Positions 1 through 64,000 of a stretch of 64,000 bases of DNA are shown one piece after another (positions within the stretch are counted from its first letter, which is position 1; each line of letters begins with the position of its first letter). The stretch lies in contig CAMBNV010000005.1 of the NCBI GenBank assembly GCA_945869195.1, forward strand, positions 124,001-188,000, written 5' to 3'. The notes below the pieces were generated by a model. It saw nothing but the letters and a program-made list of their open reading frames with translations. It did no database searches and was not told the DNA's origin. Made by a program: the position numbers and the translations under genes. The DNA is from Gemmatimonas phototrophica (lineage in GTDB: Bacteria > Gemmatimonadota > Gemmatimonadetes > Gemmatimonadales > Gemmatimonadaceae).

Positions 1-722
1 GGCACAATGCGAGGGTCGGCCGTGAGCAGGCCGTCGACGTCGGTCCAGATCTCGATCGCCTCGGCCTCCATCGCCGCCCCGAGGAGTGACGCGGAGTAGT
101 CGGAGCCGCCGCGGCCCAGCGTCGTGGTCACGCCCTGCGCCGTCGCCCCGATGAAACCGCCAAGAACCGGCACCTTTCCCTCGCGCACGAGCGGAAGGAG
201 ATGCACGCGGCAGGCGATCGCGATCTCGTCGGGACGCGGCTCGGCCCGTCCAAAATCGTCAGAGGTGGTCATGAGGAGGCGCGCGTCGACGAAGACGGCG
301 GGCACGCCAATGCGCGCGAGCGCGGCGACGACGATCGGCGCCGATAGGCGCTCGCCGATCGAGGACACCGCATCGAGCGAACGCGGCGTGGCATCGCCAA
401 GGACCGAGAGCGCCTCGGCGAGGTGGGCGAGTTCGTCAAAGAGCAAGCCGGTGTCGGTGACGAGCGCAACGTCAGCCCCGACCCCGAGGGCGCCGATGGC
501 AGCGAAGTGACTCGCGCGCAGTTCTTCGACGATTGACAGCGCCACGATGAGCTGTCCTGCCGCTGCTTGGTGGCCGATCTCGAAAAGACGGTTGGTCGTC
601 CCGGCGAGCGCGGAGACGACGACGACGGGCGCATGCGGCAGACGGGCGCGCACAATCCCCGCCGTGCGCGCGATCGCCTCGGCGTCCCCTACCGACGTGC
701 CGCCGAACTTCGCGATGATCAC
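1..722 (-). CDS. lysC: Aspartate kinase, N-terminal part (runs off the left edge)
   Basis: Aspartokinase phosphorylates aspartate, the first step of the lysine/diaminopimelate, threonine and methionine pathways. The 240 visible residues hold the kinase core: KFGGTSVG at residues 5-12, a SIGERLSA segment near 121, and GRGGSDYSA at 203-211, all family motifs for nucleotide and aspartate binding. The regulatory ACT domains would lie beyond base 1. The GTG start at 722 overlaps the asd stop by four bases (GTGA), which points to translational coupling with asd. No frame damage is seen. Confidence 0.93.
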   Translation of the reverse strand, partial: MIIAKFGGTSVGDAEAIARTAGIVRARLPHAPVVVVSALAGTTNRLFEIGHQAAAGQLIVALSIVEELRASHFAAIGALGVGADVALVTDTGLLFDELAHLAEALSVLGDATPRSLDAVSSIGERLSAPIVVAALARIGVPAVFVDARLLMTTSDDFGRAEPRPDEIAIACRVHLLPLVREGKVPVLGGFIGATAQGVTTTLGRGGSDYSASLLGAAMEAEAIEIWTDVDGLLTADPRIV

Positions 723-1786
723 ACGCGCACCGGCGGCATCCAGGCGAGTCGTCCAGTGGCCGCAAGTAGCTCGGCGTTGAGGATCGATCCGCCGGCGGCG
801 CCCCGAATGGTGTTATGCCCCATCGCGACGAACTTGAGATCGAACAGACGGTCCTCGCGCAGACGGCCCACCGTGACCGTCATTCCGTTCCCAGTCATCG
901 CGTCGCGACGCGGCTGCGGGCGATCCAGGGCGTCGGTGACGAACACCGGCTGTTCCGGCGCCGACGGCAGTCCGCGCACCGATGCCGCGCCCCGCCAGGC
1001 CCGAAGTACTTCAAGGGCACCGGCGACGTCGGGGGTGCGCGCGAACCGCGCCGAAATCGCCACCGTGTGCCCGTGCTCGACTGGCACGCGGTTGGCGTGG
1101 GCACTCACGACGAACGGTGCCGGGGTGACCGACGCGCCGGTGCAGACCCCAAGGATCTTCTGGATCTCCTGCTCCAGCTTGGCCTCCTCGTCGGCGATGT
1201 ACGGGATGACGTTCCCGAGAATGTCGAGTGAAGGAACTCCTGGATACCCGGCGCCTGAGACCGCCTGCATCGTTGAGAGGAACAGTTCGGTGAGCCCGAA
1301 CACCGCATGCAATGGCGCCAGGGCCATCGCCGCGACGGTCGCTGCACAGTTCGCGTTGGTGACGACGCCGCCCGTCCAGCCGCGCGCGCGCTGTGCGTCC
1401 AGAAGTGCCAGATGATCCGCATTCACTTCGGGGATCACGAGCGGGACGTCGGGTTCCATCCGAAAGTTCTTCGCGTTGCTGAGCACGAATCGGCCGTCGC
1501 GCGCAAAGGCGGGCTCCATCTCGGCGGCCGCCGCCGCGTCGAGCGCGGAGAAGACGAGCGACGAGCGCACCGTGGCCGGATCGCAGCGCGTGACCGTCAT
1601 CGCGGCGACGCGCTCGGGCATGGTGCCCTCGATCGAGCGTGTCACGCTCCCATAGCGTTGGCCGGCCGACCGTTCCGAGGCCGCGACTTCCGCTACCCGG
1701 AACCACGGATGATCCTCGAGAAGGCGGATGAAGGTCTGGCCCACGGCGCCGGTGGCACCAAGGACAGCGACGGGTAGTCTGGACAC
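719..1786 (-). CDS. asd: Aspartate-semialdehyde dehydrogenase
   Basis: Makes aspartate semialdehyde from aspartyl phosphate with NADPH, directly after aspartokinase. 355 residues. The NADP-binding motif GATGAVGQ is at 10-17 and the catalytic cysteine is Cys147 in TNANCAA. The sequence SGAGYPG near 208 and the overall form resemble the archaeal/yeast-type ASADH subfamily rather than the E. coli type (subfamily is my judgement). It sits between the M20 peptidase gene and lysC and shares a GTGA overlap with lysC, so all three are probably co-transcribed. Confidence 0.93.
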   Translation of the reverse strand: MSRLPVAVLGATGAVGQTFIRLLEDHPWFRVAEVAASERSAGQRYGSVTRSIEGTMPERVAAMTVTRCDPATVRSSLVFSALDAAAAAEMEPAFARDGRFVLSNAKNFRMEPDVPLVIPEVNADHLALLDAQRARGWTGGVVTNANCAATVAAMALAPLHAVFGLTELFLSTMQAVSGAGYPGVPSLDILGNVIPYIADEEAKLEQEIQKILGVCTGASVTPAPFVVSAHANRVPVEHGHTVAISARFARTPDVAGALEVLRAWRGAASVRGLPSAPEQPVFVTDALDRPQPRRDAMTGNGMTVTVGRLREDRLFDLKFVAMGHNTIRGAAGGSILNAELLAATGRLAWMPPVRV

Positions 1787-1856
1787 GAGACGGAGCAGTT
1801 AAGGAAAGTGAGAAGAAAGTGGGGAGCCGCGCAGCCGATCCCTCGTGATGCGCGCC

Positions 1857-2849
1857 CTACGCCAGCAGCGTGCGAACCAGTGTCAGGTAGGCGTCCACGC
1901 TTGCGCGGAGTTCCGCCTCATCGACGAACTCCTCGATCGTATGGGCGACGTGGATCGACCCCGGACCAAAGAGCAACGGTGTTCCCCAGTTTCCGAGGAG
2001 TGGAATGTCGGAGGTGTAAGCCACCGGCGCGGACTTGAAGCCCGGCACCGTGTGAAAGTGCTGGGCCGGGATGAACGAGCCGTACTCGAGATCGGCGCGC
2101 CCCGCCGCCCACGCGTCGAGCGTCTGCTTCACCGGAGTGACGTCGCCGACGAGGCGGATCATCATCTCGGCCTCGCAGGCGCCGGGCACGATGTTCGCTT
2201 CGGTGCCGCCGCGGATTAGGCCGACGTTGACGGTGGTGGGACCGAGGATGTCGTCGACGGGCAACGGCAGTGCTTCGAGTTCCGGCAGCAGCCGCAGCAT
2301 CGGCGTGATTGCCGAGTCGCCAAGGTGCGGATACGCCGAGTGCGCCTCACGGCCACGCGTGCGCACGATCACGCGTTGCGCGCCCTTGCAACCGGACGCG
2401 AGGATACTCTCGGTCGGTTCGCCGTTAATCAACCAGCGGCTTGTTGCTGGCAACTGATTGGCGAGGCGTGCGCCGTCGGAGCCCCGCTCCTCGCCGACGA
2501 CCAGCAGCAGGTCGACTCGTTCTTCGCCGGAGTTGGCGAGCGCCTCAGCGGCGACCATCATCGCGGCGGCAATGCCTTTGGCATCGCATGCGCCACGACC
2601 GAACAGTTTACCACCAGCGCGCTTGGGCGGCAGGTAGGGCGGAACGGTGTCGAGGTGAGTGGAGAGCGTCACACCGCCCCCTTTCCGGGACGCCCAGACG
2701 TTGCCCCGTCCTGGCGTGACCTCTTGCACCATCACATTCCAGTCGCGCGCGACGAGCCATCGGGCAACAAAGTCGACCGCGTTCCCTTCGTCGCGTGTCG
2801 TAGAGGGGATTGCGAGGAGCTCAGCGGCGAGCGAGACGACGTCGGTCAT
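1857..2849 (-). CDS. M20 family metallopeptidase/deacylase (DapE/ArgE/LysK-like)
   Basis: A 330-residue zinc-dependent amidohydrolase. Visible M20 residues: His65 and Asp67 in STHLDTVP, Asp89 in GACDAKG, Glu120/Glu121 in VVGEERGS, Glu144, and a C-terminal His in GSIHVAH. I chose the ATG at 2849 because TTGAGGG lies just upstream; an upstream start would add 13 unconserved residues. M20 members remove acyl groups from amino acids or peptides. Placement directly before asd and lysC suggests succinyl- or acetyl-diaminopimelate deacylation (DapE-like), but acetylornithine deacetylase or LysK activity cannot be excluded. Confidence 0.85.
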   Translation of the reverse strand: MTDVVSLAAELLAIPSTTRDEGNAVDFVARWLVARDWNVMVQEVTPGRGNVWASRKGGGVTLSTHLDTVPPYLPPKRAGGKLFGRGACDAKGIAAAMMVAAEALANSGEERVDLLLVVGEERGSDGARLANQLPATSRWLINGEPTESILASGCKGAQRVIVRTRGREAHSAYPHLGDSAITPMLRLLPELEALPLPVDDILGPTTVNVGLIRGGTEANIVPGACEAEMMIRLVGDVTPVKQTLDAWAAGRADLEYGSFIPAQHFHTVPGFKSAPVAYTSDIPLLGNWGTPLLFGPGSIHVAHTIEEFVDEAELRASVDAYLTLVRTLLA

Positions 2850-2905
2850 GCCCTCAAACTTACACTGTTGGCGGCGCGGCACTCTCATCGCATTTCACAA
2901 CCCGC

Positions 2906-2934
2906 TTGCCCAGAGCCCTCGCCTCGCCTACCCT
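2906..2934 (+). promoter_or_regulatory. Probable promoter of tRNA-Gly
   Basis: TTGCCC at 2906-2911, a 17-base spacer and TACCCT at 2929-2934. Transcription would start about 2 to 4 bases before the mature 5' end of the tRNA. Same layout as the tRNA-Val promoter at 59204. Confidence 0.55.
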
Positions 2935-2943
2935 TCGCTCTAT

Positions 2944-3016
2944 GCGGGAATAGCTCAGTTGGTAGAGCACAACCTTGCCAAGGTTGGGGTCGCGGGTTCG
3001 AGTCCCGTTTCCCGCT
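2944..3016 (+). tRNA. tRNA-Gly(GCC)
   Basis: Complete cloverleaf of 73 bases: acceptor GCGGGAA paired with TTCCCGC, D arm GCTC/GAGC, anticodon loop TTGCCAA with GCC between CAACC and GGTTG, and T arm GCGGG/CCCGT with TTCGAGT. CCA is not encoded. Followed at 3049 by a strong hairpin with a T run. Confidence 0.97.
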
Positions 3017-3048
3017 CTGACGTCGGCTGTCGTTGATTTTGTCTCGTG

Positions 3049-3083
3049 CGGGAGCGGCGGCGCGCCGCTCCCGTTCGTTTTTT
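3049..3083 (+). terminator. Intrinsic terminator after tRNA-Gly
   Basis: Perfect 11-bp inverted repeat (3049-3059 with 3063-3073), a three-base loop, then TTCGTTTTTT. The T run ends only five bases before the mature 5' end of tRNA-Leu, so tRNA-Leu has no obvious room for its own promoter downstream of it. Confidence 0.75.
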
Positions 3084-3088
3084 CCCTG

Positions 3089-3175
3089 GCCGGGGTGGCG
3101 AAATTGGCTAGACGCGACGGACTTAAAATCCGTTGGGAGGAGACTCCCATGTGGGTTCGATCCCCACCCCCGGCA
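3089..3175 (+). tRNA. tRNA-Leu(UAA)
   Basis: 87-base class II tRNA with a long variable arm. Acceptor GCCGGGG pairs with CCCCGGC, the anticodon loop CTTAAAA carries TAA, the variable arm is TTGGGAGGAGACTCCCAT, and the T arm is GTGGG/CCCAC with TTCGATC. From the anticodon stem to just past the 3' end it is repeated at 12393-12457, which makes this the probable integration target of the island that follows. Confidence 0.97.
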
Positions 3176-3180
3176 CTCTG
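3116..3180 (+). repeat. Left 65-bp direct repeat (attachment-site-like) inside tRNA-Leu
   Basis: Matches 12393-12457 with two mismatches (g/a at 3120, g/c at 3151) over 65 bp, then diverges at once on both sides. It starts in the anticodon stem and ends five bases past the tRNA, the usual extent of a tyrosine-integrase attachment core. Confidence 0.85.
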
Positions 3181-3200
3181 AACGGACAACAGGTTAGCGC

Positions 3201-3240
3201 ACAACAGGGGGACTCTTCATAGGTTCCCCTGTTGTCTCTT
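3201..3240 (+). terminator. Weak hairpin terminator after tRNA-Leu
   Basis: A 10-bp stem, ACAACAGGGG (3201-3210) with CCCCTGTTGT (3226-3235), followed by CTCTTTG. The T run is poor, so termination is only likely. It is the first sequence of the island. From here to 3613 no gene is recognisable; short open frames on both strands look like noise. Confidence 0.45.
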
Positions 3241-3391
3241 TGTCCATGGGTTTGGCCATTCAGCCAGCGCGGACGCCGGTGACGCGAACAGGGTCGCCAT
3301 CTGCCGTCTGAGCGCTGCGGCCGCCAGTGCCGCGTCATTCACACCCTGGATCCGCGGTGGCGGGAAGGTGGAACAAGGCCGTTCCGAGCGT

Positions 3392-3450
3392 GCGCACGGT
3401 GACCGGCGTCCATGCGCACGGTGACCGGCGTCCATGTGCGAGGTGACCGG
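3392..3450. repeat. Short tandem repeat, 22-bp unit
   Basis: The unit GCGCACGGTGACCGGCGTCC plus AT occurs twice in perfect tandem (3392-3413, 3414-3435), and a third degenerate partial copy follows from 3436. It lies in the gene-free first 430 bp of the island. Confidence 0.8.
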
Positions 3451-3613
3451 GCGTGGGTGACTTCGTCAAGCCTGACGCAGGCCCGCAGCGCCGAGTTCGG
3501 CCCTGCACTTGGGCATTCGGCCGAGCTCGTCCGGAATCTCTTGCACCAACAGCATGGGACCGCCGAGGCGGTGACCACCGCGGCGACGCTGCTGACAACC
3601 GAATCGCTCCTGA

Positions 3614-3979
3614 TTACTTACCGGGATCCGCCTGGCATGTGCGAAGGAGGCCAAACTTGTTCTTGAGGATGCGCAACCCACCCGGGGCAATGCCGCGATA
3701 CTGAATGGTGAACTTGCGTCGCTCGCCCGCCTTCGGCGCCGCGTTGCGCGAAATGCGCAGGCGATCGGCGTCGTGCGTGAATCGCACTCGTGCGCCTGCC
3801 GAAATGAGGCTCGTGACGCGCATCCCCTTGCGATCGTTCTCCGTCGCAGGGTCGAGGGCCTCCACACCCGACTCCCGCGGATACCTGTCCACCGGTGAGT
3901 CTCAGGCCGCGGCGCTGGCAGACACGAAGCAGACGACTGCAACGCTCAGGAACTTCGACCGGCTGTGCCGTGCGATCAT
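3614..3979 (-). pseudogene. Broken N-terminal fragment of an exported M1-like aminopeptidase
   Basis: From the ATG at 3979 the frame reads a signal peptide (M-I-A-R then a hydrophobic core ending ASAAA), hits TGA at 3902-3904, and then stays open in the same frame to 3614. The second part contains RFTHDADRLRI and FTIQYRGIAPGGLRI, which resemble the N-terminal beta domain of M1-family aminopeptidases (the V-Y-H-G-V-P..G-L-x-I segment). It then ends after an unrelated tail and lacks the HExxH catalytic domain. A ribosome binding site (GGAAGCGAG) precedes the ATG. Read as a gene killed by a nonsense change and a 3' deletion. The M1 assignment is from motif memory and is moderate. Confidence 0.6.
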
Positions 3980-4026
3980 CTGTGTTCTCGCTTCCTAAGT
4001 AGTGCGGTGGCGGTGGAGCTGACCTG

Positions 4027-4518
4027 TCAGCGCTCCCGGATTCGTGCGCTGCACTTGATTTCCACACGGGCCGCGGGCCGTGGGAGTTCGGTCACCGCGA
4101 GCGTGGCACGCGCCGGTGGATCGACGCGAAAGAACTCGATGTACACGGCATTCATCGCGGCGTAGTCGGCCATGTCCTTGAGGAAGACCGTGCACTCGTC
4201 CACATCGGCCATGGTCGCGCCGGCGGCCTGCAACGACGTCTTGATGTTCTCGAGCGTCTGGCGCGTCTGAGGAGTGACACCACCATCTACGATATCCTGC
4301 GTTCCGGGTTTGATGCCGGTCATTCCAGAGACGAACACCTGGTCGCCGGAATGGATGGCCACCGAATAGGCCGCGACTAGCGGTGCGATTCCCGACGGGT
4401 TGATGACTTGCCGGCCAGAGGCCAGCGCGACCGCCAGTGCCGGACCGGGTGCGTCTGTGCAAGCAGCGATCGCGAGCGCGGCCCCCGATGCGATGAGTCC
4501 CCGCGTGGCGGCGGTCAC
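4027..4518 (-). CDS. RidA/YjgF-family protein with a lipoprotein signal
   Basis: 163 residues from the GTG at 4518, which overlaps the stop of the upstream hydrolase gene (GTGA). Residues 1-20 form a lipoprotein signal ending in IAAC (Cys20); the RidA domain covers about 40-163. RidA enzymes hydrolyse reactive enamine/imine intermediates, and their key arginine is present as Arg137 in PARATLAV; ELPRPAARVEI matches the family C-terminus. Classical RidA is cytoplasmic, so an exported, lipid-anchored form is unusual. Coupling to the MBL-fold hydrolase suggests a shared extracytoplasmic role, substrate unknown. Confidence 0.82.
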   Translation of the reverse strand: MTAATRGLIASGAALAIAACTDAPGPALAVALASGRQVINPSGIAPLVAAYSVAIHSGDQVFVSGMTGIKPGTQDIVDGGVTPQTRQTLENIKTSLQAAGATMADVDECTVFLKDMADYAAMNAVYIEFFRVDPPARATLAVTELPRPAARVEIKCSARIRER

Positions 4519-5480
4519 TTGCGCGCTCCCACCACGATCGGTTCGAACCATTTCGGAAAGAGGTAGCGGCTCGACGGCGCCGCCGTGGCCACTTCCTGCT
4601 GGAATCGCTTCCGGTCGGCGAGCGCGGCGGCCGAGGGTTTCGGATCGCCGTAGGCGTCGGCGTGGCTGGGGATCACGAGCGCCGGCTTGCCGAGCGCGCG
4701 CATGAGGCGGCCGGTGAAATCGTGCACCTCGAGCCGCTGGCTGTTGGCGCCGACGAGGGCAATGTCGGGCCGGAGCCCTTCCATCTCGCGCTCGATGTAG
4801 TTCATCGAGCCCATGATCAGGATCTCGTGTCCCGCGATGCGCAGCAGGTAGGCGAGGTTGCCGCCTTCGACATAATCCTTGCGGCGGAGCGGTGCCTTGA
4901 GGCCGCGCGGCGCGGTGCCGACGATGCCGCGCGTGTTGTTGTAGTAGTGCTTCTTGTCCAGCGCGCTGTGAATGTTGGGAATCACACGCAGGGAGAAATC
5001 GCCGAACTCGTAATCCTCGCCGCCAATCACCGTGATGAGGGAACTGTCGGTGACGCCGTAGGCGCGAGCGAGGTTGGCCGCCGTCTCGTGGCCGATAATC
5101 GTCGCGCCGGTCTTGCGGGAGATGTAGCCCGCGTCGAGTGCGTGATCCGAGTGTCCGTGCGTGATCACGATGTAGTCGGCCCGCGTCACGTGCTGGCTGA
5201 TCAGCGCGGTGTCGGCCGGGTAGAGCGCCTCGGGGGCCGGCCCGTCGGCCTGCGTTGCGGAGTTCGTCCACCGCGCGAACTGGGTGAGGAATGGGTCGAC
5301 CAGGATGATCTTCTTCCCGTCGGTGATCTCCCAGCCGGCGTTGCCCAGGTAGGTGAGGCGAACCTCGCCAGTGTTGAGCGCGGCGCCCGCGGGGGCCGAT
5401 TTCGCCGGTTGGCCATGGGCCGCCATCGAGACGATTGCTATGAGCAGGCCTCCGATGGCGCTCGTCAGTCGTCGATGCAT
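4515..5480 (-). CDS. Exported metallo-beta-lactamase-fold hydrolase (UlaG-like)
   Basis: 321 residues from the ATG at 5480, chosen because GGGAG lies five bases upstream; a TTG 12 bases earlier is weaker. Residues 1-23 look like a signal peptide ending AHG. The zinc motif HGHSDH is at 108-113, with DPFL near 62-65 typical of the metal-dependent hydrolase branch that includes UlaG. The C-terminal PSHADAYG is probably part of the metal site. Substrate unknown. Overlaps the RidA-like lipoprotein gene by four bases, so both are made together. Confidence 0.85.
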   Translation of the reverse strand: MHRRLTSAIGGLLIAIVSMAAHGQPAKSAPAGAALNTGEVRLTYLGNAGWEITDGKKIILVDPFLTQFARWTNSATQADGPAPEALYPADTALISQHVTRADYIVITHGHSDHALDAGYISRKTGATIIGHETAANLARAYGVTDSSLITVIGGEDYEFGDFSLRVIPNIHSALDKKHYYNNTRGIVGTAPRGLKAPLRRKDYVEGGNLAYLLRIAGHEILIMGSMNYIEREMEGLRPDIALVGANSQRLEVHDFTGRLMRALGKPALVIPSHADAYGDPKPSAAALADRKRFQQEVATAAPSSRYLFPKWFEPIVVGARK

Positions 5481-5590
5481 GCCGTCTCCCAAAAGGAATT
5501 TTGTCTGCCAGAATATACTGCGCGACAGCCAGCCATGGTCGCCGGATTATCGCGTAGCCGCCGATTCACCTTGCGCCTAGCTTTGGCATT

Positions 5591-6748
5591 ATGAAAACGA
5601 TTCTCTTCGGCTCCGCGGCCACGCGCTTCGCGCTCGCTCTCGCGGGCGGCGCCACGCTTGCCCTCCAGCAGGGGGCGCCGCGCGGATTCGATCGTGTGCT
5701 GCTCCTCGAATCCACGAGTGAGACCTCGGCGAGCGCGAGCCTCGGCGACGTGGACGGCAACGGCACCCTCGACGTGGTCCTGGCCAAGGGCCGGCACTGG
5801 CCGCTCAAGAACGTGATCCTGCGCAACGATGGCAAGGGGCACTTCACGACCGAGAAGCTCGCGGACGCGCCCGATCGGACGTATTCCGCCGCGATCGCCG
5901 ATTTCGATGGCGACGGTGACCTCGACATCGTCGTGAGCAACGACAGCCCCGACAGGAAGCTCATCTACCTGAACGATGGCACGGGACATTTTCTCGTCAG
6001 CAGCACGTTCGGCGATCCCGACTGGAATACGCGGTATGTGACCGTGGCCGACCTGAACGGCGACAAGCGCCCCGATCTGATCGTCGCCAACCGGAGTTCG
6101 AATCCGGCCGCGCCTCGACCGAGTTTTGTCTGTCTCAACGACGGCAAAGGGGTGTTTCCGTCGTGCGCGCCGCTCGCGACGCAGTCGGCCACGATCATCG
6201 TCGCGGCAGATCTGGACGGGGACGGCACGATTGACCTCTTCGTCCCGCACCGCGACGGCAGACAAAACCTGATCTTCTGGAACGACGGTAGCGGCAAGTT
6301 CACTGCGGCGCCGGCCTCTGTTGGGCCGGCGGTGTCGCAGGTCCGAGCGGCCGCGGCAGGCGACATTAATGGCGATGGCATCATCGACCTCGTGGTGGGC
6401 GATGAGAAGAACGGGATGTTCATTTACCTCGGCGCCGGCAAGCGCACGTTCGAGGCGCCCGTCGCGCTCGGTAGCGGATCGGGCGCGCCATTTGCGGTCG
6501 GGCTGGCCGACATGAACCGCGACGGCAAGCCCGATATCATCGTCGGTCGTCAGGAAGCGGTAGGGTCAGTGTTCTTCAACCTCGGTACCGGGCGTATGCC
6601 GAAGTTCTCGGACAGGCCGTGGGGCGATGGCAAGGGCTCGGTCTACGGCGTCGCGATCGGCGACCTGGACGGCGATGGCTGGCCCGACATTGCCGCCGCC
6701 CGCTCGGAAGCGCCGAACGGGGTCTGGTTCAACGGGCCCCTGCGATGA
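5591..6748 (+). CDS. Secreted FG-GAP/VCBS-repeat protein (seven-bladed propeller)
   Basis: 385 residues with an N-terminal signal peptide (1 to about 25). Seven Asp-rich calcium-binding repeats of the form DxDGDGxxD can be read at about residues 52, 104, 153, 207, 258, 307 and 358, spaced as in an integrin-type beta-propeller. No catalytic domain is seen; binding or adhesion outside the cell is the likely role. The stop codon overlaps a new ATG (ATGA, 6745-6748), the start of a gene cut off by an IS91-type remnant. Confidence 0.88.
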   Translation: MKTILFGSAATRFALALAGGATLALQQGAPRGFDRVLLLESTSETSASASLGDVDGNGTLDVVLAKGRHWPLKNVILRNDGKGHFTTEKLADAPDRTYSAAIADFDGDGDLDIVVSNDSPDRKLIYLNDGTGHFLVSSTFGDPDWNTRYVTVADLNGDKRPDLIVANRSSNPAAPRPSFVCLNDGKGVFPSCAPLATQSATIIVAADLDGDGTIDLFVPHRDGRQNLIFWNDGSGKFTAAPASVGPAVSQVRAAAAGDINGDGIIDLVVGDEKNGMFIYLGAGKRTFEAPVALGSGSGAPFAVGLADMNRDGKPDIIVGRQEAVGSVFFNLGTGRMPKFSDRPWGDGKGSVYGVAIGDLDGDGWPDIAAARSEAPNGVWFNGPLR

Positions 6749-6802
6749 GTTCGCGCTTCCGGCCGCTCGCCATCGCGCTGCTCCTCTTCCTGTCGGATAG
6801 GA
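6745..6802 (+). pseudogene. Truncated secreted-protein gene, cut by the IS91-type remnant
   Basis: The ATG at 6745 overlaps the preceding stop (ATGA) and encodes MSSRFRPLAIALLLFLSD, a good start of a signal peptide. After about 19 codons the frame enters the repeat that begins at 6800 and is shared with 10168-10375, so the rest of the gene has been replaced. The lost partner was probably co-translated with the propeller protein. Confidence 0.6.
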
Positions 6803-7016
6803 GTTTATCGGGATCGGGAGTATGGCGCGCCGCGGCACGCGGCGCCACCAGCCCGCGCGCCGCCCAGGTGGGGTCTGTCACCCCTCTGTCCCCCCTCTGT
6901 CGCCTCTCTGTCGGCCGTCTCTCCGCGTCGCGGGTCATCCGGTCGGCTCCGCGGCGGGTCGTCGCCCCCTGACGCCCGACCGATGTGAGATCGCCGCGCC
7001 CGCCAACGGGCCCCGA
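6800..7016. repeat. IS91-type 3'-end repeat, copy A
   Basis: About 217 bp nearly identical to 10168-10375, from GGAGTTT through ATCGGGATCGGGAGTATGGC to GGGCCCCGA. It contains CCCCTCTGTC short repeats that vary in number. It covers the last part and 3' flank of the transposase remnant annotated on the minus strand. Confidence 0.85.
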
Positions 7017-7196
7017 CCAGTGAGCCGGCGGGCGCCGCATTCCGCGGCGTCGGTTGGCGTACCATCCGTAGTACCGCCTGGTCACGTGGCCTTGGTCGGG
7101 GATGTGGACCAGGACCCGCGCCAGGAACTCCAGGGGGTTGACGGTCTCAGGTCCCGCCGTCGGACCCTCGGACTTGTCAGAGCGATAGCTCACTGC
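6806..7196 (-). pseudogene. IS91-family (Y2) transposase, C-terminal remnant
   Basis: Reading leftward from 7196 the frame gives YRSDKSEGPTAG, then NPLEFLARVLVHIPDQGHV and RRYYGWYANRRRGMRR, a conserved block near the C-terminus of IS91/IS801-type rolling-circle transposases. The catalytic Tyr-containing part and the 5' end are missing. The remnant runs into the repeat that recurs at 10168. It faces the propeller gene and has truncated the short gene starting at 6745. Confidence 0.7.
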
Positions 7197-7237
7197 CTTT
7201 TTCTCGATATACTCAAGACAACAAACACTCATCGCTA

Positions 7238-8149
7238 ATGAAAATATTCCGCAAAATTCTTTTGGGCGCTGTCTTGACGGTGCTCGCCCTTGTGACTTTT
7301 ACGACCGCGTCAATTTATATCGACTGCTGGATTGGAACACGCCGCCTCGACGGCATCACAAATGTGGCCGCAGATAACGGCAGCGGCGGTGCCGTGCGCG
7401 CGTATGTGGCACGCCCACCCGGCGCGGGGCCCCATCCAACCGTGATTATGATTCACGAGTTCTGGGGGCTAAACGTCGAAATGCGCGACAAGGCCGACCA
7501 CTTGGCACGCGCGGGATACGTGGTGATTGCGCCTGACATGTTTCGCGGCAGCAGTACGAGCTGGCTGCCGCGGGCAATCTACCAGACCATCACCACGAAA
7601 CAGGCGCAGCGCAACACGGACCTCGATGCTGTCTACGCTTGGCTGGCACAGCAGCCCGAAGTTGACGCCACGCGCGTGGCGATAATCGGCTTTTGTTTTG
7701 GCGGTGCCACTTCACTGCGCTACAGCCTTTGGAATCCCAAGCTAGCGGCCACCGCCGTTTTCTACGGCTCGCCCCTCACCGATAGCGCAGAACTGAAATC
7801 GCTCCCCGGCCCGCTGCTCGGCGTTTTCGGTGGCGCAGATTCATCAATTCCACTGAGCACGGTCAGCGATTTTGAATCCGCGCTGAACGCAGCCGGCGTC
7901 TCCAACACCATCACGATCTACCCGGACCAGCCACACGCATTTATCACGGATGTGGCGGCGATTGAGGCCGGCGGCGCTCCGGGCGCAGCCTGGGCGCAAC
8001 TGCTCAATTTTTTAGATGGCACATTGGGCAAGGGAGCCGAAGCCCGGCCGCTGCATGCCCCGCGGGTGGTGGCGGAAGCCAGCTTGGGATACTATTTGCG
8101 CCTCGCTTTTGCTCACACGCTTGCCAGCAATCACACCAACGATCCGTAA
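7238..8149 (+). CDS. Dienelactone hydrolase family protein, membrane-anchored or exported
   Basis: 303 residues, alpha/beta hydrolase. Residues 8-28 form one hydrophobic helix (signal or anchor). Active-site residues can be placed at Cys153 in GFCFGG, Asp201 in GGADSSIP, His233 in QPHAF, and Glu74 in HEFWG, the DLH set. Members hydrolyse lactones or esters. The gene is clearly less GC-rich than its neighbours, starts just after the transposase remnant, and lacks a good ribosome binding site, all of which suggest transfer. Confidence 0.88.
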   Translation: MKIFRKILLGAVLTVLALVTFTTASIYIDCWIGTRRLDGITNVAADNGSGGAVRAYVARPPGAGPHPTVIMIHEFWGLNVEMRDKADHLARAGYVVIAPDMFRGSSTSWLPRAIYQTITTKQAQRNTDLDAVYAWLAQQPEVDATRVAIIGFCFGGATSLRYSLWNPKLAATAVFYGSPLTDSAELKSLPGPLLGVFGGADSSIPLSTVSDFESALNAAGVSNTITIYPDQPHAFITDVAAIEAGGAPGAAWAQLLNFLDGTLGKGAEARPLHAPRVVAEASLGYYLRLAFAHTLASNHTNDP

Positions 8150-8281
8150 TCAGCTGCTATCGTTTTGTAGATTAGACCTCAACGCAGTTCTCACGAAAAC
8201 TGCCCCTCTGCGATATTTCAATCTGCAGACAAGACTTTATCATGGCCAAGAAACAAACAATGGCGACGCCATGTGTTCCGC

Positions 8282-10066
8282 CTACGGGATTCGCAAACGC
8301 AACAGGCATCTACCCTGGAGATTGAGAATTTCCGGCCGCTGGCAGCCGCCGGTATACGCGACCAGGAAGCCGTCCGAAGTCGGCTTGATCTGGGCAGCGT
8401 AAGGCTGAAAGTTGCTGTACGGATTGTTCCACAGCTCAAGGACTTCAGGTGATGCCCCATTGGCGGTATAACGCAGGATTGCCCAATCAGTCCCATCGGC
8501 GTACGACGCCGTTTGGTGCATAATTAGTGCATTGTTGTGCAGCACGACATCAAGTGGGAACTCGTACCGTACGTTCGTTCTTGCCGACTGTGGAACAGCT
8601 ACATCTGAGTAGCTCTCAGCGAGAATGCCATTTTGGAAACCTTGTGAAATAAATGTGTTCCCAAATGATCCGAACACCATCAACAACGAGCGGCTAGCCT
8701 CTTCAGCATCAGCCGAGCGCGGTATGGCCCAGAGATTCCAGATCGCGCCCGTCCCCCTCGTCATTTCGACGAGGGAACTGGGGATCATGAGGTCATTGCG
8801 AGAGAAGCCACCGCGACCATCGCCGAGAAACATCACCGGCAATCGATCTCTCACATTCATTGCGTCCGTGGACAGAACGTCGACGTGGCCATCGCCGTTA
8901 AAGTCGGCGGCAGCGGCATGATGCCCATACAATCGTTCGGGTATCGCTTGCCTGCGGTACGTCCCATTTGGGGTGCTGAGCAGCACGACCTGTTCGCTCG
9001 TCGCAACGTCACGCTGCTGCTCAACGGGAAATATGTTGAAGTCGGCGACATCAAGGCCGCTGCAGGCCATCCAAATGTCTGGCTTCTTATCACCGTTGAA
9101 ATCAGCGACCAGCGAATATGACACCGAAACGCAAGTCCAGCGATCTTCCGGAGAGGCGAACAGTTCCGCAGAACGGTCGATCCACTGATTTTGAGCGTTG
9201 ATTGAAAGGAAGTAGCCTATTCCTGGTGAGTCGGAGAAATCGCGGGGCAACTCTGGGAATCGATTGGTAGATCGGGTTGAGGAAACGAACGCAGACACCG
9301 ATCCTTTGCCGAGAAAATCGGCGAATGCGACACTGCGCTCATTGGAATTCTGATCCGCGGCGACGCGCGGAATGTCGAGCCCGCGTACCGTCGGCACCTG
9401 CGTTCTGTCAAATGCGAGGCGGTTCTTGTTCTCGTAGCTGGTCGAGTACACGGGGAACGGGACGATGAGGGGGATAGAATCCCCCCGTGTCCCCCCGGGA
9501 CCGCTACACTGCAGGGTGAATCGTTTGACGCCACCTTCTGCCGCTACATAGCGCCGCGTCCCTGACGCCGGAAGGCTACCCGTCCACGCTCCGGAAGCTG
9601 TGCACGCTCCGGCATAGGTTGCGGTCCACGAGATGTTGGCGGTGTCTCCAACAAACAGCTTCTGGACGCTTATCGAGAACACGATTTGAACCGAGGCGAC
9701 AATAGTGATTGCAGCCGCAGCGGACTTGCCTTCGCTCGTTGCGCTGATCGTGACCGTTCCTGGCTGCAACGCAGTCACAAGGCCCGTCGATGAAACGGTC
9801 GCGGCGCTGACATCCGATGACGACCACGTCACCGCCCGATCGGTCAGTGTTGTACCGTTGGCGCTCTTGACCACCACGGTCAGCTGCTGCGTCCGCCCGA
9901 CTTGCATCGCGGTGTCTTGAACCGCGAATGACACACTCCCAACGGGAATGAGCGCTGTTGGATTCGTATCCGCGCATCCCGTGAGCGCCAGCATCACTGC
10001 GAGCAGCCGAGCGACTGAACGCGCCACAACCGTTCTGGCATGATTTATAGGTATAAAGCGAGACAT
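8282..10066 (-). CDS. Lipoprotein with Ig-like (BIG2-type) domain and FG-GAP repeats
   Basis: 594 residues. Lipobox LTGC near residue 31 marks an outer-envelope lipoprotein. About residues 42-125 look like a bacterial Ig-like domain (VTWSSSDVSAATVSSTGLVTA). A middle section of about 130-210 is of unknown fold. The C-terminal half carries FG-GAP-like repeats, for example ADFNGDKKPDIW and ADFNGDGHVDVL. Surface binding is likely; no enzyme motif is seen. Converges on the dienelactone hydrolase gene and lies between the two IS91-type remnants. Confidence 0.82.
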   Translation of the reverse strand: MSRFIPINHARTVVARSVARLLAVMLALTGCADTNPTALIPVGSVSFAVQDTAMQVGRTQQLTVVVKSANGTTLTDRAVTWSSSDVSAATVSSTGLVTALQPGTVTISATSEGKSAAAAITIVASVQIVFSISVQKLFVGDTANISWTATYAGACTASGAWTGSLPASGTRRYVAAEGGVKRFTLQCSGPGGTRGDSIPLIVPFPVYSTSYENKNRLAFDRTQVPTVRGLDIPRVAADQNSNERSVAFADFLGKGSVSAFVSSTRSTNRFPELPRDFSDSPGIGYFLSINAQNQWIDRSAELFASPEDRWTCVSVSYSLVADFNGDKKPDIWMACSGLDVADFNIFPVEQQRDVATSEQVVLLSTPNGTYRRQAIPERLYGHHAAAADFNGDGHVDVLSTDAMNVRDRLPVMFLGDGRGGFSRNDLMIPSSLVEMTRGTGAIWNLWAIPRSADAEEASRSLLMVFGSFGNTFISQGFQNGILAESYSDVAVPQSARTNVRYEFPLDVVLHNNALIMHQTASYADGTDWAILRYTANGASPEVLELWNNPYSNFQPYAAQIKPTSDGFLVAYTGGCQRPEILNLQGRCLLRLRIP

Positions 10067-10167
10067 TTGCTGGAAGATCAGGTGGTGAGGGTCCCGCCCT
10101 CAGCGATCCAGTGTTAGGCTGACAACTGGGCGGGGGTTGAGGTGAAGGTCAGGGCGTACTCGGGACA

Positions 10168-10375
10168 GGAGTTTCAATCGGGATCGGGAGTATGGCGCGC
10201 CGCTTCACGGGGCGCCACCAGCCCGCGCGCCGCCCAGGTGGGGTCTGTCGCCCCTCTGTCGCCCCTCTGTCGCCCGTCTCTCCGCGTCGCGGGTCATCCG
10301 GTCGGCTCCGCACCGGGTCATCGCCCCGTGACGCCCGACCGATGTGAGATCGCCGCGCCCGCCAACGGGCCCCGA
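10168..10375. repeat. IS91-type 3'-end repeat, copy B
   Basis: About 208 bp matching 6800-7016 in the same orientation, with two small indels and fewer substitutions than expected by chance drift. It holds only the last part of the transposase gene region and its 3' flank; the conserved transposase block present next to copy A is absent here. The rest of 10067-10688 holds one REP-like repeat and the upstream region of the photolyase gene. Confidence 0.85.
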
Positions 10376-10508
10376 GGGAGTCCTACCCGGGCGACTGGCG
10401 CCCGCTCGGACTCATAAGCACTGAGGCAGAGTATGAGGGTGAAGGCAAGTCGTGACTCGGCTGAGACTACCCAGGTAGGGACAGCACCACGTGCTGTCCT
10501 AGTTGTCC

Positions 10509-10568
10509 TGGGTCGGGCTGACCACCCTTGGTCAGCCGCGGTTGAGCGAGAGCGCTCAACCCTACCTT
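10509..10568. repeat. REP-like double-hairpin repeat, copy 1
   Basis: Two adjacent palindromes: GGCTGACCA-cccT-TGGTCAGCC (10516-10537) and GGTTGAGCG-agag-CGCTCAACC (10540-10561), then CTACCTT. A degenerate direct copy lies on the other side of the photolyase gene at 12234-12292. Confidence 0.8.
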
Positions 10569-10688
10569 TGAAAGCCCCCAGCACACCATCCGGTTTCCGG
10601 TCTCCCTTTGAGTGTACCATCTTTCTGGCCCTGGCCCTATTGAGTTCAGAGATTTGCACTCACCCTCAATCCCCTCTTACTCCCCGCC

Positions 10689-12143
10689 ATGCCTACCCCT
10701 GCCATCGTCTGGCTTCGCCTAGACCTTCGTCTCGCCGACAATCCGTCGCTTGCAGCAGCGGTGAACCATGGTGGCCCGGTCATCCCGGTGTTCATCCACG
10801 ACCCTGAGGCCGAAGGAGATTGGCAGCCTGGCGGCGCGTCGAACTGGTGGCTGCACTACGCCTTGGAAGATCTCGCGGAGCAGTTCGCCAAGGTCGGCTC
10901 CCCGCTCGTGATCCGAGCTGGCGACTCGCTCGCCGAACTCAAGCTGCTCGCCAAGGAGACCGGCGCGGAACTCGTTACCTGGAATCGTCGCCACGAGCCC
11001 TTGATCATCGAGCGCGACACCCAGGTGAAGACCTCGCTGCGCAACACCGGCCTCAAGGCCGAGTCGTTCAACGGTAACCTCCTCCACGAACCGCACCTCG
11101 TAAAAACCCTCGCCGGTAATCCCTTCCAGGTCTTCACGCCCTTTTGGAAGAACTGCCTCGCGAACCTCAAGTTCGGCATCCCCCTCAAGGCCCCGAAGAA
11201 GCTCACGCCGTTCGAAAAGCCGCTGAAGTCGGTCGCGATTGCGAAGCTCGGCCTACTCCCGAAAATCAAGTGGGACGGAGAGTTCCCTGTGAGCTGGGAT
11301 CCGACGCGTAAGGGCGCCGAGAAGCGCCTGAAGGATTTCGTCGCCGCACCGGTCAAGGATTATCCCACCAATCGCGATATCCCCAAGCTCGACGGCACCT
11401 CACGCCTTTCGCCTTACCTGCACTCCGGTCAGATCTCGCCGCTCGAGATCGTCGACGCCGTGCGCACCGCGGGACACCTCGGCGCCAAGGGCGGCGACAA
11501 ATACGTGGCCGAGGTCGGCTGGCGCGAATTCTCCCAGCACCTCATCCATCACTTCCCCGAGACCCCGGATCGTCCGCTGCGGAGGGAGTTCGAAAAGTTT
11601 CCGTGGGCTCCGGACAAGAAGCTGCTACGCGCCTGGCAGCGTGGCCGTACCGGCTACCCAATCGTCGACGCCGGCATGCGCCAGCTCTGGCAGACCGGCT
11701 GGCAGCACAACCGCGTGCGCATGATCGCCGCCTCCGTGCTCGTGAAGCATCTCCTCCAGCCCTGGAACGAAGGCGCCAAGTGGTATTGGGATACCCTCGT
11801 CGACGCCGACCTCGGCGCGAACACCATGGGCTGGCAGTGGGCCGGTGGGTGCGGCGCCGACGCCGCTCCGTATTTCCGCGTCTTTAATCCCGTCCTCCAA
11901 GGACTCAAGTTCGACCCCGATGGCGACTACGTGCGCCGCTGGGTACCCGAGCTCGCCAAGCTCCCCGCCGAGTGGATTCACAAGCCGTGGGAAGCCCCGA
12001 TGGATGTACTCGCCGAAGCCGGCATCAAACTCGGCAAGGACTACCCCGCCCCCCTCGTCGGACTGACTGAAGGAAGAGACCGGGCGTTGGCGGCGTTGAA
12101 GGGAATGCGACCAGAGTCGAGGACTGAGTCGAGGACAGCGTAG
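10689..12143 (+). CDS. phr: Deoxyribodipyrimidine photolyase, class I type
   Basis: 484 residues. Light-driven repair of UV-made pyrimidine dimers in DNA. N-terminal antenna domain starts IVWLRLDLRLADNPSL (residues 6-21). The FAD-binding C-terminal part shows RLSPYLHSGQISP, the block with WQHNRVRMIAASVLVKHLL, and WQWAGGCGADAAPYFRVFNP with the usual Asn/Asp/Trp residues. Class I CPD is the best call; a cryptochrome-like or (6-4) role cannot be excluded. The last residues (ESRTESRTA) come from a DNA microrepeat that continues past the stop. Flanked by two copies of a REP-like repeat, which fits import as a cassette. Confidence 0.92.
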   Translation: MPTPAIVWLRLDLRLADNPSLAAAVNHGGPVIPVFIHDPEAEGDWQPGGASNWWLHYALEDLAEQFAKVGSPLVIRAGDSLAELKLLAKETGAELVTWNRRHEPLIIERDTQVKTSLRNTGLKAESFNGNLLHEPHLVKTLAGNPFQVFTPFWKNCLANLKFGIPLKAPKKLTPFEKPLKSVAIAKLGLLPKIKWDGEFPVSWDPTRKGAEKRLKDFVAAPVKDYPTNRDIPKLDGTSRLSPYLHSGQISPLEIVDAVRTAGHLGAKGGDKYVAEVGWREFSQHLIHHFPETPDRPLRREFEKFPWAPDKKLLRAWQRGRTGYPIVDAGMRQLWQTGWQHNRVRMIAASVLVKHLLQPWNEGAKWYWDTLVDADLGANTMGWQWAGGCGADAAPYFRVFNPVLQGLKFDPDGDYVRRWVPELAKLPAEWIHKPWEAPMDVLAEAGIKLGKDYPAPLVGLTEGRDRALAALKGMRPESRTESRTA

Positions 12144-12162
12144 AGGACTGCATCGAGGACTG
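12114..12162 (+). repeat. Microsatellite-like repeat across the photolyase stop codon
   Basis: Four imperfect copies of a 12- to 15-base unit containing (G/A)TCGAGGAC span the last codons, the TAG at 12141-12143 and the first bases after it. Confidence 0.7.
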
Positions 12163-12233
12163 AATAGATGAATTGAGCTTCGGGTGGCAGGTGGCAGCCC
12201 CGGGTGGCGGGTGGCAGGAATGTCATGCTGCCT

Positions 12234-12292
12234 TGGGTAGGGCTGACCATCCTTGGTCAGCCGCGTTTGCGCGGGCCGCTCAACCCTACCTT
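12234..12292. repeat. REP-like double-hairpin repeat, copy 2
   Basis: Same orientation as 10509-10568. The first hairpin (12241-12262) is intact; the second has lost most pairing. The rest of the 12144-12511 gap holds GGTGGC-rich simple sequence and the tRNA-Leu 3' fragment at 12393-12457; no gene is seen. Confidence 0.75.
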
Positions 12293-12392
12293 ACGAAGGC
12301 TACTTCCCCCACGGGGAAGCGCTGGCCTTCTGATCGCGTTCCTGGGCCTTGCGCCTGATCTCGGCCCTGACCGCGTTGAGTCCCTCCGGCCA

Positions 12393-12457
12393 GACGAACT
12401 TAAAATCCGTTGGGAGGAGACTCCCATCTGGGTTCGATCCCCACCCCCGGCACTCTG
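12393..12457 (+). repeat. Right 65-bp direct repeat: tRNA-Leu 3' fragment
   Basis: Carries the anticodon loop, variable arm, T arm and 3' acceptor strand of tRNA-Leu plus ACTCTG, but no 5' half, so it is not a functional tRNA. Differs from 3116-3180 at two positions. Probable far-end attachment site of the island. Confidence 0.85.
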
Positions 12458-12511
12458 GATCCGATCGTTTCACCGATGCGACCTGCGCGTCCGAGCGGCG
12501 CCGCACACGCG

Positions 12512-14320
12512 CTACGGTCGTACCCCGTGCGCATGCACGCAGTACCAGGCCGCGTAGGCGAGCAGTCCGCTCAGCGCCGCATCACCGCCATGCGAGATCG
12601 CGCGTCCCTCCGCATCGACGAACTCGGCCGCGAGCCCATGGCCGAGCGGTGCGCGACGGAGCCACTCGAGCACATCGCTCGCCTCGGGGCCGAAGAGGCG
12701 CGCGATCTGCACAACGAGCCGATCGGAGCTGCCGATCCGCTTGGCCGTGCGTCGGTACATCGAATCGGTGCGGTCGACCGCCTCCCAGAGCGGCAGCCAG
12801 AGCGCCGAGCCGACGGGATCGTCGTCGAGCGTGCGATCGCCTTTGAGATCCGTGGCCGCAGCAAAGGTCGTGCGACCCTCGGTCCCGACCGCGAACTGTC
12901 GGCGCAGCGCCGCGCGCACGGCCGACGGATCCTGCACTTCCTTGGACGCATCTTCGTCCAACGTCTTGCCGAACGCGTCGAGCGCGAACGCGACCACGGC
13001 ATTCCCGTGGAGGGTGACCGGATGAGTGGCCGGACGGCGATCGAGGGTGACCTCGGTACGGTAGAGCGGCTCGTTCGGATCGCGCCGCGAGGCGATCTCG
13101 TCATGCGACACGTAGAGGGTGTCCGCGAGCACGACCTCCTCGACGATCTGATCGTCGCCGGTCTCACGGATGTATCGCTCCGTGGCGACCGCGTACGACG
13201 CGGCGCCCTCGAGCGTGAAGCCGGGCTCAAAGAGGGTGCCATCGAAGTAGTGGACGCCTCGACCCGGCGCGTAGCCATGCACTTCGCAGGCGCGCAGGAT
13301 CAACTCGCGTGCGAGGCCCGCGTCGGCGAGTTGAATCGCTGGCACCGTCCACGCGAGCGCCTCCCAGTCGCGCACGGTCACTCCCCAGGCGCACCACGGG
13401 GCCCGGCTGCGCACCAGATAGAAATGCGCATCGTCGAGCGCGCGTCCGACCGAGTAGAAGTAGGCGAAGAGGAGATTGCGGTTGATCAGCCCGTCGAGCG
13501 ATTCAAGGCCACTGCTCTGCTCGAGCGTCCGCAGCGCGTCGCGCGTCGCGGTGAGTAGTGCCCGCCATCCACGGCGCCGCATCACGGCGACGGTCGCTTC
13601 GGCACCATCGCGTTCAGGGCCCGCGGCGAGGAAGAACGCGACCTCGACCCGCGCGCCCGGCGCGAGCGTCAGCTCCCGTGTAATCGCGTAACCTGGCGCG
13701 GCACCATCATGGACCTGCACCACCGCCTCCCCATCGGCGGCGAGTGCGAGCGCACAGAAGCCCGGAGCGGCGGCGCCATCCAGCAGCACCACGTCATGCG
13801 CCGTGCGGGTCACGCGATGGGCGTCCTCGGCTGCGCGCGGGGTGCGGACACGCAGCTGGCGATGTCCCAGCGTCCCCTCGAGGCCAACCGAGACCGTCCG
13901 CGTCGCGGTGCCGCGATTCTCGAAGGCGAGCGCATACACCGCCCCCGCGATGTCGGCGTCGCGCCCGAAGGGTGCGAACACCGTGCCGCGAATGACCAGT
14001 TCGGCCGCCTGGCAGGTAAAGGTCGGCAGCCAGTGCAGGGCGCGCTCCCAGGCGACACCACCCGCCGCCAGCTCGACCCTCACCCCGTCGACGGCAACCG
14101 TCGGCCTTGCGAGCGGTGCACCGGTCCCCTCGAGAAAATCAGCGGCGCCGGCAAACTCGACCGCCGCTCGCGCGCCTCGATGCAGCAGGCTCACGGCATG
14201 GATGGCGCCGTCCGCCGGATGGATGCAGGGAATCGCCAACCAATGGTTCCCGGTGATCTGCCACGGCAGCGACGGGAGTGGGGCGTCGCTCGGAGCGACC
14301 GGGAGTTCAGAGTGCGTCAC
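12512..14320 (-). CDS. Six-hairpin glycosidase-like protein
   Basis: About 602 residues from the GTG at 14320, chosen because AAGGTAAC precedes it and because a start at 14395 would almost touch the divergent gene at 14399. N-terminal beta-rich region to about 290; then an (alpha/alpha)6-like region with aromatic- and acid-rich stretches (WCAWGVTVRDWEALAW, HYFDGTLFEPGFTLEG). This layout resembles glucan phosphorylase or debranching-type enzymes, but I do not recognise a precise family, and the substrate is unknown. Divergent from the outer-membrane protein gene. Confidence 0.7.
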   Translation of the reverse strand: MTHSELPVAPSDAPLPSLPWQITGNHWLAIPCIHPADGAIHAVSLLHRGARAAVEFAGAADFLEGTGAPLARPTVAVDGVRVELAAGGVAWERALHWLPTFTCQAAELVIRGTVFAPFGRDADIAGAVYALAFENRGTATRTVSVGLEGTLGHRQLRVRTPRAAEDAHRVTRTAHDVVLLDGAAAPGFCALALAADGEAVVQVHDGAAPGYAITRELTLAPGARVEVAFFLAAGPERDGAEATVAVMRRRGWRALLTATRDALRTLEQSSGLESLDGLINRNLLFAYFYSVGRALDDAHFYLVRSRAPWCAWGVTVRDWEALAWTVPAIQLADAGLARELILRACEVHGYAPGRGVHYFDGTLFEPGFTLEGAASYAVATERYIRETGDDQIVEEVVLADTLYVSHDEIASRRDPNEPLYRTEVTLDRRPATHPVTLHGNAVVAFALDAFGKTLDEDASKEVQDPSAVRAALRRQFAVGTEGRTTFAAATDLKGDRTLDDDPVGSALWLPLWEAVDRTDSMYRRTAKRIGSSDRLVVQIARLFGPEASDVLEWLRRAPLGHGLAAEFVDAEGRAISHGGDAALSGLLAYAAWYCVHAHGVRP

Positions 14321-14398
14321 GTTACCTTGAACGGGGTATGAGGCTAAACTAGCCACCGATCTGGTCACGCGCGCCCCCTTTCCCTTCTCTTCCACGAC

Positions 14399-16075
14399 GT
14401 GCTCGCTCGCTCTCCCGCTCTCTCCGCACTCGTTGCCCTCGCCGCGTTGCTGCTGCTGACGGTGCCGTGCAAGCTCGCGGCGCAGCGCGTGATCGGCGGC
14501 GGTGACGACGCCGTCACGCTGCCCCGAGGCGGGTTTCGCATCTCACTCGGGGGCGAGCATACCGCGCAGCGGGACCGGTGGCGCGACGGCCGACTCGAGG
14601 GACTCGGCGGCTCGATCACCTCCGACGCGTTCGGCCCACTGCAGTTCTCGATGCTCGCCCCCATCGAACAGATTGTGCGCGACCTCGGCGTCCGCGACTT
14701 CAACGCGTCACTCGGTGCGTCGCGACTCGACGCGCGGCAGCGCCTCTTCGTGACGCCGCTGGCGGTCGAGTACGGCCTGAACGATCGGATCACGCTCGGC
14801 GCCCGCGCCACGCTCGTCCGATCGAAGATCGAGGCGCAGTTCCGGATCCGCGGTGACAGCGGGCGCGCGACACTGGGGATCAACCCCATCCTCGCCGGGA
14901 GCGCGGTCGCGACGGCCAACCTCACGACGATCGGCACCTACACCGCTGCCGCCGCAAACCTCGGTGCACGACTCACCGCCTGTCAGGGCAATCCCGCCGC
15001 GGCGCCTCAGTGCGCCACGATTCTCGCAGAGGTCGTGTCGGTGCAGACGCTCATGGCGCGCACGTCGACTTTTGCGAATGGGCTGACGGCGCTCTTTGGG
15101 GCGGGACTCGTCCCAGGCCGACGCTACATCCCCATGGCGGGTTCCGCCGCCGACTCGGCCCTACTGGCGCGCGCGGACTCGATGCGCCTCGCGTTCCAGC
15201 GCTACGGGATTACCACCCTGACCGCCTCCACACGACTGCCAGTCGGCGCGCAGTTGCCGCTGAGCGGCGTGGACCTCGACCGCCTCGTGGCGGACTCCGT
15301 GGAAGGCTACGGCGCGCGCCGGGTGAGCGACGGGAGCATCATCGAGATCGGAGAGGTGCACCTGTCGGCGAAGCTGCGGCTCTTCGATTCGTTCGGTGCT
15401 ACGCCGGCGACGCGATTCACGGCCGCAGGCCGCGGCCTCCGTCAGTCGGTTCTGCTCGACCTCCGACTGGGCACCGGCGTCCGCGAACGACCGGATGCGT
15501 TGCTTGATCTTGGCACCGCGAGCGGCACGAACGCATTCACCGTCCGTTCGTTCACTGACGTCGTGGTGAACGACCGCTTCTGGACGAGCATCGGCATTGG
15601 GTACTCGCTCGCGAGCGCGACGGCGCTCGCGTTGCGGGTGCCGTCGGATACCGGCGCGTCGTGGTTGGAGTCCTGGCGCGAGACGATGGTGCCGGTGACA
15701 CCCGGCGGCCAGATCGACGTCTCCATTGGGCCACGCTGGCACCTGAGTGACTACATCGCGCTCGGCGCCGTCTGGCAGTGGCGCGGCAAGGCCGCTGATC
15801 ATCACGGCATCGACTCCACGGCCACCACACCGTTCGGCGCCACGGTCCCGCTGCTCGGCTCGATCCTCGATGACGCGAGCGCTACCTCGGAGCAGCGCTT
15901 CGGCTGGTCGGCGACCTACTCGACACTCGCCGCGCGCGCGCGCGGCCGGCCGGGCGTGGCGGTGGAGATCAGCTTTGTCCATCAGCAGTCCTACTCGAGT
16001 GGCACGGGCATCGTACCGAAGCAGTGGGAGGACCGCCTGCAGGTCCGCTACTACACGCGTTTCTTGGCGCGCTGA
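14399..16075 (+). CDS. Predicted outer-membrane beta-barrel protein, function unknown
   Basis: 558 residues from a GTG start. A signal peptide (about 1-28, ending KLAAQ) is followed by many short alternating hydrophobic strands with Gly/aromatic pairs, and the protein ends RYYTRFLAR, compatible with a barrel C-terminal strand. No enzyme motif is visible. The 3' end overlaps the convergent recN 3' end by 25 bp. Could act as a porin or a surface structural protein. Confidence 0.7.
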   Translation: MLARSPALSALVALAALLLLTVPCKLAAQRVIGGGDDAVTLPRGGFRISLGGEHTAQRDRWRDGRLEGLGGSITSDAFGPLQFSMLAPIEQIVRDLGVRDFNASLGASRLDARQRLFVTPLAVEYGLNDRITLGARATLVRSKIEAQFRIRGDSGRATLGINPILAGSAVATANLTTIGTYTAAAANLGARLTACQGNPAAAPQCATILAEVVSVQTLMARTSTFANGLTALFGAGLVPGRRYIPMAGSAADSALLARADSMRLAFQRYGITTLTASTRLPVGAQLPLSGVDLDRLVADSVEGYGARRVSDGSIIEIGEVHLSAKLRLFDSFGATPATRFTAAGRGLRQSVLLDLRLGTGVRERPDALLDLGTASGTNAFTVRSFTDVVVNDRFWTSIGIGYSLASATALALRVPSDTGASWLESWRETMVPVTPGGQIDVSIGPRWHLSDYIALGAVWQWRGKAADHHGIDSTATTPFGATVPLLGSILDDASATSEQRFGWSATYSTLAARARGRPGVAVEISFVHQQSYSSGTGIVPKQWEDRLQVRYYTRFLAR

Positions 16076-17760
16076 GCGGGGCTCGCGGTGACGCGCTGCC
16101 CCGTGGCGAGCAGTTCGCGGGCATGCTCGCGACTCGTCTCGCTCTCGGCGTCACCGCCCAGCATCCGCGCGATCTCGTCCACGCGGGCTTCGTCGGCCAC
16201 GACGGTGACATCCGACGTCGTCACACCGCCCCTCGGGGCCTTTTGCACGACGATGTGATGGTGGGCGCGCGCGGCGATCTGCGGGAGATGGGTGATCGCG
16301 AAGACCTGATGATGCGAGGCCACGTCGCGCATCGCGTCGCCGACCATGAGTCCGGTGCGGCCCCCGATGCCGGCATCCACCTCGTCGAAGATCAGCGTCG
16401 GCACGCCGTCGAGTCGAGCGAGGATGGTCTTGAGCGCGAGCATGACGCGCGCGAGTTCGCCCCCCGACGCGACGCGCGCGAGCGGACGGGCCTCGTGTCC
16501 CACGTTGAGCGCCACACGGAACTCCACACCTTCGGTTCCGTGGGCTGAGGGTTCGGCACGCGCGGGCAGCTCGACCAAGAACCGCCCGTCGGGCATCCCG
16601 AGATCGGGCAGTCGGGCTTCGACCGCCTTGGCCAGCGACGCGGCCGCCTTCTTGCGCTTGGCACTGAGCTTTGCTGCTGCCTGACCGAACGCCTCCTCGG
16701 CCTCGCCCAGTCGCGTTTCGAGTCCACGCAGGTCCAATCCCGCGGTGTCGAGCAGGTCGAGCTCGGCGCGCGCCTCACGCCCAGTCACGATCACGGCAGC
16801 GATACTCCCCCCGTACTTCTTGATGAGCCGGAAGATCAGGTCGCGACGGCGCTCGACTTCATCAAGCCGTGCCGGGTCGTGCTCGACACCGTCCGCATAC
16901 CCCTGTGCCTCCCGCGACAGTTCCTCAAGCGCGTAGTACGCGGCATCGAAGAGTTCCTGGAGGCGCGCGGTCGAGGGATCGATCCGATGCAACGCACCGA
17001 GTGGCTTTTGTAGATGCCCAAGTCGGCCGAGCGCGGCATCATCACCGCCATCGAGCGTCTCCGTGACTTCGCGCATGAGCGCCTGCAACTCCTCGGCGTG
17101 CGTCAGCCGTCGCGCCTCCTCGTCGAGTCGCTCATCTTCGCCTGCTTTCAGCGTGGCCTCGCCGATCTCCTTCGCCACATGGGCAAGCCAGTCGGCACGT
17201 TTGGTCGCGTCGTCACGGCGCACCTGAAGCGAGACGATCGCCGCGCGTGCCTCCGCCAGACGCAGGTGCGCCTCGGCAACCGCGAGGCGCTCGCCGGCGG
17301 CGTCACCGAAGGCGTCGAGAATATGCTGCTGCGCCTCCGGCTCGAGCAGCGCCTGCGCCTCGTGCTGTCCATGGACGTTGACGAGGGCTCGGCCGATCTC
17401 GGCGAGCAGGCTCGCGGTCACTGGCGACCCGTTCACCCAGGCGCGCGCACGACTCCCCGCTGCCGCGGGGACCTCGCGCTTGAGCACCAGCGTCCCGTCA
17501 CTCTCAATTCCGCGCGCGTCGAGCGCGGCGAGGAGGTCGCGCCGCTCGCTAACGTCGAACACCCCCTCGACGGTCGCCTTGTCAGCCCCCGTGCGCACGA
17601 GGTCGCTGGAGGCGCGCTCGCCGATGAGGAGCCCCAACGCCCCGACAATGATCGACTTCCCCGCCCCGGTCTCGCCGGTGAGTACGTTGAATCCGCTCGC
17701 GAGCGGAAGGGTCACCGCGTCGATGATCGCCAGGTTGCGAATGCGCAGTTCAGTGAGCAT
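16051..17760 (-). CDS. recN: DNA repair protein RecN
   Basis: SMC-like ATPase acting in double-strand-break repair. 569 residues: Walker A GETGAGKS at 29-36, central coiled coil (about 150-370), then the ABC signature region RVASGGELARVMLALK and Walker B LIFDEVDAGIGG near the C-terminus. Length matches the family. It lies downstream of dxs and nadK, a grouping seen in many bacteria. Confidence 0.95.
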   Translation of the reverse strand: MLTELRIRNLAIIDAVTLPLASGFNVLTGETGAGKSIIVGALGLLIGERASSDLVRTGADKATVEGVFDVSERRDLLAALDARGIESDGTLVLKREVPAAAGSRARAWVNGSPVTASLLAEIGRALVNVHGQHEAQALLEPEAQQHILDAFGDAAGERLAVAEAHLRLAEARAAIVSLQVRRDDATKRADWLAHVAKEIGEATLKAGEDERLDEEARRLTHAEELQALMREVTETLDGGDDAALGRLGHLQKPLGALHRIDPSTARLQELFDAAYYALEELSREAQGYADGVEHDPARLDEVERRRDLIFRLIKKYGGSIAAVIVTGREARAELDLLDTAGLDLRGLETRLGEAEEAFGQAAAKLSAKRKKAAASLAKAVEARLPDLGMPDGRFLVELPARAEPSAHGTEGVEFRVALNVGHEARPLARVASGGELARVMLALKTILARLDGVPTLIFDEVDAGIGGRTGLMVGDAMRDVASHHQVFAITHLPQIAARAHHHIVVQKAPRGGVTTSDVTVVADEARVDEIARMLGGDAESETSREHARELLATGQRVTASPAQRAKKRV

Positions 17761-17825
17761 CCCCTATGCTCGCGGCGCCGACGCCGAACGTCGCATCGCA
17801 ACCATGCCAACCGAGGCACCGCGCT

Positions 17826-18692
17826 TCATTGATCGCGCTCGTCGAGCCCACCCCAATGCAGTTTTCGGCGCAGCCGCGTGAAAAAGCTCGTCCCGTCAAA
17901 CTGGACCAGGAGCACCGGCGACTCGGCGCGACGCACAATCAACCGCTGCCCCACGCCGAGCGCGGAGCCGACCTGTCCGTCAGCGGTCACGAGTACACTC
18001 TCCGCTGCGTCCTCGACTTCGACACGGAGCACGGACCCGGGCGGCAGAATCGTCGGCCGGAGCGCGAGCGTATGTGGCGCCACGGGCGTCACGATGAGAG
18101 AGTCCAAGCTCGGGACCACGATTGGTCCCGACGCCGAGAGCGAGTAGGCAGTCGACCCCGTCGGTGTCGCGATGACTACGCCGTCAGCCGCGAAGGCACT
18201 GATGAGTTCGTCGTCGACGAAGACGCGGAGACGCAGCACCCGCGCGAAGCCACCCTTATGCACCACAACATCATTGAGCGCGCGCAATCGCACCCCGATG
18301 GTCCCCTGTTCGGACACGGTCGTCGCGTCGAGGGCCATGCGTTCCTGCACCGTGTACTCACCACGCGCGAAGGCGGCGAAGGCCCGCGGGAACTCCTCAT
18401 GGTTGCATGCGGTGAGGAACCCGAGCTTGCCAAGATTGACACCGAGCACGGGCACCCGCGCACCACCGAGAAAGCGCGACGCACGGAGCAACGTGCCGTC
18501 ACCGCCCAGGGCGATGAGCGCGTCCACCTGGTCGGGGCGCGAGAGCTTCGCCTCGCTGTTCACCCCTCCGAGCAGCGCCTCCTCAAACCGGACCGAGAAG
18601 CCATGGCCTGCGGCGTCCTGCTGCAGGGTTCGCAGGACCTCGGAGAGCCCCTCGTACCCCTGATGGCCGACGACCCCGAGCCGTGTGGTCAC
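17826..18692 (-). CDS. nadK: NAD kinase
   Basis: Makes NADP from NAD with ATP. 288 residues. Signature GGDGT at 63-67 with catalytic Asp65, the second motif LNDVVVHKG, and DGVVIATPTGSTAYSLSA, all typical. The ATG at 18692 overlaps the dxs stop (ATGA), so translation is coupled to dxs, whose pathway consumes NADPH downstream. Confidence 0.95.
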   Translation of the reverse strand: MTTRLGVVGHQGYEGLSEVLRTLQQDAAGHGFSVRFEEALLGGVNSEAKLSRPDQVDALIALGGDGTLLRASRFLGGARVPVLGVNLGKLGFLTACNHEEFPRAFAAFARGEYTVQERMALDATTVSEQGTIGVRLRALNDVVVHKGGFARVLRLRVFVDDELISAFAADGVVIATPTGSTAYSLSASGPIVVPSLDSLIVTPVAPHTLALRPTILPPGSVLRVEVEDAAESVLVTADGQVGSALGVGQRLIVRRAESPVLLVQFDGTSFFTRLRRKLHWGGLDERDQ

Positions 18693-20581
18693 CGGACAAT
18701 CGCCTCGCTCTCGTGCAGCGCACGCACGCGAGCCGCGATACCCTCAGCGTCTATGCCGCACTGCGCGAGCTGGCGCGTGCGGGGAGCGGCGTACACGATC
18801 CGATCGGGTACGCCGAGCGCGTGCACCCGGACCGCCGAATGATGCGACGCGATCACCGAGGCCATGTACGCACCGAACCCATTGACCACGGTGCCCTCCT
18901 CGACCACGAGCAGGTGCGAGTGGGTCACCAGCAGCGCCTCGAGCGTTGCGGCATCGTACGGCTTGAGGAATCGGCAGTTCACCACCGTCACCTGAACGCC
19001 ATCCGCGGCGAGGCGATCCGCCGCCTTGAGCGACTCACCGACCATCGTGCCGGTCGCGAGAATCGCGATCCGCTCTCCCCGCCGCAGCACCTCCCACGTG
19101 CCGTAGGGCACGGGCGGGATCTCACTCGCGTGCGGCACGAGATCAGGAGGCACGTCGCGCGGGTAGCGCAGCGCGAACGGTCCGGACTCGTGCGCCACGG
19201 CGGTCTTGAGGAGCCCGACGAGTTCGGCGCCATCCTTGGGGGCGGTCACCGTCATGTTCGGTACCGCGAGCATGTACGCGATGTCGTACACACCAGCGTG
19301 CGTCTCGCCATCTTCGCCCACGAGTCCCGCGCGGTCCATCGCAAAGATCACCGGCAACGACTGAATCGCGACGTCGTGAATGATCCCGTCGTAGGCACGC
19401 TGCAAGAACGTGGAGTAGATCACGACCACCGGACGCGCGCCCTGTGTCGCCATGCCCGCGGCAAAGGTCACTCCGTGGCCTTCAGCGATGCCGACGTCGA
19501 AGAACCGCGCCGGATGCTGCTTGGCGATGTTCCCCGTGCCGGTACCACCCGGCATCGCGGCGGTGATCGCCACGATGTTCGGCTGCACGTCCATTAGCTC
19601 GGCGAGCGCCTTGCCGAAGACCGCCGTGTAGTTGGGGTTCCCGGTTGAGAGCTTGAGCTGTTTGCCCGTTGCCGGATCATGGCCCGGCGGCAGCGCATGC
19701 CATTTCTCGCCATGATCGCCAGCGGGGAAACCCTTCCCCTTGGTGGTGATCACATGCACGAGCCGCGGCCCCTTGAACTCGGCGACCGCACGAAAGGTCA
19801 CGATCATCTGTTCGATGTCGTGACCGTCGATTGGACCGAAGTAGCGAAACCCCAACTCCTCGAAGAGCACGCCAGGCGTCAGGAACGCCTTCACCGACTC
19901 CTCCCAGCGCCGCACAATCGTACCCGCATCCTTAAAGACGCCGGTCGCATGGTCGGCCCAGTCGCCGATCGCGCTGCGTAGGCGATTGTATATCGGATTG
20001 CGCTGTACTGAGGTGAGATACTTGTGCATCGCGCCGACGTTGGGCGCGATCGACATCTCGTTGTCGTTCAGCACCACGATGAAATCGCGCTCACTCGCCC
20101 CAGCATTATTGAGCGCCTCGTACGCGATCCCCGACCCGAGCGAGCCGTCGCCGATAATGGCGGCGACCTTGAAGTGCTCGCCGTTGAGGTCGCGTCCGGC
20201 CGCAATCCCGACCGCCGCAGAGATCGACGTCGCCGCGTGGCCAGCGCCGAAGGCATCGTACGGACTCTCCGAACGCTTAAGGAATCCCGAGATGCCCCCT
20301 TCTTGACGCAGCGTGTGCATCAGCTCCTTGCGGCCCGTGAGCACCTTGTGCGGATAGCCCTGGTGCCCAACGTCCCAGACCAGTTGATCGCGTGGCGTAT
20401 CGAACGCCGCATGCAGCGCGATCGTGAGTTCGACAACACCGAGTCCGGCACCGATGTGCCCGCCGGTCACCGAGCAGGTCTCGATCAGGAAGTCGCGGAC
20501 CTCCTGCGCAAGTTGCTGCTTCTCTTCGGGGGTCATCCCCCGGATGTCGGCGGGACTCTGAACGCGATCGAGCAGGCTCAT
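18689..20581 (-). CDS. dxs: 1-deoxy-D-xylulose-5-phosphate synthase
   Basis: Thiamine-diphosphate enzyme joining pyruvate and glyceraldehyde 3-phosphate, first step of the MEP isoprenoid route. 630 residues, normal length. GDGSLGSGIAYEALN is the TPP-binding motif; GAGHAATSIS and the transketolase central segment YSTFLQRAYDGIIHDVA are present. Next gene upstream is the prenyl synthase ispA, so pathway entry and chain building sit together. Confidence 0.96.
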   Translation of the reverse strand: MSLLDRVQSPADIRGMTPEEKQQLAQEVRDFLIETCSVTGGHIGAGLGVVELTIALHAAFDTPRDQLVWDVGHQGYPHKVLTGRKELMHTLRQEGGISGFLKRSESPYDAFGAGHAATSISAAVGIAAGRDLNGEHFKVAAIIGDGSLGSGIAYEALNNAGASERDFIVVLNDNEMSIAPNVGAMHKYLTSVQRNPIYNRLRSAIGDWADHATGVFKDAGTIVRRWEESVKAFLTPGVLFEELGFRYFGPIDGHDIEQMIVTFRAVAEFKGPRLVHVITTKGKGFPAGDHGEKWHALPPGHDPATGKQLKLSTGNPNYTAVFGKALAELMDVQPNIVAITAAMPGGTGTGNIAKQHPARFFDVGIAEGHGVTFAAGMATQGARPVVVIYSTFLQRAYDGIIHDVAIQSLPVIFAMDRAGLVGEDGETHAGVYDIAYMLAVPNMTVTAPKDGAELVGLLKTAVAHESGPFALRYPRDVPPDLVPHASEIPPVPYGTWEVLRRGERIAILATGTMVGESLKAADRLAADGVQVTVVNCRFLKPYDAATLEALLVTHSHLLVVEEGTVVNGFGAYMASVIASHHSAVRVHALGVPDRIVYAAPRTRQLAQCGIDAEGIAARVRALHESEAIVR

Positions 20582-20623
20582 GCAACACAGGGGCTGAGGG
20601 AGATACGAGGAAAGGTTGTCACG

Positions 20624-21526
20624 TTACGACTGCCGCGCCACAACGAATTGCGCGAGGAACTCCAGTTCGGGGGTCAGGACGCCCAGCTCGTGCAGTCCAA
20701 GGCAGGCCTCTCGCACGAGCGAGTCCGCCCGCGCTTCGGCACCGGCGATCCCAAGTAGGGCGGGATAGGTGCTCTTTCGGAACTGGACATCCTTCCCGGC
20801 GGTCTTGCCGAGCTGGTTGGTCGTCGCCGTGATGTCGAGCACGTCGTCGGCAATCTGGAATGCGAGCCCGATCGACGCGCCATAACGCCCGAAGGCCTCC
20901 TCTATTGCCGGCGCTGCCCCTGCGGCGAGGCCACCAATCCGAATCGAGGCCTCGATCAACGCACCCGTCTTGCACCGATGAATGCGCTCCAGCTGCTCGA
21001 GGTCGAGAGACAGTCCTTCACCTTCGAGATCGAGGAGCTGACCTCCGATCATTCCACCGGCCCCGGACGCTCTCATGAGGGTCCGCACGATGTTGCCGCG
21101 CACGGCGGGCGCGAGCCCCATCGCCTCGGCTGCTGCATCGGCGGACAGCGCCGCGAGTGGCACCATCGCCATTCCCGCCGCCGTCGCCGCCGGGACGCCG
21201 AAGACCCGGTGAACCGTCGGACGGCCTCGGCGCATGTCATCGTCATCCATGCACGGCAGGTCGTCGTGCACGAGCGAATAGGCATGCACCACCTCGATCG
21301 CGGCCGCGAGCGCACTCACGTCGCCGGTCCCCCCTGCCGCGCGGTACCCCGCGATCACCAGGATCGCGCGGAGCCGTTTGCCTTCGCCGCGCAGCGCGTA
21401 GCGGATCGCGTCGGCGACCGGCCCCTTTGTGTCCTGCAGTTCCCGCGCCATCAGCTGCTCGATCGCGCGGGCGACCTCGGCGCGGTCGTGCGAAAAGTCG
21501 ACTGGTGCCACTCTGGGCACACTCAT
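20624..21526 (-). CDS. ispA: Polyprenyl synthetase (farnesyl/geranylgeranyl diphosphate synthase)
   Basis: 300 residues. First aspartate-rich motif DDLPCMDDDD at 88-97 and second QIADDVLD. GEGKRLR near 48 binds isopentenyl diphosphate. The length and the DDxxxxD form fit bacterial FPP synthase (IspA), though product chain length cannot be set from sequence alone. The ATG overlaps the xseB stop (ATGA); the xseA-xseB-ispA-dxs order is common. Confidence 0.92.
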   Translation of the reverse strand: MSVPRVAPVDFSHDRAEVARAIEQLMARELQDTKGPVADAIRYALRGEGKRLRAILVIAGYRAAGGTGDVSALAAAIEVVHAYSLVHDDLPCMDDDDMRRGRPTVHRVFGVPAATAAGMAMVPLAALSADAAAEAMGLAPAVRGNIVRTLMRASGAGGMIGGQLLDLEGEGLSLDLEQLERIHRCKTGALIEASIRIGGLAAGAAPAIEEAFGRYGASIGLAFQIADDVLDITATTNQLGKTAGKDVQFRKSTYPALLGIAGAEARADSLVREACLGLHELGVLTPELEFLAQFVVARQS

Positions 21527-21726
21527 TCTTTCGCCTCGAACACTCCCTCGGCCTGCTCGATGAGCGTGCGCACCTTGCCCTCGGCATCGGCAAGCACCTC
21601 CGTCGCCTGGCGAAGCTTCGCGATCCCCTCCTCGAACAGCTTCAGGGCGTCCTCGAGCGGGAGATCGTCGCGGTCGAGCTGCGTGGCAATCGCCTCGAGT
21701 CGGGCCAGCGTCTTCTCAAAGGTCAT
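21523..21726 (-). CDS. xseB: Exodeoxyribonuclease VII small subunit
   Basis: 67 residues, mostly one long helical hairpin, with the family pattern LEAIATQLDRDDLPLEDAL and LFEEGIAKL. Binds the large subunit XseA to form the single-strand-specific nuclease. Overlaps xseA and ispA by four bases each. Confidence 0.93.
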   Translation of the reverse strand: MTFEKTLARLEAIATQLDRDDLPLEDALKLFEEGIAKLRQATEVLADAEGKVRTLIEQAEGVFEAKE

Positions 21727-22943
21727 GTGGGAGTCCTCAGGTGCGGTCCGTCGGTGTGGATGCTTTCGATGGTGGCGCGTACGCGCCCGTCATGCACCAG
21801 CAGGTCGAAGACGGTCCCACGCACAAAGGCCGTGCGCCGTCCGAGGGTGGCGCCATCAGCACCGCGTGCCACGGCAAAGCCGCGGGCGAGGACCGCGACC
21901 GGTGAGAGTGCCTCGAGGCGCCCCGCCACCCGCTCGATCCGTGCGCGACGGCGCTCGACGAGGCGTCCGGCACGGATCGAGAGGGAGTCTGCGCGCTGCC
22001 GCAGGTCGCGCGCGCCGCGCTGGACCCTGTCTTCGAGCGCATCAGCGAGCATCCCCGCGAGGCTCCGAACACTCTGTCGCACCTCGGCCAGGACCGGCAC
22101 GGCGGACTCGGCCGCCACCGACGGCGTAGCGGCGCGCAGGTCGGACACGAGATCGGCGATCGTGAAATCGGTCTCATGGCCGACGGCCGAAATCGTCGGG
22201 ATCGGACAGGCCGCCAGCGCACGCGCGACGCGCTCGTCGTTGAAGGCCCATAGATCCTCCCGAGAGCCACCGCCGCGTCCGATGATCAACAGGTCGGGGG
22301 ATCGGCTCGCGAGGTCACCAGCGGACGCCGACGCGGTCGACGCTGACCCGTGCCAGCGCGCGAGGCGTGCGAGCGCCGCGCAGAGCGAATCGGGTGCCGT
22401 CTCGCCCTGCACGGCGGCCGGGATGACCATCACCGAGACGCCCGGATGCCGCCTCGCGATCACGGCCATGATGTCGCGCAGCGCCGCGCTGTCTGGGCTC
22501 GTGATCACGGCGACCAGGCGCGGAAAACGCGGAAGCCTGCGTTTGCGAGCGGGTTCGGTGAGGCCGTCCCTCTCAAGGCGCGACTTCGTCTCGTCGAACG
22601 CCTTCTTCCAGAGTCCCTCGCCCTCGGCCTCGAGCGAGGAGACCATGAACTGCATCTTCCCCTGCGCCGGGTAAACGGTCAGCTGGCCACGGGCCATGAC
22701 CGCCATCCCCTCGCTCGGAGCGGCCGGAATCCGCGGCACGTCCCGCGACCAGACCACACACGGAAGTTGCGCGCTCTGGTCCTTCAGCGAGAAGTACCAG
22801 TGCCCGTTGCGATGCTTGGTGAAGTTGGACACTTCGCCCTTCACCCAGAGACGCGGGAACGCACCTTCGACGACCATCTTCGCCGTCTCATTGAGCTCGG
22901 CGACGGTGATAGCATCCTCGGGTGTCTCCCCAGGGGCGCGCAC
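21723..22943 (-). CDS. xseA: Exodeoxyribonuclease VII large subunit
   Basis: 406 residues. N-terminal OB fold (LWVKGEVSNFTKH, WYFSLKD), catalytic core with the GRGGGSREDLWAFNDE and SAVGHETDFTIAD segments, then a coiled-coil region that binds XseB. Degrades single-stranded DNA in both directions. Only seven bases separate it from folD upstream. Confidence 0.95.
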   Translation of the reverse strand: MRAPGETPEDAITVAELNETAKMVVEGAFPRLWVKGEVSNFTKHRNGHWYFSLKDQSAQLPCVVWSRDVPRIPAAPSEGMAVMARGQLTVYPAQGKMQFMVSSLEAEGEGLWKKAFDETKSRLERDGLTEPARKRRLPRFPRLVAVITSPDSAALRDIMAVIARRHPGVSVMVIPAAVQGETAPDSLCAALARLARWHGSASTASASAGDLASRSPDLLIIGRGGGSREDLWAFNDERVARALAACPIPTISAVGHETDFTIADLVSDLRAATPSVAAESAVPVLAEVRQSVRSLAGMLADALEDRVQRGARDLRQRADSLSIRAGRLVERRRARIERVAGRLEALSPVAVLARGFAVARGADGATLGRRTAFVRGTVFDLLVHDGRVRATIESIHTDGPHLRTPT

Positions 22944-22950
22944 GACGCGC

Positions 22951-23838
22951 TCAGCCGCCGATCGAGAGGCGGGCTGCGCGCACCGTATTCGCGAGCAGCA
23001 TCGCGATCGTCATCCGCCCCACGCCCCCTGGGACCGGCGAAATCTTCGATGCGACGCGACTCACTTCGTCAAACTTCACGTCGCCGACGATCCGGTACCC
23101 TTTGGGTGCCGAGGGGTCGTCCACCCGGTTGATGCCAACGTCGATCACGACGGCACCGGGCTTCACCATCTCGGCCGTGACCATCTCGGGCCGGCCGATC
23201 GCGGCGATCAGAATGTCGGCACGTCGCGTGTGCGACGCCAAGTCCTTTGTCCGTGAGTGGCAGATCGTGACCGTACAGTCGGCCGTTTTTCCACTCTGGA
23301 TCAGCAGCGCCGCCATTGGCTTGCCCACGATGTTACTGCGGCCGAGGATCACCGCTTCCTTGCCCGAGGTGTCCACGCCGGCTTCCTCGAGCATCACCTG
23401 GACGCCCGCCGGCGTGCACGGCGCAAAACCGTCGCGATCGCCAGTAAAGAGCTTCCCGACGTTGAACGGATGAAATCCATCGACGTCCTTCGCCGGAGCG
23501 ATGCGACGGATCACGCTTGGACTGTCGATGTGCTTTGGCAGCGGCATCTGCACGAGGATCCCGTGGACGGCGGGATCGGCGTTTAACCGGTCGATCAACG
23601 CGAGCAGCTCCACCTCGGGGGTCGACGCCGGAAGACGGATCGACTCGCCGTGCATGCCGGCTTCCTTGCAGGCGCGTTCCTTGCTCCCGACGTACACCGC
23701 ACTGGCCGGGTCATTTCCGACCAGGACTGCCGTGAGGCCGGGCGTGACCCCGAGCGCCTTGAGTGCGGCGGTGTCGTGCGCGACGCGTTGCCGCACCCGC
23801 GCAGCGATCGCGACCCCATCAATCAGCTCAGCGGGCAA
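22951..23838 (-). CDS. folD: Methylenetetrahydrofolate dehydrogenase/cyclohydrolase
   Basis: Bifunctional one-carbon enzyme. 295 residues with a TTG start at 23838. Catalytic YVGSK (Tyr and Lys), [18 protein letters not shown] for NADP binding, and [14 protein letters not shown] near the end are all present. Its first codons overlap the last 11 bases of rny. The TTG start has GAGG about 10 bases upstream; no ATG or GTG is available nearby in frame. Confidence 0.95.
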
Positions 23839-25417
23839 TGTTCGATGACCTCATCTCGCGGATAGCCACGACCCGGATCTGACCCGGGTACTGCAGCTCG
23901 GACTCCACGCGGCGCGCAATCTCCTCAGTGAGCGATTCCATGCGAGCATCGTCAATCGTCTCGGGGTTGACGATCACGCGAATCTCGCGTCCCGCCTGAA
24001 TCGCGAACACCCGGTCGACTCCCTTGTAGCTCGCGGCAATCTTCTCAAGTCCCTCGAGCCGCTTGACGTACGTCTCGAACGCCTCGCGACGCGCGCCTGG
24101 ACGCGAGCCAGAGATCGCGTCGCCAGCCTGTACGAGCACCGAGACCTCGCTCTCGTGCGGCACGTCGTCGTGATGGGCCGCGATGCAGTTCACCACGAGC
24201 GGATGCTCCCCGTACTTGGTCGCCACCTCGACGCCCAACTGCACATGCGTCCCCTCATGGTCGTGCGTGAGGACTTTCCCGATGTCGTGCAAGAGCGCCC
24301 CACGCTTGGCCATCGCGACGTCGAGGCCGAGCTCGGCAGCCATAATCCCCGCAAGGAACGCGACTTCTTTCGAGTGCATCAGGATGTTCTGCCCGTAGCT
24401 CGTGCGCCACTTCATGCGGCCGATCAGCTTGATCAGCTCGGGATGGAGCCCGTGGACGCCCACCTCGTACGCCGCCTGCTCGCCGGTCTCGATGATGCCG
24501 GCATCCACCTCCTTCTTCGCCTTCTCGACGACCTCTTCGATACGCCCCGGATGAATGCGTCCGTCAGCGACGAGCTTCTCCAGCGCGAGGCGGGCGACTT
24601 CGCGGCGCACGGGATCGAAACACGACACCACGACGGTATCGGGCGTGTCGTCGATGATGACGTCGACACCGGTCGCGAGCTCGAAGGCGCGGATATTCCG
24701 TCCCTCGCGGCCGATGATGCGCCCTTTCATGTCGTCCTTGGGCAACGAAACCGCGCTCGCGGTGATCTCCGCCGTATGCTCGGCGGCGATGCGTTGCACC
24801 GCGAGGGCGACGATCTTTTTTGCCTCGCGGTCGGCGTTCCGTTTGGCGGTCTCGCGGATCTCGCGAATACGGTTGGCGGCGTCGGCCCGGGCTTCCTCTT
24901 CGAGACGCCGAATGAGCTCGGCCTTGGCGTCGGAGGCACTCAGTCCGGCGAGCTGCTCCAGGCGGCGGCGTTCCTCACCCACGAGTCCGTCGAGCTCTGC
25001 CTGACGCTCCTCAAGCAGCTTCTCCCGCCGCCCGAGTTCACTCGCTCGGCGGCCAAGGTCTCGCTCCTTGACGTCGACCAGGTCGACCTTTTTGTCGAGT
25101 TGCTGCTCGCGCTCAATTACGCGCTTCTCTTCGCGCTCGAGCTCCTCGCGGCGCCGGCGGGCCTCGATCTCCCAGGCCTCGCGCACCTTCATCACCTCTT
25201 CCTTGCCGGAGAGGAGCGCCTGCTTCCTCGCCGACTCCGCCTCCCGCTCGGCCTCTGCGACGATGCGCTTGGCGATCTGCTCTGCCGAGGTACCCGCGGC
25301 AAGCCGGGCTGATTCCCCTGCCGCCTGACCCTTCCGGCGACCGAACAGGAACGCGACCGGAGAGGCGACCACAAGGGCTACGCCTATCGCGATCGCGATC
25401 GCAATCTCGATTCCCAT
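23828..25417 (-). CDS. rny: Ribonuclease Y
   Basis: Membrane-anchored endoribonuclease that starts mRNA decay. 529 residues: N-terminal membrane helix (about 3-25), long charged coiled coil (about 30-200), KH domain with [15 protein letters not shown], and HD domain with LLHDIGK and IAAHHDDV. Ends with the usual RVVAIRE tail. Lies downstream of zapA across a 257-bp gene-free stretch. Confidence 0.96.
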
Positions 25418-25674
25418 TTTGACACTCTATTCTAAAGGCGGCCGACCGGCGCCGCGTACACAAAGGAGAGCGCTCGAGCTCGTCCAGTGCGATCGCTTTC
25501 CGGGAGCCGGCCGGCCGGTCTGGCACCGACGAAGGGCGCGGGACGGGACGGGGTAACTGACGGGGGCGCTTACACCTACGGGCCTTCGCACCTGCTAGGT
25601 AGGAACCTATGCGGCCTCCCCTCAAAGCGCAACGATTTGAGCCTGGAGGGTGCGCGGCTCGGCTCGGCTCGCGC
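25418..25674 (-). ncRNA. Gene-free 257 bp between zapA and rny; possible 6S RNA locus
   Basis: No reading frame is convincing here. Reading leftward there is a CTCAAA/TTTGAG hairpin just after zapA, then GGCCGCATAGG ... GAAGGCC and CCTAC ... GTAGG pairings and a long G/C-rich tail. In many bacteria the 6S RNA gene lies right after zapA, so that is the first thing to test. I could not confirm the 6S fold by eye; exact ends are unknown. Confidence 0.25.
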
Positions 25675-25974
25675 TCAGCCGATATTCTCGCCGCGCTTGC
25701 CGGGGGGGAGCCAGCGCCTCAGCTCGCCGGAGAGGTTTTCCATCTCGCCGGAGAGCGCCGTCTGCGCCGCCCGTTCACGGAAAAGCTCATTCGTGATCAA
25801 CATGGCGGCGAGAATGGACGCCTTTCCTGGATCGGTGATCGCGGGGTTTTCCAGCACGCTGCGGATGGCGGCGTCAACATGCGCAGCGACGGCCATCGTA
25901 TGTTCCGGCGGGACGTCGGAGCGGATGGTGTATTCCTCGCCGACGATCCGCACGCGAGTTGAGTGCACAGTCAC
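25675..25974 (-). CDS. zapA: Cell division protein ZapA
   Basis: 99 residues. FtsZ-ring cross-linker: N-terminal beta part with VRIVGEEYTIRSD (8-20), then helices ending in a C-terminal coiled coil. GTG start at 25974 overlaps the stop of the preceding coiled-coil gene (GTGA) and has GGAGGGGAG just upstream. Confidence 0.88.
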   Translation of the reverse strand: MTVHSTRVRIVGEEYTIRSDVPPEHTMAVAAHVDAAIRSVLENPAITDPGKASILAAMLITNELFRERAAQTALSGEMENLSGELRRWLPPGKRGENIG

Positions 25975-26276
25975 GGCTCCCCTCCGAGGACATGTTGTTG
26001 CCGCAAAAACCGGACGCGGTCGAGCATCGCGCGCGACCGCGCACGCGCCGCGTCTAGTCGCGCGAGGAGCCGCGCATTCTCGGCCTCAAGGTCCGAGACG
26101 CGCTCCTCGGCCGCGACATCACCGCGGTTGGTATTGCCCAGGGCCTTGAGGCGCGACTCCGCCTGGTGGGCACGGCGACGAAACGTCGCCAACTCCTCAC
26201 CGAGATTGCGGACCAGCTGTTTGAGCTCGCGGAACGCGAGGGTCGAGTCGGAATCAGGCTGTGCGGGGTCGGACAC
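25971..26276 (-). CDS. Small coiled-coil protein of unknown function
   Basis: 101 residues. Residues 14-95 are heptad-rich and highly charged, with no motif I recognise. Its 5' end overlaps the pheT 3' end by 23 bp and its stop overlaps the zapA start, so it is expressed between them. By position and build it could be a ZapB-like partner of ZapA, but that is inference only. Confidence 0.7.
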   Translation of the reverse strand: MSDPAQPDSDSTLAFRELKQLVRNLGEELATFRRRAHQAESRLKALGNTNRGDVAAEERVSDLEAENARLLARLDAARARSRAMLDRVRFLRQQHVLGGEP

Positions 26277-28701
26277 CGAGTTGTGCCTCCAAGGTCTTGA
26301 GCAGCAGCGTGCGGCGTCCCTCGATTTCCTTCTCGCGAAGGGTGCGCTCGGGATGCCGGAAGGTCAATCTCCACGCCAGCGAGCGCGTACCGACCGGGAC
26401 GCCAGCGCCTCGAAACTCATCGAATAGCTCGCAGCGTTCGAGCTGTGGACCGGAGACCGACCGGAGCACCTCCTCCACCTGCGACGCGGCCACCGCGTCG
26501 GGCACGAGCAACGCGAGGTCGAACTCCGCGGCCGGTGTGACCGGTAACGCCCGGTAACGGACCGGGGCATCGGCGCGCGATCGGCTCGTGACGGTACCAT
26601 GCGCGTGGTGGCCCGGTGCCGCGATCGGGGTGCTGGACACCTCGCCAAGCACGAGTTCTACGCCGAACGCGGGCTTCGCCCAGACGGGCGCGTCCAGCGT
26701 CAGCTGCCGCACCTCACCGACGACGATCTCTCCAGCGCGCACCTGCCAGAGCACCGGCGTGGCGGCGGGCACCAACGTGATCTCCGCCCCGGGAAACGCG
26801 GCCGTCGCGAGCGTCGACGCCAACGCCTTGGCGTCCCATGCATCGAACGCCGGTGGCTGCGCCTCCGAGAAGTGCACGGGACGACGTGCACCCATCACCA
26901 GGAGACCGACATGCTGTGCCTCGAGTGGGAGCGCGGTTCCGCGGGCCACGAAGGTCGTCCCAACCTCGAAGAGCCGGACGTCACCCTGCATCCGGTTCAG
27001 GTTGAACTCGGCCCGCCGCGCGAGGGTGTCGAGCACGGATCGGCGCAGGAACGGCTCGTCGTCGGCGAGCGGATTCATGACCCGCACGAGCTCCGCCGCC
27101 GCCGCACCGGCGGGATGCCCCGAAGTGAACGGGAGCGGGCGCACCTCATGCAGCCCCTCCGCGACCAGTGCATCGCGCACCCGACGATAGGTCGCAAAGA
27201 GCGGATGATCCGGAACCGTTCCCGGACGCACCCCCTTCAGGACGTCGGGAAGCCGGTCGAACCCGCGCAGTCGTGCGACCTCCTCGATGAGATCTACCTC
27301 GCGCGTGACGTCATGCCGCCAACTCGGCGGCGTCACGTCGAATGCCCCGTCGGCCCCGGGCGCGCAGGCAAACCCGAGCGACTCCAACAGGCGAAGAATC
27401 TCATCGCCACCAATCGTCTCGCCGAGAACGAGTGCGACACGCGCGGGTCGGACCCGGACCGTCGCGCGCGCAGATGGTGCGGCCCCCGCATGCAGCAGCG
27501 CATCGACGCGCCCACCACCGAGGTGCGCCAACAACGCGGCACCGAGCGCGAGCTGCTCCGCGACCGCGGCCGGATCGATCCCGCGCTCGAATCGGTAGCT
27601 CGCATCGGTGGAGAGGCCCGCGCGGCGGCGCGTCGCCCGCACCACCCCCGGCGCAAAGAGCGCGACCTCGAGTACTACCGTAGTCGTCGCCGACGTCACC
27701 TCGCTCGCACGCCCTCCGATCACTCCAGCAAGAGCGATCGGCGCTGTTGCATCGGCAATCACGAGCATCGTCGCATCGAGCCTGCGCTCCGTGCCGTCGA
27801 GCGTGACGAGCGTCTCACCCGCCCGCCCGCGCCGCACGACGATGGTGCCGCCACCGATCTTCGTCGCGTCGAACGCGTGCATCGGCTGCCCAAAGCCGTG
27901 CAAAAGGTAGTTCGTCGCGTCGACGATATTATTGATGGAGCGTCCGCCGACCGCCTCGACGCAGGCCCTGAGCCAATCGGGACTCGGTCCCACGGTAAGG
28001 CCAGTCACAATCGCGGCGCCGTACTGCGGGCAGTCGCCGACGTCGTCGATCCGTACGGAGAGTCCGGCGACCTGCACGCGGTCCTCGCCACGCACCGGCA
28101 CGACCCCGACCGAAGCGAGGGCCGTCAGTTCGGCGGGCCGCTGGAGCGCTGTGCCCGTGAGCGCGGATATCTCACGCGCCACGCCGAGGTGCGAGAGCAG
28201 GTCCGGTCGGTTCGGGAGTACGTCCACCGTGAGGCGCACATCGCCGAGCGGCAGAACGTCGAGCAGCGCGGTGCCGGGCGCGGCACTGGTCTCGAGCGCG
28301 AGGATCCCGTCGTGTTCCTCACCCAGTCCGAGTTCGCGCGCGGAACAGAGCATGCCGTTGGACGTAAAGCCCCGAATCTTTTTCTTCTCGATCGTGAAGC
28401 CGGCGGGCATCATCGTGCCGGCGCGCGCGAACGGATAGGTCGCGCCAACCGTCACGTTGGGCGCGCCGCAGACGACCTCGAGTACCGTACCGCTCCCGTC
28501 GTCGACCTTATTCCACGAGAGCTTCGTGTCAGGGATCTTCTCGCTCTCGACCACGCGCGCCACGACGAACGACGACAGGTCGGCGCGGAGGCGCTCGAAC
28601 CCTTCGACGGTTGCCACATGCGCGGTGATCAGATGCCGCACCGCCGCGGCGTCACGGCCGTGCGGCACGAAGCGCGCGAGCCACTCATGCGAGAGATTCA
28701 T
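26254..28701 (-). CDS. pheT: Phenylalanine-tRNA ligase beta subunit
   Basis: 815 residues from the ATG at 28701 (MNLSHEWLARF), chosen because the 82 residues an upstream start would add are unlike the family. Domains: B1/tRNA-binding EMAP-like (about 40-150, VVCGAPNV), B3/B4, B5 with SPHA-type region, core with IEEVARLRGFDRLPD, and the C-terminal FDX-ACB domain (LRLTFRHPERTLREKEI). Works with PheS just upstream. Confidence 0.95.
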   Translation of the reverse strand: MNLSHEWLARFVPHGRDAAAVRHLITAHVATVEGFERLRADLSSFVVARVVESEKIPDTKLSWNKVDDGSGTVLEVVCGAPNVTVGATYPFARAGTMMPAGFTIEKKKIRGFTSNGMLCSARELGLGEEHDGILALETSAAPGTALLDVLPLGDVRLTVDVLPNRPDLLSHLGVAREISALTGTALQRPAELTALASVGVVPVRGEDRVQVAGLSVRIDDVGDCPQYGAAIVTGLTVGPSPDWLRACVEAVGGRSINNIVDATNYLLHGFGQPMHAFDATKIGGGTIVVRRGRAGETLVTLDGTERRLDATMLVIADATAPIALAGVIGGRASEVTSATTTVVLEVALFAPGVVRATRRRAGLSTDASYRFERGIDPAAVAEQLALGAALLAHLGGGRVDALLHAGAAPSARATVRVRPARVALVLGETIGGDEILRLLESLGFACAPGADGAFDVTPPSWRHDVTREVDLIEEVARLRGFDRLPDVLKGVRPGTVPDHPLFATYRRVRDALVAEGLHEVRPLPFTSGHPAGAAAAELVRVMNPLADDEPFLRRSVLDTLARRAEFNLNRMQGDVRLFEVGTTFVARGTALPLEAQHVGLLVMGARRPVHFSEAQPPAFDAWDAKALASTLATAAFPGAEITLVPAATPVLWQVRAGEIVVGEVRQLTLDAPVWAKPAFGVELVLGEVSSTPIAAPGHHAHGTVTSRSRADAPVRYRALPVTPAAEFDLALLVPDAVAASQVEEVLRSVSGPQLERCELFDEFRGAGVPVGTRSLAWRLTFRHPERTLREKEIEGRRTLLLKTLEAQLGVRPRTA

Positions 28702-28735
28702 GCGGAGCCCTTGTCGTCTGCGAGAGGCACGCGCG

Positions 28736-29770
28736 TCATCGGGTGAACTGGTCGAGGAAGCGCACGTCAGCATCGTAGAGAATCCGGATATCGGGAATGC
28801 CGTGCCGGGAGATCGCCGTGCGCGCCGGACCCATGCCGAATGCCCACCCCGTGAATCGCTCGCTGTCCAGTCCGGCGGCCTCGAGCACGGCCGGGTGGAC
28901 CATCCCCGCGCCCAGGATCTCGATCCAGCCCGACTGTTTGCAGACACTACATCCCGAGCCCGAGCAGACGCCGCACTGCACGTCCATCTCGGCGCTGGGC
29001 TCGGTGAACGGGAAGTAGCTCGGGCGAAAGCGCGTCTGGGTCGTGGAGCCGAAAAAGCGACGCGCGAAGTGCGAGAGCGTCGCCTTGAGATCGGCGAAAC
29101 TCACGCCCTCGTCGACAACGAGTCCCTCGATCTGCGCGAACATCGGGGCGTGCGACGGATCGAAGAAGTCGCGACGGTAGACGTTGCCTGGGGCAAGCAC
29201 GCGAACCGGTGGCGGATACTGTTGCAACGTCCGCACCTGCACCGGCGAGGTATGCGTGCGCAACACCTGTCCGTCGCCGAGGTAGAGCGTGTCGTGCAGG
29301 TCCATCGCCGGATGATCGTCCGGAAAGTTCAACGCGCCGAAGTTGTACCAGGCGTGTTCGGCCTCGGGACCAAGTGCGATGGTAAAGCCGAGCTCACGAA
29401 AAATCTCGATGACCTCATCGATCACGAGCGACACCGGATGCACCGCCCCCTTCCACCGACCGCGCGCGGGCATCGAGAGGTCGAAACTCGAACCAGACTT
29501 CGGTGCGGCGGCCGCGAGTTCGGCGTGACGATGCGCGAGCGCCTCTTCGATGGCGACCTTGACACTATTCGCGCGCTGTCCAGCCTCGCGTCGATCCTCT
29601 TTGGCGAGCGCGCCGAGGCCCGCCATAATGTCCGTGAGCCGGCCGGACTGCCGACCAACCAGGGCGTTGCGCACCTCGGTCCACGCCTCGAGATCAACGG
29701 CCGCGCCGATGCGCGCCGGCGCGTCGGCGGCGAGGAGGTCGAGGGCAGCGATGAACGCGGGGAGGGACAC
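28736..29770 (-). CDS. pheS: Phenylalanine-tRNA ligase alpha subunit
   Basis: 344 residues, catalytic subunit of the alpha2-beta2 class II synthetase. N-terminal coiled coil (about 1-100), then motif 2 area with HTSPVQVRTLQ and VYRRDFFDPSHAPMFAQIEG, and motif 3 GWAFGMGPARTAI. Four cysteines in VQCGVCSGSGCSVCKQSG form a possible metal-binding insertion seen in some PheS. 34 bases separate it from pheT. Confidence 0.95.
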   Translation of the reverse strand: MSLPAFIAALDLLAADAPARIGAAVDLEAWTEVRNALVGRQSGRLTDIMAGLGALAKEDRREAGQRANSVKVAIEEALAHRHAELAAAAPKSGSSFDLSMPARGRWKGAVHPVSLVIDEVIEIFRELGFTIALGPEAEHAWYNFGALNFPDDHPAMDLHDTLYLGDGQVLRTHTSPVQVRTLQQYPPPVRVLAPGNVYRRDFFDPSHAPMFAQIEGLVVDEGVSFADLKATLSHFARRFFGSTTQTRFRPSYFPFTEPSAEMDVQCGVCSGSGCSVCKQSGWIEILGAGMVHPAVLEAAGLDSERFTGWAFGMGPARTAISRHGIPDIRILYDADVRFLDQFTR

Positions 29771-29880
29771 GGACGCGGGTGGTCGAAGGGAGCGGGTAGC
29801 ACCGACGGGAGAAAAGACTGCGGCAGCGCGTGTGGAATCTTAAGCGTTCGTGACGGTGTGCGCGAAGTTGCCATGCCAAA

Positions 29881-29912
29881 CGGCGGGCAGCGAAGTTCTT
29901 CGCCGCCCGCCG
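29881..29912 (-). terminator. Hairpin between rplT and pheS
   Basis: 32-base inverted repeat, 8 bp plus 6 bp around one A/C mismatch with a two-base loop. Only TTT follows on the minus strand, so it may be a weak terminator or a stabilising/processing hairpin separating the infC unit from pheS-pheT. Confidence 0.45.
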
Positions 29913-29949
29913 CCGCCGTTTCTTGCTTTCAGATCCCCCTCTACTTGTC

Positions 29950-30312
29950 TTACGCCTTTTTCAGCGCTGCCTGGGCCTTCTCGGCGATCAGCGTGAATGC
30001 GGCGGCATCCTTCACCGCGATGTCGGCCAGGATCTTGCGATCGACTTCGATCCCGGCGGTCTGCATCCCGTTGATGAAGGTGCTGTAGCTCATCCCGTTC
30101 AGACGGGCGGCTGCATTAATGCGCATGATCCAGAGCTTACGGAAATCGCGCTTCTTGTTCTTGCGGTCCCGGTAGGCGTAGATCCACCCGCGCTCCACAC
30201 CTTCCTTGGCGGCCTTCCACAGCTTGGAACGGCCACCGAAGGCGCCCTTGGCCGCCTTCATGATCTGCTTTTTGCGCTTGAGGCGCACGACGTTGGATTT
30301 GACGCGTGTCAT
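29950..30312 (-). CDS. rplT: 50S ribosomal protein L20
   Basis: 120 residues, normal length. The N-terminal [21 protein letters not shown] and [18 protein letters not shown] are typical. L20 assembles the 23S rRNA and in several bacteria also represses its own infC-rpmI-rplT unit, which is the unit seen here. Confidence 0.97.
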
Positions 30313-30324
30313 GGTCGGCTCTCC

Positions 30325-30522
30325 CTAGGCCTGCAACAGGCGCTTCAGGTTCTTGGCTTCACCGTTCGTTTTAACGGTCGTCGGCCGGCGGAGATTGCGC
30401 TTCCGCTTGGAGGACTTCTTGGTCAGGATGTGGCTCTTACCAGCCTTCAGGCGACGCACCTTCCCCTTCGCAGTGATGGAGAAGCGCTTCTTGGCGCCCT
30501 TGTGGGTCTTCATCTTCGGCAT
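30325..30522 (-). CDS. rpmI: 50S ribosomal protein L35
   Basis: 65 residues, starts [13 protein letters not shown] and carries the [16 protein letters not shown] block of bacterial L35. Twelve bases upstream of rplT and sixteen downstream of infC. Confidence 0.97.
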
Positions 30523-30538
30523 GTGTCCGCCTGTTTCC

Positions 30539-31057
30539 TTATTTCGGCGTGAGGATCATCGTAAGGGCCTTCCCTTCGAGCCGCGCTGACGTCTCCACCT
30601 TCGCGACGTCGGCGAGCGTCTGAGCGACCCGCTCCACCACAGCCATGCCGATCTCAGGATGCGCGATCTGCCGGCCACGGAACATCAACGTCACCTTCAC
30701 CTTGTTGCCATCTCCGATGAACGACCGGGCGTGATTGGTCTTCGTGTCGAAGTCGTGCTTCTCGATGCCGGGACGGTACTTCACTTCCTTTAACTGGATG
30801 ATGTGCTGCTTCTTCTTCGCCTGCCGCGCCTGCTTCGCCTGCTCGAACTTGTACTTTCCGAAGTCCATGATCCGGACGACGGGAGGCCGCGCCAACGGAG
30901 CGACCTCGACCAGATCGAGTCCGGCCTCTGCCGCCATGTTCAGGGCCACATCGACTTCGATCACGCCCAGCTGGGCTCCATCAGCGCCGATGACACGGAG
31001 GGGGCTGATGCGGATCTGCCGGTTGATGCGCGGGCCCCGCTTGGTGGTGTCCTGGAT
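30539..31057 (-). CDS. infC: Translation initiation factor IF-3, probable AUC start codon
   Basis: About 172 residues. IF3 N domain to about 80 ([26 protein letters not shown]) and C domain ([29 protein letters not shown]). There is no ATG at the 5' end. AGGAG (31064-31068 on the minus strand) stands seven bases before ATC at 31057, after which IF3-like sequence begins; the only conventional alternative, TTG at 31072, overlaps that ribosome binding site. AUU/AUC/AUA starts are known for infC and serve autoregulation, because IF3 discriminates against them. The frame is certain; the start is inferred. Confidence 0.9.
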
Positions 31058-31081
31058 ACGACGGCTCCTCAATCGAATGGG

Positions 31082-31117
31082 AAAAAAAACGCGGCCCCCG
31101 TTTGATCGGAGCCCGCG
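31082..31117 (-). terminator. Leader terminator (attenuator) before infC
   Basis: On the minus strand a stem CGCGGGCTCC with GGGGGCCGCG (one mismatch, loop of eight) is followed by eight T, ending 14 bases before the infC ribosome binding site. It sits inside the transcribed leader, so it most likely acts as a regulated attenuator of infC-rpmI-rplT. Confidence 0.7.
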
Positions 31118-31249
31118 TAGCGCACAACTCCCGAGCGGCGAGCGCCCCGGGGTCGGATGCTTCGGACTCCTGCAGCACAGCGCCCGAGAGAGCGAAGGCC
31201 AGAGGGTGGGGCGAGCTACTGCTCACCCACTTTGCTAGATTGTCCCCTC

Positions 31250-31278
31250 AACCTAGACGCGCCGGACGGTTAGGTCAA
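31250..31278 (-). promoter_or_regulatory. Promoter of the infC-rpmI-rplT unit
   Basis: TTGACC (31273-31278), a 17-base spacer and TAGGTT (31250-31255) on the minus strand. Start of transcription near 31243 gives a leader of roughly 185 bases to the infC start, with the attenuator near its end. Confidence 0.6.
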
Positions 31279-31325
31279 GTCGCTGCGCAAGAAAACAGGG
31301 AGCGCCTCCCGACCTGCCTGTGCCC

Positions 31326-32204
31326 TCAGGCCGGCGCGAGCTCGTACGACCTCGCCCCTCGCCGAATGCGCCCCCACGGCGTCGTCGCGTCATGTTCAAA
31401 GATCACCAGCCACCCGTGCGCTTCGGCGTCCACCCAGAGCGAGCGCTTGGACTCCAGCGTCCGCAACGGCTCCACGTCGTAGCCCATGATCCAGGGGAGC
31501 GGGAGATGCGCAGCCGTGGGACAGAGGTCGCCGAGGAATACCGCCGTCTCACCCGCACCGTCGATCACGATGCTCTGATGGTGCGGTGTATGCCCGGGGG
31601 TGTGTCGCATGCGAATGCCCGGCAGGAGCTCTGCGCTGCCATCCACGATCTCCAACTGGCCGCTGTCGCGCAGCGGCTCCCAGTTTCTTGGAAAGTAGCT
31701 CGCCGACGTCCGTTCGTTCGTGTGGGTGGCGTATGCCAGCTCGCCGCCGTGAACGAAGTACCTCGCGTTGGGGAACGCTGGCTCGATCAGGCCGCCAGCT
31801 CCCACCATCGTGTTGCCGCCCGCATGATCGAAGTGCAGATGCGAATTGATCACGAACCGGATGTCGGCGGCGGTGAAGCCCGCCGCCGCAATGGCGGCGT
31901 CGAGCATCGAGCGATGCCCAGGGGCGTCGGCGTCGACCCCGTAAATCTCGAGGAACTTCGCGTCCTCCTTGTTCCCGACGCCGGTGTCGATCAGCACGAG
32001 CCCATCGGCATGTTCCACCAGCAGGCAACGCATCCCGAGCAGAATCCGATTGCGCTCGTCGGCCGCGATGTGCCGCTCCCAGAGTGGCTTTGGGACAACG
32101 CCGAACATGGCGCCCCCGTCCAGGCGTTGACCACCCGCCTGTAGCGCGTGGATCCGGGTACGCCCCAGGAGGCGCGACTGGTGGAGTGGAGTGGGTGCCG
32201 GCAT
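31326..32204 (-). CDS. Metallo-beta-lactamase-fold hydrolase (lactonase-like)
   Basis: 292 residues, no signal peptide. Zinc motif HLHFDHAGG, a later HTPGHTPHH, GDLCPTAAH and an C-terminal FEHD give the usual metal ligands. The layout resembles the AHL-lactonase/YcbL-like group, but similar proteins hydrolyse thioesters or other esters, so substrate is open. Stands alone upstream of the infC promoter. Confidence 0.87.
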   Translation of the reverse strand: MPAPTPLHQSRLLGRTRIHALQAGGQRLDGGAMFGVVPKPLWERHIAADERNRILLGMRCLLVEHADGLVLIDTGVGNKEDAKFLEIYGVDADAPGHRSMLDAAIAAAGFTAADIRFVINSHLHFDHAGGNTMVGAGGLIEPAFPNARYFVHGGELAYATHTNERTSASYFPRNWEPLRDSGQLEIVDGSAELLPGIRMRHTPGHTPHHQSIVIDGAGETAVFLGDLCPTAAHLPLPWIMGYDVEPLRTLESKRSLWVDAEAHGWLVIFEHDATTPWGRIRRGARSYELAPA

Positions 32205-32213
32205 GCATTCAAG

Positions 32214-32609
32214 TTAGCGGAGCAGCGCGCAGCGAAGATCATACGCTACTAGGCGGACCAGTCCAGGAGGAGTGTCGCTCACCGCTATCGACACGGCCCA
32301 CGGCTGTTCTCGGGTTCCCGCGATGACCGGTGCCATGAGTGCTGTCACCGGGGACTCCGGGCGTAGATCATACCCATCGGGTCGGAGCCGGACGATGCGC
32401 GCGAGGCCTTCAGATGACACGAGCGAGAGGAGGTCGGCAAAGGGCGCCTCCCCCTGCGTGATCACGCCGATTCGTCCTATGCGATTGATCAGACCCAGGG
32501 GGCGTCCACGACTGACGTCGCGCCAGACGAGTGACCGCTCCGGATCATCGGTCAGCCAGGCGGCGATGAGCGAGTGCCCGGAGCGCACGAGTTGGGGATC
32601 TTGAACCAC
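32214..32609 (-). CDS. Conserved-looking hypothetical protein
   Basis: 131 residues from a GTG at 32609 with GGGGAC upstream. No family recognised; a mixed alpha/beta composition with no membrane segment. It reads in the same frame as the exonuclease gene ahead of it, whose TAG stop is at about 32676, and ends nine bases before the MBL hydrolase start. Weakest gene call in this area. Confidence 0.5.
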   Translation of the reverse strand: MVQDPQLVRSGHSLIAAWLTDDPERSLVWRDVSRGRPLGLINRIGRIGVITQGEAPFADLLSLVSSEGLARIVRLRPDGYDLRPESPVTALMAPVIAGTREQPWAVSIAVSDTPPGLVRLVAYDLRCALLR

Positions 32610-32675
32610 GCGGACGGCGTCCCCGCCGATTATCGTAGCGCCCGACCACCCGTCGCGGGCGCGCCGGACGCCTCC

Positions 32676-33317
32676 CTATGCCCCGTCGGCCCCGTCGGTC
32701 GCGCTGGGAAACGCCCGCAAGGTCTTCGCGCGCGCCTGCCGCGCACCGAGGAGGAGATCGAGTTCCGCCCAGGTGTGCACACCGCGATACGAGGCGTCGC
32801 GCAGCAGACCCCGAAGGACCTGCGCCGTAGCCATCGCGTCGCCAGCGGCACGGTGCCGACCTGCGATCACGACGCCGTAGTGCTGCGAGACCGCATCGAG
32901 GTTCCTCCGCGCCAGATGCGCGAGGAGCTTCCGCGACAGTCGCACGGTGCAGAGCTGCGCCAAGAGGAGCTCGCCCAGGGGCGTCGGAGCCAGACGCGCA
33001 TACTCGGCACTCAGGAAGCCAAAATCGAAGCGCGCGTTATGGGCGACAAAGACCCGACCGGCCAGCTGCGCCGCGAGCTCTCCCGCGATCCCCTGAAAGG
33101 TCGGCGCATCGCGGACCATGGCGTCATCGATCCCCGTGAGACGGGTGATGTGCCACGGAATCGGCCGCTCGGGATTCACCAGGGAATGGAACGCGAGCGC
33201 CACGCGCTCACCGTCGACGTGCACCGCCGCCACCTCGGTGACGCGATCGGCGCCTCCGGGCTGCCCGCCGGTCGTTTCGACGTCGACCACGACATAGGGG
33301 AGCGTATGCAGTTCCAT
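32676..33317 (-). CDS. DnaQ-like 3'-5' exonuclease
   Basis: 213 residues from the ATG at 33317 (a TTG at 33359 is possible). DEDDh exonuclease: VVVDVETTGG (Exo I), VAHNARFDFGFL (Exo II) and HRAAGDAMAT (Exo III with catalytic His). Related to the epsilon proofreading subunit of DNA polymerase III and to PolC-type exonuclease domains. Stand-alone, so repair or proofreading in trans are both possible. Confidence 0.9.
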   Translation of the reverse strand: MELHTLPYVVVDVETTGGQPGGADRVTEVAAVHVDGERVALAFHSLVNPERPIPWHITRLTGIDDAMVRDAPTFQGIAGELAAQLAGRVFVAHNARFDFGFLSAEYARLAPTPLGELLLAQLCTVRLSRKLLAHLARRNLDAVSQHYGVVIAGRHRAAGDAMATAQVLRGLLRDASYRGVHTWAELDLLLGARQARAKTLRAFPSATDGADGA

Positions 33318-33378
33318 GTGCCACAACCTACCGGCGAGGCGACGCCAGAATCGGATCAATTTCCCGCACGCGCACCTA

Positions 33379-33407
33379 TTGAGGTCACCGGGAGTGCGGG
33401 ATAACTT
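33379..33407 (+). promoter_or_regulatory. Promoter of rex
   Basis: TTGAGG (33379-33384), 17 bases, TAACTT (33402-33407). Start of transcription would fall near 33414, inside the Rex operator and downstream of the GTG at 33408. Confidence 0.6.
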
Positions 33408-33423
33408 GTGAACGATTTCACAA
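33406..33423 (+). promoter_or_regulatory. Rex operator, perfect palindrome
   Basis: TTGTGAA-CGAT-TTCACAA, a perfect 7-4-7 inverted repeat that matches the known Rex consensus (TTGTGAANNNNTTCACAA). It overlaps the end of the -10 box and the expected start of transcription, so Rex should block its own transcription when NADH is low. Confidence 0.88.
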
Positions 33424-33440
33424 GCCCTCTTTCCCCTCCC

Positions 33441-34076
33441 GTGAAACCCATCGCCGAATCCACCGTCCGACGCCTTTCCCTCTATCTGCGTTTTTTAGAG
33501 GAGTTCGAGGCGCAGGGCCAACTTACGATCTCCAGCGGTGAACTCGCCGTCTCCCGCGGGACGACCTCCGCGCAGGTGCGCAAGGACCTGTCGTTCTTCG
33601 GATCATTCGGCAAGCGCGGACTGGGCTACGACGTGCGTGACCTCATTGGGTCGATCCGCCAGATCCTCGGACTCCATCGCACCTGGAGTGTCGTGATCAT
33701 CGGTGCGGGCAAGATTGGCGCGGCGCTGGCACAGTATCGGGGGTTCGCGACCCGCGGCTTTCACGTCGTGGGCATCTATGACAAGGACCCCGCCAGGATC
33801 GGCACCAAGCTCGGGGAAATCACCGTGCGCTCCGATCTCGAGATTGAACGCGACATCGAGCGACTCCGGCCGCAGATCGCGGTGCTCTGCGTGCCGGGCG
33901 AGGTCGCACAGGCCGTCGTCGACCGCGTCACCGACGCCGGAATCACCGCGGTCCTCAACTTCGCACCCGCCCAGGTTCAGGTGCCGAACGGCGTCACGAT
34001 GCGGGCGGTGAACATGGCGACCGAACTCGAGATCCTCGCCTTCGGTCTCAGTCACCCGGAAGAGCTCGCGTCGTAG
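33441..34076 (+). CDS. rex: Redox-sensing transcriptional repressor Rex
   Basis: About 211 residues from the GTG at 33441. I prefer this to the GTG at 33408 because the latter lies upstream of the predicted transcript start and inside the operator. N-terminal winged helix (VRRLSLYLRFLEE, TTSAQVRKDLSFFG), then a Rossmann domain with GAGKIG at 88-93 and IYDKDP, and a C-terminal domain-swap helix. Rex senses the NADH/NAD ratio and represses fermentative and respiratory genes. The operator in front shows autoregulation. Confidence 0.93.
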   Translation: MKPIAESTVRRLSLYLRFLEEFEAQGQLTISSGELAVSRGTTSAQVRKDLSFFGSFGKRGLGYDVRDLIGSIRQILGLHRTWSVVIIGAGKIGAALAQYRGFATRGFHVVGIYDKDPARIGTKLGEITVRSDLEIERDIERLRPQIAVLCVPGEVAQAVVDRVTDAGITAVLNFAPAQVQVPNGVTMRAVNMATELEILAFGLSHPEELAS

Positions 34077-34096
34077 ACGGTCCCTACCCCACCCCG

Positions 34097-34912
34097 TCAG
34101 GGCGCGGGCGACCCCTCGTCACCGCGTGCGCGGAGGAGCGCCGCGAATTCCTCAGCACTGAGCACCTCAGGTCGCACGTCCCCGCTGAGCCCGGCGCGTG
34201 CGAGCACCCGGTCCGCCTGCTCGGCGTCGAGGGACCAGAGGGTACGAATCACGCGCCGGAGCTGTTTGCGTCGTAAGCCGAACGCTCCCTGGACCAAGAG
34301 CCGGAACGGAACCTCTTCGTCGGTGCGCACCACGGGGTCCTCACGCGGCGTGAGCCGCACGACAGCCGACTCCACCTTGGGCGGCGGCTTGAAGGCGCGC
34401 GCGGCGACGCCGAACAACAGCTCCGTCTGCGCGAGAGCCTGCACGTTCACCGACAGGGCACCATAGTCCTCGCCGTCGGGGGGCGCGACGATCCGGTCCG
34501 CCACCTCCTTCTGCACGAGGTAGACCGCGCGGAGCGGACGCGGACGCTGCATCGCGTGAAAGAGGATCGGCGTCGTGATGTTGTAGGGCACGTTGCCCAC
34601 GAGGAGGTACGGCCCGGCCGCGAGGGCGCCGAGATCCTGCTCGAGCACGTCTCCCTCGATGAGCGTGAATCGCGGTTCATCCTTCCACCGCTCCTGCAAA
34701 ATCGGAATCAGCTCTCGGTCGAGTTCGATCGCGATCACGCGACCAGCGCGCTCGAGCAGCGGCGCGGTGAGTGCGCCGCGCCCCGGCCCGATCTCGATCA
34801 CGGTGTCGTCGCGCGTGGCGCCGAGCGCGTCTGCAATGCGACCGAGGAGCCGGGTGTCGGTCAGAAAGTGCTGGCCGAGGCGCTTCTTTGCGCGGGGAGG
34901 TTCCATCGTCAA
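34097..34912 (-). CDS. rsmA: 16S rRNA (A1518/A1519) dimethyltransferase
   Basis: 271 residues. KKRLGQHFL at the N-terminus, SAM motif EIGPGRGALT, and the N6-adenine methylase motif NVPYNITTPIL. Dimethylates two adenines in helix 45 during 30S maturation. Convergent with rex, 20 bases apart. Confidence 0.95.
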   Translation of the reverse strand: MTMEPPRAKKRLGQHFLTDTRLLGRIADALGATRDDTVIEIGPGRGALTAPLLERAGRVIAIELDRELIPILQERWKDEPRFTLIEGDVLEQDLGALAAGPYLLVGNVPYNITTPILFHAMQRPRPLRAVYLVQKEVADRIVAPPDGEDYGALSVNVQALAQTELLFGVAARAFKPPPKVESAVVRLTPREDPVVRTDEEVPFRLLVQGAFGLRRKQLRRVIRTLWSLDAEQADRVLARAGLSGDVRPEVLSAEEFAALLRARGDEGSPAP

Positions 34913-34923
34913 TCGCCTGCCGC

Positions 34924-36516
34924 TCAGTCAGTGCGCAGGACGACGATCGCCTGATCGTCGTGTGGGCGCATGCGGCCCATGTGTCCCTCGACGAGTGCGA
35001 AGACGCCGTCGACGATACGCGAGGGTGCCTCGTGGCGGCGCGCGCGCAGGACATCAAGGATACGGGGCTCACCGAGGGCGTCGCCGCGCGCATCGCGCGC
35101 ATCGCTCACGCCATCAGTGAACATCACGAGCACATCACCCACCGACCAGGGACGCGAGTCTCCATGGAGTCCCTCGGGTCCGAGCCCGAGTGGCGGGTCG
35201 GTTGCGGCCAGGCGCGTCGTCTCACCTTCGGCGGAGATCACGAACGCGTGCGGGTGGCCGGTGTTGGTCCAGCGTACCGTGCCGGCGGCCGGATGTATGA
35301 CGACGTAGCAGAGACTCAAGAACATCTCCGTCTCGCGGAGCTCCTCCTCCACCGTGGCGAGCAGCGCCTGCATCGTCTCCGCCGGATCGGCCGTCGTCTG
35401 GGCGTGGATCGCCGCCGCGCTCATCACGAGTGCCATGATGAGCGCGGCGCGGTACCCATGGCTCGACACATCGCCGATCAGCACGCCGGTCCGGCCGCCA
35501 CCAAGACGGAACAGATGATAGAAGTCCCCCCCCACGCCGTCCGCCGCTTCCACGCGAGCGGCGCAGGTGGCGTCGGGTCCCACGATGCGCGCGTCAGGGA
35601 GCAGGCGCAGCTGCAGATCGTGCGCCAGCCGCATCTCGGAGGCGAGCCGCTCCTGGTCGACGGTTGCGCGCACGAGCCGCGCGTTCTGAATGGCGGTGGC
35701 GATCTGCGAGCCGACCGCGGCGACGAGCTTCTCGTCCCCGGCAGTGAACGACGCGCCCGACCGACGGCCCGAGAGACAGACGACACCGAGCGGGATGCCG
35801 CCATGCGGCGTGGTCCAGACGATCGGCACGGTGAGCATCGCCCCCTGTCGAAACGGCGCCTCAAAATCGCTCTCGAGGACGCCGGCGTTCACGAGGAGCG
35901 CGTGCCGCGTGCGAAACACCCGCGCCGTGACGCTCAGGGGATCGTCAGTCGGGATCGGGAGCGGGAGCGGCGCGCTGGCGACGAGCAGCGTGGTCACGGG
36001 TCGCAGCAAGCCCGACGATTCGTCGTGCACGAAGAGCGCGCCGTACTCCGCGCCGACGGTCTCCGCGACCTCCAACAGAATCGTGCGCGTCGCGTCCTCG
36101 AGCGTGACCGTGCGGCCGAGAATCTCGCTGAGCGAGTAGAGGAGATTGATCTCCTCATAGCGCTCGGCGAGTTCGTCGGCCGCACGGGTTGCTTCCCACT
36201 GACTCTGGATCACCTGCGAGAGCACGGGGACCAGCACGCGCAGCCAGCGTCGCGGTTCGGCGTCGTCGTCCGCCACCGGTCCAAGCCCGACCCAGGCAGG
36301 GGTGCGACCAGGAATGCGCGCGATGAGCTGGCGGCCGAGTGCCGTCTCGCGCGACCGGACGGCCTCGTCGTCGCGATAGATCTCGCCGTCGGGCCGAGTG
36401 ACATCGCCTCCCGAGGTAGCCGCGACCTCGACGGCCGTGGCCCCGCGCACCCAAAGCACCGCCCCGCAGCCATAGGCCTCAGTGAACGCGTGGAGGATGC
36501 GCGCGACGTCGCTCAT
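34924..36516 (-). CDS. GAF-PP2C (SpoIIE/RsbU-type) serine phosphatase
   Basis: 530 residues. N-terminal region 1-120 without a recognised domain, GAF-like sensor domain at about 130-290, short coiled linker, and PP2C-type phosphatase at about 310-530 with GVGGDFYHLF, IGDVSSHG, MFTDGVSDA and the final HDDQAIVVL metal-binding acids. Expected to dephosphorylate the STAS protein encoded three genes upstream. Ends 12 bases before rsmA. The signal sensed is unknown. Confidence 0.9.
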   Translation of the reverse strand: MSDVARILHAFTEAYGCGAVLWVRGATAVEVAATSGGDVTRPDGEIYRDDEAVRSRETALGRQLIARIPGRTPAWVGLGPVADDDAEPRRWLRVLVPVLSQVIQSQWEATRAADELAERYEEINLLYSLSEILGRTVTLEDATRTILLEVAETVGAEYGALFVHDESSGLLRPVTTLLVASAPLPLPIPTDDPLSVTARVFRTRHALLVNAGVLESDFEAPFRQGAMLTVPIVWTTPHGGIPLGVVCLSGRRSGASFTAGDEKLVAAVGSQIATAIQNARLVRATVDQERLASEMRLAHDLQLRLLPDARIVGPDATCAARVEAADGVGGDFYHLFRLGGGRTGVLIGDVSSHGYRAALIMALVMSAAAIHAQTTADPAETMQALLATVEEELRETEMFLSLCYVVIHPAAGTVRWTNTGHPHAFVISAEGETTRLAATDPPLGLGPEGLHGDSRPWSVGDVLVMFTDGVSDARDARGDALGEPRILDVLRARRHEAPSRIVDGVFALVEGHMGRMRPHDDQAIVVLRTD

Positions 36517-36527
36517 GCCAGGCGGGG

Positions 36528-36947
36528 TCAGCGCCGGACCAACGTCAGACGGACGACGTTGCCGTCGCCGCGAAAGCGCTCCACGCGATCCATGAGCGAG
36601 CGCATCAGGAACAGGCCGCGCCCGTCTTCTCGCGAGCGGTTCTCGACCGTCGTGGGGTCAAGCGTGCACGCCTCGAGATCGAAACCGTCGCCCTCATCCT
36701 CCACCTCGAGCACGAGGCGCAGTTCGGTCACATCGGCACGGACGCGCACATGTTTGCCCGCGCTGTCGCCGTTGCCACGGAGGATCGCGTTCGAGAGTGC
36801 CTCGGTGAGCGCCACCGGCACATTCAGCGTGAGCTGTCGGCCCGCAAAGCGGCACTCGCGACAGCGCCGGACGACCTGCGCGACGATTCCCGCGATCTGC
36901 TGGACATCACTCGGCACCCGGATGTCGAGCGCGGCGTTCGACGCCAC
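36528..36947 (-). CDS. RsbW-type anti-sigma factor kinase (HATPase_c_2)
   Basis: 139 residues of a GHKL ATPase: N box ALTEALSNAILRGN, G1 box EDEGDGFD, G2 box DGRGLFLMRSL. RsbW/SpoIIAB-like kinases hold either a sigma factor or a STAS antagonist. Directly between the STAS gene and the phosphatase gene, so the three form a complete partner-switching set. Confidence 0.9.
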   Translation of the reverse strand: MASNAALDIRVPSDVQQIAGIVAQVVRRCRECRFAGRQLTLNVPVALTEALSNAILRGNGDSAGKHVRVRADVTELRLVLEVEDEGDGFDLEACTLDPTTVENRSREDGRGLFLMRSLMDRVERFRGDGNVVRLTLVRR

Positions 36948-37280
36948 CTAGAAACTCTCGAGGGCGCGCTCTCGCGTATCAGCGATCTGAAAGAGTGAGT
37001 CGAGCTTGGTCAGTTCGAACAACGTCTGCAGATCGTCGTTGAGGTTCGCAAGCCGCAGGTCGCCGCCCAACTCGCGCAGCCGTTTGGCGAGCGAGACGAG
37101 GACGCCGAGGCCGGAGCTGTCGATGTAGCCCGCCTTGGCGAAATCGATGAGCACCTTGCGCACCCCCGCCTCTGCTTCGTCGAGGACGCGCTGCTTCAAC
37201 TCCTGACGATTGCTGACGATCAACTGACCGTCCACTTCGACGATCACGACGTCGCCGTGCTTACTGACCTGTAAACTCAT
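36948..37280 (-). CDS. STAS-domain anti-anti-sigma factor
   Basis: 110 residues, one STAS domain. The phosphorylatable serine is in IDSSGLGVL (Ser55 or Ser56). It should bind and release the neighbouring kinase depending on its phosphorylation. The ATG at 37280 overlaps the coaD stop (ATGA); its stop abuts the kinase gene. Confidence 0.92.
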   Translation of the reverse strand: MSLQVSKHGDVVIVEVDGQLIVSNRQELKQRVLDEAEAGVRKVLIDFAKAGYIDSSGLGVLVSLAKRLRELGGDLRLANLNDDLQTLFELTKLDSLFQIADTRERALESF

Positions 37281-37795
37281 GGCGTGATCCGTCCCGGGGT
37301 TGCCGTGGAAGATGGGGACTGGTACTTGTCGCGCAACGCCTGGGCGACCGCCGGATGGACCAGCGCATCGATGTCGCCGCCAAACCGCGCGACTTCGCGC
37401 ACGAGCGAGGCGCTCAGGTAGCTCACCTCGAGTGAGGGCACCATGAACATCGTCTCGAGGAGTGGCGCGAGGTGTCGGTTCATGAGCGCCATCTGATACT
37501 CGTACTCAAAGTCGGCCACGGCGCGCAGGCCTCTGATGACCACGTTGGCCCCGGCCACGCGCGCAAAATCGACGACGAGGCCGCTGAAAGCACGCACGTC
37601 GACGCGGGGATCATCCTGGAGCGCCGCCCTGATGAGCAGGATCCGCTCCTCGACCGAAAAGAGGGGCTGCTTGGCGACGTTGACCGCCACGCCCACCACC
37701 AGGCGGTCGACGAACTTGAGCGAGCGGCGAATGAGGTCCGCGTGCCCGTTCGTGATCGGGTCAAAGCTTCCGGCGTAGAGCGCCAGCTTGGGCAT
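37277..37795 (-). CDS. coaD: Pantetheine-phosphate adenylyltransferase
   Basis: 172 residues. Nucleotidyltransferase motif YAGSFDPITNGH at 7-18 (TxGH-type His18) and the SASLVREVA segment. Fourth step of coenzyme A synthesis. Follows rsmD by two bases, the common rsmD-coaD pair. Confidence 0.96.
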   Translation of the reverse strand: MPKLALYAGSFDPITNGHADLIRRSLKFVDRLVVGVAVNVAKQPLFSVEERILLIRAALQDDPRVDVRAFSGLVVDFARVAGANVVIRGLRAVADFEYEYQMALMNRHLAPLLETMFMVPSLEVSYLSASLVREVARFGGDIDALVHPAVAQALRDKYQSPSSTATPGRITP

Positions 37796-37797
37796 CG

Positions 37798-38352
37798 TCA
37801 GCGGTCCGTGCGATAAAGGGTGAGAGCGGTGATGCCGTATTTCCGACGGTCGACGGTCGCGCCGTCCCCGGTGCCCGGGAGTACGATCCCCGCTTCGTGC
37901 TCCACTCCAAAGATCGCCGCGAACGGCGCGCGGAGCCAGCGGTCGGCGAGCGCTCCGGCAACGCCTGCTCCGTACGGCGGGTCAGCGAAGGCGACATTCC
38001 AGGGGGCCGCCGTCCCCGCGGGCATCGTCAGATCGACGAAGGCCTCCGCGCTCGCGCGGTGCACCAGGCCGAGTGCCCCGGCGCCGAGGTCCGCGATGTT
38101 CTTACGGAGCGTCGAGAGCACGCGAGGGTCCTCCTCGACAAAGTCACAGTGCGCCGCCCCTCGCGAAAGCGCCTCAAGTCCGAGCGCCCCCGACCCGGCG
38201 CAGAGGTCCACCACGCGGGCGCCGTCTAGCCAGGGGGTCACAATACTCAGCCACGCTTCGCGCACGCGGTCCGCGGTCGGGCGCACGCTCCCAGGCGGCA
38301 CTGCGATGCGGCGGCCGCGCCAGGCGCCGGCCACGATGCGTAGCTCATCCAT
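37798..38352 (-). CDS. rsmD: 16S rRNA (G966) N2-methyltransferase
   Basis: 184 residues. SAM-binding VVDLCAGSGALGLEALSRG, catalytic DPPYGAG, and the N-terminal IVAGAWRGRRI typical of RsmD. Modifies the 30S subunit. Twelve bases downstream of recJ. Confidence 0.94.
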   Translation of the reverse strand: MDELRIVAGAWRGRRIAVPPGSVRPTADRVREAWLSIVTPWLDGARVVDLCAGSGALGLEALSRGAAHCDFVEEDPRVLSTLRKNIADLGAGALGLVHRASAEAFVDLTMPAGTAAPWNVAFADPPYGAGVAGALADRWLRAPFAAIFGVEHEAGIVLPGTGDGATVDRRKYGITALTLYRTDR

Positions 38353-38364
38353 GAGCAGCCATCC

Positions 38365-40140
38365 TCAGGCCTCGCTACGGGCGTCGGGATCGGGATCGAC
38401 CACCGTACGGAAGTCCTGCAACACCGCCTGGAGCGTCCGTTTTCCCTGATACTCATTCACATCAAGTCGGTAGGCGATGTCGAGCCGAACGCCCGCGCGC
38501 AGTTCGGCCGCGCGCGCCGCCATACCCCACCCAATGCTGTCGAGCGGCCCGCGTACCGTCTCGAGCGCAAGCTTGACTCCGTCGGTCCCAATCTTCCGCA
38601 CCCCCGACGCCACACGCACCCCGCGCGCGACCAACACCGGCCCAGGATTCCCCACCCCGAACGGCTCGAGGTGCCGCAGCGCTCGCTCGAACGCCTCGTC
38701 GGCGTCGTCCAGTGAGAGTTCGAGATCGGTGCGCAGGCGCGGCACGAGATCATCGGCGCTGAGCCGCGCGCGCGCGATCGCATTAAACCGCGCCGCAAAC
38801 TCCGGGATGCGCGCTGCCTCGATCGTGAGCCCCGCCGCCGCCCGATGACCACCATGCTTCACCAGCAGGTCGTCGCAGCGCTCGAGCGCGTCGTGGAGGT
38901 CGAAGGCGCCGATCGAGCGGCCGCTCCCCTTGCCCAGTCCGTCCTGCACCGCGATCATCATCGCCGGCCGGCCGGTGCGTTCGACCACCCGCGACGCGAC
39001 AATGCCGATGACGCCGGGATGCCACCCGGTCGAGTCGAGCACAATGCCCCATGTCGTATCGAGATCCATCGCGTCGACCCGCCGCATCGCCTCGTCGAGA
39101 ATACCGCGGTCCATCGTCTGCCGCATCTCGTTGAGTTCCTCGCACTCCCGCGCGATGCGATTCGCCGTCGCGTCGTCCTCGGCGAGTAACAGCTCCACGC
39201 CGCGAATCGCCAACCGGAGTCGACCGAGCGCGTTCAGGCGCGGAGCGAGCGTGAAGCCGATCCGCCCTGCAGTGAGCGGCTTGCCATCGAGTCGTGCCGC
39301 GCGAATCAGGGCAGCGAGGCCGCGGTTCGGCGACTCCTGCATCCGCTTCAGTCCGAGGCGCACGAACACTCGGTTCTCGCCGCGAAGCGCCGCGACATCG
39401 GCGACGGTTGCGAGTGCGACGAGGTCGAGCATCGCATGCACCGCGCCCTCGTCTCCCCCCAGCACTCGCGTCACCTGGAGCGCGAGCTTGTACGCCACGC
39501 CGACGCCCGCGAGATCCTTGTCCGTCGAGGCGCAGTCGACGCGGTGCGGATTGATGATCGCAAACGCCACGGGGAGGGTCGCGCCCGGCAGGTGATGGTC
39601 GGAGATGATCAGGTCGATCCCCGCCTCGCGCAGCGCGACCGCGGGCGCCACAGCGGTGGTTCCACAATCGCAGGTGAGCACCACACCGGCGCCTGCCGCC
39701 TGGGCGGCCGCAACACCCGCGGCACCCAGATCGTAGCCGTCCTGCACGCGGTCCGGGATGAATGGCACCACCGTCCCGCCGAGCAGGCGCAGTGCGCGCG
39801 TCATCAGGGCGGTTGAACAGATGCCGTCGACGTCGTAGTCCCCGTGTACCAGGATGGTCTCGCCGGCACGCACGGCCTGCGCGAGCCGTTCGGCGGCGCG
39901 GGGGAGATCGATCAGGGTCTCTGGCGACTCGATCTGCTCGAGCGCGGGGCGAAGGAAATGCTTCGCCTGCTCCACGGAGCGAATGCCGCGCGCCGCGAGT
40001 AGTCGGCAGATCGCGAGCGGAATCGGGAGCTGCCCAGCACGCGCACCGCTGGGTCTGAACGCGGCCGCGAGCCGCTCCGCCACGTCGGCAGGCGCCGCGG
40101 GAACGCTCTCCCAACGCGCCGCGGGTCGGGCGTAGCTCAC
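38365..40140 (-). CDS. recJ: Single-stranded-DNA exonuclease RecJ
   Basis: About 591 residues from the GTG at 40140, which overlaps the upstream stop (GTGA). DHH phosphoesterase: ILVHGDYDVDG (motif I), TCDCGTTA, ISDHHLPG (DHH), and the DHHA1 domain with KHGGHRAAAG. 5'-3' exonuclease in recombination and mismatch repair. Ends with an OB-fold-like region (DIAYRLDVNEYQGKRTLQ). Confidence 0.94.
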   Translation of the reverse strand: MSYARPAARWESVPAAPADVAERLAAAFRPSGARAGQLPIPLAICRLLAARGIRSVEQAKHFLRPALEQIESPETLIDLPRAAERLAQAVRAGETILVHGDYDVDGICSTALMTRALRLLGGTVVPFIPDRVQDGYDLGAAGVAAAQAAGAGVVLTCDCGTTAVAPAVALREAGIDLIISDHHLPGATLPVAFAIINPHRVDCASTDKDLAGVGVAYKLALQVTRVLGGDEGAVHAMLDLVALATVADVAALRGENRVFVRLGLKRMQESPNRGLAALIRAARLDGKPLTAGRIGFTLAPRLNALGRLRLAIRGVELLLAEDDATANRIARECEELNEMRQTMDRGILDEAMRRVDAMDLDTTWGIVLDSTGWHPGVIGIVASRVVERTGRPAMMIAVQDGLGKGSGRSIGAFDLHDALERCDDLLVKHGGHRAAAGLTIEAARIPEFAARFNAIARARLSADDLVPRLRTDLELSLDDADEAFERALRHLEPFGVGNPGPVLVARGVRVASGVRKIGTDGVKLALETVRGPLDSIGWGMAARAAELRAGVRLDIAYRLDVNEYQGKRTLQAVLQDFRTVVDPDPDARSEA

Positions 40141-40838
40141 ACCGGCTGGTACATCAGGACGCCGCACACTTCGCAGAGCTCGATCGTCGTCCCCGACATC
40201 ATCACATGCCTCCGCTGCATCGGGATCGCGGTGTCACAGGCGCCACAGGCGAGCGCATTGAGTGCCACAAGCACCTGCACGCGCTTCTTGTTCCGGATCC
40301 GATCGTACCGGGTGCGCAGCGCCACCGGCACCGCTTCGGCCGTGCCCGTCCGCTGCAACGCCGCCGTGGCGAGGTCGCCGTCAATCGCGGCGCGATCGGC
40401 CGCCACTTCGGTACGCGCGGTCTCCTGCTCCGCCTCGCAGGCGACGAGATCGGCCTGCGCCCTGTGCAACACGCCGCGCAGCTCCTCGAGCTTCCGGTTC
40501 AACACCAAGAGGTCACTCTCCTCACTGACGACGATCTGCTTCGCCTGCTCCATCTGCGAGGCTGCCGCCGTTGCCTGTCGCATCGTCTTGACCAGGTCAA
40601 GTTGTGACTGATTGCGGTCAATCAGTCCGCGGTGCTCCTCAATCTTGTCCCGCAAGAACGCCTGCTTTTTCTCCTCGGCCGCCACCAGGCCGCTCTGCCG
40701 CGTAAGGCCGTCGACGATGCGCTGTCGCCGCACGTCGAGTTCACGGATCCGTGGCTCCAGCGCCGCCAGACGCGTCTCGAGTTCGTGGATCGCGAGGTCG
40801 TCGTTCTGCAGCGCGAGCAGGGACTGGATGTCGGACAT
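40137..40838 (-). CDS. Coiled-coil zinc-ribbon protein
   Basis: 233 residues from the ATG at 40838 (MSDIQSLLALQND). Residues about 1-170 are one long coiled coil; the C-terminus has CGACDTAIP and CEVCGVLMY, two CxxC knuckles of a C4 zinc ribbon. Such proteins are widespread beside dnaG/recJ-type genes; the role is not defined, with nucleic-acid binding the usual guess. Confidence 0.85.
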   Translation of the reverse strand: MSDIQSLLALQNDDLAIHELETRLAALEPRIRELDVRRQRIVDGLTRQSGLVAAEEKKQAFLRDKIEEHRGLIDRNQSQLDLVKTMRQATAAASQMEQAKQIVVSEESDLLVLNRKLEELRGVLHRAQADLVACEAEQETARTEVAADRAAIDGDLATAALQRTGTAEAVPVALRTRYDRIRNKKRVQVLVALNALACGACDTAIPMQRRHVMMSGTTIELCEVCGVLMYQPV

Positions 40839-41011
40839 GAGACTCAGAGAAAGGAGAGGAACAACAGGAGCGGGGAGAACCACGTCGATTGACGGGAGAT
40901 CGGGTGCGACACACCTCCACTCCTTCGATAAGCTAGCCTGATGACCGCCGGAACCTCCACTCGCCCAGCCGATTCTCGGCCTGGCCCCGTCCGCGCCGTC
41001 CCCGCCACTCG

Positions 41012-42967
41012 CTACCGCCTGCCGTCTGGTCGGCGTGCATCACTCTTCCGCCTGACCGCCCCCCAGCTCTGCACGCCGAGCGCGCGTTTTTCATCGGTCA
41101 GCCGCCTGATCGCCACATTGATCCGGTCCTTCTCGTCGGTGCTCGCCAGACCTAACAGCGACTCCAGCGAGCGAATGCGCGCCTCGACCGACCTCCCACG
41201 CAGCGCCCGCAGCGCATCGGCAATGCTCTGTTTGGCATCCACCACCGCCCCCGTCTCCCCACGCAGCTCCTCGTACACATGCACCGCAAGCGGCCAGAGC
41301 TCCTCGGCGATCAACTCCGGCGCCGCCGCGGCGCCGTGCCGCATCGTTGCCTGGTAGATCGCGCGGTAGACCGGGTCCCGTAGCAGGCTCGGTGCATCCT
41401 CCCCCAAGGCATCCTGCTCCCCGGACTCCCCGCCGGGGGTGTCCTCCGCCTCAAGCTTGCCGAGTTCTTCGATGATCTGATCCTGCCAGATCGGTTGTGT
41501 CAGGAGCACCCGCAGCAACGTCTGTTCGGCATTCGCCTGGTCGACGTCCGACCGATACGGCCCCGTGGGCATCGGTTCGGGCGCCGGGGGGGGCCCATCG
41601 GACCAGAGCGGATCGGAGACCGCGGCACTCCGGCCCCCCGATGGCCGCTCCGCGTTGCGTGGTATCGCCGCGCGCGGCCCGCTCCCTCGGCGCACGGTGT
41701 GCACCTCGCTGAGCAGTACCTCGCGCGCCACACCGGCGGCCTGTGCGGCGCGGGCCAGATACAGGTCACGCGTCACCGGATCACTTGCCGCACGAATCGT
41801 CGGCAGCAGCCGATCCAGCGCGCGTCGCTTGTGCTGCAGGTCGGCAAACCAGCCGGCGCGCTCGAGCAGCTGCACCTTACGGTCGAAGACGTCGAGCGCC
41901 CCCTCGATCAACCGATCGAGTGCCTCGCGACCTTGCTTGCGCACGAACGTGTCAGGGTCATCACCGTCGGGCAACGTCACGACGCGCACCTCGAGTCCCT
42001 TCGCGAGCAAAACATCGGCCGCGCGGAACGTGGCCTTCTGCCCCGGTGCGTCGGAATCGTAGAGCAAGAATACCGATCGTGAATATTTGGCGATCAGGTC
42101 GGCCTGCTGCTCCGTGAGCGCCGTCCCCATCGGCGCGACGACGCATTCGAGCCCCGCGGCGACCAATCGCAGCGCATCGAAGTACCCCTCGACCAGGACC
42201 ACCCGCTCGTCACGCCGGATGGGATTGCGCGCGTTCTGCAGATTGTAGAGGAGCTTCCCCTTCTGGAAAATCTCCGAGTCGGACGAGTTGAGATACTTGG
42301 GTTCTCCCGGACCGAGCAGGCGGCCGCCAAAGCCGACGACGTGCGCGCTGATGTCGTGAATGGGGAAGATGAGCCGGTCGCGAAACCGCGGACGCGGCTC
42401 TTCGCTCTCCTCGCGCTTCACCAGGAGCCCCGCCGCGAGCAGGCGCGTGTCGTCGTAGCCGAGTCCATTCAGATGCGCGCGCAACGCGCCCGGCTCGCGC
42501 GGCGCGAAGCCCAGCCCGAACCGTTCGGCGACCGACCGCGTCACGTCACGGCTCGCGAGATAGTCGCGCGCCGCAGCCCCACCGGGTGCGTCCCACAGCA
42601 CCCGGGAGAAGTACTCCCCCACCGTGGCCTGCAGCTCCCACATCGGTTCGCGCGGGTCCGGACCGTCACGCTTCGTCTCGGTCTCCTTCACGTCCACGCC
42701 GCACTTGCCCCCGACGTACTTCACCGCTTCGACGAAACTCATCCCGAGCCGCTTCTGCACGAAGGTGAAGACCGAGCCCTTCTCGCCGCAGACAAAGCAG
42801 GTGTATCCGCCCCGGGGCATGACCGAGAAGTTGGCGTTGGTCCCCTGATGAAAAGGGCACGGTCCGCGCCAGACGGAGCCCGTCTTCTTCAGCCGCACAT
42901 GTTCGCCGATAATGGCCACGATGTCCGCCTGCTGCGAGACGAGCTCAACGATCTCGTCGGAGATCAT
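41012..42967 (-). CDS. dnaG: DNA primase
   Basis: 651 residues. CHC2 zinc finger with Cys37, His40, Cys57 and Cys60 (CPFH ... CFVC), RNA-polymerase core, TOPRIM with VLVEGYFDAL and LLYDSDAPGQ, and a C-terminal helicase-binding region. Makes primers for replication. Start overlaps the mutS2 stop (ATGA). Confidence 0.96.
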   Translation of the reverse strand: MISDEIVELVSQQADIVAIIGEHVRLKKTGSVWRGPCPFHQGTNANFSVMPRGGYTCFVCGEKGSVFTFVQKRLGMSFVEAVKYVGGKCGVDVKETETKRDGPDPREPMWELQATVGEYFSRVLWDAPGGAAARDYLASRDVTRSVAERFGLGFAPREPGALRAHLNGLGYDDTRLLAAGLLVKREESEEPRPRFRDRLIFPIHDISAHVVGFGGRLLGPGEPKYLNSSDSEIFQKGKLLYNLQNARNPIRRDERVVLVEGYFDALRLVAAGLECVVAPMGTALTEQQADLIAKYSRSVFLLYDSDAPGQKATFRAADVLLAKGLEVRVVTLPDGDDPDTFVRKQGREALDRLIEGALDVFDRKVQLLERAGWFADLQHKRRALDRLLPTIRAASDPVTRDLYLARAAQAAGVAREVLLSEVHTVRRGSGPRAAIPRNAERPSGGRSAAVSDPLWSDGPPPAPEPMPTGPYRSDVDQANAEQTLLRVLLTQPIWQDQIIEELGKLEAEDTPGGESGEQDALGEDAPSLLRDPVYRAIYQATMRHGAAAAPELIAEELWPLAVHVYEELRGETGAVVDAKQSIADALRALRGRSVEARIRSLESLLGLASTDEKDRINVAIRRLTDEKRALGVQSWGAVRRKSDARRPDGRR

Positions 42968-45438
42968 GTGAACTCCGCGACGGTCACGCCGGCGCCGCCC
43001 TCGTTCCAGGCGCCGAGTCGAAAGTTTTTCACGCGCTTGTCACCCTTGAGCATCTGGGTCACGCGCTCACGCAGCGCTCCGGTGCCCTTGCCGTGGATGA
43101 TCCGCAGCACGGCCAGGTCGGCGCGGAAGGCGCCGTCGAGCGCCTGCACGACGAGCTCGTCGATCTCGTGCACGCGCACGCCACGGAGATCGACTTCGGG
43201 GTTCGCGTCGACCTCGGGCGCGTCGATCCGCACCATCTCGACACGTTCGTCCCGCAGGTGGCGCGCGGAGAGCCGCCGCAGCGTGTCGAAGGGCACCGTG
43301 AGCTTGAGCGACCCGACCGTGACGACCGCGTCGACGCCGCGCCGTTCGAGCAACTTCCCCGCCTTGCCGCCGAGGGTCCCGACCGCGACCGCATCACCCG
43401 GGACGAGCGCGAGGAGAGTCGAGACAACGCGCCCGCTGGAGGAGCGCGCCTCGCTGGCGTCGGCGCGTCCGCGGGCGGCCGCGAGTGTCGCGTCACGATC
43501 GGCCGCGTCGAGCTGCTCGAGCGCCTGCTGCTCGTTGGCCGCGCGCACCTCGAGCCCACGCCGCGCTTCGACTGCCCGCGCGTCGATCGCCGAGGCACCG
43601 GCCGCCTTGAGGTCCCTGATCGTGCGCTCGACTTCCTTGCGCGCCTCCAGCAGGTAGCGCCGCGTCTCCTTGCGCGATTCGCGTTCGAAAGCGCGCTCCT
43701 GCTCCCTCAGCGTTTGCTCACGCACCGCGAGGCGATCCGCCTGCCACTGCTGGTGCTCCTGGGTCGAGGCGACCTCTCGCTCACGCGTGCCAAGCCCCTC
43801 GGCCCGGCGCTCAACATCCGCGAGCAGGGCGCTCAGGTCGCGCTCCATCTGGGGCACCCGCTCTTCGGCCCGCACGAGTACGGCGGCGGGCATGTTGAGC
43901 CGTCGCGCAATCGCAATGCCATACGAGCGGCCCGGGATCCCCTTGATGAGGCGATACGTCGGCGCGAGACGGTCGGCGTCGAACTGCAACGAGGCGTTCA
44001 CCACGCCCGGCACCTCACTCGCGAGTTCCTTGAGCGCGCCAAGGTGCGTGGTCGCGACCGTGGTCGTGCCGCGCCGGGTGAGCTCCTCGAGGATCGCGCC
44101 GCCAAGGGCCGCCCCCTCGAGCGGATCGGTGCCCGAGCCGAGTTCATCGACGAGGACGAGCGCGTCGGCCGAGGCCCCCTCGAGGATCGCCGTCAGATGC
44201 TTGAGATGCGCGCTGAATGTCGAGAGCGAGGCCTCGAGACTCTGCTCGTCACCGATATCGGCGAAGATGTCGTCGAAGCAGGGCACTCTGCTCAGCGGCC
44301 CCACCGGGGCGGGGATCCCACTCTGCACCATCAACGAACAGAGTGCGAGGGCCTTGAGCAGGACCGTCTTGCCGCCGGTGTTCGGGCCCGACACAAGCAG
44401 GGTGCGCTCATCGGGGTGCATCGCCAGGTCAAACGACACCACACTCACCCCCTGGGCCAGGAGCAGCGGATGCCGCCCCTCGCGCAGGTGAAAACCCTCG
44501 CGTGCTGCGACGAGTTCAGCGTCGGCACAGTGGGCCGCGAGCGCATAGCGCGCACGACCGTAGAGCGCGTCGAGCGCGATGAGGGCCTCGAGCGCCGCGC
44601 AGAGGGCGGCATGCTCCGGCCGAAGCGTCTCGGTGAGTTCGAGGAGGATCCGCTCACATTCTGCCATCTCCTCGGCGTCGAGTTCTCGAATGCGATTCCC
44701 CGCTTCGACGGCCGCCGGCGGTTCAACAAAGAGCGTCTGCCCTGAATGCGAACTGTCGTGCACGATGCCCCCGAGCGATCCCCGCCCCTCACGGCGCACC
44801 GGGATCACATAGCGGCCGTTGCGCAGCGTGACGGACGCGTCGTCCACGCGGTGATGCGATTCAAGGTTCGCCATCAGGCGCTCGAGCAGCCGCACCAGCT
44901 CCCCCTCGGCGCCTCGCATCTCGCGGCGAATCCGGCGCAGCGGCGGCGACGCATCGTCCTTGATCTCGCCGTCCTCCGTGAGCACCTGGTCGAGTCGTCG
45001 CTCGATCGCTTCGCGCGCGAACAGCGCGTCGGCATATTCGGAGAGCACCGCGCGGGCGACCGGCGCTTTAGCGTCATCGCCGAGCGCCGCCAGCGTCCGG
45101 CGCGACGACTGCAACAGCACTATAGCGCTCCGCAGTTCCCTGCCGGTCCAGACCGTGCCCATGACGCGCAATCGCGTGAGCGCGTCGTGGAGGTCGGGGA
45201 CCGACTCAGAGCGCCAGCCGCCCTCGCCGGTGACGAGGAGGCGCATCGCCGCGACCCGCTGGTGCTCCGCGCGGAGGCGGCCGAGCGCCTCGTCACGCTC
45301 CAGGTGGGTCCCCCCGACCGCGTGCGGACGCAGGGCGCGAATACGCGCGCCGCCCAGCGCACTGGCCGCATGGCCCGCGACGTGATCGAGCAGCCGCGCG
45401 AACTCGAGGACCTCGAGGGCGTGCGCCTGAAAGGTCAC
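42964..45438 (-). CDS. mutS2: Endonuclease MutS2
   Basis: 824 residues. MutS-type ATPase with SGPNTGGKT (Walker A), LVLVDELGSGTDP (Walker B) and TTHLGALKEL; coiled-coil region with many Arg/Glu; C-terminal Smr nuclease with DLRGVRVHE and HGKGTGALR. MutS2 acts on recombination intermediates and, in some bacteria, on collided ribosomes. Overlaps both neighbours by four bases. Confidence 0.95.
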   Translation of the reverse strand: MTFQAHALEVLEFARLLDHVAGHAASALGGARIRALRPHAVGGTHLERDEALGRLRAEHQRVAAMRLLVTGEGGWRSESVPDLHDALTRLRVMGTVWTGRELRSAIVLLQSSRRTLAALGDDAKAPVARAVLSEYADALFAREAIERRLDQVLTEDGEIKDDASPPLRRIRREMRGAEGELVRLLERLMANLESHHRVDDASVTLRNGRYVIPVRREGRGSLGGIVHDSSHSGQTLFVEPPAAVEAGNRIRELDAEEMAECERILLELTETLRPEHAALCAALEALIALDALYGRARYALAAHCADAELVAAREGFHLREGRHPLLLAQGVSVVSFDLAMHPDERTLLVSGPNTGGKTVLLKALALCSLMVQSGIPAPVGPLSRVPCFDDIFADIGDEQSLEASLSTFSAHLKHLTAILEGASADALVLVDELGSGTDPLEGAALGGAILEELTRRGTTTVATTHLGALKELASEVPGVVNASLQFDADRLAPTYRLIKGIPGRSYGIAIARRLNMPAAVLVRAEERVPQMERDLSALLADVERRAEGLGTREREVASTQEHQQWQADRLAVREQTLREQERAFERESRKETRRYLLEARKEVERTIRDLKAAGASAIDARAVEARRGLEVRAANEQQALEQLDAADRDATLAAARGRADASEARSSSGRVVSTLLALVPGDAVAVGTLGGKAGKLLERRGVDAVVTVGSLKLTVPFDTLRRLSARHLRDERVEMVRIDAPEVDANPEVDLRGVRVHEIDELVVQALDGAFRADLAVLRIIHGKGTGALRERVTQMLKGDKRVKNFRLGAWNEGGAGVTVAEFT

Positions 45439-45878
45439 GTGGGCGGACCGAGTTCCTCGCGCGCGATGCGGTTGATCACGGTGCCATCGAGCCGGCCCTT
45501 GAAGGCGGGCATCACCTTGCCCATCACGGCGCCGATGTTCGTGGCACCGGCGGCAATGGCTGCGCGAACCGCGGCGCGGACTTCGTCATCCGAGGGCGCC
45601 GCAGGGAGCCAGACCGCGAGGGCCTCGGCTTCCTGCCGTTCCACGGCGGCCAGTTCGGTGCGTCCGGCCTGTTCATACATTCCGACGGACTCCCGCCGAC
45701 GCTTGATCGCCTTGCGGAGCACCTCGACGACGTCCTCGTCGACGAGGGCCCGCTGCAGTTCGATCTCGCGATTTTTGATCTCCGACAGCACGGTACCGAG
45801 CAACAGGACGTGTGCTTTGTCCTGCGCCTTACGGGCGAGATTGAGTTCGTCCTGGAACCGTGCGGCCAGCGCCGACAT
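45435..45878 (-). CDS. GatB/YqeY-domain protein
   Basis: 147 residues from the ATG at 45878, which shares its A with the rpsU stop (TGATG). Family features: LARKAQDKAHVLLLGTVLSEIKN and the C-terminal GAVMGKVMPAFKGRLDG, as in YqeY, a relative of the tRNA-binding tail of GatB. Usually found beside rpsU; function probably in tRNA or ribosome quality. Confidence 0.9.
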   Translation of the reverse strand: MSALAARFQDELNLARKAQDKAHVLLLGTVLSEIKNREIELQRALVDEDVVEVLRKAIKRRRESVGMYEQAGRTELAAVERQEAEALAVWLPAAPSDDEVRAAVRAAIAAGATNIGAVMGKVMPAFKGRLDGTVINRIAREELGPPT

Positions 45879-46066
45879 CAGGTGGAGCGTGTGCGACGAT
45901 TCTTGCGTTGCGCGGTATTGAGCTTCCGCTTCCGCTTCTCGCTGGGCTTCTCGTAGTGGCGATGCTTGCGGAGGTCCGAAAGGATCCCGGCCTTCTCGCA
46001 CTTCTTCTTAAAGCGCTTTAGCGCGCGTTCGAAGTTTTCGTCATCGTGAATGATGATTTCCGACAA
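45878..46066 (-). CDS. rpsU: 30S ribosomal protein S21, TTG start
   Basis: 62 residues with [17 protein letters not shown] and a basic tail typical of S21. No ATG or GTG is available; the frame begins with TTG at 46066 preceded by GGGGGGAAG. It has its own promoter at 46131 and is coupled to the YqeY-like gene. Confidence 0.92.
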
Positions 46067-46130
46067 ACTGGTCTTCCCCCCTTCGTGGCGTTTGTGCGCC
46101 GGCTGGGGACTGAGGTGATGTGAACCCACA

Positions 46131-46159
46131 AAGCTAGACAGCGACGCGACGTGAAGCAA
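46131..46159 (-). promoter_or_regulatory. Promoter of rpsU
   Basis: TTGCTT (46154-46159), 17 bases, TAGCTT (46131-46136) on the minus strand. The leader would be about 55 to 60 bases. Confidence 0.6.
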
Positions 46160-46179
46160 GCGGACGGGACCGACGCGAA

Positions 46180-46518
46180 TCACCCCGGAGGCCACCCCTG
46201 GCTTCGCCCGCCCAATAGGTGCAGATGCAGATGCCCGACCGATTGGCCCCCATCCACCCCGGTGTTGATGACGCACCGGTACCCCGAGGCAGCGATCCCC
46301 TCGCTGCGCGCCACCTGCTGGGCCAGCATCGACATCGCCCCGACGGTGCTGGCATCGGTGACATCCTCGAGCGAGCCGAAGTGCGCCTTGGGAATGACTA
46401 GCAGATGCACCGGCGCCTGGGGGGCGATGTCCCGAAACGCGAGACACTCCTCCGTCTCCGCGACCCTGGCGACGGGAATCTCCCCGCGCACGATCCGACA
46501 GAAGAGGCAGTCAGTCAT
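46180..46518 (-). CDS. HIT-family nucleotide hydrolase
   Basis: 112 residues. Histidine triad GHLHLHLL at 95-102 (His96, His98, His100), with Cys4/Cys7 (CLFC) as a zinc pair. Hint-type enzymes hydrolyse nucleoside phosphoramidates or dinucleoside polyphosphates. Overlaps rsmE by four bases. Confidence 0.92.
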
Positions 46519-47345
46519 CGCGCCACCGTGGTGGGATCGCCACTGTTCGCGCGAGCGTTCGGGTCGGCGTTCGGGCCAGCGTTTGCGCCGGGGTCCGCGG
46601 CCAGCTCGAGCATTGCCCGGACGGCCGCGAGCCCCGACTGCGCCGCCGTCTCGAAACGGAGGACGTTGCGACCGAGGGTGACCGGCACGAATCCTCCGGC
46701 CCGCAACGCCTCGAGTTCTGCCGGCTCGAACCCCCCTTCTGGGCCTACGGCGAGCGTGACCGATGGGACCGATTCACCCCGATCTCTCGCGGCAGCAAGC
46801 ACCGGCATGAGCACCTCGAAAAGTGGACGGCCGCCCTGCTGCATCACCAGACAGGCCCCCGAGGGGGTCGCGGCGATCGCGTGCTCGAGTGTGGCATCGG
46901 GGTAGAGCACGGGAAGGAACGCCCCCTGGCTCTGCTCTAAGGCGCCCGCCATCCGCGCTCTCACTTTCTGCTGAAAGGTCGAGCCCTCACCACGCGGGTT
47001 CACATGCTTGCTGCGTCGGTAGGACACCGGCCGCCAACTCGCGAGCTCCAACTCCGTGGCCTTCTCCGCGAGCCAGAGCATCCGGTCCTTGTCGGCGACC
47101 GGCACCAGTAGATGGATCGGCGCCGGGGGCACGACCGCGGTAACGGTCTCCACGCTGACGATCGCATGCCGCTTCGCGAGTTGCGTGAGCACGCCTTCAC
47201 CACGCATCCCCGATCCGTCCACGAGCCCGACGCGCACCCCGGTCTCCAGGCGACGTACGCGCATGTGGTGCGCTGCCTCCTCGCCGAGCGTGACGTGGCC
47301 AGGCTCCGAGAATGGATCATCGGTCACGAACGTGGGCAGACTCAT
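46515..47345 (-). CDS. rsmE: 16S rRNA (U1498) N3-methyltransferase
   Basis: 276 residues from the ATG at 47345, overlapping the prmA stop (ATGA). N-terminal PUA-like domain (HHMRVRRLETGVRV), SPOUT methyltransferase with AVGPEGGFEPAEL and the knot LGRNVLRFETA. The last about 25 residues (Pro/Asn/Ala repeats) extend past the family's normal end. Confidence 0.93.
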   Translation of the reverse strand: MSLPTFVTDDPFSEPGHVTLGEEAAHHMRVRRLETGVRVGLVDGSGMRGEGVLTQLAKRHAIVSVETVTAVVPPAPIHLLVPVADKDRMLWLAEKATELELASWRPVSYRRSKHVNPRGEGSTFQQKVRARMAGALEQSQGAFLPVLYPDATLEHAIAATPSGACLVMQQGGRPLFEVLMPVLAAARDRGESVPSVTLAVGPEGGFEPAELEALRAGGFVPVTLGRNVLRFETAAQSGLAAVRAMLELAADPGANAGPNADPNARANSGDPTTVAR

Positions 47346-48163
47346 CGCGCCACCTGCACCGACCACCACTGGTCTTCCTGATCCTCGGCCTCAACATGCC
47401 ATCCCTGCGCGCCGAGCTCCTCGAGCATCCGTGCGCGTTCCTCGATGAGGATGCCGCTGAGGATGACCACCCCGTCCGCCGTGAGCGACCGCGCGATGAG
47501 TGGCAGCAGCTCGACCAACACCGAGGAGATGATGTTCGCGAGGATGAGGCGCGCCGGCGCCACGATCGGCAGCAGCACGAAGGCATCGCCCTCGAGCACG
47601 GCAATGCGGTCCGCGACACCGTTGGCCTCGACATTCTCCTCGGCGTTGGCGATCGAATCATGATCGATCTCGATCGCGAAGGCGCGACCCGCACCCAGCT
47701 TGACGGCGGCGATCGCGAGAATCGCGCTCCCCGATCCGAGGTCGGCCACCGAGTCCCCGGCGCGGACGACCGACTGCAGCAGCCGTACCACGCCGCGCGT
47801 GGTCGGATGTTCCCCCGTGCCGAACGCCATCGCAGGTTCGATCACGACCGTCGTCGCCGGATCCATGCCGGTGGCAAGCCAGGGCGGCGTGACCGTCAGC
47901 CTGCCGAGCTGGTGGGAGGTAATGCGGTCGCGCCAGCGCTCGGACCAGTCGACGTCTTCAAGGGCGCCGGTCTCTGCCGTCATCGTGGCGTCGCTCGCCC
48001 GCACCTGTGCGATGAAGAGCAGCGGGTCCTGCTCCGCGGGGAGATGCGTGATCAGGCGGGTGGCGTCCTCGTGCACGCCTTCAGCGCCCGCGACGAACAT
48101 CGCGGCGGCGACGGCGGCGGCGCGATCAGGATGTGAGGGGGTCAGCTGAACGCGGTGCCACAT
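47342..48163 (-). CDS. prmA: Ribosomal protein L11 methyltransferase
   Basis: 273 residues. Central AFGTGEHPTTR, SAM motif DLGSGSAILAIAA and RLILANIISSVL, all PrmA features. Trimethylates L11. Coupled to rsmE and 56 bases downstream of dnaJ. Confidence 0.9.
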   Translation of the reverse strand: MWHRVQLTPSHPDRAAAVAAAMFVAGAEGVHEDATRLITHLPAEQDPLLFIAQVRASDATMTAETGALEDVDWSERWRDRITSHQLGRLTVTPPWLATGMDPATTVVIEPAMAFGTGEHPTTRGVVRLLQSVVRAGDSVADLGSGSAILAIAAVKLGAGRAFAIEIDHDSIANAEENVEANGVADRIAVLEGDAFVLLPIVAPARLILANIISSVLVELLPLIARSLTADGVVILSGILIEERARMLEELGAQGWHVEAEDQEDQWWSVQVAR

Positions 48164-48219
48164 GCGGGGGCGGGGTGCGGGGGGCGGAGGCCTAAGGGAC
48201 GATGCGGAACGTCACTGCA

Positions 48220-49359
48220 TTATCCAGAAATCGCGTCCTTCATCTTCGCCCAGAATCCTTTCGCGCGCTGCTCCGGGAGCTTGGCCTGAATCTCCTGTAG
48301 CTGCTCGATCAACCGTTTCTCTTCGCGGCCAGCGGCCTGTGGCGTCCAGACGTGCACCCGCACATGGAGGTTGCCAACACCGCTGGCATTGACGCGCGGG
48401 AGGCCCTTGCCGCGCATCGTGAAGAGCTGTCCGCTCTGAGTGCCGGAGGGAACTTTCAACGCGAGCGCGCCGGTCACCCCCGGCACCACGATCTCCGCGC
48501 CAAGTACCACCTGGGCATACGTGACGAGCGACTCGCAGTAGAGGTCCTCGCCGTCCCGTTCGAAGCGTTCGTCCTCGAGGACCTCAAAGACCACGAGCAC
48601 GTCGCCACGCGGCCCACCGCGCACGCCGGCGTTGCCGACGCCGCGCAGGTGCATGTACTGACCCGTGGCAACCCCAGCCGGGACCTTGACGTCGATCCTG
48701 TGATCACCGCGCTGCCGACCTTCGCCGCGGCACGATTTGCAGGGGCTGAGGATCATCACGCCCTCGCCCCGACAGGTTGGACAGGGGGCGACGCTGACGA
48801 ACTGACCGAAGAAGCTCTGCTGCGCGCGTCGCACCTCGCCATGGCCAGCGCAGGTCGTGCAGCGCTGGGTCGTCGTGCCCGGCTCCGCGCCGACTCCCGC
48901 GCAGCGCCCACAGGGGTCGAGCAGCTTCATCTGGACCTGTTTGGCAACACCGGTCGCGACCTCGAGCATCGTAAGGTCGAGCGCGACCTTCAGATCGGCG
49001 CCGGCAGGCGGACCGGCCTGCCGACTTCCACCACCGGCACCACCGAAGAGGTCGCCAAGACCGAAGTCGCGCATAAAAATGCCGAGCGCTTCGGAGAGAT
49101 CCACATGGTGAAAGCCCGCCGCCCCGCCCGCCCCGCCACCGCGCAACCCGGCCTCGCCGTAGCGGTCGAAGGCCGCGCGCTTCTGCGGATCACGCAGGAC
49201 GTCGTACGCCTCGCTGATCTCCTTAAACTTTTCTTCGGCTTCTTTCGCGCCCGCGTTGCGATCCGGGTGGAACTGCATCGCGAGCTTGCGATATGCCTGC
49301 TTGATCTCGTCGTCGGACGCACTCTTCGCGACGCCGAGCGTGGTGTAGAAATCGGCCAT
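48220..49359 (-). CDS. dnaJ: Chaperone protein DnaJ
   Basis: 379 residues. J domain with HPD in AMQFHPDRNAG, G-rich linker (GGGAGGAAGFHH), four CxxCxGxG zinc repeats (CGRCAGVG, CTTCAGHG, CPTCRGEG, CKSCRGEG) and the substrate-binding C-terminus. Hsp70 co-chaperone. Lies after hrcA, but no dnaK or grpE is in the window. Confidence 0.97.
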   Translation of the reverse strand: MADFYTTLGVAKSASDDEIKQAYRKLAMQFHPDRNAGAKEAEEKFKEISEAYDVLRDPQKRAAFDRYGEAGLRGGGAGGAAGFHHVDLSEALGIFMRDFGLGDLFGGAGGGSRQAGPPAGADLKVALDLTMLEVATGVAKQVQMKLLDPCGRCAGVGAEPGTTTQRCTTCAGHGEVRRAQQSFFGQFVSVAPCPTCRGEGVMILSPCKSCRGEGRQRGDHRIDVKVPAGVATGQYMHLRGVGNAGVRGGPRGDVLVVFEVLEDERFERDGEDLYCESLVTYAQVVLGAEIVVPGVTGALALKVPSGTQSGQLFTMRGKGLPRVNASGVGNLHVRVHVWTPQAAGREEKRLIEQLQEIQAKLPEQRAKGFWAKMKDAISG

Positions 49360-49468
49360 GTGCGGACGGCAGGGTGACTGGCCACTGCCGCGCTGGCGGG
49401 GCCACTGCGGAAGTTAATCGCTCCCAGGCCACGGCGGTGCCATGGGGAACAACCCATCGCCGCGGGCG

Positions 49469-50527
49469 CTAGGTCAGCAGATCCGAGACGAGCGACGACG
49501 TGTGCGAGACAAGGGAGATCACCTTCTCATACGGCATGCGCGTCGGCCCGATCACCCCGATGACCCCCGTGAGCGACCCCGCGCGGTATTCGGCGGTCAC
49601 CAGCGTGAGACCCCCGAGCAACAAGGAGCCGTGCTCGCCCCCAATCGTGATCGAGACACCGGTCGCCGCCGCTCCAGGCGCCGCGCCGCGGTCGCGCAGG
49701 AGCGTCGCGAGCTCTGAGCGTGTCTCGGTGAGCGTGATCAGACGCCGCATCGATTCTCCGCTCGCAAACTCGGGCTGCTCAACGAGCACGGAGGCCTGGC
49801 CGAGCACCACCGCCTCCGGATCGAGTGGCGAGACGACATCGAAGAGCGAATCGCCTTCCTGCAGAAAGATGTTGAGTAACTCGTGGACGTCGCCGCCGGG
49901 CGTCGCGTCTCGGAGCCGACTGCCGAGACTCGATCGAATCTCGGCGAGGGAGAGACCGCCCAAACGCTCGTTGAGCACCTGCTGAACCACGCCGATGGCG
50001 TCGTCGGCAATCTCGCCGCGGATCTCGATGAAGATCGTGCGGACAGTTCCACCCTTGAGGGTGAGCACAAGAATGAGCTTCTCGGCGGTCAGCCGAACGA
50101 GCTCGAGCTTGAGCAGGATGGTCTGTTCGAGACGTGGGCCAAGAGCCACCCCAAGCTCCTGCGTGAGCACGCCGAGCGACTGAGCCGCCCGCCGCAGGAT
50201 CGTCTCGATCGCCGAGCCGCCCCCGCCGATCTGCTCCGCGAGGCGGTCCCGATCGATCGCGGGGGGAGGCTCGACTCGCATGAGATCGTCGACGTACACG
50301 CGGTACGCCTTGTCGGTTGGAATGCGACCGGCGGAGGTGTGCGGATGAAAGAGGAAGCCCTTTTCCTCTAAGTCCGCCATCGTGTTGCGCACTGTCGCCG
50401 GCGAGACGCCGATTCCTGGCCGCCGAGAGATTGTCCTCGAGCCCGCCGGCTGGGCGGTCTCCACATACGAGCGGACGACGGCCTCTAAGACCCGGCGTTC
50501 GCGTTCTGAGAGCTCGTGGGCGGCCAT
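49469..50527 (-). CDS. hrcA: Heat-inducible transcription repressor HrcA
   Basis: 352 residues. N-terminal winged helix (LEAVVRSYVETAQPAGSRTI, SPATVRNTMADLEEKGFL, PHTSAGRIPTDKAYRVYV) and C-terminal GAF-like domain ending GVIGVIGPTRMPYEKVI. HrcA represses groE/dnaK genes through the CIRCE repeat with GroEL help. I do not see a CIRCE repeat in this window. Confidence 0.95.
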   Translation of the reverse strand: MAAHELSERERRVLEAVVRSYVETAQPAGSRTISRRPGIGVSPATVRNTMADLEEKGFLFHPHTSAGRIPTDKAYRVYVDDLMRVEPPPAIDRDRLAEQIGGGGSAIETILRRAAQSLGVLTQELGVALGPRLEQTILLKLELVRLTAEKLILVLTLKGGTVRTIFIEIRGEIADDAIGVVQQVLNERLGGLSLAEIRSSLGSRLRDATPGGDVHELLNIFLQEGDSLFDVVSPLDPEAVVLGQASVLVEQPEFASGESMRRLITLTETRSELATLLRDRGAAPGAAATGVSITIGGEHGSLLLGGLTLVTAEYRAGSLTGVIGVIGPTRMPYEKVISLVSHTSSLVSDLLT

Positions 50528-50537
50528 AAGTCGAAGA

Positions 50538-51698
50538 TTAGGAACGACTTCTGATGGAAGTCAAGGTTGCCGCAATCGCGTCCAGCCTGAGCCATCCCTG
50601 CGCGGAGAGCCTCAACGTCCCCTCGGTGACGGCAGCCCAGCCCTGTTCAATCCACGGAGCAACTGTCGTGAGCTCATTCTCACGGAGAGGCAGCCCGCCA
50701 GAAGTGCGCAGACCGAGGTAGACCTGCTCCGAGTCCCGCTCGGACTGGGTCAGGAGCTCGTCTCCTTCACGGGGGTCCTCGCCCCGCCCCACCCGACTCG
50801 CCCACTCGGCGTAGGCCGGAGCGTTCCAGCGGCGGGTACTTCCGTCGAAGCCGTGAGCCGAGGGACCCAGCCCGAGGTATGGCACCCCGCTCCAATACGC
50901 CGAGTTGTGCTGCGCCCGGTGCCCGGGGAGGCAGTAGTTGGACACTTCATAGTGCTCGAACCCTGACCCCCGGAGCTGTTCGTGCGCCTCCATAAACTCC
51001 GCCGCGTACCGCTCCTCCGGGGCCTCGACTACGTCGCCGCGAGCCGTCCAGCGCCCCAGCGGGGTCTTGGGCTCTACCGTCAGACCGTAGAGTGAGAGGT
51101 GGGTCGGCCGTAACTCCAGTGCCTGGGCGAGGTCTCGGGTCCAATCTCGGCGCACGGCCGCCGGCAGGGCAAAGATCAGGTCGAGAGAGATCTCGTTGAT
51201 GCCTGCGGCACGAAGGCTCTGGACGGCCTGGCGCGGGGCTGCAGCACCATGCCCTCGGTGCATCCACTCGAGCGCCCCGGGGTCAAAACTCTGCACGCCC
51301 AAAGAGACGCGGTTGACGCCGGCTGCGGCCCAGAGCGCGGCGGACTGCGACGTGATATCCTCGGGGTTCGCTTCTATGGTAATCTCACGATGTCCACTAA
51401 ATGTTGAAAACTTATCAACACCAGCCGAACGTCCAATCTCGTCGATAAGCCGAGCCAACCCAGGACCGCCGAGCTTGGATGGCGTTCCACCGCCAAGATA
51501 GATCGTCCGCAGCGAGGTCGCATCAAGCGCGATTTCGCGCATCACCAGTTCAGCCATAACGGCACGCACGAACGAATCCACCGGGACATTTTTTCGCACG
51601 GCGATCGCGAAGTCGCAGTAGGAGCAGCGACGTCCGCAAAACGGCACATGGATATAGACGTGTGGATAAACGACGTTTGGAGTATCCGTCTGGAGCAT
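50538..51698 (-). CDS. hemW: Radical SAM heme chaperone HemW
   Basis: 386 residues. Iron-sulfur motif HVPFCGRRCSYCDF: CxxxCxxC followed by DF rather than CxC, which separates HemW from coproporphyrinogen oxidase HemN. YLGGGTPSKL and NRVSLGVQSFD follow. HemW inserts heme into respiratory proteins. The hemW-hrcA-dnaJ order is common. Ten bases upstream of hrcA. Confidence 0.93.
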   Translation of the reverse strand: MLQTDTPNVVYPHVYIHVPFCGRRCSYCDFAIAVRKNVPVDSFVRAVMAELVMREIALDATSLRTIYLGGGTPSKLGGPGLARLIDEIGRSAGVDKFSTFSGHREITIEANPEDITSQSAALWAAAGVNRVSLGVQSFDPGALEWMHRGHGAAAPRQAVQSLRAAGINEISLDLIFALPAAVRRDWTRDLAQALELRPTHLSLYGLTVEPKTPLGRWTARGDVVEAPEERYAAEFMEAHEQLRGSGFEHYEVSNYCLPGHRAQHNSAYWSGVPYLGLGPSAHGFDGSTRRWNAPAYAEWASRVGRGEDPREGDELLTQSERDSEQVYLGLRTSGGLPLRENELTTVAPWIEQGWAAVTEGTLRLSAQGWLRLDAIAATLTSIRSRS

Positions 51699-51784
51699 GT
51701 TGGATTAGGGGGTGTGCGAGGAGGGAGGGGCTTCTTCGACTGCCGGCATTTACTTGGTGTAGAAGGTAGCCACGAACGGCCATA

Positions 51785-51895
51785 ATCGGGTCCTACGTCG
51801 AGATGATAATGACTTAATGTACTTTCTCAAACGCTTTAATAGCAACGAATTATGCGTTTAGCTTAATGTGTATTATAATGCCTGGAGAAGATGGA
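51785..51895. other. AT-rich segment in the hemW-dprA intergenic region
   Basis: Within the 280-bp gap (51699-51978) about 110 bp are strikingly AT-rich against a GC-rich background, with several TTAAT and TATAAT-like words. On the minus strand TTGCTA, 18 bases, TACATT could be the hemW promoter. No gene is seen. Confidence 0.6.
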
Positions 51896-51978
51896 AAATA
51901 TGACAGCCTCGTCGGTCCAGTGTCTGATTTCTGGTCGGATCAACCCTCCCCTAAGCCTCGGCGTCCCGGAGGCGGCGG

Positions 51979-52830
51979 TCATCGATCGCGCGGCCGGTAT
52001 TGCGGGCCATCGCGACGAATCGAGCCATCGAGCTCCCCTCTCAGGAGCTCTTCGGCGAGCTCTCGCGTTGTGGTCAGACCGGCCTCGAGCTCACCGGACC
52101 AGGGAGGTGTCAGGGTGGCTGGTCGACCCCGCGCGTCGTAGCGTTGCACGACCTCCGGCCCAAAGAGCGCCAGTAGGTCCGGGATCTCGGTGATGACCTG
52201 AGCTCCGTCGCGAATCAGCAGGTTCGCGCCAGCCGAGCCCGGGTCGTCAATCCGACCCGGCACCGCTGCGACCGTGCGCCCCAGGTCGAGGGCTTGGGAG
52301 GCGGTATTGATCGCGCCGGATCTGAAGCCGGCTTCGATGACGACCGTCACCCGACAGAGCGCCGCAATCAGCCGGTTGCGTCGCGGGAAACAGCCCGGCG
52401 TGGCGCGCGTCCCCGGCTCCATCTCGGAGATGACCGTCCCCCGCCTGCTGAGCGCTTCGTGTAGGGTCCTGTGGGCCGCCGGATACGGCACATCGACCCC
52501 CGTGCCCTGCACCCCGACGGTCCGACCGCCCTCGGCCAGGGCGGCTCGATGGGCCGCCGCGTCCACCCCCCGGGCGAGCCCGCTCACTACCACGAGCCCT
52601 GCCTGCGCGCAGGCGGCCGCCAGCCGCTCCGCCGTGCGAATCCCATAGGGCGATGCCTCTCGCGTGCCGACGATGGCTACATGGCCCTCAGGCGCCCCGA
52701 GGAACGCCGAACGGTCCCCCAGGTACCAGATCCCTGCCGGCGGGCGCGAAAGATCGCGGAAACAGTCTGGGAGGTCCTGGGCGCCAATCCATCGCGGTTC
52801 GCGCTCACCCAAGACCTCCAGGGGCCTCAC
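51979..52830 (-). CDS. dprA: DNA-processing protein DprA, short form
   Basis: 283 residues from the GTG at 52830, which overlaps the obg stop (GTGA). Rossmann-type DprA core: AIVGTREASPYG, VVSGLARGVDAAAHRAAL, GTVISEMEPGT, FPRRNRLIAAL. It lacks the usual N-terminal SAM-like domain, so it is shorter than many homologs; the C-terminal winged helix is also brief. DprA loads RecA on incoming single strands in natural transformation. Confidence 0.9.
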   Translation of the reverse strand: MRPLEVLGEREPRWIGAQDLPDCFRDLSRPPAGIWYLGDRSAFLGAPEGHVAIVGTREASPYGIRTAERLAAACAQAGLVVVSGLARGVDAAAHRAALAEGGRTVGVQGTGVDVPYPAAHRTLHEALSRRGTVISEMEPGTRATPGCFPRRNRLIAALCRVTVVIEAGFRSGAINTASQALDLGRTVAAVPGRIDDPGSAGANLLIRDGAQVITEIPDLLALFGPEVVQRYDARGRPATLTPPWSGELEAGLTTTRELAEELLRGELDGSIRRDGPQYRPRDR

Positions 52831-53819
52831 CCGACGGCCTTCTTCATCTCGAGCAGGCGGCTCCACCAGGCGGCTTTGATCTCGTCGAGGCCAAGCCGGC
52901 CCGCGGCGGAGATCGAGTATTTCCCGAACGCGTCGGGGGCGACGATCTCCGGCAGGTAGTGCTCGCCGAGGAGATCGAGCTTGGTGAAGACCACGCAGTG
53001 CGGGATCTTGGCCAGTTCGGTCGAGTAGCTCTCGATCTCCCCGCGGAGTTGATCGTACTCGGCCTGCCAGTCCATCGTGTCGATCGGGATCAGGAAGGCG
53101 AGGATGCGCGTGCGCTCGATATGCCGAAGGAACTGCAGGCCGAGCCCTTTTCCCTCGTGCGCGCCCTCGATGATGCCGGGAATGTCGGCGACCACAAAGG
53201 TCCGCGAATCACTGAGCTGCACCACGCCAAGGTTGGGCTGCAGCGTGGTGAAGGGATAGTCCGCAATCTTGGGGCGTGCCGCGGAGATAACCGAGAGCAG
53301 CGTCGACTTGCCGGCATTCGGCTGGCCCACGAGGCCGATGTCGGCGATGAGCTTGAGCTCGAACTCGAGCACGCGCGCCACCCCCTCTTCGCCGGGCTGC
53401 CACTCGCGCGGCGACTGATGGGTGGCGGTCGCGAAGAACGAGTTGCCCTTGCCGCCTCGCCCGCCCTTGGCGACGCGGATCTCCTGCCCATGTTCGATGA
53501 TCTCGCCGACGCGCTCGCCGGTCTCTTTGTCGCGGATGACCGTACCCGGCGGCACCGGGAGGATAATGTCCTCACCTGACGCGCCGGTCTTGTTGGTCCC
53601 CATGCCGTGCTGGCCGCGCTCGGCTGCCCAGTGTTCGCGGTACGTGAAGTCGAGGAGCGTCGAGAGGTTGGACTCGCCGCGCACAATCACGTCGCCGCCC
53701 TTCCCCCCTTCACCGCCGTCGGGGCCGCCCATGGGGGCAAACTTCTCGCGGCGGAACGAGGTACAGCCAGAGCCGCCGGTCCCGGCAGCGACACGCACAG
53801 TGACTAGATCAATGAACAC
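52827..53819 (-). CDS. obg: GTPase Obg/CgtA
   Basis: 330 residues. Glycine-rich Obg fold (1-158; GGSGCTSFRREKFAPMGGP), then the G domain with GQPNAGKST (G1), DIPGIIEGAHEGKGLG (G3) and FTKLDLL (G4). Acts in 50S assembly and stress control. Coupled to dprA. Confidence 0.96.
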   Translation of the reverse strand: MFIDLVTVRVAAGTGGSGCTSFRREKFAPMGGPDGGEGGKGGDVIVRGESNLSTLLDFTYREHWAAERGQHGMGTNKTGASGEDIILPVPPGTVIRDKETGERVGEIIEHGQEIRVAKGGRGGKGNSFFATATHQSPREWQPGEEGVARVLEFELKLIADIGLVGQPNAGKSTLLSVISAARPKIADYPFTTLQPNLGVVQLSDSRTFVVADIPGIIEGAHEGKGLGLQFLRHIERTRILAFLIPIDTMDWQAEYDQLRGEIESYSTELAKIPHCVVFTKLDLLGEHYLPEIVAPDAFGKYSISAAGRLGLDEIKAAWWSRLLEMKKAVG

Positions 53820-53923
53820 GGTATGGAAAGTAGAAGGTAGAAGAGACGGAACAACGTACAGCTCACCGTCGCTGGCGCACTCAGGTCAACACTCCGAGGC
53901 GACCGAGCGATGATCACGACCCC

Positions 53924-54592
53924 TCAACGCCGCTGTTGCTCGAGTTTTCCCAACAACAACAGTGCGCGCTGTAGCTCGTCGTCTGGTACTACGCCGCGCA
54001 GCACCTCTAAGCATTGCCGCACCTCGCCCGCTGGTACGCCGGCATTGAGTGATCCGTGCAGGTGCGAGTGCAACTGCCGTTCCTGCGCCCCCGCCACGCA
54101 CGCGGCGACGATGCAGAGCTCGCGCAGCTGGAGCGCCAGCCCCGGCCGCGAAAGAATCTTGCCGTACCCTTCGACGATCATCCATTCGTCGAGCTCCGGG
54201 TGGAGCGCGACGATGGTGTGACGTAGCTTCGCGTAAAACCCACCATAGACGATCGCGCAGGTGGCTTCCCCCTGCGCGCGCCACTGCTCGTACTGCGCGC
54301 CAACCGCCAGGGAATCCGGCGTCGGCTCCGCGGTGGCCGCCGGCGCCAGGACTCCCGAAATCCGCCGCCACTCGCGCGTCGCATTTAACGTGCGCGGAAA
54401 ACCACAAAAGAGGTACGACTGCAACAACAATTCCTCGACCCACCGCACCGGCACCAACGCGCCAACGCATTCGACACACGCTGCCCGCATCGCCTCGTCG
54501 CCGCCGGTCGCGATGCGCGCGGAGAAGCGGACGAGCGCACCGACTCTGGGGTCAAGTTCGACGATATCGCTCACCGGCTCGCGCTCGTGCAT
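53924..54592 (-). CDS. Carboxymuconolactone-decarboxylase-like protein
   Basis: 222 residues from the ATG at 54592. The family-type helix with LRELCIVAACVAGAQERQLHSHL lies at about 150-175; CGFPRTLNA is also typical. The CxxC redox pair of AhpD is absent, so a peroxidase role is unlikely. Four bases separate it from the asparaginase gene. Substrate unknown. Confidence 0.75.
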   Translation of the reverse strand: MHEREPVSDIVELDPRVGALVRFSARIATGGDEAMRAACVECVGALVPVRWVEELLLQSYLFCGFPRTLNATREWRRISGVLAPAATAEPTPDSLAVGAQYEQWRAQGEATCAIVYGGFYAKLRHTIVALHPELDEWMIVEGYGKILSRPGLALQLRELCIVAACVAGAQERQLHSHLHGSLNAGVPAGEVRQCLEVLRGVVPDDELQRALLLLGKLEQQRR

Positions 54593-54596
54593 CTTT

Positions 54597-55610
54597 TCAC
54601 TGCACGGCCGCGCGAACGCTCCCCAACACCGGGCGAATCTCGCCGACCTTTTCGCTACGCGTGTTGCGTACGGGGCGCACAACGAAGTCCGCCAGGCGCG
54701 GCGGCAGGTCGGCCGAGAGCACCCCGAGCTGCTGGAGCAGAGTCAGGACCGCAACATGCTGCGCCCTGAGCGCCCCGTCCTCGACCTTGATCGCAATCCC
54801 AAGACCCATGCCCGGCACGGCGATGGAGTGCACGCCTTCGGCGCCGACCTTGGCGATGATGGTGCCGTTCGTCTCTTCCAGCAGCACCGTGTCAAACCGG
54901 TCGGTGCCGCCGAGCAGGTGCGGATACTTGCGAATTGAGGCGGCGACACGCGCCGGGATCTCGTCACCGGCCTGCACCGCGCGCCCCCAACGTGAATACG
55001 CGAGCGCCATGCGATCGAGTGAGAGCGCCATCACGGGGACGCCGCAGCCGTCGACCCCAACGGGCATGTCGTCGAGCGGCACGCCGGTCCAAGACGAGAC
55101 TTCGCCCAAGCAGGCGCGCTGCACCGGGTGGTCAATCTCTTCATAGCCGCGCGTGGCCCAGCCGGCGCTCTTCGCGTGCGCGAGCATCGCCGCCTGCTTG
55201 CCTGAACAGTTGTTGTGTAGGCGCGTGAGGGGCTCCCCGCTCTCGCGCCAGAGCTTTGCGCCGCGCGCGGAGAGCGGCTCGTGCGGTCCGCAGGCGAGAT
55301 CGCCCTCTTCGAGGTCGAGCGAGGCGAGCATCCGCGCGGCGACCGCGAGATGCTCCGGCTCCCCACCGTGCGACGCGACCGCGAGCGCGAGCTGCTCGTT
55401 GTCCCAGCCCAGCTGCGCGAACCCGCCCGAAGCGAGGAGCGGGATCACCTGGAAGAACTTCGCGCAGGAGCGCCACATGGAGACGAGGTGCGCGTCGCGG
55501 GCGGCGGCAACGAGGACCTCGTCGGCACCGATGACGGCGGCGTGCACACGGTGCTGCGATTCGACGACGTCCGCGCGTGTGACTTCGACGTCCAGGTTCA
55601 GTGCGAGCAT
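54597..55610 (-). CDS. Asparaginase, thermolabile/Rhizobium type (Asparaginase_II)
   Basis: 337 residues. Residues NNCSGKQAAML, VDGCGVPV and EGVHSIAVPGMGLGIAIKVEDG match the asparaginase II family (R. etli AnsA-like), not the classical AnsA/B fold. Hydrolyses asparagine to aspartate and ammonia. The usual SGKH reads SGKQ here. Next to a CMD-like gene and cca. Confidence 0.85.
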   Translation of the reverse strand: MLALNLDVEVTRADVVESQHRVHAAVIGADEVLVAAARDAHLVSMWRSCAKFFQVIPLLASGGFAQLGWDNEQLALAVASHGGEPEHLAVAARMLASLDLEEGDLACGPHEPLSARGAKLWRESGEPLTRLHNNCSGKQAAMLAHAKSAGWATRGYEEIDHPVQRACLGEVSSWTGVPLDDMPVGVDGCGVPVMALSLDRMALAYSRWGRAVQAGDEIPARVAASIRKYPHLLGGTDRFDTVLLEETNGTIIAKVGAEGVHSIAVPGMGLGIAIKVEDGALRAQHVAVLTLLQQLGVLSADLPPRLADFVVRPVRNTRSEKVGEIRPVLGSVRAAVQ

Positions 55611-55622
55611 GGTCCCCCAAAC

Positions 55623-56960
55623 TTAACGCGACTGCCCTGCCAGAGTCGCACGGATATCGGCGAGGAGCGCCTCGCGCTCATTCTTCGCGGGATCGTCCAA
55701 CACGAGTTCGAGCAACCGCGCGAGGGTGTCGCCCATGGCCCGGCCGGGCGCGACGCCCGCCGAGCGGAGGTCATCGCCATCGACGGCGAGGTCGCCGATC
55801 GTCAGCGGATCGCGCCAGGCGATGCGCACCGCTCGGCGATAGAGCCGAATGCCGGCGAGGCGCGCGGCGCGGCGCTGCTCTTCAGTCGCCTGGGCGCCCA
55901 ACTCCGCCGCGGCCCGGGCCCAGCGCAGCCGGGCCGTGCCCGCGAGGCTGAGACGGCCGGTACGGGCGACGAATCGGCGGAGTGTCGAGTCGGCGGGGGC
56001 GTTCGCGCCGGAGTGAAGCCCCCCAGCGGAGGCCGTGGACGGCGGCAGCAGTTCGGCCCCAGCCTCGGCGAGCACCACCGCCGCGCGCGCCTCCACGTTG
56101 CTGTACTTGAGCGCCTTGAGGGCGCGCTCAAGCTCGCGCGCCGGAGCGACACCGGGCTCGACGAAGAGTGCGGCCAGGCGCAGCGCGCGGCGGTCCGGAC
56201 GTCCCTTGAGACCGGGGCGAGCGAGATGGTCGATCGCCGCGAAGCGCGCCCTGGGGGCGTCGGCAAGCGCGGGAATCAGCGCGCTGAAGATGCCGGCTTC
56301 GCGGTACCGCTCGAGCGTCTCGGACGGACGTGCGACCTGCTCCATCACCTTCTCGAGTTCCTGTTTGACACGCTCCATGGAGAGTCGACCCAGCTGCGGG
56401 GCGCACTCTCTGATCGCCTGCCAGGTGGCGGCCTCGATCGCAAAGCCGAACCGACCGGCGAAGCGGAGCGCACGCAGAGCACGCAGCCGGTCCTCTCCCA
56501 GGCGTGCGCGCGCCTCGCCCACGCATCGCACGATCCCGTTCGCGAGGTCGGCTCGCCCGTTAAACGGGTCGCGCACCTCGAGGCGTTCGGCGTGCACCGC
56601 GATCGCGTTGATGGTGAAGTCGCGCCGGGCGAGGTCCTCGTCGAGCGACGCGCCAAAGCGCACGACGGCGTGACGGCCGTCGGTCTCGACGTCGTGACGA
56701 AAGGTGGTGACCTCGTGGAGTAGGCCGTCGCGATCGAGCACCCCCACGGTGCCGAACTGAATGCCGACGGGGATGGTGCGTCGAAAGAGCTGCTGCACCT
56801 GCTCGGGGTGGGCGGAGGTGGCGATGTCCCAGTCGAGCGTCGGAATGCCGAGCAACGCATCGCGCACGGCACCGCCGACGCACCAGGCTTCATGGCCGGC
56901 GCGCTCGAGCGTTGTGCAGATCTCTCGGATCGATTTCGGCGGGGAGAGGCGGGCGGGCAT
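55623..56960 (-). CDS. cca: CCA tRNA nucleotidyltransferase / poly(A) polymerase family
   Basis: 445 residues. Class II head: GGAVRD at 29-34, DWD at 43-45 (metal acids), RRDFTINAIA, and GEDRLRALRALRFAGRF. The window's tRNA genes do not encode CCA, so a CCA-adding enzyme is needed; a poly(A) polymerase role is less likely but not excluded. Confidence 0.93.
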   Translation of the reverse strand: MPARLSPPKSIREICTTLERAGHEAWCVGGAVRDALLGIPTLDWDIATSAHPEQVQQLFRRTIPVGIQFGTVGVLDRDGLLHEVTTFRHDVETDGRHAVVRFGASLDEDLARRDFTINAIAVHAERLEVRDPFNGRADLANGIVRCVGEARARLGEDRLRALRALRFAGRFGFAIEAATWQAIRECAPQLGRLSMERVKQELEKVMEQVARPSETLERYREAGIFSALIPALADAPRARFAAIDHLARPGLKGRPDRRALRLAALFVEPGVAPARELERALKALKYSNVEARAAVVLAEAGAELLPPSTASAGGLHSGANAPADSTLRRFVARTGRLSLAGTARLRWARAAAELGAQATEEQRRAARLAGIRLYRRAVRIAWRDPLTIGDLAVDGDDLRSAGVAPGRAMGDTLARLLELVLDDPAKNEREALLADIRATLAGQSR

Positions 56961-56973
56961 CGTGGTCGGAAAG

Positions 56974-57930
56974 CTAACGCCGAGGGATTGATGCGCGGTC
57001 GGGCGGCGAGGAGCCCGCGTCCGGAGCTGCAGGCGCCTGATGGCCGCCGAGCGTGCCGAGCGCTAGGCCGCCCAGGATCAGGGCGCCGCCGGTCAGTGTC
57101 CACGCGCTCGGGGTCTCGGCGATGCCAGGCAGAAAGGCCGCGAGCAGCGTCGCGCCCGCGGGCTCCGCGAGGATCGCGAGGCTCACCAGGTACGCCGGCA
57201 CGTAGCGCAACGACCAGTTGAAGCCGGTGTGGCCGAGCATCATTGGGCCGATCGCGATGCCGGTGAAGATCCAGAGCTCGCGCTCGGGCTGCGGCCAGAG
57301 CGGCACACCGATGGCGATCGCGAGACCGAGCACGACGACCAGCGCTGCGCCGTACACCAGACCCACATACGGCCAGAGCGTGAGCCGCTGTCGGAGCGCG
57401 CGGCCGACGAGATAGTAGACACCAACAGTCGCCGCTCCAACGAGCGCGAGGAGGTCGCCTGCGAGCGCGTTGGGCGCAGCATCGCTCCCTCCGGCGTCGC
57501 CGTAGCCCACCAGAAGGGCACCGAGGATGGCACTGACTATGCCGAACACCTGCCTGCGGGTCGGGCGCTCGTGCAGGAAGAGCGCAGAGCCCGTGACGAT
57601 GACCACCGGGTGCAGGTTCACGAGCACGACACTCGCGGCGACCGAGGTCAGAGTGATCGACGTGATCCAGCTCCAGAAATGCAGCGCGAGGAGCGCGCCG
57701 GCACCGAGCGCGATCAGCAGGTCGCGCCGCGCCAGGGTGCGGTACTCGCGCCAGCTGCCGGTGACCGCGAGGAGGAGCGCGATGAGTCCCATCGCGAGCG
57801 TCAGACGCCAGGCCGCGATCGCCAGCGGGGCGGCGGCCGAGAGGCGCGCGAGCGGACCGCTGACGGAGATGCCGAGGATCGCTGCGAGGAGCACCGCGGG
57901 GAGGAATCGCGGCGGCTGTGGCTGACGCAC
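56974..57930 (-). CDS. EamA-family (DMT) transporter
   Basis: 318 residues with about ten membrane helices in two EamA repeats. Usual pattern: LARLSAAAPLAIAAWRL in the first half and FLPGIAETPSAWTLTGGALILGG in the second. Metabolite exporter, substrate unknown. Divergent from the heptose kinase gene. Confidence 0.87.
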   Translation of the reverse strand: MRQPQPPRFLPAVLLAAILGISVSGPLARLSAAAPLAIAAWRLTLAMGLIALLLAVTGSWREYRTLARRDLLIALGAGALLALHFWSWITSITLTSVAASVVLVNLHPVVIVTGSALFLHERPTRRQVFGIVSAILGALLVGYGDAGGSDAAPNALAGDLLALVGAATVGVYYLVGRALRQRLTLWPYVGLVYGAALVVVLGLAIAIGVPLWPQPERELWIFTGIAIGPMMLGHTGFNWSLRYVPAYLVSLAILAEPAGATLLAAFLPGIAETPSAWTLTGGALILGGLALGTLGGHQAPAAPDAGSSPPDRASIPRR

Positions 57931-57989
57931 GTCATCGGGGTTGGGGGGAGCAGTGGGCAGGAGGCGGGAGTTTACGCATCTTTCCCGCC

Positions 57990-58982
57990 ATGCCGAAAGA
58001 GCTGATCAGCCGCGCCCGCCTGCAACACCTCGTCGAGGCGCCGTCAAAGGCGCGCACCCGCATCACCATTCTCGGGGACGCGATGCTCGACATCTACCTG
58101 CACGGCGACGTGGAGCGCATCTCGCCCGAAGCGCCGGTGCCGGTGGTGCGGGTGCGCGAGCGTAAGCATGCGCTTGGCGGTGCGGCGAACGTCGCGCAGA
58201 ATGCGGCCGCCCTCGGCGCGCGCACCGAACTGGTCGCCGCGCTCGGCGACGATGCGGCGGGCACGCAGCTGCGCGCGATGTTGCTATCGCTCGGCGCTGA
58301 TCCGCGCGGACTGATCACCACGGCGCGGCCGACCACGACCAAGACCCGTGTGGTGGCGCGGGGCCAGCAGGTGGTGCGGGTGGATGAAGAGGTCGACAGC
58401 GACCTCGAGGGGGCGGAGGTGGTGTCGTTATTCGCGGCCGTCGATCTCGCGGTGGCGGAAGCCGATGCGCTGGTGCTCGAGGACTACAACAAGGGTGTGT
58501 TGATCGAGTCGGTGATCCGTCGAGCCGTGGCGGCCGCGAACAGGCGCGAGATCCCCGTGGTGGTCGATCCGAAGTATCGAAACTTCTTCGCGTACGCGGG
58601 GGCGACGATCTTCAAGCCGAATCGGCGTGAGCTCGAGGCGGCGCTCGGTGCGGCGGTCGATCTGGAGCATCCTGAGGCGTTGCCGGCGGTGCTCAAGCGG
58701 CTCGGCGCGGAGCGGTTGTTGCTGACGCTGAGCGAGCACGGGATGGCGCTGATCGAGCCTGATGGGGTGATCCATCGGATCCCGACGACCGCGCGCGAGG
58801 TGTTCGATGTCGTCGGCGCGGGGGACACCGTCACGGCCTGGCTCGCGGCGATGCTGGCGGTGGGGGCGACGCCGCTCGAGGCGGCGGTGATCGCGAACTA
58901 TGCGGCGGGGGTGGAGGTCGGAAAGGCTGGGGCGGCGACGGTGAGTCCGGCGGAGATCGTGGCGGCGTACGCGGCGTCGTAG
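57990..58982 (+). CDS. ADP-heptose synthesis kinase domain (RfaE1/HldE N-terminal type)
   Basis: 330 residues from the ATG at 57990. PfkB-type sugar kinase: ILGDAMLDIYLHGDVERISPEAPVPVV is the RfaE1 signature, ALGGAANVAQNAAALGA, and catalytic DVVGAGDTVTA. Phosphorylates D-glycero-D-manno-heptose 7-phosphate for LPS core. The adenylyltransferase half of HldE is missing, so it is a stand-alone kinase. Outer-membrane evidence. Confidence 0.9.
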   Translation: MPKELISRARLQHLVEAPSKARTRITILGDAMLDIYLHGDVERISPEAPVPVVRVRERKHALGGAANVAQNAAALGARTELVAALGDDAAGTQLRAMLLSLGADPRGLITTARPTTTKTRVVARGQQVVRVDEEVDSDLEGAEVVSLFAAVDLAVAEADALVLEDYNKGVLIESVIRRAVAAANRREIPVVVDPKYRNFFAYAGATIFKPNRRELEAALGAAVDLEHPEALPAVLKRLGAERLLLTLSEHGMALIEPDGVIHRIPTTAREVFDVVGAGDTVTAWLAAMLAVGATPLEAAVIANYAAGVEVGKAGAATVSPAEIVAAYAAS

Positions 58983-59035
58983 CGCCTGCTCGAGTGCCCC
59001 GCTAGAACGACGAGCAGAGGGGGAGGATGCAGTGC

Positions 59036-59063
59036 TTGCCGGGAAGACGGTGGCAGGTAAGAC
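59036..59063 (+). promoter_or_regulatory. Probable promoter of tRNA(CAU)
   Basis: TTGCCG (59036-59041), 16 bases, TAAGAC (59058-59063), just ahead of the tRNA. Confidence 0.45.
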
Positions 59064-59073
59064 TTCGCTCGTC

Positions 59074-59146
59074 GGGCCCATAGCTCAGCGGTTAGAGCGG
59101 CGAACTCATAATTCGAAGTGCGCAGGTTCGAATCCTGCTGGGCCCA
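59074..59146 (+). tRNA. tRNA with CAU anticodon (Met or Ile2)
   Basis: 73 bases: acceptor GGGCCCA/TGGGCCC, D arm GCTC/GAGC, loop CTCATAA with CAT, T arm GCAGG/CCTGC. One mismatched pair (G27-A43) at the base of the anticodon stem. It lacks the three GC pairs of initiator tRNA, so it is elongator Met or lysidine-modified Ile2; sequence alone does not decide. Confidence 0.93.
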
Positions 59147-59203
59147 TTTTGTAGCACTATGAGGATGAAGGATGCAGGATCATGAATGAAAGCCGGGGCT
59201 CAC

Positions 59204-59232
59204 TTGAACCACCCTCCGCGTTCCGATAGATT
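59204..59232 (+). promoter_or_regulatory. Promoter of tRNA-Val
   Basis: TTGAAC (59204-59209), 17 bases, TAGATT (59227-59232), 12 bases before the mature tRNA. One of the best matches in the window. Confidence 0.65.
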
Positions 59233-59243
59233 CGGGGTCTCCC

Positions 59244-59317
59244 GGGCGCGTAGCTCAGCTGGTTAGAGCGCTGCTTTCACACAGCAGAGGTCGGGGGTTC
59301 GAGCCCCTCCGCGCCCA
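59244..59317 (+). tRNA. tRNA-Val(CAC)
   Basis: 74 bases: acceptor GGGCGCG/CGCGCCC, anticodon stem CTGCT/AGCAG with loop TTCACAC (CAC), T arm GGGGG/CCCCT with TTCGAGC. CCA not encoded. Confidence 0.97.
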
Positions 59318-59427
59318 TTGACGGTGTTCCGCATGCAGGCGGTCGAGCGCGGCTTCTGCTCCTGCCCTGCCCTGTCGTTGCTCTGGTGGTCCACCGCCGT
59401 GCTGGGCCAGGCCGTCCCCCGTCCGTC

Positions 59428-59456
59428 TTGGGTATCGGCGGGCTTCGGACTAAGTT
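59428..59456 (+). promoter_or_regulatory. Possible promoter of the polysaccharide-export gene
   Basis: TTGGGT (59428-59433), 17 bases, TAAGTT (59451-59456). Start of transcription would be about 33 bases before the ATG at 59495. Same box style as the other promoters. Confidence 0.4.
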
Positions 59457-59494
59457 CGAGGCTGGAACCGCAGTCCTCTCCACTCAATCTCCCG

Positions 59495-62062
59495 ATGACC
59501 AAGCGCGTGCTCAGGCTCCTTTGCATCGCTGTCGCGATGGCCGCCACCTCCGTTCCTGCGGTCGCCCAGCGCCCCTCGCCCACAGAGGCGCAGGCCCTTC
59601 TCAAGGCACGGCCGGAGTTGGCGGCGCAGGTCCAGCAGCGGCTGATGACGAGCGGGATGAGCGCCGAGCAGGTGCGGCAGCGGCTGCGCGCCGAGGGGTA
59701 TCCGGAGAACTTCCTCGACGCCTACCTCCCGGGAGGCACTGGGAACGGCGCTGCTCCGACGGCGGACGTGGTGACCGCGCTCGAACGCTTGGGCATCTCG
59801 AGCGATGATGATGCAGCGGTGATGCGCACCATGCTGCGGCAGCGGTCTGCTTCGTCGACGCGCGACACCGTGTTGCCGCCGGTCCGCATCCGCGACGACT
59901 CTGCGCGGACCGTGGCCCAGGACAGCGCCTCGTACGAGCTCTTCGGCCTCTCGCTGTTCCGGAACGCCACCAGCGAGTTCATCCCCGTGATGGACGGCCC
60001 CGTCGGACCGGACTATCGCCTTGGCCCCGGCGACGAACTCGTGCTGATCTTGACGGGCGAAGTGGAACTCGCGCACACCCTGCCCATCACGCGCGAAGGC
60101 TTCATCGTGATTCCCCAGGTCGGTCAGCTCAGCGTGGCCAACCTCACGATGTCGCAGCTTGAGGATCTGCTCTACGCCCGACTGTCCCGCAGCTATTCGG
60201 GCGTGCAGCGTGGCGCCAATGCGCCTACCAAGTTCTCCGTCAGCGTTTCGCGTCTGCGTGCCATCCAGGTGTTCGTCACTGGTGACGTGGCGCGCCCGTC
60301 CAGCTATCGCGTGTCCAGCGCGGCCACGGCCATGACCGCGCTCTACGCTGCCGGCGGCCCCACCGAACAGGGCACCTTCCGCGCGGTGACCGTGCGGCGC
60401 GGTGGTGCGCTCGTCGCCACGGTTGACCTCTACGATTACCTCCTGAAGGGGCAGCGCGGCTCCGACATGCAGCTGCAGAGCGGCGACATCGTCTTTGTGG
60501 GCCCTCACGGGCCGCGCGTGCGCGTGACCGGTGAAGTCACCCGCCCCGCGACGTATGAGTTGCGTAGTGGCGAGGGCGTACGCGATGCGCTCGTGGCCGC
60601 TGGCGGTTTCCGCCCCACGGCACTCGCGTCGCGCGTGCTGCTCACTCGTCTCTTGCCGGCTGCCGAACGCGGCGTGGGCGGGAATGACCGTGTGGTGATC
60701 GATGTGGCCGCGGGTGCGTCGGGCGGGATTGCATCGTATCCCAGCCTTGCGTTGAGCGGTGGCGATGAGCTGCGGGTGCTCGCCATCAGCGATCGGGTGC
60801 GCGGGCGTGTGTCCGTGAACGGCCATGTGTGGAATGCTGGCTCACAGGGCTTCAGCGCTGGTCTCAAGCTCAGCGACGCGCTTCGGCAGGCCGGCGGGCT
60901 CAAGCCCGATGCCTACCTCGGGCAGGTGAGCATCACGCGGCTGCGTCCCGACTCCACGCGCGTGCAGTTGCGCGCCGCCTTGCAGGACACGACGGGTCGG
61001 GTGGTGAACGATCTGGTTCTGCAGGAAGATGATGAGATCACCGTGTACTCGCTGACTGAGTTCCGTCCTGATCGCTATGTGGCGATTGGCGGCTCGGTGC
61101 GGCGGAGCGGGCAGTATCCCTGGCGCGAGGGGATGACGCTGCGTGATCTCGTGCTTGCGGCGGGTGGGATGCGGCCGGGTGCGTATCTGCGTGAAGCGGA
61201 GATCGCGCGCGTGCCGCAGGATCGACGTGGTGGTCGGACGGCGGTGAGTGAGCGCGTGCCGCTCGACTCGAGCTACATCGGCGATTACGTTCCAGGGAGT
61301 CCGTATCCTGGGCCGATTGGGGAGAACTTTGCGGCGGGGCGCTCTGCTCCGGAGGTGATGCTCCAGCCGTATGACAACGTGTTGATCATGCAGCAGCCGG
61401 ATTGGGAGGAGCCGCGGTCTGTTGTGTTGACCGGGCAGGTGCGGTTTCCTGGGGAGTACACGCTTCTGAGCACGTCGGAGACGTTGCGGGATGCGGTGAA
61501 TCGCGCGGGTGGGTTTACGCCGGATGGGGCGGTTGATGGAGCGTATTTTGGGCGGGCGACTGCGTCAACTTCGTTCCGGCGGGATATCGAGTTGGATTCA
61601 ACTCAGAGCGCGGCGCAGGCGATTGTGCGATCGCGGATCGGACTTGATCTCGCTCGTGCGATGCGGCAGCGCGGTTCGACTGACAATCTTGTGTTGCTTG
61701 ATGGGGACTCGTTGAATGTTCCGTTTCGGCGGTCGACTGTTGAGATTCGCGGTGCCGTCAATGCGCCCTCGGTCCTTACTCATGCAGGGAAGCGCATCGG
61801 GTACTACATTCGCGCGGCGGGTGGTGGGTCGGTGAATGGGAATGAGCGGCGCGCGTATGTGATTCAACCGAATGGGAAGATCGAGTCGCGGCAGCGGGTG
61901 TTGTGGGTGATCTCGCTGGATCCGAAGCCGCGGGAGGGGGCGACGGTGGTGGTGCCGACGGCGGAGGATAACGCGCAGAATGTGCAGCGGGTGGCGTCGA
62001 CGGTGCAGATCATTGCGCAGACGCTGGCGAGTTTGGCGACGTTGGTGGTTTTGTTGCGGTAG
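59495..62062 (+). CDS. SLBB-domain polysaccharide export protein (Wza-like)
   Basis: 855 residues from the ATG at 59495, chosen because it opens a clear signal peptide ([17 protein letters not shown]). A polysaccharide-export domain starts at about 172 ([16 protein letters not shown]), then several SLBB repeats ([76 protein letters not shown]). A C-terminal hydrophobic helix follows. Forms an outer-membrane export channel or periplasmic part for capsule/EPS. Longer than E. coli Wza. Codon choice shifts in the last kilobase. Confidence 0.9.
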
Positions 62063-62129
62063 CGCGGAGCAGCGCGGATTGCGCTGCGAGTCCAGTGCGC
62101 GGTATCCACCTCTCGGTCCACAGCCCCAC

Positions 62130-63188
62130 ATGTCCACTCTGCTCGTCACTGGCGGCGCCGGATTCATCGGCTCCGCGCTTGTGCGCCAGTTGATTTTCGA
62201 GTCCGACTCGACGGTGATCAACGTCGACAAGCTGACCTACGCCGGGAACCTCGCCTCCCTCGCTGATGCCCGGCATGATCCGAGGCATCATTTCGCGCAG
62301 GTCGACATCTGCGATGCCGAGGGCATCCGCGCCCTCTTCGATCGCTTCCGCCCCGACGCGGTCTATCACCTCGCGGCCGAGTCGCACGTGGACCGGTCGA
62401 TCGACGGGCCCGCCGAGTTCATTCAGAGCAATGTGGTCGGGACCTTCACGATGCTGCAGGAGTGCCTTCGTTACTGGCGCGGACTCGACGCCGAAGCGCA
62501 GCAGCGCTTTCGGGTTTTGCATGTGTCGACGGACGAAGTCTACGGGTCACTCGGTCCGGGCGGGCTCTTCACGGAATCGACGCCGTACGATCCCTCTTCG
62601 CCCTATTCCGCGAGCAAGGCAGGCTCCGACCATCTCGCCCGTGCCTGGCATCGCACGTATGGCCTGCCGGTGGTTGTCACGAACTGCAGCAACAACTACG
62701 GTCCCTATCAGTTCCCTGAGAAACTGATCCCGTTGATGATCCGGAAGGCGCTCGAGGGTGCTCCGCTGCCGGTGTACGGCAAGGGCGACAACGTGCGCGA
62801 CTGGCTGTACGTGGATGATCATGCGCGGGCGTTGCGCCTGGCCTGTGAGCGCGGACGTCCGGGTGAGACGTACAACGTGGGCGGACAAAACGAGCGGCAG
62901 AACATCGAGGTGGTGCGCACCCTCTGCGCGCTGCTCGACGAACTCCGCCCCACCACGACGCCTCACGCCGACCTCATCTCCTACGTGACGGACCGTCCGG
63001 GGCACGATCATCGTTACGCGATTGACGCCACCAAGCTGCGAACTGAGCTTGGCTGGACGGCGCGCGAGAACTTCGAGACCGGCCTGCGACGGACGGTGGA
63101 GTGGTATCTCGCAAATAGCGCGTGGGTCGCGGACATCACTAGCGGCGCCTATCGGGGTGAGCGACTCGGACAGGGAGCCACGGCATGA
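62130..63188 (+). CDS. rfbB: dTDP-glucose 4,6-dehydratase
   Basis: 352 residues from the ATG at 62130. NAD motif TGGAGFIGS at 7-15, [15 protein letters not shown], catalytic STDEVYG and [11 protein letters not shown] (YxxxK). Second step of dTDP-L-rhamnose synthesis. The stop overlaps the rfbA start (ATGA), so the pair is coupled. Confidence 0.96.
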
Positions 63189-64000
63189 AGGGCATCATTC
63201 TCGCCGGCGGCACCGGTAGCCGTCTCTGGCCCATCACCACGGCCGTCAGCAAGCAGCTTCTGCCGATCTATGACAAGCCGATGATCTACTACCCGCTCAG
63301 CACCCTGATGTTGGCGGGCATCCGCGACGTGCTGATCATCACTACGCCGCATGAGCAGCACCTCTTTCGGCACCTCTTGGGCGATGGGTCGCAGTACGGG
63401 ATCAATCTGTCGTACGCCGCACAGTCTGTCCCGAACGGGCTCGCGCAGGCGTTCGTGATTGGTCGGGACTTCGTGGATGGTGAACCGGCAGCGCTCGTAC
63501 TGGGCGACAACATCTTCTTCGGACATGGGTTGGTGGACCAACTCCGGCAGGCCTCCCAATCGGCGTCGGAACGCGCCGGGGCGACGGTCTTCGGCTATCA
63601 CGTCACCGACCCGGAGCGCTATGGCGTTGCGGAGATCGACGCAAAAGGCAAGGTGGTCAGCATCGAGGAGAAGCCGGCTCGGCCGCGTTCCAACTGGGCG
63701 GTCACGGGGCTCTACTTCTACGATCGGGACGTGTGCGACATCGCGGCGGACCTCAAGCCGTCAGCACGCGGTGAATACGAAATCACGGACCTCAACGCCG
63801 AGTACCTTCGTCGCGGGACGCTGCGCATGGAACGGCTTGGCCGCGGCTACGCGTGGCTGGACACCGGCACGTACGATTCGCTCCTCGAGGCCTCGGCCTT
63901 CGTGGGGACGTTGGAGAAGCGGCAGGGGCTGCGGTTGTCGGTGCCCGAGGAAATTGCGTGGCGCAATGGCTGGCTGGATGCGGCCGCGCTGCTAGTGCGC
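63185..64000 (+). CDS. rfbA: Glucose-1-phosphate thymidylyltransferase (runs off the right edge)
   Basis: 272 residues visible of about 290. Nucleotide-binding [64 protein letters not shown] and [18 protein letters not shown] are all family signatures. First step of dTDP-rhamnose synthesis. The order rfbB-rfbA after an SLBB exporter marks the start of an O-antigen or exopolysaccharide locus beyond the window. Confidence 0.95.

Follow-up and report, generated by a model that had tools for sequence, protein, structure and literature searches.

A probable decayed tRNA-Leu island in Gemmatimonas phototrophica with an M28 metallopeptidase gene stub at an IS91-family remnant

Gene content of the probable tRNA-Leu island

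The analyzed stretch of DNA, hereafter the window, comprises 64,000 nucleotides of Gemmatimonas phototrophica and corresponds to positions 124001–188000 of contig C5 in a 2.33-Mb draft genome that is 98% complete. A tRNA-Leu (taa) gene, found with ARAGORN and Rfam, is located at positions 3089–3176 (+) and represents an apparent integration site. Its 3' part, together with a few following bases, forms a 65-bp direct repeat with a left copy at 3116–3180 (+) and a right copy at 12393–12457 (+), which are identical at 63 of 65 positions. The right copy marks the border of a 9.3-kb segment (3089–12457) referred to here as an island; this label is a structural description and not a mobile-element claim. 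In the genomes G137 and G148, a few bases separate this tRNA-Leu gene from the counterpart of the window sequence starting near position 12510, and in G142 the distance is a few tens of bases. The nearest relative, G143 (80%–81% on both sides), has at this site only a short gene that resembles crcB by eye. Since three genomes of the same genus (G138, G144, and G149) carry about 2 to 3.5 kb here, the site may be a hotspot. No integrase family was recognized among the island open reading frames (ORFs) scanned with Pfam, a set that covered part of the small ORFs, and integration at the tRNA gene is therefore proposed solely from the repeat and from the comparison with relatives.

The left part of the island contains a block (3649–6792, +) with about 96% DNA identity to contig C2 of genome G022. 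Nucleotide alignment gave 95%–96% identity to G022 (96.3% over 2,942 bases) versus 82%–88% to G032, and both of these genomes belong to another genus than the window genome. At its left end, the block carries a remnant of an M1 aminopeptidase gene that covers the N-terminal region (3649–3981, −); aligned with the intact G022 gene (L130, 6423–8171), this remnant is cut at 3649 and has a 105-bp deletion near 3851–3859, located between short repeats. Next come three intact genes for predicted exported proteins. The first one (4027–4518, −) encodes a 163-aa RidA-like (L-PSP) protein with a lipobox-like N-terminus, assigned by PF01042 (E-value 2.5e-30) and by similarity to RidA structures. The second (4515–5492, −) encodes a metallo-beta-lactamase (MBL)-fold hydrolase of the UPF0173/UlaG-like type (PF13483, E-value 2.8e-11) with a THGHSDH motif, the nearest solved structures being UPF0173 hydrolases. 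The product of the third gene (5591–6748, +) is a 385-aa FG-GAP beta-propeller protein (PF13517, E-value 1.8e-60); its AlphaFold model has a mean pLDDT of 88, and the PDB matches are FG-GAP and integrin-type propellers, with CRTAC1 as the best one (TMq 0.70).

To the right of the block, the GC content of the segment 7200–10162 is 57%–59% versus 66.6% for the window. This lower-GC passenger segment includes a gene for a dienelactone-hydrolase-like protein (7238–8149, +; PF01738; 59% GC), for which no other match at E 1e-60 was found in 394 genomes of the class, the own genome included. Between the two IS91-type ends described below, the low-GC part also encodes, at 8282–10066 (−), a protein of 594 aa that begins like a lipoprotein and contains FG-GAP repeats as well as a Big_2 domain. 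Another passenger is a DNA photolyase gene (10689–12143, +; PF03441 and PF00875) that, at E 1e-120, had a match besides the own genome in only one of 179 family genomes, with 50% identity. The class and family searches thus yielded no close match that would indicate the source of the dienelactone hydrolase and photolyase genes. A 45-bp direct repeat (10504–10548 and 12229–12273, 87%) is present in the intergenic regions flanking the photolyase gene.

The IS91-family remnant and the truncated gene

A previous reading of this DNA, made from the sequence alone, proposed that an ATG overlapping the propeller stop codon opens the gene of a secreted protein and that this gene is interrupted by an IS91-type remnant. 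The overlap is indeed present, since the TGA of the propeller ORF shares bases with the ATG at 6745–6747 (ATGA). The frame from this ATG encodes MSSRFRPLAIALLLFL, followed by S and a tail translated from the element sequence, 75 aa in total. Entry of the frame into a repeat was also correctly predicted, but it takes place after 16 codons, where the nucleotide match to G022 stops (position 6792), and not after about 19. The repeat recurs downstream as well, although its second copy occupies 10163–10375, where the reading gave position 10168.

The sequence following the break shares 89% identity with this second copy over a 224-column alignment (E-value 7e-83). Positions 6793–7016 (−) represent an oriIS-like end of an IS91-family element that lies on the minus strand with its 3' end at the left; the end motif GGATAGGA.TTTCAATCGGGG is common to IS91-type copies in the own and related genomes. 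The oriIS-like end adjoins the C-terminal part of a transposase (7017–7199, −), which is cut at 7199 and has an internal deletion towards the end; related copies align over approximately 7024–7199 and stop at or before 7199. The Y2_Tnp domain (PF04986) was identified in this remnant above the Pfam cut-off (E-value 4.7e-9), and the NCBIfam model NF033538 "IS91 family transposase" matched with an E-value of 9.1e-8; with just 59 positions left, this match falls below the cut-off set for the whole protein. The IS91-type assignment of the sequence-only reading therefore holds, and the observation itself, comprising the overlap, the repeat, and the IS91 domain, is far beyond chance. The copy at 10163–10375 (−) is a second IS91-type end in the same orientation, without a transposase.

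PMC13023784, in which the 22-bp right end of ISCR1 is listed, locates oriIS downstream of the transposase. A copy with a full transposase frame at C5:2888–4246 shares the end motif and has its end at C5:4494, about 250 bp past the stop codon. The transposase tail and the end in G173 are about 350 bp further apart, indicating that the window copy is also internally deleted. No terIS end was found, and past 7199 the sequence shows no relationship to the element copies used for comparison; the IS91 element in the window is a remnant and not an intact member of the family. The target tetranucleotide expected for IS91 is GAAC or CAAG. Neither is located at the 6792/6793 junction; GAAC adjoins one IS91-type copy on C11, and no constant flank was observed among the copies listed. 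At the start of contig C5 (L008, 2888–14161), two IS91-type transposase regions in opposite orientation enclose two frames resembling DNA cytosine methyltransferases and a long frame that may encode a restriction-modification protein, all judged by eye.

The interrupted gene could be recognized from its intact homologs. In G022 and G032, whose propellers are 95% and 90% identical, a gene for a 517-aa exported M28 metallopeptidase begins at this same ATGA; residues 1–16 of the G022 protein, which has a whole M28 domain (PF04389, E-value 8.5e-34), are identical to those encoded at 6745–6792 (+) in the window. In a third lineage, JARIET010000207.1 (L078, propeller 78% identical over the part compared), the propeller gene is likewise followed by an M28 gene, with a TAATG overlap. 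Judging from its length and identity values, the G032 contig is the same as JAPLKU010000005.1 (L051). On the basis of these alignments, the gene lost at 6793 is identified as that of a predicted exported M28 metallopeptidase, from which the window retains a stub of 16 codons from the signal-peptide part. Both the proposed loss of a translationally coupled exported-protein gene and the suggested survival of intact pairs in relatives were thereby borne out, and because of the M28 genes in G022 and G032, propeller homologs with an ATGA-coupled gene do exist. The remaining 500 codons were absent from the window, where tblastn with the M28 protein found nothing at E 1e-3, and no near-identical remainder was found in the own genome, which is 98% complete. 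On contig C1, this genome encodes a full-length M28 homolog (75% identity, 516-aa intact frame with the M28 domain), and more distant homologs are also present; a propeller search of the own genome gave no match near the C1 homolog.

The hydrolase, RidA-like, and propeller genes across the family

The ratios of nonsynonymous to synonymous polymorphism (pN/pS) relative to G022, obtained by simple counting with few changes, were 0.27 for the propeller, 0.13 for the hydrolase, and 0.18 for the RidA-like gene. Given these low values, all three genes look as if they are still maintained by selection, although the share of the window branch in the propeller changes (13 synonymous and 11 nonsynonymous) is only moderately constrained. 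The overlap between the hydrolase and RidA genes reads GTGA in the window and ATGA in L051.

In a search of 179 family genomes, the propeller was found at E 1e-60 in 38 besides the own genome. Neighbors were counted within 5 kb of the propeller at E 1e-40 for the RidA-like protein and E 1e-90 for the hydrolase; owing to contig ends and draft quality, all counts for the 38 genomes are lower bounds. The RidA-like gene was present within this distance in 17 of the 38 genomes, upstream in some and downstream in others and without a fixed strand; it was located elsewhere in 12 and had no match in 9. The MBL-fold hydrolase was a neighbor of the propeller in 11 of 38. The RidA-like and hydrolase genes were no more than 5 kb apart in 19 of the 20 genomes containing both.

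Gene fusions were analyzed in 21 of the 179 genomes, chosen for clustered genes, namely the 17 with RidA near the propeller and four with long RidA-MBL frames. Six of the 21 encode all three domains in a single open frame of about 800–880 aa, and Pfam confirmed the three domains in each case. These frames are located on the plus strand in L039 (1492–3942), L040 (1447–3879), and L218 (1576–4158), and on the minus strand in L044 (232–2628), L048 (1495–3963), and L219 (2210–4861). The order of domains is propeller-hydrolase-RidA in G077, G134, and G141 and hydrolase-RidA-propeller in G154, G024, and G123. In G112, the hydrolase, RidA, and a part of the propeller share one frame, and the remaining propeller is encoded in another. 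Two-domain frames combine the hydrolase with RidA in 6 of 21 genomes and RidA with the propeller in one (G045). The neighborhood, overlap, and fusion data therefore point to hydrolase and RidA as the recurring coupled pair and to the propeller as the third member, and this set is intact in the window.

The M28 gene behaves differently. At a threshold of E 1e-150, it was found directly after the propeller in 2 of the 38 genomes, elsewhere in nine further ones (eight on another contig; in G033 at a distance of 2.6 kb and on the other strand), and had no match in 27. A wider contig search yielded 79 propeller loci, of which 28 (L051–L078) were used, the others being at most 34% identical except L090 (46%, short match). 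M28 follows the propeller in two of these 28, L078 and L051, the latter being G032 again. An ATGA overlap at the propeller stop was observed in 2 of the 27 loci scanned, with two different genes, M28 in L051 and a DoxX-like frame in L059, so a stable ATGA partner of propeller homologs was rejected. The DoxX-like frame (by eye) of L059 (7164–7538), which belongs to G033, is a small membrane-protein frame.

These data bear on the suggestion of the sequence-only reading that propeller and lost protein were probably partners in a system now incomplete in the own genome, which, with M28 as the lost protein, would have been an extracellular protease made of two dedicated parts. Overlapping propeller-M28 pairs do occur in three lineages (G022, G032, and JARIET010000207), with M28 proteins 96% and 87% identical to the G022 copy, and the claim stands to the extent that a few relatives have a coupled pair. 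As a general partner, however, M28 is not supported, given the two adjoining cases among 38 family genomes and among 28 contig-search loci and the nine genomes with M28 elsewhere; moreover, near M28 relatives occur without a propeller match (G034, 87%). Nor is the view of an incomplete system supported, since a full-length M28 homolog is encoded on C1 and the recurrent neighbors of the propeller at 4027–5492 are intact. The idea of an incomplete two-part system is therefore weak, and a dedicated propeller-M28 protease is improbable.

About as likely to be right as wrong is the proposal that an MBL-fold hydrolase, a RidA-type deaminase, and the FG-GAP propeller make up a previously undescribed exported enzyme unit with three parts, which would couple extracytoplasmic ring-opening or deacylating hydrolysis to imine/enamine removal, and that the IS91 insertion removed only a lineage-specific peptidase rider. 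The three proteins probably work together as a single exported unit from which the peptidase is absent. In this model, a cyclic or acyl compound would be opened by the hydrolase and the reactive imine or enamine thus formed would be cleared by RidA, while the propeller would serve either as a tether for the enzymes or as the substrate-binding part. The combination of RidA and an exported hydrolase would fit an attack in two steps on a putative extracytoplasmic substrate. According to PMC4433059, RidA proteins pre-empt damage from reactive imine/enamine intermediates, and the fusions described combine Rid domains with each other, other families being mentioned generally; lactamase, periplasm, and signal peptide are terms absent from its main text. 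A literature search covering few subscription papers found no description of an exported hydrolase-RidA-propeller unit, although such silence is weak evidence of its novelty.

Origin of the locus and comparison with known systems

Two other regions aligned with G022 showed only 67%–71% identity versus about 96% for the block 3649–6792, which was therefore probably acquired horizontally. An assembly or binning chimera, in which a 3.1-kb block from a G022-like organism was wrongly joined, would also explain why the block but not the neighboring genes is 96% identical to another genus, and the draft assembly comprises 15 contigs. However, the block is about 4% diverged from G022, shows truncation at either side as well as an internal deletion, and lies inside a segment with the tRNA repeat at both borders. 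A random misjoin would not be expected to produce these features in combination, and we consider a chimera very unlikely. Hardly credible is the proposal that the 75-aa hybrid frame (6745–6972, +) is a functional small exported protein newly made by the insertion, for although the start, overlap, and signal peptide are kept, the tail comes from translating the element in an arbitrary frame, the DNA copy at 10163 has no stub, and the 117-aa ORF containing it had no Pfam match. The frame is probably not a gene, and the M28 stub would be expressed at most as this hybrid.

We regard it as very likely that the locus is a decayed tRNA-borne genomic island holding a G022-like block with the M28 gene cut by an IS91-family element. 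A fragment from another genus, comprising the M1 aminopeptidase part, RidA, the MBL-fold hydrolase, the propeller, and the start of M28, would have been fixed beside the tRNA-Leu gene. The IS91-family element, either in the donor or here, would have become attached through its oriIS end to codon 16 of the M28 gene; the end and the break are visible in the DNA, and the route is proposed. One-ended transposition, described for ISCR1 in PMC13023784, would place unrelated DNA on the distal side, the position occupied by the lower-GC passengers. Subsequently, the remaining 500 M28 codons and most of the element, both now absent, would have been lost and replaced by unrelated lower-GC DNA. The distal part of M28 and the other end of the element are missing, so the order of events given here is a proposed one.

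Gene loss at an IS91-type remnant is in itself an ordinary case of gene decay. The same literature search, with few subscription papers covered, found nothing on IS91 with a Gemmatimonadetes genomic island or on FG-GAP with M28 in a Gemmatimonad. A first guess from raw sequence was confirmed in that the cut gene was named and its intact copy located, and corrected in its functional reading. Of wider interest is the directly testable exported hydrolase-RidA-propeller unit to which the fusions point.

Like IS91/ISCR elements, which have rolling-circle Y2 transposases, the window remnant contains the Y2_Tnp domain, and its motif GGGATAGGAATTTCAATCGGGG looks similar by eye to the 22-bp right end of ISCR1 listed in PMC13023784 when the latter is reverse-complemented; unlike them, it is mostly devoid of the transposase and shows neither a second end nor a constant target tetranucleotide. 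With tRNA genomic islands, the locus shares flanking direct repeats derived from the tRNA 3' end, a mosaic foreign content, and an intact site in relatives, but it is only 9.3 kb long and has no recognized integrase. Intact homologs of the lost gene carry the whole domain of the M28 family (PF04389; nearest solved structure 3iib), whereas the window keeps only 16 codons without the catalytic domain. Rid (RidA/YjgF) proteins are otherwise known mainly as soluble intracellular or organellar enzymes that deal with metabolite damage. The RidA-like protein of the window has the conserved domain of this family, and its PPAR...LP segment aligns with RidA structures; in contrast to typical members, it is predicted to be exported, has a lipobox-like N-terminus, and belongs to a set in which RidA is coupled or fused to an MBL-fold hydrolase and a propeller.
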